Positions 1 through 64,000 of a DNA stretch of 64,000 nt are shown here, one piece after another. The stretch comes from Crocinitomicaceae bacterium (lineage in GTDB: Bacteria > Bacteroidota > Bacteroidia > Flavobacteriales_D > Crocinitomicaceae): positions 1-64,000 of the forward strand of contig JAQWYK010000047.1 of NCBI GenBank assembly GCA_029254025.1. The letters run 5' to 3'. The first letter of the stretch is position 1, and every line of letters starts with the position of its first letter. Both the position numbers and the translations under genes were made by a program. The notes beneath the pieces were generated by a model that was not told where the DNA came from, ran no database searches, and saw only the letters and a list, made by a program, of their open reading frames with translations.

Positions 1-150
1 TTTGTTGTTGAAGAACTGCCGGATTCAGAATTTGTGCAGCCTGAATTAAGAAATATAATCATATATATTCCGAATAATGAGATAAATGATTTCATACTGT
101 TTTATTTTATTGTTTACAAGTTATCTACTACAGCCATAAACCTTCTTTAA
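1..150 (+). CDS. Possible 3' end of an unrecognised gene (partial)
   Basis: An open frame enters from the left edge and ends at a TAA at 148-150, giving 49 residues. The first 16 codons have an ordinary charged composition; the rest is AT-rich and codes for a hydrophobic tail. I recognise no family. It points towards the convergent recombinase gene, whose stop is about 65 bp away, with no clear terminator between them. It could be the tail of a real gene or chance. Confidence 0.25.
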   Translation, partial: FVVEELPDSEFVQPELRNIIIYIPNNEINDFILFYFIVYKLSTTAINLL

Positions 151-215
151 CCCGTGCACATGACACCAGACTATAGGATGTTTTTGCGGTATTACTCTCA
201 AAGCTAATTAATATT

Positions 216-1331
216 TCACAAATCATCAAAAGGGCTACGAATATTTTGTAAATTATTGGTGCTTACGTGAGTATAGATTTCAGTCGTTTTGCTGCTTTTG
301 TGACCTAGAATAACTTGAATGTACCGCAAGTCCGTCCCGTTCTCTAATAGATGTGTTGCAAAGCTGTGTCTGAGCCAATGTAAAGTAACGGGTTTAGTAA
401 TTCTAGCTTTAACCAAGGATTGTTTTAAAACATTTTCAAGACTTTTAGCACTGTAAGGATTTCCGGTCACTTGCCCTTCAAATAACCACTCCTTTGGTCG
501 ATAGGCCTTGTAGTATTCTCGCAATAAGTCAATAATCTTATTACTTAAAGGCGCCATGCGGTCCTTGTTGCCCTTACTTTGTTTGATAATGAGTAGCTTG
601 CGTTTCGAATCAACATGACCAGGTTTTAGGTTGAGTAGCTCACTCCTGCGCAAACCACACGCATAAATTAAGCTGAGCATGGCACGATGTTTTATATTTC
701 TTGGCGCTTCCAAAATCAGTTTTACTTCCTCTTTAGAAATCACATGGGGTAATTTCTGTTCGCGGCGCGGTCGATGAATAGACTCCAAATCAATTCGCTT
801 ATTCGCAACAATCAAAAAGAACTTTTTTATGGAGTTGACCATCTGATTTTGAAAAGACGAGGATAGTCGTTTCGCTAAGATATAATCATTATTAAACGCT
901 ATCACATCTTGATTTGTAATGGCTGTCAACGGTTTATCCTTGTAATAGGCCAAGAAAATCTGTATGGCTGCAATGTAGCTCTTAATCGTGCTCTCCGCAA
1001 AGCGTTTCGATCGCAAAAAGCGCTCGTATTCCAACAGTTTTTGCTGATGTTCGGGAGTTAATTGTTGTTTCGCTGATGGCGGCTTCATGGGTTTTTCCTT
1101 TTCTGGTTTAGCAAAGACTTGCGTGGTGTCTAACTGAGCGATTCCTTTAAAATGATGAAAGAGCGCTCGCAGGTTTTCCCGGTTGTTCGGTAGCGAAAAG
1201 CCAGAATGTGTTTGAGTATAGCTACAACCAATTGCTTTACAACGATTCGCCAACTCATTATCCTTGTCGAATGTGAGTAGAAATACGCGTTCGTTGCGAT
1301 GCACGATGGCAGTAATAGTGATTGTTTTCAT
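216..1331 (-). CDS. Tyrosine-type site-specific recombinase/integrase
   Basis: A 371-residue XerC/D-like tyrosine recombinase that would cut and rejoin DNA at specific sites. Residues 1-75 form a small N-terminal module seen in many Bacteroidota integrases. A SAM-like core-binding domain follows at about 90-180, and the catalytic domain at about 190-365. The catalytic set is visible: Arg in CGLRRSEL, Lys in KGNKDR, the HWLRHSFATHLL box, the GHKSS box, and the nucleophile Tyr in TEIYTHVS. Length and motifs are complete, so it is probably active. It stands alone: no excisionase, transposition gene or recognisable attachment repeat lies beside it, and the next gene is divergent. The promoter must lie in the 106-bp gap shared with the VOC gene. 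It could belong to an element left of the window or be a solitary recombinase; its target is unknown. Confidence 0.93.
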   Translation of the reverse strand: MKTITITAIVHRNERVFLLTFDKDNELANRCKAIGCSYTQTHSGFSLPNNRENLRALFHHFKGIAQLDTTQVFAKPEKEKPMKPPSAKQQLTPEHQQKLLEYERFLRSKRFAESTIKSYIAAIQIFLAYYKDKPLTAITNQDVIAFNNDYILAKRLSSSFQNQMVNSIKKFFLIVANKRIDLESIHRPRREQKLPHVISKEEVKLILEAPRNIKHRAMLSLIYACGLRRSELLNLKPGHVDSKRKLLIIKQSKGNKDRMAPLSNKIIDLLREYYKAYRPKEWLFEGQVTGNPYSAKSLENVLKQSLVKARITKPVTLHWLRHSFATHLLENGTDLRYIQVILGHKSSKTTEIYTHVSTNNLQNIRSPFDDL

Positions 1332-1441
1332 GGTGGTGGATGAGGTAATTTTTACTTAAGTTAATCAATAACGACAGAAATTTGCAAGAAAAATCCGAAC
1401 ATTCTATAAAATAGTTCGACACATCGCTGCCAATAAAATGC

Positions 1442-1449
1442 TATTTTTG
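1442..1449 (+). promoter_or_regulatory. -7 promoter box (TATTTTTG) of the VOC gene
   Basis: TATTTTTG matches the Bacteroidota -7 consensus TAnnTTTG. It overlaps an upstream in-frame ATG at 1438, so transcription would begin near 1455 and that ATG would not be in the mRNA. This moves the start codon to 1468. No clear TTG is seen at the -33 position. Confidence 0.55.
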
Positions 1450-1467
1450 CGCATCAAAGAACATACA

Positions 1468-2532
1468 ATGGAAAAAATCATCTGTGGAATTCAACAAATG
1501 GGTATTGGAGTTCCAAATGTAGAAGAAGCGTGGTCGTGGTACCGCAAGTTTTTTGGGGTGGATGTCAAGATTTTTGAAGAAGCAGCCGAAGCACCGTTAA
1601 TGACGATGTATACGGGTGATAAAGTTCAGTCGCGCACTGCTACATTAGCACTTTCCATGGAAGGTGGTGGTGGTTTTGAAATCTGGCAGTTTACCAGCAG
1701 AAATACCGAGAAGCCAACATTCGATGTGCAGTTAGGTGATTTCGGATTGTATGTGTGTCGCATCAAATCTAAAGATGTGAAGGCTTCGTTTGAGTATATG
1801 AAGTCGAACGGGGCAAATGTGTTGTGCGATTTGAAAACAACCCCGCGCGGGGAACCGCATTTCTTCGTACAAGATCCCAATGGTAATATTTTTAACGTGG
1901 TGTTGGAAAAAGAAACCTTCCAACATACGAAGTTCTCAGGGAAAACAGGTGGTGTTGCAGGTGCGATGATCGGGGTAAGCAATATTGAAGCTTCCATGAA
2001 GTTGTACGCCGATGTATTGGGTTATTCCACCGTGGAATATGACGAAACAGGGACTTTTGATTGTTTTTCAGAACTACCAGCAGGAAATAAAAAAGTGCGC
2101 CGTGTCTTATTGAGTCATCCGCAATTGCGGAAAGGACCATTCGCTCCATTATTGGGGCCAACAAAAATAGAATTGATTCAGTCGCTTGAACGAACCGATT
2201 GCCGTAAAATATTTGAGAACCGCTACTGGGGAGATTGGGGATACATTCACTTGTGTTTCGACATCCAAGGAATGGATGCATTGAAAAAAGAATGCGCCGA
2301 AAAGGGATTCCCATTTACCATTGATAGCGGGGATACATTTGACATGGGGGAAGCTGGCGGACGTTTTTCATACATCGAAGATCCAGACGGTACATGGATT
2401 GAATTTGTGGAAACACACAAAGTTCCCGTGATGAAAAAGTTAGGGTGGTACATCAATTTAAAAAATAGAAAACCGGACAAGTCTTTGCCAAGGTGGATGC
2501 TGAAAGCGATGGGGATGAATAGGGTTAAATAG
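1468..2532 (+). CDS. VOC (glyoxalase/dioxygenase) superfamily protein, two domains
   Basis: A 354-residue protein made of two vicinal-oxygen-chelate modules, at about 5-145 and 160-325. Each begins with a beta strand and a short helix of the type IGVxNxEAxxxxY and ends in a strand with a DPDG/DPNG turn followed by an aromatic residue and an acidic metal-ligand candidate (NVVLE, WIEFVE). The two-module design recalls extradiol dioxygenases and 4-hydroxyphenylpyruvate dioxygenase, but it lacks the longer C-terminal part of the latter, so no substrate is assigned. The longer frame from 1438 is rejected because a -7 box covers it. It is divergent from the recombinase and probably monocistronic. 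Confidence 0.8.
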   Translation: MEKIICGIQQMGIGVPNVEEAWSWYRKFFGVDVKIFEEAAEAPLMTMYTGDKVQSRTATLALSMEGGGGFEIWQFTSRNTEKPTFDVQLGDFGLYVCRIKSKDVKASFEYMKSNGANVLCDLKTTPRGEPHFFVQDPNGNIFNVVLEKETFQHTKFSGKTGGVAGAMIGVSNIEASMKLYADVLGYSTVEYDETGTFDCFSELPAGNKKVRRVLLSHPQLRKGPFAPLLGPTKIELIQSLERTDCRKIFENRYWGDWGYIHLCFDIQGMDALKKECAEKGFPFTIDSGDTFDMGEAGGRFSYIEDPDGTWIEFVETHKVPVMKKLGWYINLKNRKPDKSLPRWMLKAMGMNRVK

Positions 2533-2557
2533 TTAAAAATGGTTCCAGGTTCGTACT

Positions 2558-2588
2558 AACCTGTAACTTGCAACCTGCAACCTGCAAC
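2558..2588. repeat. Heptamer tandem repeat (AACCTGC)
   Basis: About 4.4 copies of a 7-bp unit read AACCTGT, AACTTGC, AACCTGC, AACCTGC, AAC. The array lies between the VOC gene and the next lipoprotein. An AGGTT/AACCT pair (2547-2551 and 2558-2562) can form a small hairpin into its first copy. It is not in a coding frame. Confidence 0.75.
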
Positions 2589-2645
2589 AAATACAAACAT
2601 CACCTCCGAAACGTACAAGTGGTTTAATTCATTGACTAAACGGTA

Positions 2646-2675
2646 TTGTTTTCCTTGATTAATTGTTTAAATTTG
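2646..2675 (+). promoter_or_regulatory. Promoter of the lipoprotein gene (TTG-N19-TAAATTTG)
   Basis: TTG at 2646-2648, a 19-bp spacer and TAAATTTG at 2668-2675 match the Bacteroidota -33/-7 consensus exactly. The predicted transcript starts near 2681, just before the ATG at 2693. This excludes the upstream in-frame start at 2663. Confidence 0.75.
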
Positions 2676-2692
2676 CGCACACAAGTTTGTCT

Positions 2693-3748
2693 ATGAAATA
2701 CCTTATTCTATCAATTTTAATACTTTCAGTCGTTGGCTGTAAAACCGATTTTAGCGTCAATGGTGAATACGAAGAGCGTGCAGTAGTGCACTTCCTGCTG
2801 GATCAAGGCCAAGAATTCCACTTCTTAAAATTGAATAAGACGTTCCTAGGAGACGGGAATGCCAATGATTTTGCGATGATTGCTGATTCTAGCGATTTCA
2901 ACAATGTCGTGGCTGTAGTCGAAGAGTTTAAAAATGGCTCGGTGCAGCGCTCATGGACATTGCAAGATACGCTCATTGAGAATAAAGAGCCTGGTGCATT
3001 CTATTATCCAACACAGAAATTGTACTTTTTTAAAGCCAATGATTTGGATGAAGATGCTATTTATCGGTTGAATATTGATATTGAAAATGGTAAACACATC
3101 ATTACTGGTCAAACAGAGTTGGTGAAAGGAGTAACTGTGAATACCCCAACCTCGGTAACTCAAATCGGTTTCGCTGAAGCCAATGTTCCATTGAATGGGT
3201 ATCGTACACAGCAGATTCGTTTTACTCCGGGAACAGGGGCTATTTTTAATGTTCAAATGGATTTTAACTATGCTGAAGAAACAGCAGCTGGAACAGAGTT
3301 AAAAACGATTAATTGGAACTTGGGAGATCTTCCTGCTGAGGACATAACCACAGGAACTGGAAATGTCTCTGCGCAAGGTGAATTTTTCTATCAATTGGTA
3401 CGTGACAATGTACCTGTGGCAGATGCGAGCATCATACGCCGATATGTCAACAGTTTTGAAATCCGCGTTACGGCCGGTTCAGATGATTTGTATACGTACA
3501 TGTTAGTGAATCAACCAACTTCTTCTATTGCGCAAAATAAACCGCAATATTCGAATATCGAAGGTGCACTCGGTATTTTTTCTTCTCGTGTTACCGTAAC
3601 GCTGTTCAGAGAAGATTTCGAGCCTCCCAATAAACGCGCGCTAAGCACGAATTCAACACGTGAATTATGTGAAGGACAATACACGTTCGATAGAGGTTTC
3701 TGTAGCCCAATTCCTAACGATAATCCGTACTCGTTCTTCTGCCCATGA
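2693..3748 (+). CDS. Exported lipoprotein, DUF4249-like
   Basis: A 351-residue lipoprotein. A short signal peptide of residues 1-16 ends in a lipobox (SVVGC) with Cys at about 17, followed by a beta-rich extracellular body. The opening of the mature part, with a conserved run around VVHFLLDQGQ and KLNKTFLGDG, looks like a widespread Bacteroidota lipoprotein group close to DUF4249. I assign this by overall appearance, not by a decisive motif. The chosen start fits both the signal peptide and the promoter. It is probably monocistronic. Function unknown; it should sit on the outer membrane or in the periplasm. Confidence 0.7.
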   Translation: MKYLILSILILSVVGCKTDFSVNGEYEERAVVHFLLDQGQEFHFLKLNKTFLGDGNANDFAMIADSSDFNNVVAVVEEFKNGSVQRSWTLQDTLIENKEPGAFYYPTQKLYFFKANDLDEDAIYRLNIDIENGKHIITGQTELVKGVTVNTPTSVTQIGFAEANVPLNGYRTQQIRFTPGTGAIFNVQMDFNYAEETAAGTELKTINWNLGDLPAEDITTGTGNVSAQGEFFYQLVRDNVPVADASIIRRYVNSFEIRVTAGSDDLYTYMLVNQPTSSIAQNKPQYSNIEGALGIFSSRVTVTLFREDFEPPNKRALSTNSTRELCEGQYTFDRGFCSPIPNDNPYSFFCP

Positions 3749-3758
3749 TTCTTGGGGG

Positions 3759-3806
3759 AACTCTAAACTCTAAACTCTAAACTTTTTCCCGGAGCAAGCC
3801 GAAGGG
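3759..3806. repeat. Composite intergenic repeat, copy 1: AACTCTA heptamers plus REP-like palindrome
   Basis: Three copies of AACTCTA (3759-3779) run into AACTTTTT and then CCCGGAGCAAGCCGAAGGG (3788-3806). The same arrangement recurs at 6340-6380, with 15 of 19 bases identical in the palindrome-like part. It sits between the lipoprotein gene and priA, just upstream of the priA -7 box. Confidence 0.75.
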
Positions 3807-3816
3807 TTAATTTGTT

Positions 3817-3824
3817 TACCTTTG
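3817..3824 (+). promoter_or_regulatory. -7 promoter box (TACCTTTG) of priA
   Basis: TACCTTTG matches TAnnTTTG and ends four bases before the GTG start codon at 3829. The transcript would therefore begin at or next to the start codon. There is no good TTG 17-23 bp upstream. Confidence 0.5.
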
Positions 3825-3828
3825 AGAC

Positions 3829-6312
3829 GTGGAGGATAGAAAAACATATTTCGTGGATGTCGTGTTGCCTTTAGCGGTGCACAACACCTTTACCTATCGC
3901 GTCCCCTATGAATTAAATGATACGTTAAAAAAAGGCGTTCGCGTAGTTGTTCCCTTTGGCCGTGCTAAATTGCAAACGGGGATTGTGATCCGCATTCATG
4001 AAGAAATCCCTACGGCATATCAAGCTAAATATGTTGAATCGGTGCTCGACGATGAGCCAATTATAACAGGGAGTCAATATCAATTGTGGCAGTGGATTTC
4101 CCAATATTACATGGCCCCCATTGGCGATGTAATGAACGCAGCGCTACCCTCCAATTTTAAACTAGGGAGTGAAACTAAAATTGTTTTACACCCGGAGGCA
4201 GAAGTGAATTCAGAATTGTTGTCCGACCGTGAATACCAAGTGTTCGATGCGCTAGATATTCAAGGTGAGTTGACATTGAAAGACATCAGCGATATTCTTC
4301 AAATTCAAACCATTCAACCGGTCATTAAAGCGTTGATCGATAAGCGTGTTGTGATTACTACGGAAGAATTGAATGTGAAGTACACGCCAAAAACACAAGC
4401 ATTTGTTACGTTGACAGAAGATTTTCAAGATCAAGATAACTTGGAGGTCTTACTGAACGATTATTCTTCTTCGAAACGCAAAGCGAAGCAAGTTGATGCG
4501 GTTCTTACGTTCCTTAAATTAGGTGGATTCAAACAAAATGTGTCGGTACCGATTGCGAAAAAAGTGCTGGAAGAACATGACGTGTCGGCTTCCTCATTGC
4601 AAACGTTAGAGAAAGACGGAGTCTTCGAAATACAGCGAATGGAAGTTTCCCGTATTTCTGGATTCGACAAAATTGTCGTTGAACGCAAGGCACTTTCCGA
4701 AGCCCAACAAACTGCCCTGGATGAGGTGAAGGCGTCATTCGAAGAAAAAGATGTTGCTTTGCTTCACGGAGTGACGGGTTCTGGGAAAACGGAGATTTAT
4801 GTCGAGTTGATTCAAGAGCAAATTGACGCTGGAAAACAGGTGCTGTTTCTCATTCCAGAAATCGCACTTACCACACAGTTAATAGATCGTTTATCGAATT
4901 ATTTTGGAGATCGGATTGGGGTCTATCATTCGCGCTTCAACCAAAATGAACGGATTGAGATTTGGAACTCGATGCTCAAAGGTGATATGAGTCGCTTTAG
5001 TATTATTGTTGGGGCTCGAAGTGCCGTATTTTTGCCGTTTAAAAACCTAGGATTGGTAATCGTAGATGAAGAGCATGAATCTTCCTTTAAGCAATATGAT
5101 CCGAGTCCGCGGTATAATGGTCGTGATGTCGCGATTGTGTTGAGCAGTCTCCACAAGGCAAAAGTGTTGTTGGGATCAGCAACGCCATCCTTCGAAAGCT
5201 ATTACAACGCTACTGAGGGAAAGTATGGATTGATTGAATTGCACAAACGTTTTGGGGATGTCTTGATGCCGGAGATTATGACGGCCAATCTCAAAAGAGA
5301 GAAACGGGATAAAACCATGCGTGCCGAGTTTAGTTCCTTTTTGATGGAACACATCGAAACAGCCTTGCAAAATAAAGAACAGGTAATCTTATTTCAAAAC
5401 AGAAGAGGGTACAACCCTGTTTGGGCTTGCGAAGTATGCGGATGGACACCAGAATGTAAAAACTGTGATGTCTCCTTGACTTACCACAAACATAAAAATG
5501 TACTGTCGTGTCACTACTGCGGATATTATACGCCTCCCGTTGGAGCTTGTCCAAGTTGTGGAAGTAATCGCCTAAAGATGATTGGCTTCGGAACAGAAAA
5601 GATAGAGGATGAGTTGTCCATTTTACTTCCCAAAGCCAAAGTACAGCGCCTCGATTTAGATACGACGCGTCAGAAGAACAGTTACCAGCGTATATTGACC
5701 GAATTTGATAATCGCGAGATCGATATTTTAGTGGGAACACAAATGGTGACGAAAGGCTTAGATTTCGATAATGTTTCATTGGTAGGAATTTTAGACGCGG
5801 ACGCCATGTTACGTCGTCCTGATTTTCGTGCGTTTGAACGAAGTTATCAATTGATGTCGCAAGTGGCGGGACGAGCAGGTAGAAAATCCAAACGAGGGAC
5901 AGTGATTGTGCAAACCATGGATCCAGATAATTGGGTGATTCGGCATGTCATGGACCACGATTTTATAGGGTTTTATAAGAACGAGATTATTGAGCGAAAG
6001 AATTATGCGTATCCGCCGTTCTTCAAAATTATTCAATTTACAATCAAACACCGAAAAGCAGAGGATTTATCCGCCATTTCAGCGGAGTTTGCAGATGAAT
6101 TACGCAAGTTGTTCGGTGACCGGGTACTCGGTCCTGAATTCCCGCCCGTTCAGCGTATACATAACTACTATTTGAAAGTGGTGCGCCTCAAATTGGAGCG
6201 AAATGCCAATCAAGTAAAAGTGAAAAACCGAGTGCAAGAACTGATCAACACATTTTTTGCCACCCCCCGTAATAAGTCCTGCCGTATTCAAATTGACGTT
6301 GACCCTATGTGA
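3829..6312 (+). CDS. priA: Primosomal protein N' (replication restart helicase PriA)
   Basis: An 827-residue superfamily 2 helicase that reloads the replisome at stalled forks. Domains in order: N-terminal 3'-DNA-binding domain (about 5-100, with the FTYRVP strand), winged helix, helicase domain with Walker A GVTGSGKTEIY (about 315-325) and DEEH box (about 415), an eight-cysteine zinc region (about 535-585, CEVCGW, CKNC, CHYC, CPSC), and a second RecA fold with QVAGRAGR. All motifs are intact and the length is usual for the family. The start is a GTG; no better start lies downstream before the conserved N-terminal strand. A TAnnTTTG box ends four bases before the GTG, so the mRNA may be leaderless. 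recG lies two genes downstream. Confidence 0.96.
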   Translation: MEDRKTYFVDVVLPLAVHNTFTYRVPYELNDTLKKGVRVVVPFGRAKLQTGIVIRIHEEIPTAYQAKYVESVLDDEPIITGSQYQLWQWISQYYMAPIGDVMNAALPSNFKLGSETKIVLHPEAEVNSELLSDREYQVFDALDIQGELTLKDISDILQIQTIQPVIKALIDKRVVITTEELNVKYTPKTQAFVTLTEDFQDQDNLEVLLNDYSSSKRKAKQVDAVLTFLKLGGFKQNVSVPIAKKVLEEHDVSASSLQTLEKDGVFEIQRMEVSRISGFDKIVVERKALSEAQQTALDEVKASFEEKDVALLHGVTGSGKTEIYVELIQEQIDAGKQVLFLIPEIALTTQLIDRLSNYFGDRIGVYHSRFNQNERIEIWNSMLKGDMSRFSIIVGARSAVFLPFKNLGLVIVDEEHESSFKQYDPSPRYNGRDVAIVLSSLHKAKVLLGSATPSFESYYNATEGKYGLIELHKRFGDVLMPEIMTANLKREKRDKTMRAEFSSFLMEHIETALQNKEQVILFQNRRGYNPVWACEVCGWTPECKNCDVSLTYHKHKNVLSCHYCGYYTPPVGACPSCGSNRLKMIGFGTEKIEDELSILLPKAKVQRLDLDTTRQKNSYQRILTEFDNREIDILVGTQMVTKGLDFDNVSLVGILDADAMLRRPDFRAFERSYQLMSQVAGRAGRKSKRGTVIVQTMDPDNWVIRHVMDHDFIGFYKNEIIERKNYAYPPFFKIIQFTIKHRKAEDLSAISAEFADELRKLFGDRVLGPEFPPVQRIHNYYLKVVRLKLERNANQVKVKNRVQELINTFFATPRNKSCRIQIDVDPM

Positions 6313-6339
6313 TAAATCTTGAAACCTTTTTTTTTCAAA

Positions 6340-6380
6340 AACTCTAAATTCTAAACTTTTACCCTGAGCTTGTCGAAGGG
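6340..6380. repeat. Composite intergenic repeat, copy 2: AACTCTA heptamers plus REP-like palindrome
   Basis: AACTCTA, AATTCTA and AACTTTTA (6340-6361) lead into CCCTGAGCTTGTCGAAGGG (6362-6380); another AACTCTA follows at 6384. The 19-mer is the kind of intergenic palindrome seen in many bacterial genomes. The order and spacing match copy 1 upstream of priA. Confidence 0.75.
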
Positions 6381-6431
6381 CACAACTCTAATCCCTCTCC
6401 CTGAAATGCAGAAAAGTCGTAAATTAGCAGT

Positions 6432-7739
6432 ATGAAATTAACCTTAGCGATATTTATTGTTTTTGTAGGGATAACTCATATTACTGCCCAGACAGGATGG
6501 ACTTGGACACGTTTAGCCGACTTACCGTTACCTACAGCTAACAATGCGCTGACGGAAGCTACGGTTTCTGGAGAAAAATACGTGTACAGTTTTGGAGGGA
6601 TTACCACGGGATTAACTCAAGATAGTATCCATCAGCGGGTATTTAAATACCACGTAAGTTCGGATGAATGGACAGAGGAGCAAACAATGCCTGATACACT
6701 TGGGAAAATTGCCGCCGCTGCAAGTTTTGTAAAGAATAGAATATACATTATGGGCGGGTATCACGTCGATGAAAACGGAAATGAATATTCATCAAATAAG
6801 GTGCACGTATACAATCCTTTTCTAGATACTTTTGAAGTGGATGCTGCGAACATTCCTGTTTCTATCGATGACCATGTTCAGGCAGTTTGGCGTGATTCAC
6901 TCATTTTTGTCGTTACTGGATGGAGTAATACAACCAATGTTCCAGACGTTCAGATTTATAATCCAGCGTTTAATTCATGGACGGTGGCAACCGAGTTGCC
7001 GAATACGAATTTTTTTAAAGCGTTTGGGGCGGCCGGATACATTCTAGGAGATACCATTTTCTACTACGGAGGCGTATCGGGAAGCTTTAGTTTTACAGCG
7101 CGTAATTACCTGCGTAAAGGGTTGATTAATCCAGAAGACCCAACAGATATTTCTTGGTCTTATGTAGGAGAAGCACCTGGTTCACCTGCCTACCGCGTAG
7201 CGTGTTCGGGGCATAATAATACCGTCTTTTTTGTAGGTGGAGGTGAAGTAGCTTATAATTATGATGCCATCGCCTATGATGGAACAGGATTGGTAGAGCC
7301 AGCGCCACGGATTCTACATTTTAATAGTAATTCGGGAACCTATGTTGAGAATGTTGACATTCCTTTTGCGACCATGGATCACCGTGGATTGGCTAAATTA
7401 GGTGGGGGCAATTGGATACTTGCCGGAGGAATCGATTCGGCACAAGTGGTTTCTAATCGTAGCTTTCTACTGAATAACCCAGCGCTATCCGATATTGATA
7501 AAGGAACTGTTCCACCGTTTTTTGAAGTCATCAATGAAAACGGTCAATTCAAAATAGTTACTGAGAACATTGGAACCATCACTGTATTTAACAGTCTCGG
7601 ACAGCGTTTGCTGAGAACACGAAAATTACTCTCCGATTTATATATTGATAAAAGTGATTTACATGCTCACTTTTTGTTGTTTGTCTATGATGATGGATCA
7701 AATGTTCCCGTGTCAAAAAAAATAATTCTAGTAGACTAA
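6432..7739 (+). CDS. Exported Kelch-repeat protein, possible T9SS substrate
   Basis: A 435-residue protein with a signal peptide (residues 1-19, ending TAQ). Kelch-type repeats fill about 25-345: strands end in YSFGGI, IYIMGGYH, FYYGG, FFVGGGE and WILAGGI, each with a preceding V/I-x-x-Y/F blade pattern. This gives roughly a six-bladed propeller. The last 75 residues look like a worn T9SS type A sorting domain: a strand around TITVFNSLGQRLL and a final KKIILVD, but without the usual YPNP opening. It may therefore be exported to the surface through T9SS. It ends 21 bp before recG. Ligand unknown. Confidence 0.78.
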   Translation: MKLTLAIFIVFVGITHITAQTGWTWTRLADLPLPTANNALTEATVSGEKYVYSFGGITTGLTQDSIHQRVFKYHVSSDEWTEEQTMPDTLGKIAAAASFVKNRIYIMGGYHVDENGNEYSSNKVHVYNPFLDTFEVDAANIPVSIDDHVQAVWRDSLIFVVTGWSNTTNVPDVQIYNPAFNSWTVATELPNTNFFKAFGAAGYILGDTIFYYGGVSGSFSFTARNYLRKGLINPEDPTDISWSYVGEAPGSPAYRVACSGHNNTVFFVGGGEVAYNYDAIAYDGTGLVEPAPRILHFNSNSGTYVENVDIPFATMDHRGLAKLGGGNWILAGGIDSAQVVSNRSFLLNNPALSDIDKGTVPPFFEVINENGQFKIVTENIGTITVFNSLGQRLLRTRKLLSDLYIDKSDLHAHFLLFVYDDGSNVPVSKKIILVD

Positions 7740-7760
7740 TTTGTCGCATTGATAAGGCCC

Positions 7761-9854
7761 ATGGATTTTTTCAATACTCCAATAGAATATTTAAAAGGCG
7801 TTGGTACTGAGCGAGGCGGCGTATTGAGAAAAGAAGCGGGAATTGCCACATTTTGGGATTTATTGAATTATTTTCCATTTCGCTATGTCGACCGTTCTAG
7901 CTATCATCAAGTGAAAGACTTGTCGTATGTGGAAGGATCAGTTCAGTTGAAAGGAAAAATTGTTTCCCTTTCAGAACTAGGAGCCGGAAGAGCTAAGCGA
8001 TTAAAGGCAATTTTTGAAGATGAAACGGGGAGCATTGAGCTGGTATGGTTTAAAGGGGCTAAGTGGATCAAAAACAGCTTACAAGTAGGAACTCTTTATC
8101 GGGTATATGGAAGTCCAAAGCGTTTTGGAACGGCTTGGTCGATTCCGCATCCTGAATTAACACTCTTCGCTAATGTTGCTCATGAGAAAGGTCTTCAACC
8201 GATTTATCCGAGTGGAGAAAAGCTGGCGGCGAAGGGGTTAACATCCAGAGGAATTGAAAAGTTAACATTTGAGTTGGTCCAACAATGTAAAGGTAAAATA
8301 GCTGAGATCTTGCCGAGCACATTGATCGAGCAATATGCATTAATGGGCCGAGAAGATGCTTATCAAGCGATTCACGTTCCCAGGCATCAACAAGAAACGA
8401 ACAAATCCCAGTTTCGCTTGAAGTTTGATGAACTTTTTTTCCTGCAATTGGAATTGTTGATTCGGAAACAGGTGGCTGCCTCAAAGGCAAAAGGGTACGA
8501 GTTTCCGCTGGTGGGTGATCCTTTTCAAACCTTTTATGATCAGTATATTCCATTTGAATTAACCCAAGCGCAAAAACGCGTGTTAAAAGAAATTCGAGCG
8601 GATTTGCGCACGGGTAAACACATGAATCGCTTGCTCCAAGGAGATGTAGGAAGCGGGAAAACACTTGTAGCCTTATTGACGATGTTATTTGCTGTTGGAA
8701 ATGGTTTTCAAGCCGCATTGATGGCTCCTACCGAGATTTTAGCGCAACAACATTTTGTGACGATCCAAGAATTGGTGGCTCCCATGAACCTCAAGGTAGC
8801 GATTCTCACCGGTTCCTCTAAAACAAAAGCGCGCAGAGAATTGCATGAGCAATTAGAAAATGGAGAGATAGACATCTTGATTGGAACCCATGCACTACTC
8901 GAACCCAAAGTGGTATTTAAAAATTTAGGCCTCGTCGTCATTGATGAGCAGCACCGATTTGGTGTAGCGCAGCGCGCACGTTTGTGGAAGAAGAATACAT
9001 CACCTCCGCATATTTTAGTAATGACAGCTACACCTATTCCACGTACCTTAGCGATGACCTTCTATGGCGACCTCGATGTCTCCGTGATTGACGAGCTGCC
9101 GCCTGGAAGAAAGCCCATTCAAACCATTCATTATTACGAGCAATCTCGACTGAAGGTATTTGCGTTTATAAAACAAGAAATTGCCTTAGCACGTCAAGTA
9201 TACATTGTTTATCCATTGATTTCTGAGTCAGAAACATTGGATTATCAAAACCTCATGGATGGCTATGAGGCAATTACGCGAAACTTCCCACGTCCTGAGT
9301 ATCAAGTAAGCATTGTACATGGTCAGATGAAGCCCGAAGCAAAGGACTATGAAATGCAATTGTTTGTCGAAGGGAAAACGCACATTATGGTGGCTACGAC
9401 AGTGATAGAGGTAGGGGTGAATGTTCCCAATGCTTCTGTTATGGTAATTGAGAGCGCGGAGCGTTTTGGATTATCTCAGTTGCACCAATTGCGCGGAAGA
9501 GTAGGAAGGGGCGCTGAGAAATCATATTGTATTTTAATGACCGGTGATAAGGTATCCAAGGAAGGGAAGAAACGCCTCGAAACAATGGTAAGCACGAATG
9601 ATGGGTTTAAAATTTCAGAAGTCGATTTGGAAATCAGAGGCCCAGGCGACATCATGGGAACGCAACAAAGTGGTTTGATTAATCTGAAATTAGCAGATCT
9701 CGCAAGAGATGGACAAATCGTGGGAATTGCGCGAGATGCAGCGCGTTCTATTTTGTTGGATGATCCCAATTTTGAAAAACCCGAGCACAGTTACCTCCGA
9801 GCAGAATTGAAGCGTTTGCTGAAATCCAAACCGAACTGGGGGAAGATTTCATAA
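7761..9854 (+). CDS. recG: ATP-dependent DNA helicase RecG
   Basis: A 697-residue branch-migration helicase that remodels stalled forks and Holliday junctions. It has an N-terminal wedge/OB domain (about 55-155), helicase domain 1 with Walker A GDVGSGKT (about 295-302) and DEQH box (DEQHRFGV), the TATPIPRT motif, and helicase domain 2 with the QLRGRVGRG motif. A TTG at 7749 opens the same frame, but the ATG at 7761 fits the family N-terminus (FFNTPIEYLKGVG). It follows the Kelch gene by 21 bp. Confidence 0.97.
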   Translation: MDFFNTPIEYLKGVGTERGGVLRKEAGIATFWDLLNYFPFRYVDRSSYHQVKDLSYVEGSVQLKGKIVSLSELGAGRAKRLKAIFEDETGSIELVWFKGAKWIKNSLQVGTLYRVYGSPKRFGTAWSIPHPELTLFANVAHEKGLQPIYPSGEKLAAKGLTSRGIEKLTFELVQQCKGKIAEILPSTLIEQYALMGREDAYQAIHVPRHQQETNKSQFRLKFDELFFLQLELLIRKQVAASKAKGYEFPLVGDPFQTFYDQYIPFELTQAQKRVLKEIRADLRTGKHMNRLLQGDVGSGKTLVALLTMLFAVGNGFQAALMAPTEILAQQHFVTIQELVAPMNLKVAILTGSSKTKARRELHEQLENGEIDILIGTHALLEPKVVFKNLGLVVIDEQHRFGVAQRARLWKKNTSPPHILVMTATPIPRTLAMTFYGDLDVSVIDELPPGRKPIQTIHYYEQSRLKVFAFIKQEIALARQVYIVYPLISESETLDYQNLMDGYEAITRNFPRPEYQVSIVHGQMKPEAKDYEMQLFVEGKTHIMVATTVIEVGVNVPNASVMVIESAERFGLSQLHQLRGRVGRGAEKSYCILMTGDKVSKEGKKRLETMVSTNDGFKISEVDLEIRGPGDIMGTQQSGLINLKLADLARDGQIVGIARDAARSILLDDPNFEKPEHSYLRAELKRLLKSKPNWGKIS

Positions 9855-9916
9855 TTCCCTAAATTACACAGAACTATTTTATTTTTTCTGCGTATTCTCT
9901 ACACAAAATGTTTATC

Positions 9917-10252
9917 ATGAAGAATTTAATTATTGTTTTCTTTTCCTGTTTAACATTCGGAGCCTATGCTCAGCTTTCTGGAGATATTGTGCGCGACGGT
10001 CGTCAACTTGTAAAAAGTGATAGTTATATGATGCAGGGAAGCCATATAGGTAAATTAGTATTTGACATAGCAGTGAACGCAGAGGGAGATATTACAGCCG
10101 TTAAATTTGTGCCAAGTAAATCGACAATTTCGAGCACTCCAGCGCGCATCAAAGCACAAAATTACATTGCTGATTGGAAATTTAAAAAGGGAACAACTTA
10201 TCCTAAGTTTCATCAAGGAACCATAGCTATTACGATGGTGCGTGAATTGTAG
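9917..10252 (+). CDS. Small exported protein with TonB C-terminal-like fold
   Basis: A 111-residue protein with a signal peptide (residues 1-18, ending AYAQ). The remaining 90 residues have the strand-helix-strand pattern of a TonB C-terminal domain: GKLVFDIAVNAEGDITAVKF, then a helix RIKAQNYIADWKF, then a final strand TIAITMVREL. Unlike a true TonB it has no membrane anchor or proline-rich linker, so it cannot be a complete energy transducer. The ATG at 9917 is preferred to the one at 9908 because it begins the signal peptide directly. It ends at a strong terminator. Confidence 0.6.
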   Translation: MKNLIIVFFSCLTFGAYAQLSGDIVRDGRQLVKSDSYMMQGSHIGKLVFDIAVNAEGDITAVKFVPSKSTISSTPARIKAQNYIADWKFKKGTTYPKFHQGTIAITMVREL

Positions 10253-10274
10253 AAATGTTAAATGATATAGTTTA

Positions 10275-10308
10275 AAAAAGGCTGTTTTCGAAAGAAAACA
10301 GCCTTTTT
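10275..10308. terminator. Bidirectional intrinsic terminator
   Basis: A 14-bp perfect stem (10275-10288 with 10295-10308) has a 6-nt loop, A-tract on the left and T-tract on the right. It lies between two convergent genes and can serve both. Confidence 0.92.
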
Positions 10309-10311
10309 GTA

Positions 10312-12078
10312 TTAATTGCGATAGATTTCCTCTACCTTGTCTTTATGGATTTCCATAATTATTTTTCGTTTCAGTTTGAGTGTTGGAGTTAATTCTCCAC
10401 CTTCTACAGACATTTCTTTAGGAAGTAACGCAATCTTTTTGATCTGCTCGTATCCTCCAAACTGTTTGTTGTATTCCTCCACTTCTTTCATCACGCGTTC
10501 AATGATTTGTGGGTTTTTACAGAGTCCTTCGTTACTATCGTCAGTTAGTTTGATCTCTTTTCGCTTCCCCCATTCACGCAAGAAGTCATAGCCAGGCACG
10601 ATCAAAGCAGCTGGGTGTTTCTCTCCTTCACCGATAACCATGATTTGTTCAATGAATCGGGACTCCTTAAATTTGTTTTCCATGACTTGAGGAATGATGT
10701 ATTTCCCTCCTGACGTCTTGAATATTTCTTTTTTTCGATCCGTAATTTTTAAGAACTTACCGTCTACCATTTCACCGATGTCGCCAGTATGGAACCATCC
10801 GTCGTCATCCAATACTTCTTTGGTTTTTTCAGGTTGCTTGTAGTAACCCATCATAACGTTTGGACCTTTAGCCAATATTTCACCATCTTCAGCGATTTTT
10901 ACTTCAACGCCCTCAATGACTCTTCCTACCGTACCGAATTTAACTCCGTTTTTCATACAGTTTACAGAAATTACAGGAGATGTTTCGGTAAGTCCATAAC
11001 CTTCTAGGATGGGAACGCCTGCCGCCATAAAGATACGCGCAAGACGGGGTTGAAGCGCTGCCGCTCCTGATGCAATTGCTTCCACGTTTCCTCCAAGTGC
11101 TTCCCTCCACTTCGAAAAGATCAATTTATTCGCGATTTTAAGTTTGAAATTGTACCAGGCTGATTTACCTTCCAATTCATACTCTTCTGCCAGGTCAACT
11201 GCCCAGAAAAACAATTTACGCTTCACACCAGTAAGCTCATCGCCTTTTGCCATAATCTTATCAAATACTTTTTCGATTAGACGTGGTACAGCCGTGAAGA
11301 TGTGTGGATGAACCTCACGAATATTGTCTCCAATGGTTTCTAAGCTTTCAGCAAAGTAAATCGAGCATCCAATCTTCATATATAAATAGTGCAACATGCG
11401 CTCGTATACGTGACACACTGGAAGGAATGTCAAACAACTTGAATGTTGATCGGCTGGAATTCTAGGTTCACATGAAATCACGTTCGACAAAAGGTTGTTA
11501 TGCGAAAGCATAACTCCTTTGGGATTCCCGGTAGTACCCGATGTGTAAATCATCGTTGCGAGTGCTTCATTCTTAATTCCATTTTTACGCTCTTCGACGT
11601 CCTCTTGATTTATTGTATCAGCATCTTTAATTATTTCGAACCAATGTGGTACCCCGTCTACTTCATCAAAACAGTACAAATTCTTTAAAGAAGCTACTTC
11701 TCCTTCAATAGATTTGATGGTGTGATAAAGTTCGTGTGTTCCGGTACAACAAAGTTTTAATTCGGCATCATTGAAGATGTAGAGGTAATCTTTTTGTGAA
11801 ATATTTGGGTAAATCGGAACACCAATAGCGCCTACTTGTTGAATGGCAATATCCATAATATTCCATTCAACGCGGTTAGAGGAAACTAAACCTACTTTGT
11901 CACCCGGTTGTATACCTAATGCAATTAAACCACGTGAATATTTGTTGGCTGTTTCAATAAAAGTTTTAGTACTCATGGATTGCCATTCTCCGTCGATTTT
12001 AGTCGAGAACATAATCTCTTGAGGGTATTTATCTAATTGGTAGTATGGTATGTCAAATAATCGTGTCGGTGTATTCAT
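10312..12078 (-). CDS. AMP-forming long-chain fatty acid-CoA ligase
   Basis: A 588-residue member of the ANL superfamily that activates fatty acids to acyl-CoA through an acyl-adenylate. The P-loop motif YTSGTTGNPKGVMLSH lies at about 173-188, the GYGLTETSP motif at about 365, and the WFHTGDIGE and ITDRKKEIFKTSGGKYI motifs in the C-terminal part. The size and the long insertion around 265-330 fit the AMP-dependent synthetase subgroup related to FadD15-type ligases. The start has a purine-rich leader. It follows the M1 peptidase gene by 160 bp on the same strand and stops at the shared terminator. Confidence 0.9.
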   Translation of the reverse strand: MNTPTRLFDIPYYQLDKYPQEIMFSTKIDGEWQSMSTKTFIETANKYSRGLIALGIQPGDKVGLVSSNRVEWNIMDIAIQQVGAIGVPIYPNISQKDYLYIFNDAELKLCCTGTHELYHTIKSIEGEVASLKNLYCFDEVDGVPHWFEIIKDADTINQEDVEERKNGIKNEALATMIYTSGTTGNPKGVMLSHNNLLSNVISCEPRIPADQHSSCLTFLPVCHVYERMLHYLYMKIGCSIYFAESLETIGDNIREVHPHIFTAVPRLIEKVFDKIMAKGDELTGVKRKLFFWAVDLAEEYELEGKSAWYNFKLKIANKLIFSKWREALGGNVEAIASGAAALQPRLARIFMAAGVPILEGYGLTETSPVISVNCMKNGVKFGTVGRVIEGVEVKIAEDGEILAKGPNVMMGYYKQPEKTKEVLDDDGWFHTGDIGEMVDGKFLKITDRKKEIFKTSGGKYIIPQVMENKFKESRFIEQIMVIGEGEKHPAALIVPGYDFLREWGKRKEIKLTDDSNEGLCKNPQIIERVMKEVEEYNKQFGGYEQIKKIALLPKEMSVEGGELTPTLKLKRKIIMEIHKDKVEEIYRN

Positions 12079-12238
12079 AATGTCTTTCTTTTTTTAACAT
12101 TATAAACATACAAATTAATTGTGATTTTTTAATTGTTCACCGGAAAAAGTTTCAACTCGGTCTAGAATGGATTAATTCAATTGAACGAGGATTTCGGAAT
12201 TTCCACTTTTGTAAATAAATGGCTTTGTTCAGAACGAC

Positions 12239-14116
12239 CTATTGCTGGTAGCCCAGAATTTCATCGATAGTACCCCAAGACACAGCATGGTAATTGTTTC
12301 TCGCCTCTTTATACACATTCAAAGCCCACGATTTATTGTCTTCCATTTTCACTAAAGCCGAATAGATAGGTGCTAAGAATTTGCGACGTCCAACCTTTTT
12401 TAAGAATGCTTCCATGTCTTCTCGAATATCCAGGTAACCAGAGTGTATTCCTAATACAAACCACTCTGACATAATTTCAGCATTCCCAGATCCTTTGAGG
12501 TTCAATTGGTCATCTATTGCCCGCATTTTTTTGGGGTCTAATTGTCCCTCGAAATTACGGATAAACGCCAACCATTCTTGAGTAATATGATTTTCTCGTT
12601 TTAAATCGTTGGGTATTGGAGTACCATTTTCTTTGAGTTGTTTCGCGTGTAGTTGAATTGCTTCGAAACGAGGAGAGGAAATGGAAATGTGATTTTCTGG
12701 AACTCCTTCTTCGTAAATCCATTCAGCGGTATTGAATTCAATGTTGAACTTATTTAATAAGTTTTTATCAAGGTACGTGATAAAATCTTCCGTAGTTAAT
12801 GTTTGAAATTTATACGTGTCAAAATAACTTTTTAAGAAAGTATCGAAATTTTCTCGACCCACAGCAGCTTCAAGCGTTTTAAGAAAAAAGGCTCCTTTTA
12901 CATAGGCAATATCCGTCATACCATCATCTGGGTTGCGATCATCCAAGTCTAATTTGAGGTGAGTATCATGTGCTTGCCCATTGTTGATCATTTCCGATGT
13001 TGTTGCTTGAAGTTCTTGCCATTCAATCACAGCCAGCATATCAGCCACTTCTTTTCCATAGAGTTCTTCCATGATGCGATTTTCAAAATAAACAGTAAAC
13101 CCTTCGTTTAACCAGAAGTCATTCCAAGTCGCATTGGTCACTAAGTTTCCAGACCATGAATGTGCTAACTCATGCGCTATGACAGAGACTAAACTGCGAT
13201 CACCAGTAATTAAGGTGGGTGTAGCAAAAGTTAATCGTGGATTTTCCATTCCTCCAAAAGGGAAGCTATAAGGAAGTACAATCACATCATACGTTTCCCA
13301 TAAATAGTCACCGTATAGCTCTTCGGCAGCATCCACCATTTTTTGTAAATCGGTGAACTCATAAGCTACTTCTTCTAGTAACGCCGGTTCACTGTAAATT
13401 CCCGTATTTTCTCCAATCTTTTGATATGCGATATCCCCAACAGCCATAGCAATCAAATAACAAGGAATGGGTTGATCCATCGTAAATGAATAGCTGCCAG
13501 CATCATTTTTTTCCGTAGGATTTTTAGCACTCATGAGAGCCAGTAATCCCAGAGGTACTTTCACATCTGCTGAGTAAGTAATTCTATTACTTGGGATATC
13601 CTGTACGGGTATCCACGTTCTTGTCAAAATAGCCTGACCTTGTGTGTAAAGAAATGGATGTTCTTTGCTCATGGTTAATTCCGGCGCTAACCAATCTAGA
13701 GCACTCGAGGCATCAGTGGTTGAATAATAAATATTAACGACAGTTGTAGTGGGTTCAATATCAACGATCAATGGAGCTCCTAGAGTAGGTAACTCCTCCC
13801 CGATTGTGTACGTTGTTTCCGTTTCGTCCTCACCAATGGTAACTTTTTCAATGGATAATCCATACATATCAAAGATGACACGATTAACTCCTGTATTGTT
13901 CATCGTATGGCGGACAACACCTGTTAATTCCTTTTTATCAAAATCAACAGCTATGTCGAGGTGCAAATGCGTAGTATTGATTTCATTTACATTAGAATAG
14001 CTATGGTTTTTTACTGCTATTAACTCGGATGATGAAAACACCCTATTTTTTTTAACCTCTGATTTACAACTAATTACAATTAAAAGGGTGAGGATGAAAA
14101 TGAATAATCTAAACAT
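12239..14116 (-). CDS. M1 family metalloaminopeptidase lipoprotein (LTA4 hydrolase-like)
   Basis: A 625-residue zinc aminopeptidase. A signal peptide with lipobox (VISC, Cys 17) anchors it to a membrane. The substrate-binding GGMEN lies at 288-292, the zinc motif HELAH at 315-319, and the third ligand Glu at 338. The C-terminal helical domain (about 480-620) resembles that of leukotriene A4 hydrolase, as does the order of domains. It should trim peptides in the periplasm. A POT peptide transporter is encoded divergently next door, which would fit peptide scavenging, though co-regulation is only inferred. Confidence 0.93.
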   Translation of the reverse strand: MFRLFIFILTLLIVISCKSEVKKNRVFSSSELIAVKNHSYSNVNEINTTHLHLDIAVDFDKKELTGVVRHTMNNTGVNRVIFDMYGLSIEKVTIGEDETETTYTIGEELPTLGAPLIVDIEPTTTVVNIYYSTTDASSALDWLAPELTMSKEHPFLYTQGQAILTRTWIPVQDIPSNRITYSADVKVPLGLLALMSAKNPTEKNDAGSYSFTMDQPIPCYLIAMAVGDIAYQKIGENTGIYSEPALLEEVAYEFTDLQKMVDAAEELYGDYLWETYDVIVLPYSFPFGGMENPRLTFATPTLITGDRSLVSVIAHELAHSWSGNLVTNATWNDFWLNEGFTVYFENRIMEELYGKEVADMLAVIEWQELQATTSEMINNGQAHDTHLKLDLDDRNPDDGMTDIAYVKGAFFLKTLEAAVGRENFDTFLKSYFDTYKFQTLTTEDFITYLDKNLLNKFNIEFNTAEWIYEEGVPENHISISSPRFEAIQLHAKQLKENGTPIPNDLKRENHITQEWLAFIRNFEGQLDPKKMRAIDDQLNLKGSGNAEIMSEWFVLGIHSGYLDIREDMEAFLKKVGRRKFLAPIYSALVKMEDNKSWALNVYKEARNNYHAVSWGTIDEILGYQQ

Positions 14117-14137
14117 ATTATTGATTCATTGGTGCCG

Positions 14138-14167
14138 TAAAACTATAATTTTCATTTTGTTATCCAA
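14138..14167 (-). promoter_or_regulatory. Promoter of the M1 peptidase gene (TTG-N19-TAGTTTTA)
   Basis: On the minus strand, TTG (14165-14167) is followed after 19 bp by TAGTTTTA (14138-14145), one base from TAnnTTTG. The ATG at 14116 follows after about 21 nt. Confidence 0.55.
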
Positions 14168-14310
14168 TGAGAAAATTTCTAAATGCTCAGAGATACTAGC
14201 TAAGCCCATAAAAATGAGTTTATTAGTAAGAGTGACTTAAAATCTAATTTTCATTTTTTGTCGCACTTGAAGAATTTTAACTATTTTCACGCACCAATCA
14301 ACAGAATATT

Positions 14311-16113
14311 ATGAAAGCAGAAAATAGTGTAAAGAAAGGTCATCCAAAAGGGCTGTATTTATTATTTACAGTCGAAATGTGGGAACGTTTCAGTTATTAC
14401 GGAATGCGTGCAATTTTCATTTTGTTTTTGACAAAAGCACTTTTAATTGATGCCAAAGAGGCAGGTTCAATCTTTGGAATCTATACCTCGCTGGTCTATG
14501 CAACCCCATTACTTGGAGGATTTATCGCAGATAGATATTGGGGAAATCGCAGGTCGATTTTGGTTGGTGGAATCTTAATGGCCGTTGCTCAATTCATGAT
14601 GTATTTTAGTGCCTCCTTGTATGCCACGCCTGATACAGCAATTCCAATCATGTATGTCGCATTAGGATTCTTAATTTTTGGAAATGGTTTTTTTAAACCA
14701 AACATCTCATCTATGGTAGGTTCTCTCTACCCTCAAGGAGATTCTCGTATTGACTCAGCGTACACAATTTTTTACATGGGTATTAACGCAGGTGCTTTGG
14801 TTGCACCGCTTGTAGCAGGTGGTTTAGGAGATACTGGTGCAGCAGCAGATTTTAAATATGGTTTTCTCGCGGCAGGTATAGGAATGGTTGTGGGGACAAT
14901 CATTATGTTAGCTTTTCAGAAAAAGTACATTGTTACTCCTGAGGGGGAGCCAATTGGTATGCGTCCAAAATATTACAATAAAACTGAATCGGAAATAGAT
15001 GCAGCAACGGGCGAAAATACTAGTGGGAAGGCTGCATTGACAAAAGTTGAAAAGGACAAAATATTAGCGATTTTCATTATTACAGCTTTCGTAATTGCAT
15101 TCTGGGCGGCGTTTGAACAAGCAGGAGCGTCACTGACGATTTTTGCGGATCAAAACACTGATCGTGATATCTTTGGTTGGACAATGCCAGCCTCTTTCTT
15201 TCAGTCAATAAACCCTATTTTTATTGTTCTTTTCGCGCCAATATTCAGTATCCTTTGGACTACATTAGCGAAAAGAAATCGCGAACCAAGTTCCCCCATG
15301 AAAATGGTTTGGGGTCTTGCTGTACTGGCTTTAGGTTATGTGTTAATTGCTTTTTCAGTGAAAGGTGTAGGAATGGAGGAAAAAATCTCTATGTTCTTTT
15401 TAGTAGGTATGTACTTCTTACACACGTGCGGGGAGCTCGCTATTTCTCCTGTAGGATTGAGTGTTGTAAATAAGTTGTCTCCTAAGCGTTTCGCATCTAT
15501 GATGATGGCTGTATTCTTCTTATCATCAGTGGTTGGTAACTTTGCTGCTGGTTTGTTTTCTGGTTTAATTCCGCAGCCATCTGTAAAAGAAGTTTGTGTG
15601 GATCAAAATTCAGGATACTCGGATGGTGAGGTAATTGAGCTAACAAGTTCATTGATGAACAGAAGTGAAAACCCACTTGAGCCTGCGGTATTAAAGGCAT
15701 ATGAAGAAGTATTGAAGGAAGACGGTAAAACGTTCAACCGTGATAACATAGAAAGAATTGATTCTATGTATGTCGGAGAATCTAAATTGGTGGATGGTCA
15801 AGTGAATGCAGAAACACGTATTGTTTTTGGGTCATTTGGTGAGATTGATGGTAGAATAGAAGGAGCTGAACTTAACCGTGATTTAGCCGCTCAATATCGC
15901 GAGGATAAAAACTTTATTGTTCGCGACATAATGGTGAATGATGTACATGCTGCCTCATTCGTTTTTGAAAACACAAAAAATAATCTATTCGGAATTGAAA
16001 TCAGTACGCTGTATGCGTTTTTCATCATCTTTATTGTGATGTCTGGATTCACTAGTGTACTCTTATTAGTGTTACACAAACGAGTAGAGAAATTAATGCA
16101 CGGAATACGCTAA
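14311..16113 (+). CDS. POT family proton-coupled oligopeptide transporter
   Basis: A 600-residue inner-membrane symporter of the MFS/PTR2 family that takes up di- and tripeptides with protons. The signature EMWERFSYYGMRA is at about 22-34. Many membrane helices follow, including GNGFFKPNISSMVG and the INAGAL segment. About 135 residues (roughly 420-555), charged and soluble, are inserted between the last two helices; most E. coli-type POT proteins lack this loop. The gene is monocistronic, with its own terminator, and is divergent from a peptidase. Confidence 0.94.
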   Translation: MKAENSVKKGHPKGLYLLFTVEMWERFSYYGMRAIFILFLTKALLIDAKEAGSIFGIYTSLVYATPLLGGFIADRYWGNRRSILVGGILMAVAQFMMYFSASLYATPDTAIPIMYVALGFLIFGNGFFKPNISSMVGSLYPQGDSRIDSAYTIFYMGINAGALVAPLVAGGLGDTGAAADFKYGFLAAGIGMVVGTIIMLAFQKKYIVTPEGEPIGMRPKYYNKTESEIDAATGENTSGKAALTKVEKDKILAIFIITAFVIAFWAAFEQAGASLTIFADQNTDRDIFGWTMPASFFQSINPIFIVLFAPIFSILWTTLAKRNREPSSPMKMVWGLAVLALGYVLIAFSVKGVGMEEKISMFFLVGMYFLHTCGELAISPVGLSVVNKLSPKRFASMMMAVFFLSSVVGNFAAGLFSGLIPQPSVKEVCVDQNSGYSDGEVIELTSSLMNRSENPLEPAVLKAYEEVLKEDGKTFNRDNIERIDSMYVGESKLVDGQVNAETRIVFGSFGEIDGRIEGAELNRDLAAQYREDKNFIVRDIMVNDVHAASFVFENTKNNLFGIEISTLYAFFIIFIVMSGFTSVLLLVLHKRVEKLMHGIR

Positions 16114-16131
16114 TATTTATTACTTGTATTA

Positions 16132-16163
16132 AAAGGCTTCAAGCATATCTTGAAGCCTTTTTT
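16132..16163 (+). terminator. Intrinsic terminator after the POT gene
   Basis: A 12-bp perfect stem (16132-16143 with 16149-16160), 5-nt loop and a run of six T. It lies just before the S4 gene and separates the two. Confidence 0.9.
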
Positions 16164-16171
16164 AGTTTAGA

Positions 16172-16390
16172 ATGATGGAAGAAATTCAATTTGAGATTAC
16201 AGAGGAATACATTGAGCTGATTAAATTATTAAAGGTGTTAACCCTTGCACAAACAGGTGGTCACGCTAAGCTAATTGTGGAAAATGGAGAAGTTATCCGT
16301 AACGGCGAACACGAGTTCCGAAAACGAGCAAAACTAGTGAAAGGTGATATTCTTAATATTGCCGATCAAATACGAGTAGAAATCATTTAA
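16172..16390 (+). CDS. Small S4-domain RNA-binding protein (YbcJ-like)
   Basis: A 72-residue protein that is almost entirely one S4 domain: an N-terminal helix (EYIELIKLLKVLTLAQTGGHAKLIVENGEV) followed by the basic turn RKRAKLVKGDIL typical of YbcJ/YaaA-type proteins. It should bind structured RNA; its target is not known. Two ATGs, at 16172 and 16175, are possible. It starts 9 bp after the POT terminator, so its own promoter must overlap that region. Confidence 0.82.
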   Translation: MMEEIQFEITEEYIELIKLLKVLTLAQTGGHAKLIVENGEVIRNGEHEFRKRAKLVKGDILNIADQIRVEII

Positions 16391-16436
16391 GAGTTTTTGG
16401 TTATTCAGAGAAAAAACTGTTGCTTGATCATAACGT

Positions 16437-16952
16437 TTACCAATGATACGACCCCTTCGTAAACCATTTTCCCTGTAAGCGCATGGTCTGCTCGATCACA
16501 TCGCGCACACAAAATTCTCCTCCGTTGTATGGTGAGTGGTAGTCCACGATTTCTTTAATTTCTACAGCTGCATCTTGTGGACAGGTGCTCACGCCCACGG
16601 TATTTAAAACTGGGTAATCAGGAATGTCATCGCCCATGTAGAGCGCTTCCTCATCAGTGAAGTCGTATTTCAATTTTAGGGATTCGTAAACCTCCAGTTT
16701 GTTGGATGATTTTAAGCAAACTTCTGTTGCGCCTAATCCAAGTAAACGTGTTTTGACTTCCTCCGAGCTTCCTCCAGTGATGATCAATATGCGATATCCT
16801 TCCTTGGCCGCATGCTGTATAGCGTACCCATCTCTCGAATTGAGCACGCGCACGATTTCGTTTTTGAAAAGAATTACTTCTCCATTGGTTAACACTCCAT
16901 CGACGTCAAAAATGAAGGTGTTCACCTTGCGCATTTTAATTTTATAATTCAT
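16437..16952 (-). CDS. KdsC-like HAD phosphatase (KDO-8-phosphate phosphatase family)
   Basis: A 171-residue HAD-superfamily phosphatase without a cap domain. The catalytic box FDVDGVLTNG lies at about 12-21, then the ITGG loop, the conserved Lys (LKSSNK) and the Mg-binding GDDIPD. This fits KdsC, which removes phosphate from KDO-8-P in lipopolysaccharide core synthesis. The longer frame from 17021 runs 79 bp into the upstream gene. The ATG at 16952 overlaps it by only 11 bp and begins just before the catalytic strand, so it is chosen. Overlap with the DUF2520 gene implies translational coupling. Confidence 0.87.
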   Translation of the reverse strand: MNYKIKMRKVNTFIFDVDGVLTNGEVILFKNEIVRVLNSRDGYAIQHAAKEGYRILIITGGSSEEVKTRLLGLGATEVCLKSSNKLEVYESLKLKYDFTDEEALYMGDDIPDYPVLNTVGVSTCPQDAAVEIKEIVDYHSPYNGGEFCVRDVIEQTMRLQGKWFTKGSYHW

Positions 16953-17718
16953 CCTGGTTTTTTTCTTTCGTGTTTTGTATAGAACGTGTAAGAACGGCAT
17001 ACACTTCTTTTTCTGAACCACTCAAACTTGCTAAATGTTTTGCAATGATTTCGTGGTCATTGCGAATGGCTGGTCCTGTTTGTATGAGAGAAGGGGAAAT
17101 AAATCCCGCTTTTCGAATCGTTTCGCGAATCAACGGTTTGAGATAGTCAAAACTAAGCTGATGCTCTTGTAAATACTTTTCCGATAGGTGGAAAAGATGG
17201 TTTACAAAATTGTTACTCATGACAGCAGCTAAATGCAGATGGTAACGGTCCATAGAGGAGGCCTTGTGTACGATGTTGGAAATAATTCTTGCCAAGGTCA
17301 ATAATTCCTTTTCGAACTCCGCATCATTCGATTCGATAAAAAAAGGAATTTCTCTTGCGTCTAATTCAACACCTTTTGAAAATGTTTGTAAAGGATAAAA
17401 CACACCGAGGACCCTGTCTTTAGGTAATGACCGTAAATCGGTACTGCCAGATGTATAGGCAATTCGAACACCATTGGGTACGCGATCTATTATTTCAGGA
17501 ATCGCTTGGTCAGAAACACATAGCAGTACCAGTGTGTCTAGCGTAAGTGCAGAAAGTTCTTGGTTAGTGGGAACGTTGAGTTCCTTTTCAAAGGCGAGTA
17601 ACGTAGGTTTATTTCGACCAAAAACGCTCGGTATAATACCTTCTTCAATAAAAAAATGCGTCAAATGAAACGCGACATTTCCCGTTCCAACAATGGCTAT
17701 TTTTGGTATTTCCTTCAT
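16942..17718 (-). CDS. DUF2520 Rossmann-fold protein (predicted NAD(P)-binding oxidoreductase-like)
   Basis: A 258-residue protein with an N-terminal Rossmann fold (IAIVGTGNVAFHL, residues 7-19). A helical C-terminal domain (about 140-250) includes HLAAVMSNNFVNHL, a hallmark of the DUF2520 group. Related proteins resemble ketopantoate or pyrroline-5-carboxylate reductases, but the substrate is not known. It is first in a two-gene unit with the KdsC-like gene (11-bp overlap) and divergent from ccsBA. Confidence 0.87.
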   Translation of the reverse strand: MKEIPKIAIVGTGNVAFHLTHFFIEEGIIPSVFGRNKPTLLAFEKELNVPTNQELSALTLDTLVLLCVSDQAIPEIIDRVPNGVRIAYTSGSTDLRSLPKDRVLGVFYPLQTFSKGVELDAREIPFFIESNDAEFEKELLTLARIISNIVHKASSMDRYHLHLAAVMSNNFVNHLFHLSEKYLQEHQLSFDYLKPLIRETIRKAGFISPSLIQTGPAIRNDHEIIAKHLASLSGSEKEVYAVLTRSIQNTKEKNQDEL

Positions 17719-17796
17719 GGCGATGTAAATGTACTATTGTTGACTTTATTCTCCTAAAAAAATGATGAAATCCGCAGAGCCCCCTTCTATTTTGTG

Positions 17797-17804
17797 TATT
17801 TTTG
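17797..17804 (+). promoter_or_regulatory. -7 promoter box (TATTTTTG) of ccsBA
   Basis: TATTTTTG matches TAnnTTTG and overlaps the upstream in-frame start at 17802. Transcription would begin near 17810, which makes the ATG at 17826 the start. No clear -33 TTG is seen. Confidence 0.5.
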
Positions 17805-17825
17805 TGTGCATATTTATTCTTAGAA

Positions 17826-20800
17826 ATGATCGATCGAATTTTAAAAGAGTTGTTCTCCATTCGCATGATGACGGTGGGCTTGGTTATATTTCTCGGTGCC
17901 ATTGCAATAGCTACATTTATTGAATCGGATTACGGTACTCCTGCCTCGAAAATAGCAGTGTTCAATACAGGTTGGTTTGAATTTTTATTGTTTTACCTCT
18001 GTATTAACCTCATGGTGAATATTTCAAGGTATAAACTCTTTCGACCTGAGAAAGCAGCGGTACTGGCGTTTCATTTATCTTTTATTGTGATTATTATCGG
18101 TGCTGGATTGACACGCTACATGGGGTTTGAAGGTCAAATGCCAATCAAAGAAGGACAAACGTCTAATGTTATTTTTTCGGCAGATCCCTACTTGATAATT
18201 CAAGCTAACGATTTAGTCAATCAATATGAACTAGAGGAAAAACGTTGGTTATCTGAAGCCTATCAAAACCCGTTTGAACATTCTTTTCAGTTGCCGAATC
18301 GAGTTCCTGTGACAGTTTCGCATGTTGATTATCAGGAGTCAATTATTGATTCAGTCGTGATTGCAGACTCCCTGAAGGGAGAAGCCATAGAATTTGTAGT
18401 GCGGGGTCAAAATGTTCATTTGTTTAAAGGTGAACAAGTAGTTATTGGAGATGTAAATTATTCATTTGAGGCAGAAACTCCGATTCCCGGAGTTCAAATT
18501 TTTGAAAAGGAGCGAAAACTGTATATTCAATCCATTCAGCCGTTCGAACGTGTTGATATGTCGCAACTCAGTGTGGAAGATCGTCAAAAAAATGAATTAG
18601 ACTCCAGCAAGGTTGAGCGCATCGTTGCGGATACAGCAGTTCAGTTCTATTCGGGCCGTTTATACATGATCGGTAAGGAGAGCTTTGTTTTTAGAGAATA
18701 CCGCAAGAATATTGGTCGCGTCCGTATGAAGGATAGCAAGAGAGACGATGCACTTGATATCTTAGTGGTCAAATTGACAAGCCCTACGGAAGAAAAAATC
18801 ATTGAAATTCCTGCTGGTGTCGACAAGATTTTAGATCCATACTATGTGTCTTTTGAGGGAATGAATTTTGAAATTGCTTACGGTTCAAAACCAATAGAAA
18901 TACCTTTCTCTGTGTTGTGCCGTGACTTTCAATTGGATCGATATCCCGGATCAGATATGGCCAGTTCGTTTGCTTCGGAAGTAACCGTAATTGATGATAG
19001 CTTAGATAAAACATTTAATCAGCGCATATTTATGAATCACGTGATGGATTATAATGGCTTCAGATTTTTTCAGTCGAGCTACTTTCCGGATGAATCAGGG
19101 ACTATTTTGAGTGTGAATGCAGATTGGTGGGGAACTAATATAACCTATTTAGGCTACCTACTGATGACCATAGGTATGGCCCTTTCCTTATTTGCACCAA
19201 AAGGACGTATGCGCGATTTGAATACGCTGATTAAAAAATCTAGAGCGAATCGTTCGAAGATGGTAATGTTAGTCGCACTCACATTGAGCAATTTAGGCAA
19301 CGGTGAAGTGCTAGCACATGGAGATGAACCTCACTCGCACGAGCATGAGACAGGCACAGAGACAGAGGTAGATCGCTCCCGATTTGAAGAAAAAGCACCG
19401 GCTGCGAAGTACTTATCTCTGGAGGATGCAAAACAGTTAGAAGATTTGTTGGTGCAAGACAGAGATGGACGAATTATTCCTTTTCATACTATGAGTGACC
19501 GCGTTTTGCGAAAGGTGCACTACAGTCAAACGTACAATGGTAAAACAGCTGTTCAAACACTTGTTTCTATGCACTTGTATGGCCCCCCCACTTGGAAAGA
19601 TGAAAAAGTTATTTATGTCTCTTCGAAAATTAACGACCAATTGGGTGTTGGACGTTACGTCTCAATATCCGATGTTGAAGATGAGCATGGGAATTTCCGT
19701 TGGATACAGGAATATACAGCTGCTTTTGAAAAGCCAGATGCTCGAAAGAATGAATTTGATAAGCAGTTGATCAAATTAGGAGAACGCTACCGTGTATTGA
19801 AGGATGTATTAAATTACCAATTCTTCCGTGTAATCCCTATTCCTGATGATGAACGAGGAGGATGGGCTTGGCCATTCGCGTTGGAGTTGCGTGATAAAGA
19901 TCTTACAGGGAATAATTTGGCGGTTTCATTGCTTCAAGAGTTGTATGCCGTAACAGAGGGGGATAAGAAGTTTGAAAGTGCTGGAGTGCATCTAGCTGAT
20001 TTGAAAGTATTACAATGGGAGAATGTTGAGGCTTTCGGAAAAGCAAATCCATCGGCAGATGTGCCTTCGAAGTCTCAGGTTGCAGCCGAAATTGTATACA
20101 ATGACCTGAATCCCTTTTCATGGATTAAGAATGTTTATTTCCTGCTCGGATTTGTCTTGATTGTCATTTTCTTTTTCCGCGTACTTTCTGCCACAACTGC
20201 AAAATTGGAGCGCGTTTTTAAATTGATAGCGCTGCCTTTTGTGATTTTAGTATTTGCCTTTTTCATCCTTCACGGAATAGGTTTGGGGTATCGCTCATAC
20301 ATTTCTGGATATGCTCCTTGGAGTAATGGTTACGAGGCCGTGATATTTATTGCATGGGCAACGGTTCTAGCAGGAATTATTTTTATTCGAAAAAATCCAG
20401 CAGTTCTTGCAGCTACAGTTTTGTTATCCGGATTGATGTTAATGGTAACTGAAATGAATTTACTCGATCCGGAAATCACACCGCTGCAACCAGTCTTGAA
20501 GTCATACTGGCTAATGATTCATGTAGCAATAATTACTGCTTCGTATGGTTTTTTGGGGTTAGCGGCCATTTTGGGACTCTTGAATTTGATTTTGTTAATG
20601 GTGCGTACTTCATCCAATGGAAAGCGAATCACCATGAATGTCAATGAACTTACGGCGGTAAACGAAATGACAATGACAATTGGATTATTCATGTTAACAA
20701 TTGGAACTTTCCTCGGAGGCGTTTGGGCAAATGAATCTTGGGGGCGCTATTGGGGCTGGGATCCAAAGGAAACGTGGGCATTAGTTTCCGTGTTGGTTTA

Positions 20801-21059
20801 CGCTGTTATTCTGCATCTTAGATATATACCTGGATTAAATAATAGATTCCTATTGAATACTGTTAGTTTTTGGGGTTATTCGGCGATACTTTTTACGTTT
20901 TTTGGGGTAAATTTTGTCCTTGTAGGTTTGCATTCATACGCGCAGGGTGATGGAGTCACTGAATTCCCAACATGGGTGATTTATACGGCTATCGGTTTTG
21001 CAGTATTTAACTTGTTGAGCTTAGCGGCATACTTAAACTACAAAAAGAAAAAATCATGA
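17826..21059 (+). CDS. ccsBA: Fused cytochrome c maturation protein CcsB-CcsA (system II heme lyase)
   Basis: A 1077-residue membrane protein that exports heme and attaches it to apocytochromes c at the outer face of the inner membrane. The first half is ResB/CcsB-like: three early helices (about 10-105), a long periplasmic domain, and a helix around 440. A periplasmic linker with a His-rich patch (HGDEPHSHEHE) and the segment QDRDGRIIPFHT follows. The last 300 residues are CcsA, with the heme-binding WWD motif (WGRYWGWDPKETWA). System II genes are often split; fusions are known in Bacteroidota and Campylobacterota. Its stop overlaps the start of the peroxidase gene (ATGA), so it heads a redox operon. 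Confidence 0.93.
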   Translation: MIDRILKELFSIRMMTVGLVIFLGAIAIATFIESDYGTPASKIAVFNTGWFEFLLFYLCINLMVNISRYKLFRPEKAAVLAFHLSFIVIIIGAGLTRYMGFEGQMPIKEGQTSNVIFSADPYLIIQANDLVNQYELEEKRWLSEAYQNPFEHSFQLPNRVPVTVSHVDYQESIIDSVVIADSLKGEAIEFVVRGQNVHLFKGEQVVIGDVNYSFEAETPIPGVQIFEKERKLYIQSIQPFERVDMSQLSVEDRQKNELDSSKVERIVADTAVQFYSGRLYMIGKESFVFREYRKNIGRVRMKDSKRDDALDILVVKLTSPTEEKIIEIPAGVDKILDPYYVSFEGMNFEIAYGSKPIEIPFSVLCRDFQLDRYPGSDMASSFASEVTVIDDSLDKTFNQRIFMNHVMDYNGFRFFQSSYFPDESGTILSVNADWWGTNITYLGYLLMTIGMALSLFAPKGRMRDLNTLIKKSRANRSKMVMLVALTLSNLGNGEVLAHGDEPHSHEHETGTETEVDRSRFEEKAPAAKYLSLEDAKQLEDLLVQDRDGRIIPFHTMSDRVLRKVHYSQTYNGKTAVQTLVSMHLYGPPTWKDEKVIYVSSKINDQLGVGRYVSISDVEDEHGNFRWIQEYTAAFEKPDARKNEFDKQLIKLGERYRVLKDVLNYQFFRVIPIPDDERGGWAWPFALELRDKDLTGNNLAVSLLQELYAVTEGDKKFESAGVHLADLKVLQWENVEAFGKANPSADVPSKSQVAAEIVYNDLNPFSWIKNVYFLLGFVLIVIFFFRVLSATTAKLERVFKLIALPFVILVFAFFILHGIGLGYRSYISGYAPWSNGYEAVIFIAWATVLAGIIFIRKNPAVLAATVLLSGLMLMVTEMNLLDPEITPLQPVLKSYWLMIHVAIITASYGFLGLAAILGLLNLILLMVRTSSNGKRITMNVNELTAVNEMTMTIGLFMLTIGTFLGGVWANESWGRYWGWDPKETWALVSVLVYAVILHLRYIPGLNNRFLLNTVSFWGYSAILFTFFGVNFVLVGLHSYAQGDGVTEFPTWVIYTAIGFAVFNLLSLAAYLNYKKKKS

Positions 21060-21535
21060 GTTTACACAATTTTAAAGGAACTACCATTACAGGAGATACG
21101 AAGGATTTTGCGGACTTCGAAGGGAGGAAAGTAATGATTGTCAACACTGCATCAGAATGTGGCTTAACACCGCAATATGCACAACTACAGGAGTTATACG
21201 AAAATACGGGCCGTGCAAATTTTGAAATCATTGGGTTTCCATGCAATGATTTTGGAGGGCAAGAGCCAAGTCCAGAACAACAAGTAGCCCAGTTTTGTGA
21301 AAAGAATTTTGGAGTAAAATTCCCCATGATGGCCAAGATTTCTGTGAAAGGGGCAAATACTCACCCCATCTATCAATGGTTACTTGAACAGTCAGTAAAG
21401 AGTGGACAGCATTCAGAGGTTAAATGGAATTTTCATAAGTTTTTGGTGAATGAGCAAGGTGAATTTGTAAAGAGTGTTGAGCCAACAACTTCTCCAATTG
21501 ATGAAGAAATTGTAAATTGGATTCATGGAAAATAA
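21056..21535 (+). CDS. Glutathione peroxidase-like thiol peroxidase
   Basis: A 159-residue peroxidase of the GPx family that reduces hydroperoxides. The catalytic Cys 35 lies in NTASECGLTP, Cys 63 in FPCNDFGGQEP, Gln 69 in the same box, and Trp 124/Asn 125 in VKWNFHKF, so the usual tetrad is complete. Cys replaces selenocysteine. No signal peptide is seen, so it should be cytoplasmic. Proteins of this form generally use thioredoxin. The overlap with bshB1 downstream (11 bp) raises bacillithiol as an alternative reductant; that is inference. It also overlaps ccsBA by 4 bp. Confidence 0.95.
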   Translation: MSLHNFKGTTITGDTKDFADFEGRKVMIVNTASECGLTPQYAQLQELYENTGRANFEIIGFPCNDFGGQEPSPEQQVAQFCEKNFGVKFPMMAKISVKGANTHPIYQWLLEQSVKSGQHSEVKWNFHKFLVNEQGEFVKSVEPTTSPIDEEIVNWIHGK

Positions 21536-22247
21536 AGTAGATATACTTGCAATTGGTGCTCATCCAGATGATGTGGAATTGTCATGCGGTGGTACATTGG
21601 CAAAACATGCACATGGCGGTAAAAAAGTAGCAGTAGTCGATTTGACAGAGGGAGAACTGGGTTCTCGCGGTTCAGTAACAACACGTTACACTGAAGCGGC
21701 TGAGGCATCCAAAATACTGGGTATAGTGGATCGTAAAAATTTGCAATTACCGGATGGATTTTTTCAAGAGGACCAAGAGAGTTTAATTCGATTGATTCGG
21801 CAGATTCGGTATTTTCAACCTACTATCATTTTAGCTAATGCTCCGAGTGATCGCCATCCTGACCACGGAAAAGGTGCTCAATTGATCGCGCGAGCAGCAT
21901 TTTTGTCTGGTTTAAGAAAGATAGAAACGTCATACAATGATGTACTTCAAGAGCCGTGGAGACCATCATCGGTATATCATTACATTCAAGATTATTTTTT
22001 AGAACCCGATTTTGTGGTGGACGTAACGGATTTTGTGGAAAAGAAATTCGAAGCAATAAAGGCGTATAAAACGCAATTTTACGATCCCAACTCAAAAGAA
22101 CCTCAAACGCCAATCTCAGGAGAGGAGTTTTTTGATTTCATGAAGGGAAGAATGATGCAATATGGCCGGCCGATTGGCGTTACATATGCCGAGGGGTTTG
22201 TAACAGACCGTTATATTGGCGTCGACAATTTATTTGATTTACGTTAA
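21525..22247 (+). CDS. bshB1: Bacillithiol biosynthesis deacetylase BshB1
   Basis: A 240-residue zinc LmbE/PIG-L-fold deacetylase. It removes acetate from GlcNAc-malate, the second step of bacillithiol synthesis. The zinc motif HPDD is at 13-16, and HPDH at 111-114. ELSCGGTL and RYIGVDNLFDL at the C-terminus are typical of BshB1 rather than of general LmbE proteins. The start overlaps the peroxidase gene by 11 bp. BshA and BshC are not in the window. The cell would therefore use bacillithiol as its low-molecular-weight thiol. Confidence 0.93.
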   Translation: MENKVDILAIGAHPDDVELSCGGTLAKHAHGGKKVAVVDLTEGELGSRGSVTTRYTEAAEASKILGIVDRKNLQLPDGFFQEDQESLIRLIRQIRYFQPTIILANAPSDRHPDHGKGAQLIARAAFLSGLRKIETSYNDVLQEPWRPSSVYHYIQDYFLEPDFVVDVTDFVEKKFEAIKAYKTQFYDPNSKEPQTPISGEEFFDFMKGRMMQYGRPIGVTYAEGFVTDRYIGVDNLFDLR

Positions 22248-22287
22248 TTTTGTCCGTGATTCGATAAACGCTACTTAAAAATCAACC

Positions 22288-23451
22288 TTGAGCAAACGAA
22301 ACGTACTGTTTTTGGCGAGTTGGTTTCCAACACGCATTCATGAGACATCTGGGAATTTCAATGAGAAGTTTGCCGAAGCAATTGCGATGTTTCATCAAGT
22401 AGTCGTTTTGCACGTAATTGCAGATAGTGATGCAACAAAAAAAGTTGAGATTGTAACCACAGAGCAAGACGGATATAAAAAAGTAGTTGTCTATTTTCGC
22501 AAAAGGAAAAAAGAGAGCATTTTTAACAAGATACAAAAGGCCTATCGCTATTTTAAATATTATCGACAAGGGTATCAAATTATTCGAGAAAAGTGGGGTC
22601 GACCTGACATTGTCCATAACAATGTGTTGTTTCCTTCTGGACTTTTCGCCCTTTACCTCAAAAAGTTACATAAAATACCTTATATCAGTACAGAGCATTG
22701 GACTGGATATTTGAGCTATAGAAATTTAGCTATTGGAAGGCTTCGTTTAAAGTTAACACGAACCATAGCGAGGCATGCACATTGGGTGTGTCCCGTGACG
22801 GAGCATTTACAACATGGAATGGAGCAGTTTGGGATTCAAGGTAATTATTCGATCGTACCAAATGTGGTAGATGATACCGTTTTCTACCCATCTACTGATT
22901 CATTTAACAATCCCATCCACTTTTTGCATGTTTCGAATTGTAAAGATTCCCACAAGAATATTTCAGGGATGATACGTGCATTTGATAATTTTGCTGATAT
23001 CGAGAAGCGCGCCGAATTAACAATAATTACAGAGGAAAGTGTAGACGATGTTTACGCAATAATGGCCGGAGTGTCGTTTCGAAATCAAGCACAATTAAAA
23101 GTTTTGGGAAGACAAGCCATTGAAATGGTCGCCGAATTTATGCGTAAGGCTTCTTGTTTGTTGTTATTTAGCAATTTCGAAACATTTTCTGTTGTGGTTG
23201 CGGAGGCATGGTCTTGTGGTATTCCCGCAATATATTCACGGTGTGGAGGATTGACAGAGATAAACAATCCTGCTATTGGAATACAGGTCACTAAAGGTAA
23301 CGAGCAGGAGTTGTTTGATGCGTTACGAACTGTTTCAAGCGGCGAAACCCATTTTGATCGTTCGGCAATATTGAATCAAGCGAGAGAATATGGTATGGTC
23401 GCTGTTCAGGAAAAGTTTTCGGCGCTTTATGACCAAGTACTCAAGGATTAA
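22288..23451 (+). CDS. Glycosyltransferase family 4 protein
   Basis: A 387-residue GT-B glycosyltransferase. The N-terminal domain begins LFLASWFPTRIHETSGNF, a form common in Bacteroidota surface-polysaccharide enzymes. The nucleotide-sugar domain has FETFSVVVAEAWSCGIPAIYS with the E-x7-E-type pattern (about 292-312). The start is a TTG; no ATG lies near the conserved first strand. It is not BshA, although bshB1 is 40 bp upstream: the BshA N-terminal motif is absent. A flippase gene follows after 68 bp, so the pair probably serves surface glycan assembly. Confidence 0.87.
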   Translation: MSKRNVLFLASWFPTRIHETSGNFNEKFAEAIAMFHQVVVLHVIADSDATKKVEIVTTEQDGYKKVVVYFRKRKKESIFNKIQKAYRYFKYYRQGYQIIREKWGRPDIVHNNVLFPSGLFALYLKKLHKIPYISTEHWTGYLSYRNLAIGRLRLKLTRTIARHAHWVCPVTEHLQHGMEQFGIQGNYSIVPNVVDDTVFYPSTDSFNNPIHFLHVSNCKDSHKNISGMIRAFDNFADIEKRAELTIITEESVDDVYAIMAGVSFRNQAQLKVLGRQAIEMVAEFMRKASCLLLFSNFETFSVVVAEAWSCGIPAIYSRCGGLTEINNPAIGIQVTKGNEQELFDALRTVSSGETHFDRSAILNQAREYGMVAVQEKFSALYDQVLKD

Positions 23452-23519
23452 ATTTCATACACAGATTGAATACATCGTTGTACAGATATTATTGTAGTTT
23501 CGTAAAAAGTGAATAGCTA

Positions 23520-24788
23520 ATGTTGGTCAAAATATTCGGTACTGTTTTCAGTAAGACGTTTGCTTCTGTAGTGAATTTCCTTATTGTGATTATTACTGCG
23601 AAGTATCTCGGTGCTGCAGCGCGCGGAGAAATTGCCTTAGTTGTTCTTTCTGTGAGTATCGTGGCACTTTTTCAATCTATTATTGGTGGTTCTGCATTGA
23701 CTTTTTTTGCTTCCAATCACGCCTTAAAACGATTATTAACGATAGCAATAGGTTGGTCGATGGTTGTTGGGACTGCGGTTAGTGTGATTCTGGCTCAGAC
23801 TGGACTTATCCCTTCGGATGTATCGCTAGAGGTACTTTTGATTTCTTTGCCGCAGGGATTAGTGCTTATTTTTCAAAGTATATTAATTGGCCGAAAGCAG
23901 ATTTTAGAATATAATGCGTTGGAGTTTATGCGTTCAGCTACATTAGCCAGTTTGTTGTTATTGGTGGTGATGGGATTCGAGCAACATGATCTCTCATGGG
24001 TGTACACTGGATATGTTACGGCAAACATTACTACTGCGATAGCGGGCGTCTATTTTATGACAAGACTTCCTAAAGTTGTGTCAGAAGTCACCTTATTACC
24101 TTTGTCGAAAAAGTTGTTCAGGTTTGGTTTCCAAGTTCAGTTGAACAATATATCCCAGATGTTCAATTATCGTTTTGTGTATTTTGTCATTGAAAAATCG
24201 AAAGGTTTGGAGGTGTTAGGGGTTTTCTCTGTGGCCATCTCCATTGCAGAAACCATATGGATCATCTCCAAAAGTATTTCAACTTATCAAACTTCATTAT
24301 TGGTGAATACCACCGATCGATTTAAACAAGCTACGAGCTCGGTTTCCTTTGCTAAAATGAGCGTTTTCTTTACCGCTATCGCGCTCATTGTTTTATTGAT
24401 AATTCCGGAAGTTTTTTTTGCACGGCTTTTTGGGGGACAATTCAGTGTGATCAAAATGGTTAACGTGTATTTTGCGCCAGCTATTTTATTTCTTGCTTTT
24501 TTCGGAATAATCAACCACTATTTTTACAGTACGAATCGGAATGATATAAATATTTATGCGTCTCTCTTGGGGAATTTATTAACGCTGATATCAGCACTTC
24601 TTTTAATTCCTTCATTTGGTCTTTTAGGAGCGGCAGGTACCTACAGTATTGCGTACTTCGGAATGCTGATTTTTATGTCGTTTGCTTTTCGAAGTGTTTC
24701 AGGATTAACCTGGACTGCTTTTTACCCAAAAAAGGATGATTTTAATCGATTTCTTAAACTCTTAAATAAGCACAAATACACTCCTTGA
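23520..24788 (+). CDS. Polysaccharide (O-antigen type) flippase, MATE/Wzx-like
   Basis: A 422-residue inner-membrane protein with about 12 helices. The N-terminus FSKTFASVVNFLIVIITAKYLGAAARGEIALVV matches the polysaccharide_synt family, which moves lipid-linked glycans across the membrane. A short basic C-terminal tail ends the protein. It follows a glycosyltransferase. No polymerase or further sugar genes are present, so this is a small satellite of a larger pathway. A CCTTGATA/TATCAAGG dyad (24783-24790 and 24800-24807) overlaps its stop codon. Confidence 0.88.
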   Translation: MLVKIFGTVFSKTFASVVNFLIVIITAKYLGAAARGEIALVVLSVSIVALFQSIIGGSALTFFASNHALKRLLTIAIGWSMVVGTAVSVILAQTGLIPSDVSLEVLLISLPQGLVLIFQSILIGRKQILEYNALEFMRSATLASLLLLVVMGFEQHDLSWVYTGYVTANITTAIAGVYFMTRLPKVVSEVTLLPLSKKLFRFGFQVQLNNISQMFNYRFVYFVIEKSKGLEVLGVFSVAISIAETIWIISKSISTYQTSLLVNTTDRFKQATSSVSFAKMSVFFTAIALIVLLIIPEVFFARLFGGQFSVIKMVNVYFAPAILFLAFFGIINHYFYSTNRNDINIYASLLGNLLTLISALLLIPSFGLLGAAGTYSIAYFGMLIFMSFAFRSVSGLTWTAFYPKKDDFNRFLKLLNKHKYTP

Positions 24789-24832
24789 TATCCTTAGTTT
24801 ATCAAGGGTTTCAAAGGAATATTCTTGTTTAG

Positions 24833-24863
24833 TTGCTTTCTTATCAAGAAAGTATTATTTTTA
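24833..24863 (+). promoter_or_regulatory. Promoter with a dyad in its spacer (TTG-N20-TATTTTTA)
   Basis: TTG at 24833-24835 and TATTTTTA at 24856-24863, one base off consensus, are 20 bp apart. The spacer contains CTTTCTT-ATC-AAGAAAG (24836-24852), a perfect 7-bp dyad that could bind a regulator. The ATG of the T9SS gene follows at 24886. Confidence 0.45.
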
Positions 24864-24885
24864 CTTTAAATTTAAAACAAATCTT

Positions 24886-26685
24886 ATGAAAAAAATTGTA
24901 CTCTTATTTTGTGCGGTTGGAATAACTGTTTCAATTTCTGCTCAATTTTCTGTTACTGGTGTGAGTCCAGCAAATATCGCGGGTCAATATGATTACGGCG
25001 TTCAGGCAGGCTGTGGAGCCTATCCAGGTGTAACAGATGATGGTACTTGGAATACCTTATCATCAATAGATTTTAATATTCCTGGTACTTTTATTCAAGA
25101 TACTTTGATGCTTGTAGATGATGCTTCTGTTGGTATCAATCCTCAAGGCTATCCAATTGCTCAAGAAGGCTGTAATGCATTAGTGAATGATTTGACTGGA
25201 AAAATAGCTGTTGCTTATCGTAACACATGTTTCTTTTCTTCTAAAGTTTTTTACGCCCAAGAAGCAGGTGCTGTAGCAATTATTGTTATAAACCGTGAGG
25301 CGGGAGTTATTGACATGGCAGCGAATACTGATCCAGTGAATGGGCCTCTGGGTACTGATTGTACTATTCCAGCAATTTTTCTTGATCAAACTGATGGAGA
25401 AGCTTTGGTTCAGGCAATGGCCAATGGACCTGTTGTTATGTTTATGGGTAATAAATTAGGAGCCAATGCAAATGATGCAGGTGCCTTTTCGGAACAGATG
25501 CTGATTCCGGATTATGGTACTTCGCACAGTGCCTTATTCAACGGTTTCACTCCTGGTATACAAGCGTATAATTACGGAGCAAATACAAACGATATTTCTA
25601 TTCAGTGTACTATAGACGGCCCTTCTGGAAATGTTTATGATGAAACTGTTACACGAACAGGAATGGTTACGGGTGATACGATGGCTGCTTTTTCTGGAAA
25701 CCCAGAACAATTCACTCCTTGGGATTTAGGAATAGGTAATTATGAAAACGGTGATTATACGTTAACCTACACGATTTCATGCGTAGGTTTTACCGATGAT
25801 GATGATAGCGATAATGTGCTAACATCCGTATTTAATATCCAAGATAACGTAGTGTCTTTAGCCAGATTGGATGTAAATGGAAATCCAATTGCAAACTCTT
25901 TTCCGAGTAACACAACTAATTCTTATACGAGTTGTATGATGTTCCGTGATGCAAATGCATCTCAACTTGCATTGAAAGAGATAACATTTGTACCGACAAT
26001 TGATACTTCAGTTGTAGGTGTTACTTGGGATTTAATGGTTGCGGGTATTGATGTTTATGAATACATAGGTTTGGATTTTAATGATCCAGGTTACACAGGA
26101 CTTTTGGGTCCTGGCCAAGATTTGGTTTCGGTTTCTTTTACGGAATGGTATCCTTCCTCTGAATCAGACTTAGGCGCTCCTCAAACAGTGGATATTACAC
26201 CTATAGTTCTATCAGATAACCAAGCTTATTTTGTTTGTTTGAATAATCAAAATACTCCAGAAGTGGCATATGGTTATTATGGCGATTTGAATTATGATGG
26301 TAACCAAGGTATATATGGATATCCTCCTTCTCCTGTTGAAGTTGAGGGTACCTGGTATGGAGGTGGTTGGAACGGTGTTTCTGCAGCTTCGATTTCTCTC
26401 GGCATGATGGATGCTGCCTCAGTGGGAGTAGACAATATTGCAGGTTTGACTGGTAAGATTTATCCAAATCCAGGTGTTGATCAAGTAACAATTTTACTTA
26501 ATAATAGTGGTAACGCCAACCTTCAAGTTGCTGATGTTTCTGGTAAAATTTTGATTTCAAAATCTTTAACATTTGTTAATGGAAGAGCCGAAATGAATAT
26601 CGAAAAGATGGTTCAAGGACTTTATATATGTACTGTTACCTTGGAGGATGGAACAAGTACTCAGTTTAATTTTGTGAAAAACTAA
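24886..26685 (+). CDS. Exported PA-domain protein with T9SS type A sorting domain
   Basis: A 599-residue secreted protein. Signal peptide 1-20 (ISAQ). A protease-associated (PA) domain lies at about 75-190, with the VNDLTGKIAVAYRNTCFFSSKVFYAQEAGAVAIIV core and a closing strand TIPAIFLDQTDGEALV. A beta-rich middle follows (about 200-510). The C-terminal sorting domain (about 525-599) opens with GKIYPNPGVDQ and ends FNFVKN, the form recognised by the type IX system. No catalytic protease domain is seen, so the PA domain may mediate binding only. It has its own promoter and a very strong terminator. Confidence 0.9.
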   Translation: MKKIVLLFCAVGITVSISAQFSVTGVSPANIAGQYDYGVQAGCGAYPGVTDDGTWNTLSSIDFNIPGTFIQDTLMLVDDASVGINPQGYPIAQEGCNALVNDLTGKIAVAYRNTCFFSSKVFYAQEAGAVAIIVINREAGVIDMAANTDPVNGPLGTDCTIPAIFLDQTDGEALVQAMANGPVVMFMGNKLGANANDAGAFSEQMLIPDYGTSHSALFNGFTPGIQAYNYGANTNDISIQCTIDGPSGNVYDETVTRTGMVTGDTMAAFSGNPEQFTPWDLGIGNYENGDYTLTYTISCVGFTDDDDSDNVLTSVFNIQDNVVSLARLDVNGNPIANSFPSNTTNSYTSCMMFRDANASQLALKEITFVPTIDTSVVGVTWDLMVAGIDVYEYIGLDFNDPGYTGLLGPGQDLVSVSFTEWYPSSESDLGAPQTVDITPIVLSDNQAYFVCLNNQNTPEVAYGYYGDLNYDGNQGIYGYPPSPVEVEGTWYGGGWNGVSAASISLGMMDAASVGVDNIAGLTGKIYPNPGVDQVTILLNNSGNANLQVADVSGKILISKSLTFVNGRAEMNIEKMVQGLYICTVTLEDGTSTQFNFVKN

Positions 26686-26690
26686 ACTTT

Positions 26691-26740
26691 TAAATAAATA
26701 AAAAAAAGGGGGCGAATGCCCCCTTTTTTTTATTTATTTA
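26691..26740. terminator. Strong bidirectional terminator, 23-bp perfect stem
   Basis: Arms 26691-26713 and 26718-26740 are perfectly complementary with a 4-nt loop (GAAT). The GC core GGGGGC is flanked by A8/T8 runs. It separates the T9SS gene from the convergent minus-strand pair and can act in both directions. Confidence 0.95.
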
Positions 26741-26796
26741 AATATAGAATAAGGTTATCTAATAAGAGTTTAGACTTTAAGATTAATCACGAACTA

Positions 26797-27720
26797 TTAA
26801 TATGAATATACTCTATTCAATCCAAACTGTAAAAAAATCGAACCTTCTTGACAAGTTATTCTATCGAAAATAGGTTCGCCTGATTTGTCCAACATTGGAT
26901 AGTGTGGATTAGTTTTTCTCATTGACACAGGGATAAATTTTTTATCATGCATTATTTTATTCTGAAGTATATGTCGAATATATTCATGGTCATATCCAAG
27001 GTCAACCCCAATAACATTTCCATGCGCCGTGAGAACATCTGCACTTAGGTGTAATATTCCATGACTTGTTTTTCCATAGATAGTATTGACAAGATTTTTG
27101 TATTCTTGTGGGTAGGAATTATCCTTTATACGACGAACCCCTTCTGTTTCACCAGTCCAAAGATTTGTATGTAAAGAGAGGTTTAACCACTCTTCGTGGT
27201 AGCTGAAATGTGCATGGGAGGTCCTAAAGCGGTCTTTCCCCTGGCCAGCATAAAAGTCATTTTCAATAACGATGCTCCACTGCTCTAAGTGCACCGCCAT
27301 GCCTCCTGATTGTTGAGAGCTTTTGGCATTGTCAATGTACCATAAATAATTGTATCCAATTCCGTATTGGTAGTTCGTTTGATGATTTAACCCATCCAAT
27401 ATGAAGGTAGGAATGGATGTTCTTTTTCCTCCCATAAAAACAATTCCAGTATTGATCCGAGAAGAGTAGAACTGTGTTCTGCCTCCCAAATCTTTTCCGG
27501 TTAAATGAAAAAGTCCTCCTGAATTGAATTGAACAAAATCAGCGACAAAATAACCTTGAACTTTAATTCCAAGTTGATTGATATGCGTACCAAATTGAGT
27601 ACTTATTCCTACTTGAATCCCCCAGTTACTTCCTGTTTGGACTTGAGCGAGGTACATAAATGGCATCAATATTCCAAAGCTTAAAAAGGTCTTGTTAATG
27701 AAGGAGTTAATCGACTTCAT
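26797..27720 (-). CDS. Exported beta-rich protein, resembling Bacteroidota toxin-23 family proteins
   Basis: A 307-residue protein with a probable signal peptide (about 1-25, ending YLAQ). The rest is rich in alternating strands: GIQVGISTQFGTHINQLG, VQFNSGGLFHLTGKDLGGR, GLNHQTNYQYGIGYNYLWY and IENDFYAGQGKDRFRT. From memory these blocks occur in Bacteroidota proteins labelled polymorphic toxin type 23. I hold that name loosely, because an outer-membrane barrel-like protein would look similar. There is no long N-terminal delivery region, and no obvious immunity gene is adjacent. It overlaps the upstream lipoprotein gene by 14 bp and is surely co-expressed with it. Function unknown. Confidence 0.6.
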   Translation of the reverse strand: MKSINSFINKTFLSFGILMPFMYLAQVQTGSNWGIQVGISTQFGTHINQLGIKVQGYFVADFVQFNSGGLFHLTGKDLGGRTQFYSSRINTGIVFMGGKRTSIPTFILDGLNHQTNYQYGIGYNYLWYIDNAKSSQQSGGMAVHLEQWSIVIENDFYAGQGKDRFRTSHAHFSYHEEWLNLSLHTNLWTGETEGVRRIKDNSYPQEYKNLVNTIYGKTSHGILHLSADVLTAHGNVIGVDLGYDHEYIRHILQNKIMHDKKFIPVSMRKTNPHYPMLDKSGEPIFDRITCQEGSIFLQFGLNRVYSY

Positions 27721-29110
27721 AAGCGCCTATGTCAGGAGATGTAGCGTTCCGTGGAGTTTCTTCAATATCGAAAAAATTACTGAAAAGAGCGCCTCCGTTA
27801 TTGTTCAAGGGTGAGTTTACAGGGAATTTAAAATCTAGTTCTTCGACATTGTTGAATAACGGATTCAAATTCCAAATGGTATTGGAGAATCCAGGATTCC
27901 CAATAATTGGTGTTTCTAGTCGAATTAAGTTATATTGATAATCATAATTGATGGTAACCGCTCCTCCTTGAGTGATGGTGTCATAAGCCAGTTGATTTTC
28001 ACCATTTCCAAAAACTACTGAATTCGTTATAGTTCCTTCATTTATTCCGCCAATATATGTTATCCCATCGTTTCGAGTAAAATAGTTTTTAATAGCAACA
28101 GCAGGTTGATTTCCATCTGTACCATAACCTAGGAAATGACAGTGGTTGAAGTTATAGTCTCCCCCTTCGAGCAGAAATAATCCGTAGAAATTGTTGTTGT
28201 GAACAAGTAAGTTATCTCCTTTAATTTTCCCTCCGGAATAATTAAATATCCCATAACTTGAGTGGTTATATATTTCAGAGTTTCGAATTTCAACAGTATA
28301 ACCAGTATTTGATGGGTCTTCCGAAAAAACGTGAATTCCTGCTGTCCCATTTTTAATGATAGCATGTTCAATTAATGAGGGACGCGCTTCTTGAAAATAA
28401 ACTCCATAGTACTGACCTTTTACATCATCGTAAAAGGATTCTAAACGGTCACCTTGGATGGTTACTTTATTGTTTAGTTCCCCGGCAATATGCAAGCTCC
28501 CTTTGTAAACATAGAGCAACGAATTTTTATGTAAGTAAATATTCGTTCCCGCTGGAATCGTTAGTGATTGCGCGGAGTCAATCCCCGCAAATCCATAAAT
28601 GACATGTGGCTTATCATTTGGCCAAACTCCGTCATTAACATCATTGAAATGAAAATACGCATCTTGACCCCAAGCGGCAAGTAGAACACGTTGTTCAACA
28701 CCGTTTGTTGTAAATATAATTGAGTCTTCGATAACGAAAGGATCATTTAAATTATTTTCTCCCAAAGTGACTTCCACGAACCCATAAATGCTATCGTTAG
28801 CCGGAATGCGGACATCTTCAAACAAAATACCACTTTCTCCGTCTAAATTGAATCGATAAGCGGAGGCATTTGCTCCTGCTAACTGTATTTTGTCCACAAT
28901 AACCGGGCGATTGGACCGGTTGTATATTTTGAAGTTTTTAGTGGTTGAACCAACCGTAGTGAACAGGGTATCGAAAAGCAAAGTGTCTGTTGAAAAATGA
29001 AGAGATTCATTAGATAAAAGAAGGTCTTTCTTGCACCCTGAAGAGGTGATGAGTAAAAGAACAATTCCGAAAAATGTTCCGATAAACAGATATGGCTTTA
29101 ACCTATTCAC
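27707..29110 (-). CDS. Lipoprotein with right-handed parallel beta-helix
   Basis: A 467-residue lipoprotein. Signal peptide with lipobox (TSSGC, Cys about 26). An Ig/CARDB-like beta region with a CHU_3176-like feel covers about 35-145 (TLLFDTLFTTVGSTTKNFKIYN). A parallel beta-helix spans about 180-400, with repeats such as IRNSEIYNHSSYGIFNY, GDNLLVHNNNFYGLFL and NFNHCHFLGYG. The end reads ATSPDIGAYEVD, a close typical of such helix proteins. The start codon is GTG. It lies 14 bp over the next gene, forming a two-gene operon divergent from paaZ. It may bind glycans or act as a surface scaffold; no catalytic motif is seen. Confidence 0.82.
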   Translation of the reverse strand: MNRLKPYLFIGTFFGIVLLLITSSGCKKDLLLSNESLHFSTDTLLFDTLFTTVGSTTKNFKIYNRSNRPVIVDKIQLAGANASAYRFNLDGESGILFEDVRIPANDSIYGFVEVTLGENNLNDPFVIEDSIIFTTNGVEQRVLLAAWGQDAYFHFNDVNDGVWPNDKPHVIYGFAGIDSAQSLTIPAGTNIYLHKNSLLYVYKGSLHIAGELNNKVTIQGDRLESFYDDVKGQYYGVYFQEARPSLIEHAIIKNGTAGIHVFSEDPSNTGYTVEIRNSEIYNHSSYGIFNYSGGKIKGDNLLVHNNNFYGLFLLEGGDYNFNHCHFLGYGTDGNQPAVAIKNYFTRNDGITYIGGINEGTITNSVVFGNGENQLAYDTITQGGAVTINYDYQYNLIRLETPIIGNPGFSNTIWNLNPLFNNVEELDFKFPVNSPLNNNGGALFSNFFDIEETPRNATSPDIGAYEVD

Positions 29111-29193
29111 TTGAATATAACGAGGAGCTCAATGTATTATTTTACAAGTATACGACTTCCCCGTCGAAGGAGCTCTAAGTTTACGGAATTTTG

Positions 29194-29223
29194 TTGTCAT
29201 CTCACAAAAGAACGTTATCTTAG
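29194..29223 (+). promoter_or_regulatory. Promoter of paaZ (TTG-N19-TATCTTAG)
   Basis: TTG at 29194-29196, a 19-bp spacer and TATCTTAG at 29216-29223 (one base off TAnnTTTG). It lies inside the frame that extends upstream of paaZ and so supports the ATG at 29249. Confidence 0.5.
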
Positions 29224-29248
29224 AGCCTCAAAATTGAAATCAAACACT

Positions 29249-31300
29249 ATGCAGCAAATAAAGAATTATGTCTGTGGAAGTTGGGTAGCAGGAGAAGGTG
29301 TTGAAACACCGCTATACAATGCTATAACGGGCGAACAATTCGCTGAAACATCTTCAAAAGGACTAGACTACGAGCGTATCTTAGCCTATGGTCGAGAAAA
29401 AGGTGGTGAAGCTTTACGCAAAATGACCTTCCAAGAAAGAGGGAGAATGTTGAAAGCATTAGCACTTCATTTGTTGACAAATAAGAATACATATTATCAA
29501 TTAAGTGCTGCAACTGGAGCTACCAAAGTAGATTCATGGATTGATATAGAAGGAGGAATTGGTAACTTATTTGCCAATGCATCGTTGCGTAGACAGTTTC
29601 CTGACTTACCCTATTATGTGGATGGAGACGCTGCCCCACTATCAAAAAACGGAACGTTTATCGGTCATCATATTATGGTGCCAAAGCGGGGTGTTGCAGT
29701 ACATATCAACGCCTTTAACTTTCCGATTTGGGGGATGTTAGAAAAAATTGCGGTTAACTTAATGGCTGGGGTTCCCGCAGTGGTTAAACCCTCGGAATTC
29801 ACCTGTTACCTAACAGAGTTGATGGTGAAAGATATTATAGATTCTAAGATTTTACCAGAAGGAGCTCTTCAGTTGGTGAATGGATTGGGTCGAGGAATTA
29901 TTGATCATGTAACGAATCAAGATGTGGTGACCTTTACGGGTTCTGCCGCTACTGGGAAAATATTAAAAGGGTTACCTGTTATATTGGAGGAGTCAGTCCC
30001 TTTTAACTTAGAGGCAGATTCGTTAAATGCATGTGTTCTGGGACCTGATGCAACTCCAGGTACAGCTGAGTTTGATTTGTTTATCAAAGAGGTTTCACGC
30101 GAAATCACGGTGAAAACAGGTCAGAAGTGTACGGCTGTGCGTAGGATTCTAGTCCCTGAGAACCTTGTGGATGAGGTACAACAAGCTGTTTCCAAACGAT
30201 TATCACAAACAAAAATTGGAGATCCTGCACAAGAAGGAGTGCGAATGGGAGCATTAGCAACTCGTTTACAAGTTGAACGGGTGCGCGCGAATGTTGAAGA
30301 ATTGGCGAAGTCTCAAGAAATGGTCTACGGTAGTTTGGATGCGTTTGAAGTTGTGGGTGCGGATAAAAATAAGGGAGCGTTCTTTTCTCCTATTTTGTTT
30401 TTGAATAATGACCCACATAACAAAACAGATGTGCATAATGTAGAAGCTTTTGGACCGGTTTCTACCATTATGCCGTACAAAGATTTAGACGATGCTGTTA
30501 AATTAACTGAACTCGGAAAAGGATCGTTGGTAACATCAATTGTTACGGCAGACGACAAAATTGCGCGTGAATTTGTATTGAACGCAGCACATATGAACGG
30601 TCGTATTCTTGTGTTGAATGAAGCGTGCTCGAGAGAAAGTACGGGACACGGTTCGCCTATGCCAATGTTAACACATGGTGGTCCAGGACGAGCAGGGGGA
30701 GGAGAAGAAATGGGTGGAAAACGAGGTGTGTTGCATTACATGCAACGCACTGCGATTCAAGGTCACCCTACAACAATTACTGAGATTACCCAGCAGTTTC
30801 AAGTAGGTGCTGCACAGCCAGAAGCTGACCCTCATGTGTTCAGAAAGCATTTTGAAGAATTGGTGATTGGTGAGACAGTATTTACACATAAGCATACGGT
30901 AACTGTTTCAGATATCGTGAATTTTGCGAATGTTTCAGGGGATAATTTCTATGCGCATATGGATGAGACTTCTTTAGATGGTACTATTTTCGAGCATCGT
31001 GTTGCGCACGGATACTTTTTACTTTCCAAAGCCGCAGGACTATTTGTTGACCCTAAGAAGGGCCCCGTTTTATTGAACTACGGCGTAGATAGTTGCCGCT
31101 TTACAAAACCAGTATATCCGGGAGCGACAATTGGTGTTCGATTTACAGTAAAAGAAAAAGTAGATCAAGAGAAACGGTCTGAAGACGATATCGCAAAAGG
31201 AATCGTTAAGTTCTTAGTAGATATCTATGACGAGACTGGAGAAACAGTTGGTTTAGCAACCATTTTAACAATGGTTAAAAAGCTTGATCAATCCAAGTAA
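29249..31300 (+). CDS. paaZ: Bifunctional PaaZ: oxepin-CoA hydrolase / aldehyde dehydrogenase
   Basis: A 683-residue fusion enzyme of phenylacetate degradation. It opens the ring of oxepin-CoA and oxidises the resulting semialdehyde. Residues 1-520 are an aldehyde dehydrogenase with the NAFNFPIWGMLEK cofactor strand, the VTFTGSAATG loop and the catalytic Cys in GQKCTAVRR. Residues about 540-680 are a MaoC-type hot-dog hydratase with the Asp/His site (NFYAHMDETS, VAHGYFLLS). The frame extends 46 codons further upstream, but that part is divergent-promoter DNA with unlike composition, so the ATG at 29249 is used. The paaABCD genes are 24 kb away. A terminator follows. Confidence 0.95.
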   Translation: MQQIKNYVCGSWVAGEGVETPLYNAITGEQFAETSSKGLDYERILAYGREKGGEALRKMTFQERGRMLKALALHLLTNKNTYYQLSAATGATKVDSWIDIEGGIGNLFANASLRRQFPDLPYYVDGDAAPLSKNGTFIGHHIMVPKRGVAVHINAFNFPIWGMLEKIAVNLMAGVPAVVKPSEFTCYLTELMVKDIIDSKILPEGALQLVNGLGRGIIDHVTNQDVVTFTGSAATGKILKGLPVILEESVPFNLEADSLNACVLGPDATPGTAEFDLFIKEVSREITVKTGQKCTAVRRILVPENLVDEVQQAVSKRLSQTKIGDPAQEGVRMGALATRLQVERVRANVEELAKSQEMVYGSLDAFEVVGADKNKGAFFSPILFLNNDPHNKTDVHNVEAFGPVSTIMPYKDLDDAVKLTELGKGSLVTSIVTADDKIAREFVLNAAHMNGRILVLNEACSRESTGHGSPMPMLTHGGPGRAGGGEEMGGKRGVLHYMQRTAIQGHPTTITEITQQFQVGAAQPEADPHVFRKHFEELVIGETVFTHKHTVTVSDIVNFANVSGDNFYAHMDETSLDGTIFEHRVAHGYFLLSKAAGLFVDPKKGPVLLNYGVDSCRFTKPVYPGATIGVRFTVKEKVDQEKRSEDDIAKGIVKFLVDIYDETGETVGLATILTMVKKLDQSK

Positions 31301-31320
31301 TGATAATATTTTGTTAACTA

Positions 31321-31352
31321 AAGAGCACTCCGCGAGTTCGAAGTGCTCTTTT
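31321..31352 (+). terminator. Intrinsic terminator after paaZ
   Basis: AAGAGCACT (31321-31329) pairs with AGTGCTCTT (31342-31350) across a 12-nt loop and is followed by T residues. It is the only strong hairpin between paaZ and the RND gene. Confidence 0.75.
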
Positions 31353-31395
31353 GTGTTCACTACCCCCTGATTTTTTTATATTTTTACCCCCAAAT

Positions 31396-34251
31396 ATGTT
31401 ATTAATGTGGTTTAAGCTTTCTCAAATAATCCTGCGTAATCGAGTACTGATCTTATCAGTAATTGGTGTAATCACCATCTTCTTCGGGTATTTTGCGGCA
31501 ACCAACTTGAAATTGGATAATAAATATGGGAATATGCTTCCAAAGAAATCTCCTGCTCAAGAGAATTATCAAAAGTTCAAAGAGATGTTTGGTGAAGACG
31601 GAGGGATGTTGGTGATCGCTATTCAGACAGATAATTTGTACACTGAAAGCAATTTCTTGAAGTGGAAAGAATTGGGTGAAGGCATTTCTGCTTTTGATGG
31701 GGTGAGTTCGGTGATTTCAGAAGCAGATTTATATGCGATTACTAATAATACAGAGGAGAGCAAATTTGAAGCAGTTCGAATATTTCAAGATCAAACCTTT
31801 CAGGAGAAGTCGATTCAAGAGTTAAGGAAAGAAATTCGTAAAAACCCGTTGTATAACAATTTATTGTATAACGATTCAACATCTGTTTCCTTGATGATGA
31901 TTAACGTGGAAGAGTCCTTTCTAAGTAATCAGAAGAAATCAAAAGTCGTACTTGAAATTGAGGAGTTTGCGCTCGACTATGAAAAGTATTTTGGAAAACT
32001 TCACTTTGCTGGATTGCCGCACATACGTGTTGTTATTGGAAAAAGAATCATCGGGGAGATGTACATTTTTATTGGCTTGGCAATTGCCGTAACTTCTTTG
32101 TTGATTTTCATCTTTTTCCGTTCGTTTAAAGTAGTGTTATTTTGTAATATCGTAGTTTTTGTAGCTGTTATTTGGTCGCTCGGGTTGATTGGATTATTCG
32201 GCTTTAAACTCTCCATTTTGATGGCGTTGATTCCGCCGTTGATGATTGTAATTGGTATCCCCAACTGTATTTTTCTGTTGACCAAGTTTCACCGTGAGGT
32301 CAAAGATCATGGAAATAAGACAAAGGCGTTATCACGCGTCATTCAAAAAGTAGGAAACGCAACATTTCTCACTAATTTGACCACCGCCTTGGGTTTTTCG
32401 ACCTTTATTTTTACGAATTCGGAGAAGTTAATCGAATTTGGAACGATTGCCTCAATCAACATTTTAATGGTGTTTGTTCTTTCCATTACAATAATTCCTA
32501 TCGTTTTTTCGATTTCGAAATCACCTAAGCCAAAGCACTTAAAACATTTAGAAAAGACGTATACGAATGCCGTCATCGATAAGTTTGTGCACCTTGCCTC
32601 CAATAAACGCCCTTTAGTATACGCAGTGGCCATTGGGGTTATTATGCTTTCGCTGATTGGACTTTCTCGTATTGAAGCCACTGGAAACCTCACAAGTGAT
32701 TTACCCGATTCGGACCCCATCCTCAAGGACATTCAATTTATTGAGCGGAATTTTGGAGGAGCAGTGCCCTTTGAGCTGATGATTGATTATAAGGTCGATG
32801 GAAGGAAGCTAAGTTCTGATTTATTGTCAAAGGTAGAAGGCGTTCAAAAGCTACTTGCTGAGGACACGTTGTTTAGTAAATCCCTTTCAGTGGTCGACTT
32901 AATGAAGACCATCAATATGGCATATTATGGGAATGCCCCTGAGCGGTATGAATTGATTGGTCGAAAAGACATGCGTCGTTTGGGTAGCTATGTGAATTCT
33001 TTTCAAGATGATGTCCGTCGTATTAATCAGCTTCATGGGCACTTAGATGCTGTTAAGCAAGGCCAGAAGGAATACGCCGATACCATCCTCTTGAATTATC
33101 CATTAATTTGGAACACTTTTAGCAATAATGATTCAATAAAATCTCCGGACGAGTTGGATGCGATTAAGGGGCAAGCGAATTTTATGGAGCGTCTTGAAAA
33201 GGTGGTTCAGAACGATTTCCCAGAGCCTACTACGAATGTATCAATGAAGGAATTGGTGGACACCGCAAATACTACACTGCGCGTTCGAATGCAAATTCTG
33301 GATATTGGTTCTTATGAAATCGCTGCTTTAGCGGATTCATTGAAAGTAGAAGTGGATTCCATTTTAAACCCTGAACGCCCGCGTGCTGAAGTATTTTTTG
33401 CACAATTTAACTCAGGTAAAAAGGAATACCTGGATTCATTGTTTGCACTTTCGAACGCTTATCGAATCAACTTAGCCACTGAAATCGCAAGAGGGAACGA
33501 CTCTTTGGTTTACGAGATGGACATGGATCCTGAGTTGATTTATAGTTATTTAGAGAAGGAAGATTTTTCTGAACGGTTACGGGCAGCCATAGATTTAGAG
33601 TACATCGATTTTTTATTTACAGGTACATCTGTTGTTGCTGCTGAAGGAACGCAGTACTTAGTGAAAAACTTATTGATTAGTCTGGCCATTGCTATCGTAA
33701 TCATCGCAATTTTAATGTCACTGCTTTTTGGTTCGTGGCGCATGGTCATTATTTCGTTGATTCCTAATTTTATTCCGCTCATCGTAACTGCTGGGATAAT
33801 GGGCTTCTTTCATATACCAATCAAGCCTTCAACAATTTTGGTATTTAGTATCGCTTTTGGTATTTCGGTGGATGACACCATCCATTTCTTAGCCAAATAT
33901 CGTCAGGAGCTTAAAGGTGCCCGCTGGGATTTGCGCGGTTGTGTAATTAATGCTTTGCGAGAAACAGGGTTAAGTATGTTTTATACATCCATTGTTCTCT
34001 TTTTCGGATTCTCTATGTTTGCGCTTTCACAATTTGGAGGAACACAAGCATTGGGATTATTGGTGTCTTTAACACTTCTTGTGGCAATGGTTACGAATTT
34101 AGCCGTGCTTCCTTCCTTATTGCTAACGCTTGAAAACAGGATAGCTAATAAAGCATTTGAAGAACCACTCATTGTTATGTACGATGAGGAAACCGACATT
34201 GAATTGGACGATTTGGAGGTGGACGTAACGACAAAAAGAGATCCGGAATAA
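31396..34251 (+). CDS. MMPL/RND superfamily transporter (HpnN-like)
   Basis: A 951-residue inner-membrane protein built of two similar halves. Each has one leading helix, a large periplasmic loop and a cluster of five or six helices (about 210-380 and 750-930). The motif [14 protein letters not shown] in the second half is typical of MMPL and RND-type lipid exporters. No partner membrane-fusion or outer-membrane gene is adjacent, and it lacks the AcrB arrangement, so lipid or hydrophobe export is more likely than drug efflux. The frame opens at 31351 but overlaps the paaZ terminator; ATGs at 31396 and 31405 are both possible. Confidence 0.85.
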
Positions 34252-34288
34252 TTATGAAGTCGTTACCTTATATTATTATCACACGCCT

Positions 34289-35149
34289 ATGAAAGGAATT
34301 ATTTTGGCTGGAGGCTCAGGAACACGTTTACATCCCTTAACGCTTGCCGTGAGTAAACAACTCATGCCGATTTACGATAAGCCAATGATTTATTATCCAC
34401 TTGCGATTTTGATGAGTGCAGGGATTCGTGAAATATTGATTATTTCAACACCACATGACATACCTAGTTTTCAAAAGCTATTGGGGGATGGACAACAGTT
34501 GGGATGTTCGTTCAGTTATGCCATTCAAGAGGAACCGAATGGATTAGCCCAGGCTTTTGTTATTGGGGAACAATTTATTGGGAATGAAAAAGTTGCATTA
34601 ATTTTAGGGGATAATATTTTCTATGGTGTAGGAATGGATGACTTGCTCAAAGAGAATAATGATCCCAATGGAGGAGTGGTGTATGCATACCACGTATCAG
34701 ATCCTAAACGCTACGGCGTGGTTGAATTTGATCATGCTATGAACGCCATTTCAATTGAAGAAAAGCCAAAACATCCAAAGTCTAATTATGCTGTTCCTGG
34801 TCTATATTTCTACGATAACGAAGTGATTGAAATTGCGAAGGCATTAGCACCATCTCCACGTGGAGAATACGAGATAACGGATGTTAATGCCGAGTATTTG
34901 CGACGAAATAAACTAAAGGTGGCCGTGTTGGATAGAGGTACAGCCTGGTTAGATACAGGTACTTTTCCTTCTCTGATGCAAGCAGGTCAATTTGTTCAAG
35001 TGATCGAAGAGCGACAAGGGTTAAAAATAGGTTGTATTGAAGAAGTAGCTTATCGCAACGGCTACATCAGCAAAGAACAACTGAAACAATTGGCGGAGCC
35101 GCTTGTTAAAAGTGGATATGGCACCTATTTACTCGGTTTAATAAAATAA
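34289..35149 (+). CDS. rfbA: Glucose-1-phosphate thymidylyltransferase
   Basis: A 286-residue nucleotidyltransferase that makes dTDP-glucose, the first step to dTDP-rhamnose. The pyrophosphorylase signature [11 protein letters not shown] is at 7-17, followed by [16 protein letters not shown], the LGDNIFYG box and GTAWLDTGT. All key residues of RfbA/RmlA are present and the length is standard. rfbB, rfbC and rfbD are not in the window, which is unusual because they normally cluster. It is 37 bp after the MMPL gene and 1 bp before the prenyl synthase gene, so these three may share a transcript. Confidence 0.95.
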
Positions 35150-35150
35150 T

Positions 35151-36119
35151 ATGCAAGCAAGTATCACCCTCCAAGCACTCATTGAAGAGAAGATTGAAGC
35201 AGTTCGTTTTCCAGCGAATCCAGCCAATCTCTATGCGCCGTTAAATTACTTCATGACACTTGGTGGTAAGCGCACGCGACCATTGTTGACATTGTTAGGG
35301 TGTGTTTTATTCGGTAAACCAGGCGAGTCGGCGGTGAATGCTGCTATTGCAGTTGAATTGTTTCATAATTTTACGTTGATTCATGACGACATCATGGACA
35401 AGGCACCTCTTCGAAGAGGTATGTCTACCGTTCACACCAAATGGAACGAAAATATTGCAATTCTTTCCGGAGATGTATTATTCGTAAAGGCCTTCGAATT
35501 TTTGTCGAATAATGATGTTCGCTTTTTGCCTCAACTCATCGCTGTTTTCACACGAACAGCTGCTGAAGTTTGCGAAGGTCAGCAAATGGATATGGATTTT
35601 GAATCCCGTCAAGATGTAACAATTGAGGAATATATCGAAATGATTCGATTGAAAACTTCTGTTCTCCTTGGGGCGGCTCTTGAAATGGGTGCAATAATTG
35701 CAGAAGCGTCAGAGGAAGATAAACGATTGCTTTACGAGTTTGGAATGAACGTAGGTATTGCATTTCAGCTTAAAGATGATATCTTAGATTTGTATGCCGA
35801 TCCTGATAAATTTGGCAAACAAGTCGGAGGGGATATTTTAAGTAACAAGAAAACATTTCTTTTACTCACAGCGGAGCAAAATGCAAATTCTTCCCAGCGG
35901 AGTGAGCTGAAGAAAATAATGGATGAATTTGCTGGTGAGGAAAAGATTGAGGCAGCGAAAAACTTATTCGATGAGCTCGGAATTCAAGAGTTAGCCATGG
36001 ATAGAATGAAAGATTATTATGCTGCTGCTAAAACTGCTATGGATAAAATTAGTGTTCCTGAATCGGCGAAACAAGAACTTCTTGGTATTGCTGATTACCT
36101 CATGAATCGAGAAGTTTGA
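35151..36119 (+). CDS. Polyprenyl diphosphate synthase (trans-isoprenyl)
   Basis: A 322-residue all-helical prenyltransferase that extends isoprenoid diphosphates. The first Asp-rich motif HDDIMDKAPLRRG is at about 78-90, and the second, KDDILDLYAD, at about 207-216. The GGKRTRP motif is at about 33. Chain length cannot be read confidently; it could supply FPP/GGPP or a longer quinone side chain. Its stop TGA overlaps the ATG of the next gene by one base (TGATG), indicating coupled translation. Confidence 0.9.
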   Translation: MQASITLQALIEEKIEAVRFPANPANLYAPLNYFMTLGGKRTRPLLTLLGCVLFGKPGESAVNAAIAVELFHNFTLIHDDIMDKAPLRRGMSTVHTKWNENIAILSGDVLFVKAFEFLSNNDVRFLPQLIAVFTRTAAEVCEGQQMDMDFESRQDVTIEEYIEMIRLKTSVLLGAALEMGAIIAEASEEDKRLLYEFGMNVGIAFQLKDDILDLYADPDKFGKQVGGDILSNKKTFLLLTAEQNANSSQRSELKKIMDEFAGEEKIEAAKNLFDELGIQELAMDRMKDYYAAAKTAMDKISVPESAKQELLGIADYLMNREV

Positions 36120-37279
36120 TGAGCTACCAACTGAGGTATATCGATCGTCAGGAAGACTTATTTGCACTTGTAGATCAACTAAAGGGAGCCTCACGTATTG
36201 CCATCGATTTAGAATTTGATAAAAATCATTTTACGTATGGCTTCAATATTTGTCTACTTCAATTGTTTGATGGTCAGGATTGTTACTTAATTGACCCATT
36301 ATCAATCAAAGATTTTTCTAAGTTGTTCGCTATTTTTGAGGATTCATCAGTCGAATTAGTCACCTTCGCATTTGGAGAGGATTATCGTTTGCTCCATCAT
36401 TTAGGGTGTACCCCCAATAATATCATGGACCTGAGTGTTGTAAGGAGTTTACTCAATAAGCCGCAGTCTTCATTAACCAACGTGTTAATTGATGAGCTTG
36501 GAATTACATCCTCTAAAGACTTTCAACGCAGTAACTGGTGCGCACGTCCACTTTCTGAAGATCAAAAACTCTATGCCGCAGAAGATGTAACGTTTTTATT
36601 TTTACTAGCAGATAAATTAGTGAAGGAATTAACGAACTTAAACAGATTGTCATGGCTTTCTGATGAGAAAAAGTTTTTGGAAGAAAGTTCAGGTGAGGTA
36701 ACTCCTGTAATTGAAGAAACCTATCACAAAGAACGAAAAGAGATGACTTGGGCTCAATGGGAAAGGTTTAAAGCTTTAGTAGATTATAGAGAACAATTCG
36801 CTAAGAAATTGAATAAACCAACCTATAAAGTCATGGATCGCATGTTATTAACTAAGTATTCCCTTCAGAATAACTTTTCTGGTTGGTCAGATGAAAAAAG
36901 AATTCACCCAGCCTTGCGTACAGAAAAAATTGTTCAACAACTGAAACAAATATTTTCAAAAACGAATGAGATGATTGCTCAAAGTGGTATACCTTCAGGT
37001 CAAGCTGCTAGGCCACCATTATCTCATGCAGAACGGATTTCAAGGTCGCGTCAAAAGCAACTCATTCATGATCAGAGCGAGCAAATATTAATTCCTTTGA
37101 AGAACCGAATTACACATAAATATGGTGAATATATCTCCACATTTGTGTTGTCCAAGCGCATGATGGAGAAAGTAATTATTGGAGAGTTAAAACTACCAAA
37201 CTATCGTCTTGAGTTGTTAAAAGAGGCAGCCATTGAAGTAGGTATTCCTGACGATCGCATTTCATTTTTGTTGGATTAG
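36119..37279 (+). CDS. rnd: Ribonuclease D-like 3'-5' exonuclease
   Basis: A 386-residue DEDDy exonuclease involved in tRNA 3' processing. The three exonuclease motifs are visible: AIDLEF (Asp/Glu, about 27-32), FGEDYRLLHH (Asp, about 88), and LYAAEDVTFLF (Tyr and Asp, about 153-163). The C-terminal half (about 205-385) is helical and includes an HRDC-like segment (WERFKALVDYREQFAKKLNKP). It begins with the one-base overlap TGATG. An 11-base G tract follows two bases after its stop codon. Confidence 0.92.
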   Translation: MSYQLRYIDRQEDLFALVDQLKGASRIAIDLEFDKNHFTYGFNICLLQLFDGQDCYLIDPLSIKDFSKLFAIFEDSSVELVTFAFGEDYRLLHHLGCTPNNIMDLSVVRSLLNKPQSSLTNVLIDELGITSSKDFQRSNWCARPLSEDQKLYAAEDVTFLFLLADKLVKELTNLNRLSWLSDEKKFLEESSGEVTPVIEETYHKERKEMTWAQWERFKALVDYREQFAKKLNKPTYKVMDRMLLTKYSLQNNFSGWSDEKRIHPALRTEKIVQQLKQIFSKTNEMIAQSGIPSGQAARPPLSHAERISRSRQKQLIHDQSEQILIPLKNRITHKYGEYISTFVLSKRMMEKVIIGELKLPNYRLELLKEAAIEVGIPDDRISFLLD

Positions 37280-37281
37280 AA

Positions 37282-37292
37282 GGGGGGGGGGG
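37282..37292 (+). repeat. Homopolymeric G tract (G11)
   Basis: Eleven consecutive G lie between the rnd stop codon and the next lipoprotein gene, about 70 bp before its ATG. Such runs are prone to slippage in replication and to sequencing error. Confidence 0.9.
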
Positions 37293-37360
37293 ATTTTACT
37301 TGGTAAAAACACAACCTTTTGGAATTTACTTTCGTATATTAGACACGAAATTCTTTTGTT

Positions 37361-37981
37361 ATGAAATATTTTAATCTAGTTGTTGCAATTTCATTATTAC
37401 TTGTTTTTAACTCGTGTATTGAGCATGAAGTCATCCCACCTCCAAAGCCAGTGGTTGAATTGGAATGTTCTTTCTCAGCAACAGTTGATGGCACTCCTTA
37501 TAGTCTTGTTATGGACGTAAATGGCATGTATTGCGAATCAACTAAGTCAAAAGAGATTAATCCTTCTCCTCAACCTTCTACAGCAACCTACAATGCCACA
37601 ATGAAGAGTGATGTTCAGTTGGACTTTGTTCAAATTTCACTCGGTAAATTAAATTTTAACGCAGATGTGGATGCGGATCCTTCTTTAGAGCAGTTTACAA
37701 CATTCTTTAATGCCAATGCCAATCCTGATTATTCTCTTGGGGCAAACACAGGAGTGGAAGTAGTTTTTAGAGATGCTGCAGGAAATGTTTGGTATAGCGA
37801 TCCCTCTTCAACAGATCCGCTAACTTTCTCATTTACTTCATTAGTTCAGGAGTCGGATGAGTCAGGAGATTACATGAAGTTTCAAGCTGCATTCACTTGT
37901 ACGATGGTAGACGACTTGGTAACCCCAACTACCTCATTGACGGTAGAAAATGCAGTCTTCATAGCACATTTCAAACGCTAA
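37361..37981 (+). CDS. Lipoprotein of unknown function
   Basis: A 206-residue lipoprotein with signal peptide and lipobox (VFNSC, Cys about 19), then a proline-rich stretch (PPPKP) and a beta-rich domain of about 175 residues opening ECSFSATVDGTPYSL. I do not recognise a named family. It probably sits on a membrane facing outward. It is monocistronic: a G11 tract and about 80 bp lie upstream and a strong terminator lies downstream. Confidence 0.7.
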   Translation: MKYFNLVVAISLLLVFNSCIEHEVIPPPKPVVELECSFSATVDGTPYSLVMDVNGMYCESTKSKEINPSPQPSTATYNATMKSDVQLDFVQISLGKLNFNADVDADPSLEQFTTFFNANANPDYSLGANTGVEVVFRDAAGNVWYSDPSSTDPLTFSFTSLVQESDESGDYMKFQAAFTCTMVDDLVTPTTSLTVENAVFIAHFKR

Positions 37982-38033
37982 TGCAATCTAGTCATCTCAA
38001 TAAGAGATATTAAGATGCTATAATCAAAGTATT

Positions 38034-38073
38034 AAGTTGGTCAAAATCTATTGTTTTGACCAACTTTTTTTTT
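38034..38073 (+). terminator. Intrinsic terminator after the lipoprotein gene
   Basis: A perfect 13-bp stem (38034-38046 with 38054-38066), a 7-nt loop and a run of nine T. The longer frame of the next gene begins inside it, which argues for the later start at 38101. Confidence 0.95.
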
Positions 38074-38100
38074 AACTTCCCCGAAAATGTATTGACTTAC

Positions 38101-38799
38101 ATGGCTGATAGACTCAAAATTGCGATTCTCGGAGATTTCAACTTCACGTACAATGCACATCATGCAACGAATTTAGCTATTGAGCATTCGAAGAACCTAT
38201 TAGACATTGAAGTGAATACATATTGGTTGAGGATTCACGAGGCAGCCAGTTTAAAGCCACATCAATTTGCGAATTATGATGGCTTATTTGTAGCACCCGG
38301 TCCTTTCGAAAACATGTTTTTTGTTTCTGGTGTGTTAGATGCAGCAATTCAATCGAGAGTTCCGTTGTTGATTACGGGAGATGCCTACAAAGTCTTTATC
38401 GAAATCTTGATTGCCCATAACAATCTGAATTCGAATAACGAGAAATTGATTTCAGATAATCTATCTCCTTATGACAGTTTTGAGCGAATTGATGTATTTC
38501 CCGTTTCCAAAGAATTGGAAAAAATGTATAACGGAATTGCACGTGTGGAACTTTCGTCTTCGCGCTTTTCATTGTATCCACAATTGTTAGACTACTTGAA
38601 ACGGGAGGTGTTGGATATTGAAGGAGTGAATCAATTTGATGATCCCGATATTGTAAGCCTTCGTAAGCATGTCTTTTGTGTGGCAAGCATGAGCCTTCCG
38701 CAAATATGTAGTACCAGAGAAATGCCACATCCCCTCATTAGTTCTTTTCTGAATTTCGCATCACAAATGGATATGCTTAAAGAGGAAAAAGCTGGTTAG
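38101..38799 (+). CDS. Glutamine amidotransferase-like protein (CTP synthase C-terminal related) lacking the nucleophile Cys
   Basis: A 232-residue class I amidotransferase-fold protein. The opening KIAILGDFN, the YDGLFVAPGPFENM strand and turn, and the ending SLPQICSTREMPHPLISSFLNFA resemble proteins named CTP synthase C-terminal region-related. In those the nucleophile elbow reads about TCGGFQH, or has selenocysteine. Here the aligned stretch is ITGDAYK (91-97), with Gly 93 in the nucleophile position. It is therefore probably not a glutaminase and may bind a ligand or be a relic. The frame from 38056 is rejected because it starts in a terminator. It converges on rnhA with 6 bp between stops. 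Confidence 0.65.
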   Translation: MADRLKIAILGDFNFTYNAHHATNLAIEHSKNLLDIEVNTYWLRIHEAASLKPHQFANYDGLFVAPGPFENMFFVSGVLDAAIQSRVPLLITGDAYKVFIEILIAHNNLNSNNEKLISDNLSPYDSFERIDVFPVSKELEKMYNGIARVELSSSRFSLYPQLLDYLKREVLDIEGVNQFDDPDIVSLRKHVFCVASMSLPQICSTREMPHPLISSFLNFASQMDMLKEEKAG

Positions 38800-38805
38800 T
38801 CTATT

Positions 38806-39282
38806 TTAGAATAAATCGGGGTTTGTTTCTTGTGATTTTTCGTAACCTTCATCTATAAGTAGTTTTTGTCCTTCGGCAGCGTTAACAGCCAATTGATCGC
38901 AACGTTCATTTTCAGGATGCCCAGCATGACCTTTGACCCAAACGAATGTTGGCTTGTATTTGGCATGAAGTGATATATAGCGCTTCCATAAATCAGGATT
39001 CTTCTTTCCTTTGAACCCCTTTTTGTCCCAATCAAAGACCCATCCTTTTTCAACTGCATCTACAACGTACTTCGAGTCGCTATAAATAGTTATGGGGTAT
39101 TTTGTGGAATTCAAGGCCTCTAAAGCAACAATTACAGCTAAGAGTTCCATTCGATTGTTGGTAGTTAATCGAAAACCTTCAGCTAATTCTTTTTCTTTTC
39201 CTTGAAAACGTAGGATGGCTCCGTATCCTCCATTACCCGGGTTCCCTTTAGCAGCGCCGTCTGTGAAGATTTCGATTTTCAT
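38806..39282 (-). CDS. rnhA: Ribonuclease HI
   Basis: A 158-residue RNase HI that cleaves RNA in RNA-DNA hybrids. The catalytic set is intact: Asp 8 (FTDGAAKGNPG), Glu 46 (NNRMELLAV), Asp 69 (YSDSKYVV), His 119 (GHAGHPENE) and Asp 129 (CDQLA). The basic handle (KKGFKGKKNPDLWKR) is present. The frame extends 28 codons upstream into the neighbouring pspC remnant; the ATG at 39282 gives the normal N-terminus. Confidence 0.96.
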   Translation of the reverse strand: MKIEIFTDGAAKGNPGNGGYGAILRFQGKEKELAEGFRLTTNNRMELLAVIVALEALNSTKYPITIYSDSKYVVDAVEKGWVFDWDKKGFKGKKNPDLWKRYISLHAKYKPTFVWVKGHAGHPENERCDQLAVNAAEGQKLLIDEGYEKSQETNPDLF

Positions 39283-39919
39283 ATGCGTAAAGATAAAAAA
39301 ATACTTAGACGATATTTGCAGAATATTTTCACATGAATCTGGTGCGCTGGAGATTATGGAAGACATTGAATCTCAGATTGCAGAGCTTTTTCATGAGCGA
39401 CTCGGTCAATTTAGACAAGAAGTGACTGATGTTGATGTGGAAGAGATAATTGTACTAATGAGAGAGCCCCGCGATTATGCACTGGAAGAGTTTGAGTAGG
39501 ATGATTTGCTATTCATTGATAGGGATTCTGTGTATTTTTTTGCAGCTTCTGTTTCAATCATTCGAGATGGATCGCTTTCGGAGTTTGAAATTTCGATGCA
39601 AAAAATCAGTAATGGACCGACTGGAAAGAAAGCGGTGGAATATGCATAAGCTATAGGTTACAACTGCAATTTAGTCGGAAACGAGTTGTATCTACCCAGT
39701 TATTATTCCTTTCCTATTGCAGATAAGATACACGGTCAGCGCGTTGTTCTTGAAGTGCGAGTGCCTGAGGATAAGTATATTATTATGAAGAATTATGACG
39801 ATGATTTTCATGGAGAGGTGCGCACAAAATCAATGCGGCGAGTTGAGGATGAAAGCAAGTGGCGCGTCTGGACGACCAAACAAGATGAAGTTGCTGATTC
39901 AGTTACTGAGAAGGACTAA
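39280..39919 (+). pseudogene. Decayed PspC-type gene, 5'-truncated with internal deletion and two stops
   Basis: One continuous frame runs from about 39280 to the TAA after 39919, interrupted by TAG at 39497-39499 and TAA at 39647-39649. The first block (IKKYLDDICRIFSHESGALEIMEDIESQIAELFHERL...) is the N-terminal module of Bacteroidota PspC proteins. The later blocks (VSIIRDGSLSEFEISMQKIS, then IHGQRVVLEVRVPEDKYIIM) resemble their C-terminal region. The central PspC domain and membrane helices are missing, and the first 30 or so residues have been lost against rnhA. Recognition is by motif memory. It is very unlikely to make a working protein. Confidence 0.7.
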
Positions 39920-39968
39920 GATGTTGCGAATTTCCTGGGGTTAAAGGTGTTTTTTGATTTTTTAACAG

Positions 39969-40016
39969 ACACTTTGGAAACTTTTTGAACAAAAATAGTT
40001 TCCAAAGTGTTTTTTA
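39969..40016. promoter_or_regulatory. Perfect 14-bp inverted repeat upstream of tetR (operator or terminator)
   Basis: ACACTTTGGAAACT (39969-39982) and its exact complement (39997-40010) flank 14 bp. The right arm sits where the -33 box of tetR would be, as expected for a TetR operator. Six T follow the right arm, so it could equally be an intrinsic terminator of the decayed gene upstream. Confidence 0.75.
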
Positions 40017-40020
40017 TTTA

Positions 40021-40028
40021 TAATTTTG
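40021..40028 (+). promoter_or_regulatory. -7 promoter box (TAATTTTG) of the tetR-efflux operon
   Basis: TAATTTTG matches TAnnTTTG and ends seven bases before the tetR ATG at 40036, so the mRNA would have almost no leader. The inverted repeat overlaps the upstream half of this promoter. Confidence 0.6.
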
Positions 40029-40035
40029 CCCGCAA

Positions 40036-40647
40036 ATGGAAGAAAAGCAATTTGAAATAGTTGAAAAATCGGCTCAAGTGTTCTTGAAGTTCGGAGTTCG
40101 GGCTGTAACTATGGATGATTTGGCGCGAGAGCTGGGGATGTCTAAAAAGACAATTTATAAGTTTTTTTCGGATAAGGATGCCTTGATTCGCGCCATCATT
40201 GAGTTTAAAACTCAGGGTGATCGTGAAATATGTCAAATCGCATTTGAGCAGGCGGAGAATGCCATTGATGAAATGATTCGCATTAGTGAATTTATGTCTG
40301 AAATGCTACAAGATGTTCATTCTTCTGTGTTTTTTGACCTACAGAAGTACCATCGAGATGCATGGCAAATAATGGAAGACCATAAAAACACGTTTGTTCG
40401 GAATCAAATCAAACACAATATTGAGCGGGGAATTAAAGAAGGAGTTTATCGTGAAAATAGCGATTCAGATATTCTTTCCAAGGCATATGTGCTTACCATG
40501 GGGACTCTTTTTGATGGATATACTTTTCCTTCGAGTGAATATAAATTTACGACCGTTTTCAATCAAATCATTCGTTTCCAGATACGTGGTTTAGCGAGTG
40601 CAAAAGGGTTGGAATATTTAACTAAACGACTTCAACATGAAATTTAA
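40036..40647 (+). CDS. TetR/AcrR family transcriptional regulator
   Basis: A 203-residue repressor. The N-terminal helix-turn-helix (about 10-55) contains AVTMDDLARELGMSKKTIYKFFSDKDALI; the remaining helices form a ligand-binding and dimerisation domain. It is the first gene of an efflux operon and overlaps the TolC gene by 11 bp. It probably represses its own operon from the perfect inverted repeat at 39969-40010 and is released by a pump substrate; this is inferred from context. Confidence 0.92.
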   Translation: MEEKQFEIVEKSAQVFLKFGVRAVTMDDLARELGMSKKTIYKFFSDKDALIRAIIEFKTQGDREICQIAFEQAENAIDEMIRISEFMSEMLQDVHSSVFFDLQKYHRDAWQIMEDHKNTFVRNQIKHNIERGIKEGVYRENSDSDILSKAYVLTMGTLFDGYTFPSSEYKFTTVFNQIIRFQIRGLASAKGLEYLTKRLQHEI

Positions 40648-41968
40648 ATTTAAGACAACGTTCTTAGTATTGACGTTCGTCATCCCAGCAGTAAATGCCC
40701 AGAACTTTACATTGTTTGAGGCCCAAAATTATACTTTAGAGAATGCGGAGCAAATCAAAAATGCTGCTATTGATGTGGAGATTGCTCAAAAGAAAGTTGT
40801 AGAAACTAGAGCAATGGGCCTACCTCAGATAAACGCAGAAGGCAACTTTAATCACTTTGTTAACCTGCCGGTTCAAGTCGTCGATGGTGCCTTTATAGGG
40901 CAGCCTGGAACGCTGGTAAGCTTTCGCGCAGGAACGGATTATTCAATGAACGGTGGTGTTGCGGTGAATCAGCTAATTTTTGATGGTTCTTATTTAGTGG
41001 GATTACAGGTTTCTAAATTCTATAAGGAGTTTGTTGCTTCGAATGCCGATTTGACCAAAGAACAAGTGCTCACCAATGTTACAAAGGCCTATCAGCTTGC
41101 TTTGGTGAGCCGTGAGAATATGCGCTTCATGGATTCGTTAGTTACCTCTACTGAGGAACTACTTGAAAAACAACGTGAATTGCTCGCATTAGACTTGATC
41201 ATTCAAGAAGATGTCGACCAAATTAATTACGCCTATATCACAGCAAAGACGAATCAAGTCAATGCGAAGTATCAATACGAAAATGCGCTATCATTTTTAA
41301 AAATGGCAATGGCTTACCCAATGGAGAATTCAATTGAATTGATGGATAATCTAGAAGGTCTTCTTTCAGAAGCTGTTGCTGTATCCTCCGCTGAAAACGG
41401 CGTGGAGGCGAACATTCAATTACATGTGTTAAACAAACGGTTGGAATTGTCACGGTATGAGTTGAAAAATGCAAAGTTTGCCAACCTTCCTTCATTAGGA
41501 GCCTTTTTTCAGCATAAATATGATGCATACAGAAATGAATTCGATTTCTTTGATAGTAGTGGTGATTGGTTTGAACAAACCTTTGTGGGAGTTCGCTTGA
41601 GTGTGCCTATTTTTTCAAGCGGCGCAAGATGGTCGCGCACTCAACAAGCGCAATTGGAAATTGAAAAGCGAGAGTTTGAAATCAACGAATATAAGCGTTC
41701 ATTGCAGTTGCATGAAATTCAATACACGAACGACCTAAAATCTGCGATTGATAAACTTGCGTTGCAACAAGAAAATGTAAAGCTAGCATCTACTATTTAT
41801 AACAACGCCTTATTGCGTTCTGAAATTGGAAAAGAAAATAGTTTTATGGTCACTCAGAAATACACGCAAGTAATTACTGCTCAGGCACAATATTTAGGGG
41901 CTATGGTAGATGTGTTTAATGCTCGATTAAACATGGATAAGTTGTACAATAATATAATTCAGAAGTAA
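40637..41968 (+). CDS. TolC family outer membrane efflux protein
   Basis: A 443-residue outer-membrane channel subunit. Signal peptide 1-21 (VNAQ), then two repeats of long coiled-coil helices typical of the OEP family (about 35-230 and 260-440). Conserved features include AQNYTLENAEQIKNAAIDVEIAQKKV and LSVPIFSSGARWSR. It forms the exit duct for the pump encoded by the next two genes. Its start overlaps tetR by 11 bp. Confidence 0.93.
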   Translation: MKFKFKTTFLVLTFVIPAVNAQNFTLFEAQNYTLENAEQIKNAAIDVEIAQKKVVETRAMGLPQINAEGNFNHFVNLPVQVVDGAFIGQPGTLVSFRAGTDYSMNGGVAVNQLIFDGSYLVGLQVSKFYKEFVASNADLTKEQVLTNVTKAYQLALVSRENMRFMDSLVTSTEELLEKQRELLALDLIIQEDVDQINYAYITAKTNQVNAKYQYENALSFLKMAMAYPMENSIELMDNLEGLLSEAVAVSSAENGVEANIQLHVLNKRLELSRYELKNAKFANLPSLGAFFQHKYDAYRNEFDFFDSSGDWFEQTFVGVRLSVPIFSSGARWSRTQQAQLEIEKREFEINEYKRSLQLHEIQYTNDLKSAIDKLALQQENVKLASTIYNNALLRSEIGKENSFMVTQKYTQVITAQAQYLGAMVDVFNARLNMDKLYNNIIQK

Positions 41969-41979
41969 CACAAGTAGAA

Positions 41980-43095
41980 ATGATAAAATCAGTTAGTTTA
42001 ATCGCGTTGGCAGGGTTGTTTTTGATGGGGTGTGGTCCTCAATCGGAACTGGATAAATTAAAAGACAAGAAGTCAAAATTAAAAGCTGAATTGGCAGAAA
42101 TTGATATTGCCATTCAAGCTTTGGATACGACTTCAGTACCAACTTTTCCATTAGTAGGACTTTCAGCTGTGACCAATCAATCATTTGAACATCAAATCAG
42201 TGTTCAGGGTTCGGTAGAGACGGATAAGAATGTAATGATTAACTCTGAAATGAGTGGTGTTATTCAAAAAATTCATGTGAAAGAAGGTCAATCCGTAAGA
42301 TCAGGTCAATCATTGGCTACGATAGATGCAGAGATTTTGAATAGCAATATCAAAGAACTGGAGAATCAACTTGAGTTTGCGTCGTATTCACTGGAGAAGC
42401 AAGAGGAACTGAAAGCAAAGAATCTTGGTACGGAGTTCGAGTACAAACAAGTCTTGAATCAAGTAAATGCATTGAAGGCTCAGTTAGAGACTCTTACGAA
42501 ACAACGCAATAAATCTGTAGTTACCGCTCCATTCGACGGTGTTGTGGATCAAATCTTCCCAAAAGAAGGAGAAATTACTGGGCCTCAACAACCCCTGTTA
42601 CGTATTGTAAATAATAAAGAAGTGAGAATAACTGCTGATATATCTGAACGTCATTATCGCACTGTAGGAGTAGGGTCTGAGGTTAAAGTTTTTATCCCAA
42701 CATTACTTGATACATTCAACTTACAAATTACGAATGTCGGGAATTACATCCATCCAACAAACAGAACTTTTCGTGTTCGGGCGAATATTTCGAACAATGA
42801 ACGTATGCTGCCAAATATGTTGGCTCAGTTAATCATTACAGACCTAACTATCGATTCTGCTCAAGTGGTTCCATCTGAGGCTGTCATGAAATCACAGCTT
42901 AATGAGGACTATTTATTTGTTGCCGATAAACAAGGAGAAAATTACGTGTTGCGAAAAGTAATTGTTGAAGTTCTTAGTAAGCACGACGGTAGCGCTGCAG
43001 TAGTGCCCATCAACGGGGTGATTAAGGCTGGTGACCAAGTGGTAACTGAAGGTGGTCGCGGTGTATCTGAAAATGAAGTGGTAAGGACATTTTAA
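41980..43095 (+). CDS. RND efflux periplasmic adaptor (membrane fusion) lipoprotein
   Basis: A 371-residue adaptor. Signal peptide with lipobox (LFLMGC, Cys about 18), a short coiled-coil near 25-50, a lipoyl/barrel-sandwich pair (VQGSVETDKNVMINSEMSGVIQKIHVKEGQSV and VVTAPFDGVVDQIFPKEGEITG), a helical hairpin between them, and a beta-barrel domain after 215. It links the RND pump to TolC. It is 11 bp after the TolC gene and 12 bp before the pump gene. Confidence 0.94.
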   Translation: MIKSVSLIALAGLFLMGCGPQSELDKLKDKKSKLKAELAEIDIAIQALDTTSVPTFPLVGLSAVTNQSFEHQISVQGSVETDKNVMINSEMSGVIQKIHVKEGQSVRSGQSLATIDAEILNSNIKELENQLEFASYSLEKQEELKAKNLGTEFEYKQVLNQVNALKAQLETLTKQRNKSVVTAPFDGVVDQIFPKEGEITGPQQPLLRIVNNKEVRITADISERHYRTVGVGSEVKVFIPTLLDTFNLQITNVGNYIHPTNRTFRVRANISNNERMLPNMLAQLIITDLTIDSAQVVPSEAVMKSQLNEDYLFVADKQGENYVLRKVIVEVLSKHDGSAAVVPINGVIKAGDQVVTEGGRGVSENEVVRTF

Positions 43096-43107
43096 TCCGA
43101 AGAAATA

Positions 43108-46100
43108 ATGGATAATAAAGTAGAAAAGGGATTTGGGCTATCAACATGGTCAGTGAATAACCGTAAAACGGTGTTTCTTATCATGGCAATTATTTTCTTT
43201 GGGGGGATTATGGCCTATCAGTCTATGCCGAAAGAAAATTTCCCCGAATTGCAAATTCCTGAGATATATGTGGGAATAGCAAAGCCAGGGTCGGCTCCTT
43301 CTTATATGTCGGAGAAAATTGCACAGGCCATCGAAAAAGAGGCATCCAGTATAAAATTTGTAGATGAAATCAACTCAACCGCTCAACATGGTTATGTAAC
43401 TATTCGAATTAAGTTTGATTTCAAAATTACGGCGAAAGATGCCTTAACAAAGGTGAAAGATGCAGTAGATCAAGCTCGAGCGAAATCGGATTTTCCAGAA
43501 CTTCCTGTTGAACCAAATATCTTTGAATTAGACCCAAGTCAAATGCCAATTATGAACGTAAACTTAAGCGGGAATAATGCGGGATTGTTAAAGGATATTG
43601 CAGAAATTTTGGAAGATGAAATAGAGGACTTACCAGAGATCAATGAAGTTGATATACGTGGCGTTCAAAAGCAAGAAATGCGCATAGAAGTCGATCGATT
43701 GAAAGCTGAAGCGGTAAATGTTTCGATTTCCGATATCGAACAAGCGGTTCAATCTGAAAATACCACTATTTCGGGAGGAGAAATTCGCATGGATGGATTG
43801 CGCAAAACCATAATGATTGATGGTGAATTCAAAGATGCGGAAGAACTTAAGCGAATCATTGTAAAGCAGGACGACTACATGCCGGTATATCTTCAAGATA
43901 TTGCAAAGGTTTATTTTGGTAATGCTGATACTACGTCATATGCTCGGGAGTTCGGATTACCAGTAGTAATGCTAGATATTAAAAAGCAAGGCGGTGAAAA
44001 CTTATTAGTTGCTGCAGAGAAGATTCGTGAGATTGTAAAACAAGCGAAGAAAGACAACACAATTCCATCGAGTGTTGGGGTTTCTATCACTAATGATCAA
44101 TCGAATCAAACGAGAGATATGGTGTCGAATTTAGAGAATTCAATCATATTCGGAATTCTATTGGTGACTGTGGTATTGCTGTTTTTCTTAGGGGCACGGA
44201 ATGCCATCTTTGTTGGCGTAGCGATTCCTCTTTCTATGTTAATGTCTTTCATGATTTTAGATGCGATGGGAGTAACGCTGAACGTTATCGTTCTCTTCTC
44301 CCTTGTATTAGCACTAGGAATGTTGGTAGATAACGGAATTGTGGTGGTAGAAAATATCTACCGCCTCATGGACGAAGGAATGAATCCCTTTCAAGCTGCG
44401 AAACAAGGAGTAGGTGAAGTAGCTTGGCCGATAATTGCGTCTACGGCTACAACATTAGCTGCTTTTATTCCTTTGGCGATTTGGCCAGGAATTATGGGGG
44501 AATTTATGAAGTATTTACCCATTACATTAATGATTGTTTTGGGGTCATCTTTATTCGTTGCCTTAGTTATCAATCCTGTATTGACAGCTTTGTACATGAC
44601 CACGACTCCTTCTGTCCCTCGCAAACGGAGGGGTTCTGTTACTTCTGTCGTATTTATTGCCATTGGTGCATTGATCGCCCCAACGATAAATGTTACTTTG
44701 GGGAACTTGATTATTCTTACGGGGATAGTTACATTATTGAATTTGTACGTGTTTTTTCCTGGCACAGAGAAATTCCAAAAATCTGTTTTACCAAATTGGG
44801 AGCGTTTTTACCGTCGTTTCTTAACCTATGCGCTAGCGGGTAAGAGACCTGTATTCTTTATTTTAGGAACATTTGGTTTATTAATTTTTTCGTTTGTGTT
44901 AATTGGAATTTTTCAACCAAAGGTGGAATTCTTTCCCGTGAATCAGCCCAAATATGCGAATATCTTTATTTCACATCCGATTGGAACGGATATTAAAGTC
45001 ACGAATGCTTCTACTATTCTGTTAGAAGAAGAAGTAAATACAATTTTAGCTCCGTATTTGGCAGATACGGTTGGTAAAACCAAAGAGCAGCAAATCATTC
45101 AATCTATTATTTCTCAAGTGGGTGAGGGTACTTCTGATCCTGCGCAAGGAGTTACAATGGGAAGCACGCCGCATAAAGCCAAAATCACTATTAATTTCGC
45201 GGAATTTGAGCATCGTGATTCCATTAATGCAACAGGTTATCTATTGACGAAGCTGCAAAAAGAATTGAAGGGAAAGCTTCCTGCAGATGTTCAAATTTCA
45301 ATTGAAAAAGATGCTGCTGGACCTCCAACGGGAGCACCAATAAATATCGAAATTAAAGGAAAAGGCGATTACAGAGATTTGATTCTCGAAGCGACAAAAA
45401 TCAAATCATTTCTGGATCGTAAGCGGGTACTGGGGGTTGAAGAGCTGAAGTTAAATGTGGAAGCAACACGTCCTGAGATTCCAATTCTTGTAGATCGAGA
45501 ACAAGCGCGTAAATTAAATACGTCAACCGCTCAGATTGGTATGGCAATTCGAAAAGCGTTACTTGGTCAAGATGTAACAAAATATACGAAAGACGAAGAG
45601 AATTATGATATCGTCGTGCGATTCGAAGAACGTGACCGCTTCGATTTGAATTCGTTATTGGATCAAAAATTAATTTTCCGAAATAATAAAGGACAGTTGT
45701 TAAATATTCCGATTCGAAGTGTTGTAAAAGATCCTCAAGAGAATATTTCATATACAGGTGTAGTCCGAAAAGACCAGGTTCCACTAGTGACAATCTCGTC
45801 TAATGTTATCGAGGGATTCAACGCGAATGAAGTGGTGGATGAATTACGCGGCGTAATGCTAGATTATCAGGACGAAATGGGATTGCCAAATGGGATTACC
45901 TATCAATTTACCGGGCAACAAGATGAACAAGCGAAAGAAATGGCGTTTTTGAGCAAGGCATTGCTGATTGCAGTATTCTTAATTTTGCTGATCATTGTAA
46001 CACAATTCAATTCCTATTCTACACCTGCAATTATTTTGTTTGCTGTAGTTTTATCCTTGATTGGTGTATTCTTAGGGTTGGTGTTAAGTGGACAAACGTT

Positions 46101-46575
46101 CGTAATTATGATGACTATGATCGGTATTATTTCACTTGCTGGGGTTGTTGTGAATAATGCAATTGTATTGATCGATTATACCAATATGATTCGTCAGGAT
46201 AAACGTTTAGAGCTTGGGCTGACAGAAGATGAACAGTTGCCATTTGAGGAGGTTGTTAAAGCAACCATTCAAGGAGGAGAAACTCGTTTGCGCCCGGTAT
46301 TGTTAACAGCTATTACCACTGTTCTGGGACTGTTACCACTTGCCATCGGATTCAACATCAATTTCTTTACGTTGATATCAGAATATGATCCGAATATTTT
46401 TATTGGTGGGGACAACAACATGTTTTTCTCGCCGATGGCTTGGACGATCATTTATGGTCTGACATTCGCAACGTTCTTGACCTTGGTAATTATCCCAGCG
46501 ATGTACTTATCGCTCTACCGATTGAAGTTGTGGATATACCGAAAAATGAATTGGAAGTTACGCTCGAATTTATAG
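43108..46575 (+). CDS. RND efflux transporter, inner membrane pump
   Basis: An 1155-residue HAE1-type proton-driven pump. The N-terminus (NNRKTVFLIMAIIFFGGIMAYQSMPKENFPEL), the helix 4 proton-relay motif GMLVDNGIVVVENIYR and the late motif GVVVNNAIVLIDYTN are all present. About 45 mostly hydrophobic residues at roughly 508-552, after helix 6, add what look like two extra helices and make it about 100 residues longer than AcrB. Substrate cannot be read from sequence. It is last in the tetR-tolC-adaptor-pump operon. Confidence 0.95.
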   Translation: MDNKVEKGFGLSTWSVNNRKTVFLIMAIIFFGGIMAYQSMPKENFPELQIPEIYVGIAKPGSAPSYMSEKIAQAIEKEASSIKFVDEINSTAQHGYVTIRIKFDFKITAKDALTKVKDAVDQARAKSDFPELPVEPNIFELDPSQMPIMNVNLSGNNAGLLKDIAEILEDEIEDLPEINEVDIRGVQKQEMRIEVDRLKAEAVNVSISDIEQAVQSENTTISGGEIRMDGLRKTIMIDGEFKDAEELKRIIVKQDDYMPVYLQDIAKVYFGNADTTSYAREFGLPVVMLDIKKQGGENLLVAAEKIREIVKQAKKDNTIPSSVGVSITNDQSNQTRDMVSNLENSIIFGILLVTVVLLFFLGARNAIFVGVAIPLSMLMSFMILDAMGVTLNVIVLFSLVLALGMLVDNGIVVVENIYRLMDEGMNPFQAAKQGVGEVAWPIIASTATTLAAFIPLAIWPGIMGEFMKYLPITLMIVLGSSLFVALVINPVLTALYMTTTPSVPRKRRGSVTSVVFIAIGALIAPTINVTLGNLIILTGIVTLLNLYVFFPGTEKFQKSVLPNWERFYRRFLTYALAGKRPVFFILGTFGLLIFSFVLIGIFQPKVEFFPVNQPKYANIFISHPIGTDIKVTNASTILLEEEVNTILAPYLADTVGKTKEQQIIQSIISQVGEGTSDPAQGVTMGSTPHKAKITINFAEFEHRDSINATGYLLTKLQKELKGKLPADVQISIEKDAAGPPTGAPINIEIKGKGDYRDLILEATKIKSFLDRKRVLGVEELKLNVEATRPEIPILVDREQARKLNTSTAQIGMAIRKALLGQDVTKYTKDEENYDIVVRFEERDRFDLNSLLDQKLIFRNNKGQLLNIPIRSVVKDPQENISYTGVVRKDQVPLVTISSNVIEGFNANEVVDELRGVMLDYQDEMGLPNGITYQFTGQQDEQAKEMAFLSKALLIAVFLILLIIVTQFNSYSTPAIILFAVVLSLIGVFLGLVLSGQTFVIMMTMIGIISLAGVVVNNAIVLIDYTNMIRQDKRLELGLTEDEQLPFEEVVKATIQGGETRLRPVLLTAITTVLGLLPLAIGFNINFFTLISEYDPNIFIGGDNNMFFSPMAWTIIYGLTFATFLTLVIIPAMYLSLYRLKLWIYRKMNWKLRSNL

Positions 46576-46597
46576 GATAAGGAGTGCAGGGATGATG

Positions 46598-47719
46598 TTA
46601 CTTTTTTGACATCATCTCTGTGAAACTTTTCCATAGCCCCTGTGCGGTATATTCCCAAGAAAAATGTTTAGATCGCTGAAGACCTTTTTTAGAAAGAGTT
46701 GCTAAGGTGGTTGGATTTTCTAACACCAATTTCAGTTGTTGGGTAATGTCCTCCACGGAATAGGGGTCACAATAGTGTACAGCGCCTTTTCCTATCTCAG
46801 GAAGCGATGTTTTGTTTCCAGCAAGAACAGGCGTTCCTGATTGCATAGCTTCTAACAATGGTATTCCAAAACCTTCGAAGTAACTCACAAATGCCATGAG
46901 TTCGGCAGAGGCTGTAATTTTGGCGAGTTCTTCCAATTCTAGATGTCCTGTAAAATGGGTGACAGCTGCGATGTTCTTGGGAATTTCAAAATGTTCCTTA
47001 TCCCATAGTTTTTCTCCCACAATGACTAAGTGGTGCTCCAAGAAGCTAGTAGTTTTTAGGTGTTGGAAGGCATCAAGGAGCCGCTGAATATTTTTTCGCT
47101 TGTGAAGCGCACCCACAAAAAGAATATATGGCTTTCCATCAGAATAAATTTGTTGGGTTTTCTTTCTATCAGCTTCCGAAACCGGTTGGAAGCAATCCGC
47201 AGCTCCGTTATAGGTGACGTCAATTTTCTCTGGAGATATGCCGTAAGTAGCAATAATGTCTTGCTTGGAGAATTCCGACACTGTACAAATACGCTCCGCT
47301 TTTTTTGCAAATTGCGGAAAATACTTCTTTAAGTATTTTAATGCTCCAACTGGAATGTCCGAAGGGTTATGCTCAAAATTTAAATCGTGAATTACCGCCA
47401 ATTGAGGAACTTGTGTTCTCAAGGATAAATAGCCATCAGGCGATATGAATCCGTCACAGGAATATTTTTTTAAGGCAGCTGTAATGGAATAATTAAACCA
47501 AATCTTAAATAGCAAAGGGTGGCGCGCTTGTGGCTGAAGCACAACAGGCGTGACATTTTTAGCAAAAACAAAGCGGGAATCGTAGGGTCGATCGAAAAAA
47601 AAGATGAACTGATGCTCAGGGTGCGTACGCACAATTCTAGACATTGTTTCATACGTGTACCACCCAAAACCTTCCATTTTGTTTTTCAACAAAAAGCGCG
47701 TGTTTACACCTATGATCAT
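46598..47719 (-). CDS. Glycosyltransferase family 4 protein
   Basis: A 373-residue GT-B glycosyltransferase. N-terminal domain with IGVNTRFLLKNKMEGFGWYTYE; C-terminal domain with ILFVGALHKRKNIQRLLDAF and the E-x7-E-type motif FEGFGIPLLEAMQSGTPVLAGN (about 285-306). This resembles mannosyltransferases of surface-glycan pathways. It starts 41 bp after ffh on the same strand and could be read from the ffh promoter. It converges on the RND gene with 22 bp between them. Confidence 0.9.
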   Translation of the reverse strand: MIIGVNTRFLLKNKMEGFGWYTYETMSRIVRTHPEHQFIFFFDRPYDSRFVFAKNVTPVVLQPQARHPLLFKIWFNYSITAALKKYSCDGFISPDGYLSLRTQVPQLAVIHDLNFEHNPSDIPVGALKYLKKYFPQFAKKAERICTVSEFSKQDIIATYGISPEKIDVTYNGAADCFQPVSEADRKKTQQIYSDGKPYILFVGALHKRKNIQRLLDAFQHLKTTSFLEHHLVIVGEKLWDKEHFEIPKNIAAVTHFTGHLELEELAKITASAELMAFVSYFEGFGIPLLEAMQSGTPVLAGNKTSLPEIGKGAVHYCDPYSVEDITQQLKLVLENPTTLATLSKKGLQRSKHFSWEYTAQGLWKSFTEMMSKK

Positions 47720-47760
47720 CTTGTTGTATTAGTCGGTCTGATGTTGCGAAATCGATTAAA

Positions 47761-49107
47761 CTACATGGGCATACCCATCCCTCCACCTTTCATTTGCTTC
47801 ATCATGTTCATCATGTTTTTCTTGTTACTCATCAACTTCATCATTTTACGCATATCGTCGAATTGCTTGATGAGTTTGTTTACTTCCTGAATGCTTGTTC
47901 CACTACCACCAGCAATACGTTTTTTTCGACTTCCATTGATGATAGCAGGATTTGAACGTTCTTCTGGACTCATAGAGTAAATGATAGCCTCAATGTGCTT
48001 GAACGCGTCATCTTCGATTTCAACCCCTTTCATGGCTTTCCCCATGCCTGGAATCATTCCCATAAGATCTTTCATATTCCCCATTTTCTTCACTTGTTGA
48101 AGCTGACCGAGGAAATCATTGAAATCAAATTGATTTTTTTGAATTTTCTTTTGTAAACGCTGCGCTTCTTTCTCGTCGAATTGCTCTTGCGCCTTTTCTA
48201 CCAACGACACAACGTCCCCCATTCCGAGGATTCGGTCGGCCATTCGTTTTGGATAGAAAACATCTAACGCGTCCATTTTTTCACCCGTACCCACAAACTT
48301 AATGGGTTTGTTCACCACCTCGCGAATTGATAAGGCAGCTCCTCCGCGAGTATCACCATCTAATTTCGTGAGTATAACACCATCAAAGTTGATTTTATCA
48401 TTGAACGCTTTAGCGGTATTCACTGCGTCTTGTCCGGTCATAGAATCAACTACGAAAAGCGTCTCAGTAGGCTTAATCGCATTTTTCACCTGCTCTATCT
48501 CGTTCATCATTTGCTCATCCACAGCCAAACGACCAGCAGTATCGACTATGACTACGTTAAATCCTTTGCTACGCGCATGTAGAATTGCTGTCTCAGCGAT
48601 TTTCACAGGATTTTTTTCTTCTTTGTTGGAATATACCTCAACGCCAATTTGTTCACCTAAAACGTGTAATTGGTCAATCGCAGCTGGACGATAAACGTCA
48701 CAAGCAACAAGGAGCGGGTTCTTTCCTTTTTTAGTTTTTAAGTAGTTGGCAAGTTTACCGGAAAAGGTTGTCTTACCCGAACCTTGAAGACCTGACATTA
48801 AAATCACACCAGGATTTCCTTGGTATTGAATCTCAGATTCATCGCCCCCCATCAACTCGGCTAACTCTTCGTGGCATATTTTTACCAAGAGTTGTCCAGG
48901 TGAAACGGCAGTTAAAACATCTCTACCAAGTGCTTTTTCTTTAACACGTGCGGTAAAATCTTTTGCGGTTTTAAAGTTAACATCGGCATCAAGTAACGCA
49001 CGACGCACCTCTTTCAGTGTTTCAGCGACGTTAATTTCAGAAATTTGTCCCTGACCTTTTAAGACTTTAAACGCTTTTTCAAACTTATCGGTAAGATTTT
49101 CAAACAT
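47761..49107 (-). CDS. ffh: Signal recognition particle protein Ffh
   Basis: A 448-residue SRP54 GTPase that takes nascent membrane proteins to FtsY. N domain (1-85), G domain with P-loop GLQGSGKTT (about 107-115), DTAGR (about 187), TKLDG (about 245) and GTGEKMDALDVF, then a methionine-rich M domain (about 300-448) that binds signal peptides and SRP RNA (SPEERSNPAIINGSRKKRIAGGSG). Complete and standard. It has its own consensus promoter. No SRP RNA gene is recognised nearby. Confidence 0.97.
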   Translation of the reverse strand: MFENLTDKFEKAFKVLKGQGQISEINVAETLKEVRRALLDADVNFKTAKDFTARVKEKALGRDVLTAVSPGQLLVKICHEELAELMGGDESEIQYQGNPGVILMSGLQGSGKTTFSGKLANYLKTKKGKNPLLVACDVYRPAAIDQLHVLGEQIGVEVYSNKEEKNPVKIAETAILHARSKGFNVVIVDTAGRLAVDEQMMNEIEQVKNAIKPTETLFVVDSMTGQDAVNTAKAFNDKINFDGVILTKLDGDTRGGAALSIREVVNKPIKFVGTGEKMDALDVFYPKRMADRILGMGDVVSLVEKAQEQFDEKEAQRLQKKIQKNQFDFNDFLGQLQQVKKMGNMKDLMGMIPGMGKAMKGVEIEDDAFKHIEAIIYSMSPEERSNPAIINGSRKKRIAGGSGTSIQEVNKLIKQFDDMRKMMKLMSNKKNMMNMMKQMKGGGMGMPM

Positions 49108-49127
49108 GCCTATTCAATTTTGGAATA

Positions 49128-49157
49128 CAAATGTACAAATACTCTATGAAATGGCAA
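49128..49157 (-). promoter_or_regulatory. Promoter of ffh (TTG-N19-TACATTTG)
   Basis: On the minus strand TTG (49155-49157), a 19-bp spacer and TACATTTG (49128-49135) match the consensus exactly. The ATG at 49107 follows after about 20 nt. Confidence 0.75.
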
Positions 49158-49212
49158 TTTTGGAGGAGGGTTTTAGCGGTTATTATTCCCCACATATTCC
49201 CGTGATAGGGAA

Positions 49213-49707
49213 TTAGAAGTGTATTAAATCGACAAGAGTAGTGTCCCCTAGAATACTTAACTTAAAGATATAATGATAATCGGTGTTTTCTATCCTAGAA
49301 ACTGGAGGCAGACCATTTAGGTAAGTAATAATCGGCAGAAGATTGTCGCTATGACCACACATTAAGGTCGTTTTTCCAGATGCCCGGATTCCGTCGAGGC
49401 AATCTTCAAACGCATGGTAATCGTATAATAAAAGGGGTAATTCAAGGCTTTCTTTAAGTGGAACGACCGTGGAGGTTGTTCGGGTGAACACAGTGCTATA
49501 TATTTGTTCAATTCCTTTGTTGAAGAGTATTGTTTTTAGTCGCTGGGCGCGTTGTTGACCTTCTTCGGTAAGGGGAGGGTTATCACCTTGGAAAAGGGTG
49601 TCTTTTTCCGCATGTCTCACCAAGAATAATTGAGTCTCCGGCTGTTGATTACTACAGCTAAATGTTCCAAGAAGTAAAAAGAATAGGAAGACAGCGTTCA
49701 ATTTCAT
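49213..49707 (-). CDS. Histidine phosphatase family lipoprotein
   Basis: A 164-residue protein. Signal peptide with lipobox (LGTFSC, Cys about 18), then a histidine phosphatase fold with the catalytic LVRHAEK box (about 29-35), TEEGQQRAQRL, the VFTRTTSTVVPL strand and the second His in MCGHSDNL (about 118-125). It resembles SixA and small phosphoglycerate-mutase-like proteins, here exported. A 40-codon upstream extension of the frame lacks a signal peptide and is rejected. Substrate unknown. Confidence 0.85.
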   Translation of the reverse strand: MKLNAVFLFFLLLGTFSCSNQQPETQLFLVRHAEKDTLFQGDNPPLTEEGQQRAQRLKTILFNKGIEQIYSTVFTRTTSTVVPLKESLELPLLLYDYHAFEDCLDGIRASGKTTLMCGHSDNLLPIITYLNGLPPVSRIENTDYHYIFKLSILGDTTLVDLIHF

Positions 49708-49872
49708 AACCAGACTTTCTGCTAAAGATATGAATATTGAATGGATTTCGACAAGATCTGAGGGATGCGAATGGATGTAAACAATTTTGAAAATTTCTAA
49801 AAATCGAGCCTTCTTTTGATTAAACACCTCAAAAAATCTTTTAATCGGGAATTCATGGTTAAAAAAAAATGG

Positions 49873-49880
49873 TAGATTTG
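49873..49880 (+). promoter_or_regulatory. -7 promoter box (TAGATTTG) of the membrane protein-DUF3822-rsmD unit
   Basis: TAGATTTG matches TAnnTTTG, with a weak TTC about 18 bp upstream. The ATG at 49916 follows after about 35 nt. Confidence 0.55.
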
Positions 49881-49915
49881 TGTCGAATAGAATGAACTAA
49901 ATAAATATTTAAAAT

Positions 49916-50809
49916 ATGAATATTGATATCTCAGTACTAGTTAAAAAATACCTCATTGCATTCTTTATTGCTGTATTAGGTTTAGTAGCTACTTTCTATG
50001 GATTAGGTAATAACCAAGATCAATTATTTGTTATTGCTGCAATCAATCTTTTCTTAGGGGGAGTTTTGGCGCTCTTGTTTAGTGCTGGAGTATTGAAAAG
50101 AAATATCGTTTTAGCCGTTGGTTTCGTTTGTGTACTTGTTACAGTGTTTTTCGGATATTCATCTGTTGTTGCGGTTGCGGAAGCACAAAAGCACATTGAT
50201 GATAGAGCGCGTTCAGAGCAGTTAGTGCGCTATAATTTAGCTTTTATCAGAGATGTACAGCGTGCTCATAAAAATGAGTTCGGTAAATTTGCTGCTACTT
50301 GGGAAGAACTTGAGGAGTTTTACAACGAAGGTAAAATTACTGTCATCGATGCAGAAAAAGCAGTTCCTTCGCGCCCTCTTGTTAAGGAGGAAATTAAAGC
50401 TATCTATAATGATAATCGTGCAGCTGACGTCAATATGACAGAGCGCGAAGCAGCTTTATTGGCAGCTTTAGGGAATCCTTCAGGCAAAGAGGATTTAGAT
50501 GGATTCAAGCGTGATACAATAAAAAAATTATTCCGTGAAGACTATATGGGTTCTTTATCGCGTATTAAAGAGCGTCAGCGACTAGGGCTTGGTGCGTTTA
50601 AAGTAGAACGATTAAAGTATATCCCTATGTCTGATCCACAAACTGCATGGACGTTGGAGACGCGTGTGAATGTCCCTTACGCAGGTGATACGATACCAAC
50701 CATCAAGGTGTCTGCAGAGGAGCCTGTTCCATTTTTGATGGGTGGTAAGAAAGAAATGGTTGGTTTTGGAAACCTTTCAACAAATTCTGATAAAGCAACT
50801 TGGGAATAA
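49916..50809 (+). CDS. Membrane protein of unknown function
   Basis: A 297-residue protein with three hydrophobic segments near the N-terminus (about 12-30, 37-57 and 63-86), then about 205 soluble residues rich in charge. The soluble part has a helix (DDRARSEQLVRYNLAFIRDVQRAHKNEFGKFAATWEELEEFY) reminiscent of the pre-pilin-like pattern in which an N-terminal helix leads to a short strand, and a later stretch WTLETRVNVPYAGDTIPTIKV. I recognise no family. It is 12 bp before the DUF3822 gene and likely co-transcribed with it. Confidence 0.75.
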   Translation: MNIDISVLVKKYLIAFFIAVLGLVATFYGLGNNQDQLFVIAAINLFLGGVLALLFSAGVLKRNIVLAVGFVCVLVTVFFGYSSVVAVAEAQKHIDDRARSEQLVRYNLAFIRDVQRAHKNEFGKFAATWEELEEFYNEGKITVIDAEKAVPSRPLVKEEIKAIYNDNRAADVNMTEREAALLAALGNPSGKEDLDGFKRDTIKKLFREDYMGSLSRIKERQRLGLGAFKVERLKYIPMSDPQTAWTLETRVNVPYAGDTIPTIKVSAEEPVPFLMGGKKEMVGFGNLSTNSDKATWE

Positions 50810-50821
50810 TCAAGACGAATA

Positions 50822-51583
50822 GTGTCAGGAACTCAACTTACATTTATTATATCTGGAACCTCAGTATCATATGCTGAGGTTCTTCGTTCTTCACAAACGT
50901 TAACTCGCAGTGGAACTCATTCCTTTTCTTCGTCTCGCACAGAGGAACGAAAGGAAGAATTAGAAGAGTTTTTCCGACATGCAAATTTGAACCAAGAATA
51001 CGAAGAGTATTCATTGGCAGTTTGTTCTACCCAAACCGCGTTATTGCCGATAGCAATTTTTTCAGCATCTAGTCCATCTCAGGTTGCTAACCTCCTTTTT
51101 GAAGGAGAAATTGACAAAAATGACATAGATTTTAATCGCATATCTGAGCTGTCTGTTGTCAATGTATACACCTTACCGCTATGGATAAAGTCGTTGTTTA
51201 TCATGAAGTTTCCGAAGATGTTGATTCAGCATGAACAAACGATGAATATTCGGGCGCTTTTCCAAGGAAGTACCTTCAATCTAAAAATTGTTCTTACCAT
51301 TTTTGAGGAATACTTCTCCTTGAACATCATCCATAAGTCGGAATTGGTATTTTCAAATGTATACGCTTATACAGCCATGGAAGATTTGGTCTATTATACG
51401 CAGTTCGCCTTGAAAAATAAGGGGTTAGAAAATGAAAGGGCGAGCTTGCTAGGAGTGACTGCATCGCATGATTCTGAGGGGCTTTTTAAATCAGTTGCTG
51501 CGGCGTTAACCAAAATGCATGGGAGCCCAAATTATGACGTTTCTACTACTCAAATTTTTCAACAGCAAGTTTTATGCGTATAG
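50822..51583 (+). CDS. DUF3822 family protein
   Basis: A 253-residue protein of the Bacteroidota DUF3822 family. The layout suggests an actin-like ATPase fold: an early strand pair, FRHANLNQEYEEYSLAVCSTQTALLPIAIF, then a second half FNLKIVLTIFEEYFSLNIIHKSELVFSNVYAYTAMEDLVYYTQF. It starts with GTG and overlaps rsmD by 10 bp. This position next to rsmD and coaD is conserved in the group, hinting at a role with ribosome or CoA metabolism, but none is established. Confidence 0.82.
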   Translation: MSGTQLTFIISGTSVSYAEVLRSSQTLTRSGTHSFSSSRTEERKEELEEFFRHANLNQEYEEYSLAVCSTQTALLPIAIFSASSPSQVANLLFEGEIDKNDIDFNRISELSVVNVYTLPLWIKSLFIMKFPKMLIQHEQTMNIRALFQGSTFNLKIVLTIFEEYFSLNIIHKSELVFSNVYAYTAMEDLVYYTQFALKNKGLENERASLLGVTASHDSEGLFKSVAAALTKMHGSPNYDVSTTQIFQQQVLCV

Positions 51584-52110
51584 TTAGCGGTAAAATCAAG
51601 GGTATTCGGTTTAGTCCACCGAAGGGTTTTCCGTCAAGACCTACCACTGACTTTGCGAAGGAAGGATTATTTAATGTACTGGATCACCGCTTATCCCTAT
51701 ACGATTTGGACATCTTGGATTTGTTTGCAGGCACCGGGAATATTACATACGAGTTTGCATCCCGCGAAGCTGGTACGATCACTTCTGTTGATCAAAATTT
51801 TAAATGCCTTCGTTTTATTGATGAAATGGCTCGTAAGTATGGATTGGACAATGATATAACTACCTTTAAGTCTGAAGTACTGTATTTTATTGAACGATGC
51901 AGTTCTAACTATGATTTGATTTTTGCAGATCCACCCTTTGACTACAAGCACTATGATAAATTGGTGGAGAAAGTATGGACTGGCAAGTTACTACGAGAAG
52001 AAGGGTTATTAGTTGTGGAACATAGTGCCCGTGTAAATTTGAATCATTTGCCCGGCTTTGTAGAAGCCAAGAAATATGGTAATGTTGTGTTTAGTTTGTT
52101 TCGCAATTAA
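51574..52110 (+). CDS. rsmD: RsmD family rRNA (guanine-N2) methyltransferase
   Basis: A 178-residue SAM-dependent methyltransferase expected to modify G966 of 16S rRNA. It opens with MRIVSGKIKGIRF and RPTTDFAKEGLFNVL, has the SAM motif DLFAGTGNITYEFASR (about 47-62), and the catalytic DPPF (about 116-119). The overlap with the DUF3822 gene implies coupled translation; coaD follows after 35 bp. Confidence 0.93.
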   Translation: MRIVSGKIKGIRFSPPKGFPSRPTTDFAKEGLFNVLDHRLSLYDLDILDLFAGTGNITYEFASREAGTITSVDQNFKCLRFIDEMARKYGLDNDITTFKSEVLYFIERCSSNYDLIFADPPFDYKHYDKLVEKVWTGKLLREEGLLVVEHSARVNLNHLPGFVEAKKYGNVVFSLFRN

Positions 52111-52145
52111 TTGTTTATTGAGCAATCATTTATTAATTTTCAAAT

Positions 52146-52607
52146 ATGAAAAGAATAGCTGTTTTTCCTGGTTCATTTGACCCTTTTACTAAAGGGCATG
52201 AATGTGTTGTTGAAAAAGCGGTCAAATTATTCGACCATTTAGTGATTGCTATAGGGCAGAATACATTAAAGAATTATCTTTTCGATATTGATCAGCGAAA
52301 AGTGCACATAGAATCGATTTTTAAGAATCATGAAAATGTGAGTGTTCGAGATTTTGATGGTTTAACGGTTGCTTTTTGCAAGGAAATTGGTGCAGAATTT
52401 ATCGTTCGCGGCCTTCGTGATTCCAAAGATTTCGGATTTGAGCGATCAATTGCTCAAATGAATATTGAAATTTCTGGCATAGAAAGTGTTTTCTTCATGA
52501 CGGTTCCAGAGTATACAGCAATTAATTCGTCCATCGTGAGAGAAATCTATAAAAGTGGTGGTTCGATAGAATTGTTTGTAACCAATAGTGAGCTGCTCGT
52601 TAAATAA
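52146..52607 (+). CDS. coaD: Phosphopantetheine adenylyltransferase
   Basis: A 153-residue nucleotidyltransferase making dephospho-CoA from 4'-phosphopantetheine and ATP. The T/HxGH motif appears as FPGSFDPFTKGHE (about 8-20), followed by VRGLRDSKDFGFE (about 88-100) and the ending motif INSSIVREI. All key residues are in place. It lies in the DUF3822-rsmD-coaD block, a usual arrangement. Confidence 0.96.
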   Translation: MKRIAVFPGSFDPFTKGHECVVEKAVKLFDHLVIAIGQNTLKNYLFDIDQRKVHIESIFKNHENVSVRDFDGLTVAFCKEIGAEFIVRGLRDSKDFGFERSIAQMNIEISGIESVFFMTVPEYTAINSSIVREIYKSGGSIELFVTNSELLVK

Positions 52608-52633
52608 ATGTTTATTTCATTCGTTTAAATTGT

Positions 52634-54064
52634 ATGAGGAGTCTTCTAATAATTCTGCTTTTTGTTGCTGATTCAGTAGGATGGGGACAAACTTCCATTA
52701 CGACTATTTCAGGTTATGCCCCTGCGTATGTTGGCCAGTATGTTGGAGTCTATCGGATTACAGATTTCCTAACAGAAACAACGAAAAAAGTCGGAGAAGC
52801 CCTGGTAAAAGAGGATAGTACATTTTCAGTTAGTTTTTATAATCAGCAAGTAGGAAAGTTTAAGGTGATGGCTGGGAATAATTACTTTTCTGTCTATGCC
52901 GGTCCAGCTATTGACTATGATTTATTTATTAAAAATCGCTCTCCTTATGTCGATTACCGGCCTGCAGGAAACGAAGTGGAGTTCTTTTTTCTTGATTTGG
53001 ATTCTACAGATATCAACTTTAAAATCATTGATTTTGAGGATCTGATGCTTACCTTTTTGAAGAAAAATTACAATCGTCAAGCAATGTCTAATCCAAACTT
53101 TGTAAAAAGTTTAGACGAATTTAAGTTGAAGTTAGAACGTATATATGAAAAAGATACGAGTTTGTATTTTAAAACCTACGTCAGATATGCTTTAGCTGGT
53201 TTAGATAATATGTCTTTTGTGGGGGCACGCAATAGATATGAGAAGTATGATTTTTACATAAAGGGTCAGCCAATTTACTACGAAAATGATCGCTTCATGG
53301 ATTATGTAATGACGTATTATGATAAATATCATACCCAACTTTCAGAATCGGTGAATCAAGAATTTTACAATGGAATTATTTCAGCAAGTCCTACAAAACT
53401 TATACGTGCACTTGGAAAGGATTATGCGTTGGAAGGATTTGTTTTGCGTGAATTTGTTATGCTTAAAATGTTAGGAGATGTATATTATTCCAATGAGTAC
53501 CCACAAACGAACATTTTATCCATTTTGGACAGCCTTTCTTTTCAAGCGATTGTTCCTGAACATGAAGAAATTGCTAAAAATTTGAAACGAAGGTTGACAC
53601 AGTTAGTTCCAGGAAGTAAAATGCCTGGGTTCAGTATTCAGTTGAAAGGGGATGAGGTTACCCACTCCAATTATTATGGGAAGCACTTGTATATACAATT
53701 TGCACAAGAGGGAAGTTTGAAGTCAGAACGGGACTATCAATTATTAGCTCATCTTCGAGAGAAGTACATAGACGCTGTAGAGATTTTGACTATTGTAGTA
53801 GCAGAGGATGGTGCAGTGAAGCCATCGACGTATTTCCGAGAACAAGGTATTACATGGGATGCTGCATTAATTAATCCATCCAGCCCTATGTTAACAGCTT
53901 TTGATGTCGTCACTTTTCCACATTACGTTTTGGTAGATGCACAAGGATATATCGTAAGGGCACCTGCTCTTTCTCCGCGTCCGAATAACGAATATGATAC
54001 TGTTGAGCGCAATTTCTTTGACATTAAGAAGATTATCGATCGCACCAATAAGGAGGGCAATTAA
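52634..54064 (+). CDS. Exported protein with thioredoxin-like domain lacking CxxC
   Basis: A 476-residue protein with a signal peptide (1-18, GWGQ). Residues about 20-330 resemble the DUF4369/helical front half of Bacteroidota TlpA-type proteins. The last 150 residues have the TlpA/AhpC pattern (PGSKMPGFSIQLKGDEVTHSNYYGKHLYIQFA, then VVTFPHYVLVDAQGYIVRAPA with the cis-Pro). Where CxxC would stand the sequence reads IQFAQEGSLKSERDY, with no Cys, so it cannot act as a dithiol reductase. It may instead be a chaperone or a binding protein. It follows coaD by 26 bp. Confidence 0.8.
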   Translation: MRSLLIILLFVADSVGWGQTSITTISGYAPAYVGQYVGVYRITDFLTETTKKVGEALVKEDSTFSVSFYNQQVGKFKVMAGNNYFSVYAGPAIDYDLFIKNRSPYVDYRPAGNEVEFFFLDLDSTDINFKIIDFEDLMLTFLKKNYNRQAMSNPNFVKSLDEFKLKLERIYEKDTSLYFKTYVRYALAGLDNMSFVGARNRYEKYDFYIKGQPIYYENDRFMDYVMTYYDKYHTQLSESVNQEFYNGIISASPTKLIRALGKDYALEGFVLREFVMLKMLGDVYYSNEYPQTNILSILDSLSFQAIVPEHEEIAKNLKRRLTQLVPGSKMPGFSIQLKGDEVTHSNYYGKHLYIQFAQEGSLKSERDYQLLAHLREKYIDAVEILTIVVAEDGAVKPSTYFREQGITWDAALINPSSPMLTAFDVVTFPHYVLVDAQGYIVRAPALSPRPNNEYDTVERNFFDIKKIIDRTNKEGN

Positions 54065-54111
54065 ACGTAAAGTAATTCTCTATGATTCTCACGCTATGTC
54101 AATAGAATACT

Positions 54112-54119
54112 TATTTTTG
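54112..54119 (+). promoter_or_regulatory. -7 promoter box (TATTTTTG) of gpsA
   Basis: TATTTTTG matches TAnnTTTG. The GTG start at 54142 follows, preceded by AGGAG at 54132-54136, an unusually good Shine-Dalgarno sequence for this window. Confidence 0.55.
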
Positions 54120-54141
54120 TGAGGACACAATAGGAGATTAA

Positions 54142-55131
54142 GTGGAGAAATTTGCAGTAATAGGAAGTGGTAGTTGGGCGACGGCGATTGTAAAGATTCT
54201 CTGCAATAATGTCAATAAGGTGAACTGGTATGTTAGAAACCTCGAATCGGCTCAATACATTAAGAAATACCGACATAATCCGCGATATTTGCAATCTGTT
54301 GAATTTAATTTAGATAAGATCAATGTCATTACTGACCTTCAGTCTGCTATAAATTCATCAGAAATTCTTGTCATTGCAACTCCTTCGGCTTTTTTGAATG
54401 ATTTGTTTAAGGACATTCCTCGAGAACTATTCGAGGATAAAGTGATTTTTTCTGCTGTTAAAGGAATCATTCCAGAGTACAATTCTATACCTGCACGTTT
54501 TATTCACAAGACTTTTGGTACGCCATATGACGAAATTGGGATTATCAGTGGTCCTTGCCATGCAGAAGAGGTAGCTCTAGAGCGGTTGTCTTATCTCACA
54601 ATTGCTTGTCAAGATGAAGATATCGCTGATGAGGTGGCAGAACTTTTTGCGTGTCGTTACATTAAAACTACAACGTCTGATGATTTATTCGGAACAGAAT
54701 TGTCGGCGGTATTAAAAAATGTATACTCTATAGCTTCAGGTATTTGTGCGGGTCTCGGATATGGAGATAACTTTCAATCAGTACTTATTTCAAATGCGAT
54801 TCAAGAAATCGAGAACTTTATTGATGAGGTAAGCCCCATTCACCGAGATGTTAAATCGAGTGCCTATTTGGGGGATTTGTTGGTGACGGCGTACTCTAGG
54901 TTTTCTAGGAATAGAACCTTTGGTTTCATGATTGGCAAGGGCTATTCTGTTAAAACCGCTCAAATGGAAATGGATATGATTGCAGAGGGTTATTATGCTG
55001 TGAAGTCAGTGATAGAAATCAATAAAAAATTCCAAGTCGATATGCCGATTGTAGAGGCTGTTTATAACATTGTTTATGAAAAAATATCTCCTGTAATTGA
55101 AATGAGGATTCTAACCGAGAAATTGAGCTAA
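54142..55131 (+). CDS. gpsA: NAD(P)-dependent glycerol-3-phosphate dehydrogenase
   Basis: A 329-residue enzyme that reduces dihydroxyacetone phosphate to glycerol-3-phosphate for phospholipid synthesis. Rossmann motif AVIGSGSWATAIVK (about 5-18), GPCHAEEVALERLSY, catalytic Lys in ELSAVLKNVYSIASG (about 190), and the NRTFGFMIGKG loop. The start is GTG with a clear Shine-Dalgarno. It converges on paaD with 7 bp between stops. Confidence 0.95.
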   Translation: MEKFAVIGSGSWATAIVKILCNNVNKVNWYVRNLESAQYIKKYRHNPRYLQSVEFNLDKINVITDLQSAINSSEILVIATPSAFLNDLFKDIPRELFEDKVIFSAVKGIIPEYNSIPARFIHKTFGTPYDEIGIISGPCHAEEVALERLSYLTIACQDEDIADEVAELFACRYIKTTTSDDLFGTELSAVLKNVYSIASGICAGLGYGDNFQSVLISNAIQEIENFIDEVSPIHRDVKSSAYLGDLLVTAYSRFSRNRTFGFMIGKGYSVKTAQMEMDMIAEGYYAVKSVIEINKKFQVDMPIVEAVYNIVYEKISPVIEMRILTEKLS

Positions 55132-55138
55132 CCTTCTT

Positions 55139-55630
55139 TTATTTTAAGCACTTAAAATAATCAAAAGGCTCTTTGCAATCGTTACATTGATAATGTGCTT
55201 TGCAGGCTGTACTTCCAAACTGAGAAACAAGTCGCGTGTTTTTTGATTTACATAGGGGGCATGGAACAACTGTTGGTTCTGCAAATAATACCGATTTATC
55301 CACTTCATCTTGTGGAGGTGCAATTCCATATCCTTCCAACTTATCTCGTCCGTCTTGAGTAATCCAATCCGTTGTCCACGCGGGTGAGAGGGTGGTTTTA
55401 ACTTCTGTTCGTAGGCCTTCTTTTGATAACCGTTCGATGATATCGTTTTCAATTACTCTCATTGCAGGACAACCAGTATACGTTGGAGTTATTGTTACCA
55501 AACATTCGGTTCCATTGAGTTCAACGTTGCGAATAATCCCAAGGTCGACAACAGTTAATACAGGAACTTCCGGATCTTTAACGTCCTTCAGGTAGTTCCA
55601 AACTTGTTCTACTGAAATTTCTGATGTCAT
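55139..55630 (-). CDS. paaD: Phenylacetyl-CoA epoxidase accessory subunit PaaD
   Basis: A 163-residue DUF59/MIP18-family protein thought to help assemble iron-sulfur or diiron centres for the epoxidase. The N-terminal domain has KDPEVPVLTVVDLGIIR and TYTGCPAMRVIE; the C-terminus has a four-cysteine zinc-ribbon-like end (CPLC and CNDC) plus two further Cys. It is last of paaABCD, 10 bp after paaC. No paaE follows; gpsA converges instead. Confidence 0.95.
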   Translation of the reverse strand: MTSEISVEQVWNYLKDVKDPEVPVLTVVDLGIIRNVELNGTECLVTITPTYTGCPAMRVIENDIIERLSKEGLRTEVKTTLSPAWTTDWITQDGRDKLEGYGIAPPQDEVDKSVLFAEPTVVPCPLCKSKNTRLVSQFGSTACKAHYQCNDCKEPFDYFKCLK

Positions 55631-55640
55631 TTCGTCTTGT

Positions 55641-56399
55641 TTACCACTGCATACCTGGATAAGTACGTTGCATATATTGCATTTCCGCTAACAGGAAGCC
55701 CATGTGTTCCGAGTGAATTCCTTTTCTTCCTCCTTTTTGGTGGTATTTTATATCTGGAATTGTCAAAGTTGCTTCGGTAAGGACATTGTTGACATTTTGA
55801 TGAAACTGCTGTTTGAACTCTTCGCAGTCTCCGATAAGCTTATCTTCTTGAAGAAGTTCATTGACCTCATTTTGGAAAAAGAGTTCTTCCACGAAGCGCA
55901 TTAAGTCATCCACTGATTCTTGAATACGTTGGTGTGACTCTTCGGTGCCATCTCCCAAGCGAATAACCCATTCAGAGCTGTGTTTCAGGTGATATTTAAC
56001 CTCTTTCAATGATTTTTCAGCAATGGCAGCTACTTGTGCATCAGAACTATTCAGAAGTTGGGTGTAATTCAGCAGTTGGAAGTTGTCAAAGAGGAATTGA
56101 CGAACAATAGTTTTACCGAAATCCCCGTTTTTTTGTTCTACCAATAAAACGTTTTTGTATTCTCTTTCAAGACGTAGAAATGCCAAATCATCTGCAGTTC
56201 TTCCCTTGTTTTCCACTTGAGCTGCATATTCGTACAGCTCAGTGGCCTGGCCAATAAGGTCCAAGGCGATATTGGTCAATGCAATGTCTTCTTCAAGTAT
56301 GGGTCCGTGACCACACCATTCGGATAAACGCTGTCCGAGAATCAAAGTGTCATCTGCATGGCGAATTAAGTATTCAAATAAAGCTTTTGGCTTTGTCAT
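55641..56399 (-). CDS. paaC: Phenylacetyl-CoA epoxidase structural subunit PaaC
   Basis: A 252-residue ferritin-like helical protein, the structural partner of the catalytic subunit PaaA. It has the ADDTLILGQRLSEWCGHGP opening, LDLIGQATELYEYAA, and EVKYHLKHSSEWVIRLGDGTEESH of PaaC. Expected length. It is 18 bp after paaB and 10 bp before paaD. Confidence 0.95.
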   Translation of the reverse strand: MTKPKALFEYLIRHADDTLILGQRLSEWCGHGPILEEDIALTNIALDLIGQATELYEYAAQVENKGRTADDLAFLRLEREYKNVLLVEQKNGDFGKTIVRQFLFDNFQLLNYTQLLNSSDAQVAAIAEKSLKEVKYHLKHSSEWVIRLGDGTEESHQRIQESVDDLMRFVEELFFQNEVNELLQEDKLIGDCEEFKQQFHQNVNNVLTEATLTIPDIKYHQKGGRKGIHSEHMGFLLAEMQYMQRTYPGMQW

Positions 56400-56417
56400 A
56401 CGGGTATATTTAAAATA

Positions 56418-56705
56418 TTACATGTGACCAACTCCGTCAGGAACTGCATAAAATGTTGGATGGCGATATACTTTGCTGTTTGAAGGTTCAAAAAGTGCGT
56501 CGGCATCATCTGGATCAGAGGCGACAATTTTATTCGACTCAATTACCCAAATGCTTATCCCCTCGCTTCTTCGCGTGTAAACGTCACGCGCATTATTAAT
56601 GGCCATCTCTGCATCTGCAGCACGCAAACTTCCTGCGTGTTTGTGACTCAATCCTTGTTTACTTCTAATAAATACCTCCCAAAGAGGCCATTCTTTATTA
56701 CTCAT
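56418..56705 (-). CDS. paaB: Phenylacetyl-CoA epoxidase subunit PaaB
   Basis: A 95-residue small subunit that bridges the PaaAC heterodimers. It starts WPLWEVFIRSKQGLSHKHAGSLRAADAEMAINNARDVYTRR, the family signature, and ends FYAVPDGVGHM. It lies 18 bp after paaA. Confidence 0.95.
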   Translation of the reverse strand: MSNKEWPLWEVFIRSKQGLSHKHAGSLRAADAEMAINNARDVYTRRSEGISIWVIESNKIVASDPDDADALFEPSNSKVYRHPTFYAVPDGVGHM

Positions 56706-56723
56706 AACGTAAGTTTTATTCGT

Positions 56724-57677
56724 TTAGGAAGCTTGTTTGCGGCGAGCGGCGCGTTTTTCAGCATAGGCCAAGGCTGCTTCTCTCACCCATATTCCTTCTT
56801 CTTTGGCTTTCTTTCGTGCTTCAATGCGTTCCTTATTGCAGGTACCGTGCCCATTGACAACTTGCCAGAACTCATCCCAGTCAATATCGCTAAAATCGTA
56901 CCCACCTTTTTCTTTGTTATAGGTTAAATTGTCGTCAGGAACTTTGAGTCCAATTAATTCAGCTTGTGGCACGGTTGCATTTACAAACATTTGACGTAAC
57001 TCATCATTCGTGTGACGTTTAATTCTCCAGCGCATAGATTGCTCTGTGTGCTTAGACTCTGCATCGCTCGGTCCGAACATCATCAATGCTGGCCACCACC
57101 ATCGGTCTAGGGCATCTTGAGCCATCGCTTTTTGTTCAGGTGTTCCTTGAGCAAGTGTTGTTACTATTTCAAAGCCTTGGCGTTGGTGGAAAGATTCTTC
57201 TTTACACACCCTTACCATTGCTCGAGCATATGGACCATATGAAGTTCTGCAAAGAGGAACTTGATTCATGATTGCCGCACCATCAACTAACCATCCGACC
57301 ATTCCAATATCGGCCCATGTTAATGTAGGGTAATTAAATATACTCGAGTATTTTGCCTTTCCAGTATGGAGGTCGTCGATGGTCTCTTCTCGGTCAGCGC
57401 CAAGTGTTTCAACTGCACTATATAGATAAAGTCCGTGTCCAGCTTCATCTTGAATTTTAGCAAGAAGAACAGCTTTTCGTCGAAGATTCGGAGCCCTTGT
57501 TACCCAGTTTCCTTCCGGTAATTGGCCCACTATTTCTGAATGTGCGTGCTGCGAAATCTGTCGAATCAATGTTTTTCGATAGTTTTCCGGCATCCAGTCA
57601 TTTGGTTCGATTCGAATTTCAGCAGCAATGCGTTCTTCGAATTTTTTTTCAAGATCTGAAATATTGACTTCTTTCAT
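56724..57677 (-). CDS. paaA: Phenylacetyl-CoA epoxidase catalytic subunit PaaA
   Basis: A 317-residue ferritin-like diiron monooxygenase that epoxidises the ring of phenylacetyl-CoA. The two ligand helices contain [20 protein letters not shown] and [15 protein letters not shown]. The [13 protein letters not shown] and [23 protein letters not shown] segments are typical. The C-terminus is longer and basic (KKAKEEG...KRAARRKQ). It leads paaABCD; a -7 box and a strong dyad lie in its upstream region. Confidence 0.96.
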
Positions 57678-57691
57678 AATGTAAACTTTTT

Positions 57692-57725
57692 AAGACTTAG
57701 AATTAGGTAAAATTCTGTAAGTCTT
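57692..57725 (-). promoter_or_regulatory. Inverted repeat between the paaA -7 box and start codon
   Basis: AAGACTTAGAATT (57692-57704) and AATTCTGTAAGTCTT (57711-57725) are complementary apart from a two-base bulge (TG). The dyad begins about seven bases beyond the -7 box on the minus strand, so it covers the transcription start and leader. It could be an operator or an mRNA hairpin. Confidence 0.6.
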
Positions 57726-57731
57726 TCTTTA

Positions 57732-57739
57732 CAAATTTA
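57732..57739 (-). promoter_or_regulatory. -7 promoter box (TAAATTTG) of paaABCD
   Basis: On the minus strand TAAATTTG matches TAnnTTTG. No good TTG is found 17-23 bp upstream, which fits a promoter needing an activator, though that is inference. The ATG of paaA is 54 nt downstream. Confidence 0.55.
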
Positions 57740-57819
57740 ACAAAAAATGAAGATGTTGGTTTTGTCACGTACTTGTTAAATACCGAAAATGCATTCTTTT
57801 TATTGAATTCGATAGAACT

Positions 57820-57895
57820 CCGCCTTAATTTATATTATTGAAATCTTTTTGGAACCCCAGTTGATTTGAATATTTCAAAATAAAAGTCTAGGCGG
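57820..57895. other. Nested inverted repeats in the paaA-AlbA_2 gap
   Basis: CCGCCT (57820-57825) pairs with AGGCGG (57890-57895), and inside it TTGAAAT (57838-57844) pairs with ATTTCAA (57872-57878). The two internal gaps are 12 and 11 nt, so an imperfect long hairpin is possible. Nothing else is seen in the 291-bp gap except the paaA promoter and dyad. Confidence 0.35.
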
Positions 57896-57968
57896 ATTAA
57901 AGTAAAACTGAGATTTGACTGTATTACCAATTTAAGTAATGTCAGGCAAGGATAATATGAACCGGAGT

Positions 57969-58607
57969 TTAGTTAGATATAGTAGACCTGGCAGAGTAAA
58001 ACGTGCCTTCCGGAGTGATTTCCATGTTCAATATCTCCCAAGTAATGAAAAGCTTTAGAAGATGGTCTACTTTAGATTTTTTTAAATCAGACAAGCGATA
58101 TAGTCTGCTCAAGGTAAATTTTTCATTAGATTTGAAGAGTCCTAAAAATTTCATTTCGTCTTCGGAAAATTGCTGTGGTTTTTTCGCCCCTTTCTTCCGT
58201 AAGTTCCATACGCCTAACAATATTTTATTGGCGATCAATGTATGATCATTCCGTCGAACATATGTTTTCCATGCTCCGTCATCGTCTTTAGACTTGTGGG
58301 GTTTAAGAGGAGAGGCAGTGACAATTACTTCGAGTACGAGTTTGTGGTCGTCTTGCCAAATCATTGTTTCAATCGGTACGGGAGGATTGCAGAATAGTTC
58401 AGCAGCACCTTGAACAATGTGAAATTCCTCCTCCGGATCAATTCCCACCACTTTTCCATTGTCTTTTACGCCTATCAATAGACGTCCACCATCTGTATTT
58501 GCAAATGCAGATATGGTACGCGCAATCTTTTTGGCATCGTCTACACGAAACTTAAAGTCTTGAGTTTGATGCTCACCTTGATGAATATAGCTTTGAAGGG
58601 TGCTCAC
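57969..58607 (-). CDS. AlbA_2 (Schlafen-like) domain protein
   Basis: A 212-residue protein. The AlbA_2 domain (about 1-130) has the usual QTQDFKFRVDDAKKIARTISAFANTDGGRLLIGVKDNGKVVGI start and a later AWKTYVRRNDHTLIAN strand. The C-terminal 75 residues look like a winged helix (FTLSRLYRLSDLKKSKVDHLLKLFITWEILNM). Such proteins bind DNA or nucleotides and often act as regulators; the target is unknown. The start is GTG and lies just downstream of a consensus promoter. No defence-type partner is adjacent. Confidence 0.83.
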   Translation of the reverse strand: MSTLQSYIHQGEHQTQDFKFRVDDAKKIARTISAFANTDGGRLLIGVKDNGKVVGIDPEEEFHIVQGAAELFCNPPVPIETMIWQDDHKLVLEVIVTASPLKPHKSKDDDGAWKTYVRRNDHTLIANKILLGVWNLRKKGAKKPQQFSEDEMKFLGLFKSNEKFTLSRLYRLSDLKKSKVDHLLKLFITWEILNMEITPEGTFYSARSTISN

Positions 58608-58621
58608 AATGTCGATTTATA

Positions 58622-58651
58622 CAAATGTACTAACAATGTATATAGCAACAA
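58622..58651 (-). promoter_or_regulatory. Promoter of the AlbA_2 gene (TTG-N19-TACATTTG)
   Basis: On the minus strand TTG (58649-58651), a 19-bp spacer and TACATTTG (58622-58629) match the consensus exactly. The GTG start at 58607 lies 14 nt beyond the box. Confidence 0.72.
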
Positions 58652-58726
58652 GTTTTGAAAGGAAAGGATTCAATAGATTTTTAACTTGATGATTAAAGCG
58701 GATTAATGGGTATATTTTATGCCTAA

Positions 58727-59107
58727 TTAATCCTCCTTCGGAGTAACGTATACTTTAAGTCTTAGTTTCTCCATTTTTTTAGTATTGGAAACAAGTTCTA
58801 TGATTCGGTCCTGATAATAGTACTTATCGGTTGTGTCGAAAGTGACCCGGATAGAGTCAGTGGCACCCGGAAGTACTGGTTTTTTTGGGAAATCAACCTT
58901 CGTGCATTGGCAGGCTACTCGTGCATCTTGAATCAATAAGGGTTGATTTCCACTATTGGAAAAAACAAAATAATGTTCTAAAAGAACTCCTTCATCCGTA
59001 TTTTCCCATTTCATGGTTTTTTTGCCCTCAAATAAAAATTCCGCCGATTGACCTAGGCCAATGGCGGAATTCATTGCTATAAATATGATCGCGAAATATA
59101 GCTTCAT
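58727..59107 (-). CDS. DUF1573 family exported protein
   Basis: A 126-residue protein with a signal peptide (1-19, GLGQ) and one DUF1573 Ig-like domain: HYFVFSNSGNQPLLIQDARVACQCTKVDFPKKPVLPGATDSIRVTFDT. The Cys pair ACQCT is the variant of the usual GCGCT. It probably acts in the periplasm; function unknown. It is 9 bp after a longer DUF1573 gene and likely a duplicate in the same operon. Confidence 0.88.
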   Translation of the reverse strand: MKLYFAIIFIAMNSAIGLGQSAEFLFEGKKTMKWENTDEGVLLEHYFVFSNSGNQPLLIQDARVACQCTKVDFPKKPVLPGATDSIRVTFDTTDKYYYQDRIIELVSNTKKMEKLRLKVYVTPKED

Positions 59108-59116
59108 TAAATGATA

Positions 59117-59593
59117 TTAATTTTTTGCTGGAGCTCCAACATTATTTACTGGTAATCCACCACCAGCAACTTCTTCTACTGTACCTTTGATACGAATAGT
59201 TTTAGTTGGGCTATTCACAGCATTTGATTGTAGTGTTACACTTTTAGAAAAAGGACCAACTCTTTTCGTGTCATATTTTACTTTGATTGCACCTGATTGA
59301 CCTGGAGCAATTGGTTCTCTTGGCCACTCTGGAACCGTACATCCGCAAGATCCTTTTGCGTTCGAAATCATCAATGGTTGAGTACCTTTATTGGTGAATT
59401 TAAATTCGTAAACACCATTTCCATTTTGTTTGATTGTGCCGTAATCATGTGTTTCCTTCTCAAATTCAATAATAGCTCCCTCTTCAACAGCAGTCTCTGT
59501 GTTTGTTGTTGGAATTTTTGTCTGAGCAAAAGTTGAAGTTGTTGCAAAAGTTGCAGCGAAAACAAGTGATAGTGTAAATAATCCGTTTTTCAT
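59117..59593 (-). CDS. DUF1573 family exported protein
   Basis: A 158-residue protein with a signal peptide (1-23, TFAQ), a Thr-rich linker, then a DUF1573 domain: THDYGTIKQNGNGVYEFKFTNKGTQPLMISNAKGSCGCTVPEWPREPIAPGQSGAIKVKYDT, with the typical SCGCTVP. Common in Bacteroidota envelopes. Monomeric Ig fold; function not established. First of a tandem pair, with its own -7 box. Confidence 0.9.
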   Translation of the reverse strand: MKNGLFTLSLVFAATFATTSTFAQTKIPTTNTETAVEEGAIIEFEKETHDYGTIKQNGNGVYEFKFTNKGTQPLMISNAKGSCGCTVPEWPREPIAPGQSGAIKVKYDTKRVGPFSKSVTLQSNAVNSPTKTIRIKGTVEEVAGGGLPVNNVGAPAKN

Positions 59594-59624
59594 AATTCTA
59601 TTTATTAAAATTTAAATTCTTCAT

Positions 59625-59632
59625 CAAATATA
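59625..59632 (-). promoter_or_regulatory. -7 promoter box (TATATTTG) of the DUF1573 pair
   Basis: On the minus strand TATATTTG matches TAnnTTTG, about 32 nt before the ATG at 59593. No clear -33 TTG. Confidence 0.55.
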
Positions 59633-60027
59633 CAAATGGTACACCAATTTGGACTCTTTTTTAACAAAGCGTTAACAATGGGGAATCAATATACCCTGTT
59701 TAAGGTATTGGTTGAAGTGTCTAATTTTTAGCGTACAACAAACTTTTTTCAGTGTTTCTCCATTTCTTGTATATAATTTTTTTCGGCTAAGTGATATTTA
59801 TTATTTGGAGAAGAAGACACCGAAAAAGACCTTGGCTTGATGAAGAAGATTATATAGAGTCTTCAAGGACATGAACGCGGGGTTGACTCCGTATTAAATA
59901 ATCAACAGTCATTGTTTTAAGCAGACTTAAAGTTGCACCATGTATTGGAGAATGAAATATTAAATCCTGCTGTGCTCGATATTCTTTGAATTGATTTTTT
60001 AAGCATGTTTCAGATGACTAAATCGAA
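59633..60027. other. Gap with broken reading frames on both strands
   Basis: No intact gene is found in the 480 bp between the DUF1573 pair and the PASTA gene. On the minus strand an open stretch without start (about 60017 to 59850) codes 54 residues of ordinary composition (including SPIHGATLSLLKTMTVDYLI), ends at a TAA, and can continue as LYNLLHQAKVFFG by a one-base shift. On the plus strand about 59797-59919 reads a different fragment with one internal TAG. Neither matches a family I know. This may be a worn gene or chance. Confidence 0.3.
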
Positions 60028-60055
60028 TTGCCCTTAAGATTTTACCTTATATTTG
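60028..60055 (+). promoter_or_regulatory. Promoter of the PASTA-T9SS unit (TTG-N17-TATATTTG)
   Basis: TTG at 60028-60030, a 17-bp spacer and TATATTTG at 60048-60055. The ATG at 60074 follows after 18 nt. Confidence 0.68.
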
Positions 60056-60073
60056 TAGTTCGAATAACGGACT

Positions 60074-60880
60074 ATGTCATTCATTCATAAATTGGGAGGC
60101 TTTATTACCAGCAGAAAACTGTGGATCAACATTGGTTTGATTTTGTTCGCATGGGTGCTGATTATTTGGGGGTCACTCAAGTATTTTGATAGCTATACCA
60201 ATCACGGCCAAGAGATTCAAGTACCCGTACTTTTGGGGAATAATCTTGACGACGTTCCTCAATTATTGACTGGTTTAGAACTTCGTTATGAAGTCATCGA
60301 TTCAATTTATGACCCTTCGCTGCTAGAAGGAACAGTTGTTTATCAAAGTCCAATGCCAACTGATTCAACTGGGATGGGTGTCAAGGAAGGTCGAGTCATT
60401 AAAGTTCGAGTGAGTAAGCAGACACGTTTAGTTGACTTGCCGATTGTGGTGAGTAAAAGCAGACGTTTTGCGGAAACTGTGCTTATGACAAAAGGTCTGA
60501 GAACTAAAACTACCTTTGTTCCTAGTAATGAGGATCAAGGAAGTGTGATTGAACAGAGATATCGGGGTAAGGCGGTAACCAAAGGTATGAAGATTCCCAT
60601 CAATTCAATTATAGAATTGGTTGTAGGACAAAAAACAGGAGCGGAGTTTGCTTATGTACCTGACTTGAATGGGCTTACAATAAAAGAAGCCGAGGAACGT
60701 TTGAGAGGTGCTGGAGGGTTGCGTTTATTTGCAATTTATAATGACTGTGCTTCGAATCAAGATAGTTTAATGGCACGCATCATGAATCAAACACCCGTGA
60801 CTGGTGATAGCAGTAAAGTGCCTTATGGGTCAACAATTACAGTGTTTGCCTCGCCAACCCCACAGGCTGATCAAAATTAG
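60074..60880 (+). CDS. PASTA-domain membrane protein
   Basis: A 268-residue protein with an N-terminal membrane helix (about 17-37) and three PASTA domains outside: about 45-112 (VPVLLGNNLDDVPQLL), 117-188 (VDLPIVVSKSRRFAETVL) and 196-262 (VPDLNGLTIKEAEERL). PASTA modules bind peptidoglycan or muropeptides, elsewhere on Ser/Thr kinases or PBPs; here no kinase domain exists. The run PASTA - T9SS substrate - rluD is usual in Flavobacteriales. Confidence 0.92.
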   Translation: MSFIHKLGGFITSRKLWINIGLILFAWVLIIWGSLKYFDSYTNHGQEIQVPVLLGNNLDDVPQLLTGLELRYEVIDSIYDPSLLEGTVVYQSPMPTDSTGMGVKEGRVIKVRVSKQTRLVDLPIVVSKSRRFAETVLMTKGLRTKTTFVPSNEDQGSVIEQRYRGKAVTKGMKIPINSIIELVVGQKTGAEFAYVPDLNGLTIKEAEERLRGAGGLRLFAIYNDCASNQDSLMARIMNQTPVTGDSSKVPYGSTITVFASPTPQADQN

Positions 60881-60891
60881 ACGAATTCGTT

Positions 60892-63132
60892 ATGAGGTAT
60901 GTTTTTGCTTTTGTGATCGTTTGGTTGACTTTTCTTCATGGAAATGCTCAAGATGGAATAGCTTCAATTACGACCAATCCAGATTTATTTGGAAAGACGA
61001 TCAAGTACCAACAGAAATCTACGAGTGCTACTTTTGATAGTACTTTTGTTTACTTTACGGATACAATTTCCTTACCATTTTTCGACGATTTCTCAAAGAA
61101 TAATTTTCAAACGTACGATGCTGGATTTTCTGGTCCGAATGTATCGGAGGCTCTATTCCATAGAATGTTAGATGTTGTTTCGGAGGTTCCACTTCCTCCA
61201 ACTTCTTTTTTTACAGATAGTGCAACCTACCGTATGGAAGTCAATTTAATTCTCGACACCATAATCTATCACAAATTTGATAGTACTCGATTTTTATATG
61301 ATGACCTTGCTAATTACCCGGTCAATCATGCAAATATATTCGGATATCCTCCCTATATTATTATAGATACTGTTGATTTACTTCCGAATCAACAAGATAC
61401 TATTTGGTTATCTAACCCAGAATATGTGCAAGATTCAGCGCGGATTTTTACGGTTGAAATTTCTGACCCAGGAAAGTTGTGGTTAACTGATCAGGCTTAT
61501 CATAATTATCGTTTAGCTACAAATCCATGGTCATTGGGTGTTGTTTCTTTTGATGGGTTAAATGAAAATGGGTATCCATATCTGTTCGGTTCAACAACTA
61601 CCATGAATTGTGATACTTTGTTATCAAAACCTCTTGATCTTTCTCTTGTCAATGCTTCAGATTCCGTATATTTTAGTTTTTTGTACCAATGTGAAGGGTT
61701 CGGTGATGCTCCTGAGGAAGGAGATTCCTTGTTTTTGGAGTTTTATTCCCCCTCAACACTAGAATGGAATCGTGTTTGGCGCGCAGGTGGTGAGTCTCAA
61801 ATGGATTTTCAGGTAGCCCACATCAAAGTAGATGACAACTTATTTTTTGAAAACGGATTTCAATTCAGATTCATTAATTATGGCTCTCCTGCTGGGTTTT
61901 TGGACCACTTTCATATTGATTATGTCAACTTAAGACAGTTCTCTGGATTTCAAGATACGTTATTCAAAGATTATGCATTCGTTTATCCAATATCGACCTT
62001 GTTGCAGGAGTATATAAGTGTCCCATGGAAACATTACAGGAATGATCCAATCGGAAAAATGGGCGATGCAGTGAGGGTAGATGTGCGCAATGGAAGTGAG
62101 TTAACTGAAAATAATCAAAATGGAAATGTAGCTATTTTGTTGGATGGCGTTGTACAAGGAAACCACCCCCTCAATGGTACGTTTTTGTCAGGCGGAAATA
62201 TTAATTATGCGCCGAGAACTACTTATACCTCTTTTCATGATTTTTCTTCAGGTTATGCCTATGATGCAACGCTTCCTAATGATACACTTGCAACGTATGA
62301 TTGGGTGGCGAATGCGAGTGCCCAATTCCCAAGCTATGCTCAGAACGATTCTACTTTTGGCCAGCAAATCTTTAAGAATTATTATGCGTATGACGACGGT
62401 ACGGCAGAAAAGGCTTATGGCGTAACAGGTCAACAGGCTTTATTAGCATATCAATTTAATGCATATCAAGCAGATTCGTTGGTTGGAATTGATATTCATT
62501 TTGTTCCATCAGTAGTGGATGTTTCAAATAATTTATTTCTTCTGGCTGTTTGGAATGATAACAATGGTCAGCCGGGCACCAAAATCTATGAAGATGAGTT
62601 TTTCTTCCCAAGACAACCCAAGTATACGAGCGCGCGCAATAAATTTACTACGTATCTGTTTAAGGACACTATGAAAGTGGGTGTTGGTGAAACGTTTTAT
62701 ATTGGTATGCGTCAAATTGAAGAAGAACGTTTGAATTTAGGGTTGGATATGAACCATGATCAAGCAGATAAGATATTTTGGAGTGTTGACGGTGGCAATC
62801 AATGGAATAATGCTTCATTTCCCGGAGCAGTGATGATGCGTCCTCAGGTATCAAGTAAAATGAATTACTTGTTGAATATGCCAACGGTAGAAACTACTGA
62901 CGTGGTAGATTTCACGATCTATCCGAATCCTGCATCATCTCACTTTTCTATTCGAACAGATGTCTCCGGTATTGAGAATGAGGTAATTCTATTGGATTTG
63001 AATGGGAGGCACTTGTTACAGGGAGGCGTGGATGATTTGTTTGATATTTCACGTTTAAACGCAGGAGTGTATTTTGTAAGTCTGGTTCAAGACGGTAGAG
63101 AGGTTACAACGAAAAAATTAGTAATCTACTAA
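60892..63132 (+). CDS. Large exported protein with T9SS type A sorting domain
   Basis: A 746-residue secreted protein. Signal peptide 1-19 (GNAQ). The long body is mostly beta structure, with segments like FDDFSKNNFQTYDAGFSG and YAYDDGTAEKAYGV typical of MAM/jelly-roll-like adhesin regions. The C-terminal sorting domain (about 675-746) opens FTIYPNPASSHFSIRTD and ends TKKLVIY, as recognised by the type IX system. Twelve bp after the PASTA gene. Ligand unknown. Confidence 0.9.
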   Translation: MRYVFAFVIVWLTFLHGNAQDGIASITTNPDLFGKTIKYQQKSTSATFDSTFVYFTDTISLPFFDDFSKNNFQTYDAGFSGPNVSEALFHRMLDVVSEVPLPPTSFFTDSATYRMEVNLILDTIIYHKFDSTRFLYDDLANYPVNHANIFGYPPYIIIDTVDLLPNQQDTIWLSNPEYVQDSARIFTVEISDPGKLWLTDQAYHNYRLATNPWSLGVVSFDGLNENGYPYLFGSTTTMNCDTLLSKPLDLSLVNASDSVYFSFLYQCEGFGDAPEEGDSLFLEFYSPSTLEWNRVWRAGGESQMDFQVAHIKVDDNLFFENGFQFRFINYGSPAGFLDHFHIDYVNLRQFSGFQDTLFKDYAFVYPISTLLQEYISVPWKHYRNDPIGKMGDAVRVDVRNGSELTENNQNGNVAILLDGVVQGNHPLNGTFLSGGNINYAPRTTYTSFHDFSSGYAYDATLPNDTLATYDWVANASAQFPSYAQNDSTFGQQIFKNYYAYDDGTAEKAYGVTGQQALLAYQFNAYQADSLVGIDIHFVPSVVDVSNNLFLLAVWNDNNGQPGTKIYEDEFFFPRQPKYTSARNKFTTYLFKDTMKVGVGETFYIGMRQIEEERLNLGLDMNHDQADKIFWSVDGGNQWNNASFPGAVMMRPQVSSKMNYLLNMPTVETTDVVDFTIYPNPASSHFSIRTDVSGIENEVILLDLNGRHLLQGGVDDLFDISRLNAGVYFVSLVQDGREVTTKKLVIY

Positions 63133-63202
63133 TTTGTAAAGAATCAATATTGTGTGGGTTGAGTTGTTTTGTCGAGCATCATTTTTCGTGCTGGAATTAT
63201 CC

Positions 63203-63210
63203 TAACTTTG
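63203..63210 (+). promoter_or_regulatory. -7 promoter box (TAACTTTG) of rluD
   Basis: TAACTTTG matches TAnnTTTG; a T-rich stretch lies near -33. The ATG at 63231 follows after 20 nt. Confidence 0.55.
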
Positions 63211-63230
63211 CAGCCCAGAATATAGCAACT

Positions 63231-64000
63231 ATGCAAGAAGAATTTGAAGAGCAACACGAGGACCAAGAGGAGTTATACGAGCATTATAAGTTTGTAGCTG
63301 ACCCTGGGCAGGTTGTTGTTCGAGTGGATAAGTTCCTCATGGATCGTATGCCTAATACTTCACGAAATAAAGTCCAAAATGCCGCAAAAAATGGCAATGT
63401 GGTAGTGAATGGTCAGAAAGTAAAGCAAAATTACAAAGTGAAGCCAGGTGAAGAGGTCTCCATTGTGTTACCTTATCCAATTCGTGAAATCGAACTTGTT
63501 GCAGAAGATATCCCGTTGGAGATTCATTATGAGGATGATACAGTAATTGTATTGAACAAGGAGTCAAATATGGTTGTGCATCCCGGTTATGGTAATTATC
63601 GTGGCACTTTAGTCAATGCTTTGGTCTATCATTTTGACCAGTTGCCAACGAAAACAGATGATTATTATGGTCGTCCAGGATTAGTGCATCGATTAGATAA
63701 GCATACGACTGGACTAATGGTTGTCGCTAAAACCGAATATGCGTTGACTCACCTAGCTCAACAGTTTTATGATCGTTCCACAGAACGCCTTTATTGGGCA
63801 CTTGTTTGGGGAGATGTTAAAGAAGATGAAGGAACAATTATTGGTAACTTAGGTCGCTCTCTTCAGAATCGAAAAATAATGACTGTTTTCCCTGAAGGGG
63901 ATTATGGAAAGCATGCTGTGACACATTATAAAGTACTTAAACGGTTCGGTTATGTGACATTGATAGAGTGTAAGCTCGAAACGGGAAGGACACACCAGAT
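63231..64000 (+). CDS. rluD: RluA family 23S rRNA pseudouridine synthase (RluD-like), partial
   Basis: The first 256 residues; the gene continues past the window. An acidic N-terminus (about 1-20) is followed by an S4 domain (about 25-85, RVDKFLMDRMPNTSRNKVQNAAKNGNVVVNGQKVKQNYKV) and the catalytic domain with the active Asp in GLVHRLDKHTTGLMVVAKT (about 147-165). This combination fits RluD, which makes pseudouridines in helix 69 of 23S rRNA. Last gene in the PASTA-T9SS-rluD run but with its own promoter. Confidence 0.93.
   Translation, partial: MQEEFEEQHEDQEELYEHYKFVADPGQVVVRVDKFLMDRMPNTSRNKVQNAAKNGNVVVNGQKVKQNYKVKPGEEVSIVLPYPIREIELVAEDIPLEIHYEDDTVIVLNKESNMVVHPGYGNYRGTLVNALVYHFDQLPTKTDDYYGRPGLVHRLDKHTTGLMVVAKTEYALTHLAQQFYDRSTERLYWALVWGDVKEDEGTIIGNLGRSLQNRKIMTVFPEGDYGKHAVTHYKVLKRFGYVTLIECKLETGRTHQ

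Follow-up and report, generated by a model that had tools for sequence, protein, structure and literature searches.

The 64,000-nucleotide stretch of Crocinitomicaceae DNA analysed here (the window) encodes a protein which, judged from its structural model, is a free-standing class-I amidotransferase domain with the fold of the CTP synthase glutaminase domain. Glutamine hydrolysis through the Cys-His-Glu mechanism is not expected of this protein, all three positions being replaced in the alignments (Gly93; Leu199, which is Cys in most relatives; and Gln201). By sequence, it is a real and conserved pseudoenzyme with a fixed genetic partner, a predicted lipoprotein encoded directly upstream, and its retention together with the near-constant pairing suggests that the pseudo-glutaminase has a different job. 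It is tentatively proposed, with slightly less than even confidence, that it binds a ligand without hydrolysing it and shares one pathway with the lipoprotein; both the ligand and the link are what we infer. The family offers four elbow residues (Cys, Ser, Asp and Gly) alongside this fixed genetic partner. Three points go beyond an earlier sequence-only reading of the same DNA: the replacement of His and Glu, the existence of relatives with Asp or Ser at the elbow, and the neighbouring lipoprotein gene. The features discussed below are collected in Table 1.

Table 1. Features of the pseudo-glutaminase locus, in positions of the window.
Feature	Position	Strand	Basis
Predicted lipoprotein, 206 aa, lipobox Cys19 then IEHEVIPPP, beta-rich domain	37361..37981	+	Gene order, model
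Terminator-like hairpin and T run between the two genes	38034..38066	+	Scan; 14 pairs
Stand-alone pseudo-glutaminase (predicted CTP synthase glutaminase fold)	38101..38799	+	ORF, NF004836 match, model, structural match
Gly93 codon GGA, nucleophile elbow (Cys in CTP synthase)	38377..38379	+	Alignment with own PyrG and NF004836-type proteins
D94-A95-Y96-K97, start of elbow helix	38380..38391	+	Row counts, alignment
Arg155, aligned to E. coli CTP synthase Arg470	38563..38565	+	phmmer alignment to 1s1m
L199-P200-Q201, at CTP synthase His515-Pro-Glu517	38695..38703	+	phmmer alignment, row counts

Fold, family and relation to CTP synthase

The pseudo-glutaminase ORF comprises 232 codons and a stop, with a frame open throughout; the ATG at 38101 is usable as a start, and the mechanical ORF reaches further 5', to a TTG at 38056. 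The 232-aa product has no N-terminal synthetase domain and no signal peptide visible by eye at its N-terminus, and is probably cytosolic. In NCBIfam, its best match was NF004836, the CTP synthase C-terminal region-related (seleno)protein family, whose curated cut-off is 260 bits; the window protein scored 82.6 bits, and CTP synthase profiles also matched (27.6 and 24.5 bits). A Pfam search of the window protein gave no match, and so none to the class-I glutamine amidotransferase profile PF00117, which was reached at E 0.01 or better by 10 of the 33 rows of homologue alignment A1. A sequence search of the PDB returned weak matches only, five of six being CTP synthase (best E 0.09). An AlphaFold2 model built from 55 aligned sequences, namely the window protein and 54 of 80 loci from titled contigs (see below), had a mean pLDDT of 89.9 and a pTM of 0.89. 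The best structural matches of this model were CTP synthase glutaminase domains, with an E of 1.1e-12 against human CTPS2 (2vkt) in Foldseek and a Z of 23.6 over 224 residues (rmsd 2.9 Å) against E. coli CTP synthase (8fve_A). The sequence-only reading had named the CTP synthase C-terminal-related group as the best fit and had proposed structure prediction with superposition on the CTP synthase glutaminase domain; the fold agreement and the NF004836 match both bear it out. On these scores NF004836 is the nearest family, yet the window protein misses both the family cut-off and the Cys/Sec elbow.

As in NF004836/PRK06186, the window protein is a free-standing domain of about 230 aa, and it shares with the Methylobacter member P0001 the H-x-x-T-N at 20-24 and P-Q in place of P-E. 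It differs from NF004836 in having Gly where that family has Cys/Sec, Lys/Arg where Gln follows four residues later and, in the first site loop, P-G-P where the family has P-G-S-P, and in its shortened middle region. Its likeness to CTP synthase (PyrG) extends to the fold across nearly the whole chain and to a retained Arg470 equivalent, whereas the synthetase domain is missing and the positions of Cys379, His515 and Glu517 are all altered. The genome has a separate intact PyrG on another contig, with GICLGMQ and FHPEY, which rules out the pseudo-glutaminase as its only CTP synthase.

Against NF004836, the Cys proteins scored 336.9 (L199), 286.4 (P0001) and 259.1 bits (P0002, just under the cut-off), the Ser protein 181, one Asp protein 131 and four Gly proteins 83 to 96, with the genome's own PyrG at 169.2; the descending order of Cys, Ser, Asp and Gly proteins matches their order in the tree. 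This tree had 32 rows (20 of 62 relatives' proteins, nine PyrG domains and three NF004836-type proteins chosen among 99 matching plasmid records) and was rooted for drawing only. It placed the 20 pseudo-glutaminase-group rows on one side of a branch (support 100/97) and PyrG on one side of another (100/100), with the NF004836-type proteins and then the Ser and Asp relatives falling between PyrG and the Gly rows. In a second tree, from which five PyrG rows were removed and to which three relatives were added, including L230 from another family of the order, the Gly rows were separated from the rest by a branch supported at only 85/53 and L230 formed a long branch; a single origin of the elbow Gly is possible on this topology. 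L197, from an Agrobacterium plasmid region, was left out of the trees, its match sitting in a larger gene. On its Klebsiella plasmid, the NF004836 member L199 lies near DUF523 and DUF488 genes; DUF523 also figures among the selenoproteins listed in PMC13188914.

Loss of the catalytic residues and retention of the gene

The homologue sample comprised 142 proteins, 125 of them distinct in the core. Of the 142, 62 came from 63 relatives' loci, the window's own genome being counted among them, and 80 from titled contigs, the best 80 of 264 confirmed relatives; some genomes occur in both sets. The remaining locus, L063, was left out as a full-length CTP synthase in a 550-codon frame. The titled contigs with relatives include Brumimicrobium mesophilum and Lishizhenia tianjinensis, as well as some metagenome bins labelled Chryseobacterium, Chitinophaga and Kuenenia. 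Twelve further loci were added later, ten from the window's own family together with L230 and L231. Among 99 genomes of the order, a pseudo-glutaminase match was found in 59 of the 60 Crocinitomicaceae genomes (own included) and in 4 of the 39 others; the sole family genome lacking one, G056, is 82% complete, and one of the four outside matches, in G072, is a full-length CTP synthase. Across 299 genomes of the order searched at E 1e-19, the 125 that matched comprised 117 in the family and 8 outside it, three of the latter sitting in frames of CTP synthase length. Among the matches listed for 395 genomes of the phylum, two belong to the window's family and the others sit in longer frames, mostly as long as a CTP synthase. 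A phage search at E 1 gave no match to the pseudo-glutaminase and a plasmid search at the same threshold gave ten matching records, the first-ranked at 26.5% identity; on these results a phage or plasmid gene was set aside.

Residues 88-97 read P-L-L-I-T-G-D-A-Y-K. They form a gap-free alignment with P-F-L-G-I-C-L-G-M-Q in the CTP synthase of the same genome, where Gly93 meets Cys, and with P-x-L-G-T-C-G-G-F-Q in the three NF004836-type proteins. Residues 93-94 were assigned as the nucleophile elbow because strand 89-92 and helix 95-106 of the model flank this turn, and both model and alignment place neither Cys nor Ser there, ruling out another such residue at the elbow; position 95, two after the elbow residue, is Cys or Ser in 43 of 125 rows and Ala in the window protein. 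The elbow column is Gly in 122 of the 125 distinct rows, the remainder being Asp (L060, L062) and Ser (L061), and it is Gly in all ten further loci of the same family and in L230. The Asp relatives L060, L062 and L231, from another family of the order, read VDKTYK or TDKTYK. A chance origin of Gly93 is excluded, since homologues carry Gly at this column. The sequence-only reading, which had read the elbow as ITGDAYK with Gly replacing the catalytic nucleophile and had proposed an alignment of orthologues, is thus upheld, Gly being near-fixed; a Cys or Ser fitted at the elbow, or orthologues without a common fold, had been named as evidence to the contrary, and neither residue is seen at 93-94. 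Its description of a Cys or selenocysteine elbow in the wider group agrees with the Cys of all three comparators and with the GxUxG (Sec) elbow listed for NF004836 in PMC13188914.

Around the elbow, 121 of 125 rows have an acidic residue (Asp or Glu) at position 94, and 122 have Lys or Arg at position 97, where Gln is replaced; position 155 is Arg in 122, position 199 is Cys in 108 (Leu in the window protein) and position 201 is Gln in 123. His20, Glu150 and His210 are found in all 125, and the 55-row alignment has 40 invariant columns. When phmmer aligns the protein with E. coli CTP synthase, Arg155 falls on Arg470, Leu199 on His515 and Gln201 on Glu517. In the alignment with the genome's own PyrG and the NF004836-type proteins, the Glu403 region meets a nine-residue gap, so glutamine itself may no longer bind. 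Cys379, His515, Glu517, Arg470, Glu403 and Gln383 are taken here, with their roles, to be the active-site residues of CTP synthase.

Compared with L066, its closest relative at 96% identity, the pseudo-glutaminase shows 33 synonymous and 10 non-synonymous changes, for a dN/dS of 0.068 by Nei-Gojobori counting over this one genome pair; for the part of the lipoprotein present in L066, the same pair gives 0.098 (11 synonymous, 4 non-synonymous). None of the 63 listed genome matches has an internal stop. The four old active-site loops have a mean entropy of 0.72 bits against 1.44 over 221 columns (73 rows, from 122 thinned at 85% identity), a value as low being obtained in 0.5% of 20000 random placements of segments of equal lengths. 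Core loops are conserved in most folds, and for this reason the entropy test is only suggestive of above-average conservation of the pocket loops. The kept Arg470 equivalent, the conserved loops and the dN/dS of about 0.07 indicate that the gene is maintained, and the description of a conserved dead enzyme in the sequence-only reading thereby gains support from conservation and strong purifying selection. The binding or signalling role which that reading suggested would be in keeping with the conserved pocket loops.

The upstream lipoprotein

ORFs were called and clustered in 81 loci (the 80 titled contigs and the window), three of which lack testable upstream DNA, the glutaminase ORF being the first on the contig. 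The lipoprotein family stands directly upstream (-1) on the same strand in all 78 others, near-duplicates included, and the next-commonest neighbour families occur in 41, 36 and 36 of the 81 loci. It takes the same position in 15 of 15 deeper members, whose glutaminases share 33 to 40% identity with that of the window; in L195 it is found at -4 instead. A profile search found the lipoprotein full-length or nearly so in 58 of the 60 family genomes and in none of the 39 outside, counting G001, where it is truncated by the contig end. G003 has the glutaminase without a lipoprotein match because its contig ends beside the glutaminase gene; G056 has neither, and G063, outside the family, has a partial match (residues 4-79) in a longer frame. 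No lipoprotein match was obtained in G064, the genome with the Ser relative, or in G079 and G090, each with an Asp relative; the lipoprotein is likewise absent at three loci with Asp or Ser elbows and within a few kilobases around L230 (Gly, outside the family) and L231 (Asp).

The gap between the two genes is at most 26 nt in 53 of the 78 loci, measured from the first possible start codon, and 119 nt to the ATG in the window. A scan of the region for hairpins such as the intergenic one in Table 1 found one site against 1.3 expected in shuffles. An identical hairpin occurs in L066 and a similar one in L070, so that, window included, 3 of the 25 loci whose gap exceeds 30 nt have one, from which it follows that co-transcription is not obligatory.

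In the lipoprotein, Cys19, Glu23, Pro26 and Pro28 are present in 76 of 76 rows (of 78; L066 and L123, incomplete at the start, were excluded), and most rows read I-E/K-H-E-V/I-I-P-x-P after Cys19. Its model, from 51 sequences, is beta-rich with a pLDDT of 91.2 and a pTM of 0.79. Compared with solved structures, this fold gave no clear match: the best Foldseek E was 0.056, and the best Z was 7.7, to LpqH over 112 residues, a level typical of common arrangements. Pfam gave one sub-cut-off match (15.3 bits against 27) and NCBIfam none. The tag after the lipid-bearing Cys, xxHE[VI]IPxP or near, recurs in larger lipoproteins of the bacterial family with frames of 309-316 aa (L242, L243, L244, L245 and L247), which match the lipoprotein profile over its first 51-58 positions only; the tag may be a sorting or linker signal. 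In the deeper members L177-L190, one or two small same-strand ORFs of about 90-154 aa, related between loci by eye, precede the lipoprotein gene.

Possible functions of the pseudo-glutaminase

In the proposed mechanism, the old cleft would be rebuilt around Gly93, Asp/Glu94, Lys/Arg97, Arg155 and Gln201 and would hold, uncleaved, a small and probably carboxylate-bearing metabolite or peptide end, such a ligand being suggested by the kept Arg and the new charges beside the elbow. The bound and unbound forms might then signal to, or stabilise, another protein, whose pathway would also need the exported lipoprotein; the lipoprotein is assigned to the same process on the grounds of gene order and co-occurrence. 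Direct contact between the two proteins is unlikely because the glutaminase starts without a visible signal peptide; the two more probably contribute to a common process of envelope maintenance. A fuller version, in which a Crocinitomicaceae-wide two-gene system combines a cytosolic pseudo-glutaminase sensing a metabolite in its dead site with an exported lipoprotein acting in the same envelope process, is held to be unlikely; if true, it would offer a traceable case of an enzyme turned sensor, with relatives carrying Cys, Ser, Asp and Gly available for comparison.

Alternatively, the dead domain, its cleft free of ligand, may do no more than scaffold protein-protein contacts or act as a regulatory subunit, perhaps of the cell's own CTP synthase or of another synthase. 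We consider this rather unlikely: an intact PyrG is available in the genome, and the S2 domain of human carbamoyl phosphate synthetase 1 (CPS1), described in PMC4655335 as an inactive glutaminase-like domain retained in a larger enzyme with Ser for Cys, provides a precedent, whereas the old active-site loops are conserved above average, the trees place the pseudo-glutaminase far from PyrG, and no synthase gene was seen to recur beside it in the 81 loci (neighbours named from their sequences). By that description, S2 resembles the window protein in being kept after loss of the nucleophile, and differs in being fused to a synthetase, the window protein standing alone and carrying Gly. That the protein is still an enzyme, its chemistry shifted to residues such as Cys199, which occupies the former His position, or His20, Glu150 and His210, which never vary, is quite improbable despite the high conservation of these residues, as Cys199 is missing in 17 of 125 rows, including the window's Leu, and cannot be a general nucleophile, and His210 is common to CTP synthase (HPLF motif) and so probably structural.

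The pairing with the lipoprotein may instead reflect inherited gene order or co-regulation only and be functionally uninformative, a possibility compatible with the other readings of the protein and judged rather unlikely. Shared descent is suggested by the confinement of the pair, as far as searched, to one bacterial family; part of the loci are near-duplicates, and the terminator-like hairpin separates the genes in the window's genus. Against this, the pair stayed while other neighbours changed, persists in the deeper members at 33 to 40% glutaminase identity, and shows matching co-presence over the 60 family and 39 outside genomes, except for G003 and the outside genomes of Ser and Asp relatives. 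The loss of the catalytic residues could also be taken as a sign of a decaying pseudogene or a chance open frame; this is refuted by the 63 stop-free matches, the low dN/dS and the 40 invariant columns in 55 rows, leaving it a negligible probability. How catalysis was lost and a new role acquired could be examined in cultured strains, for example of Brumimicrobium and Lishizhenia. In a narrow search of 5.39 million open papers by title and start of abstract, none had a free-standing pseudo-amidotransferase as its topic.

An attempt to deduce the ligand from gene neighbours failed, as the downstream neighbour differs between clades. The ORF just downstream of the pseudo-glutaminase lies on the opposite strand in 78 of the 80 loci that have one, and its cluster varies by clade. 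In the window, this position is occupied by an ORF at 38806-39366 (- strand) which, from its sequence, we take to be rnhA-like, followed at 40036-46575 by a putative efflux operon of presumed TetR-like regulator, TolC-like, membrane fusion and RND transporter ORFs. The last two of these belong to families that also occur near the pair in 9 of the 81 loci, window included.
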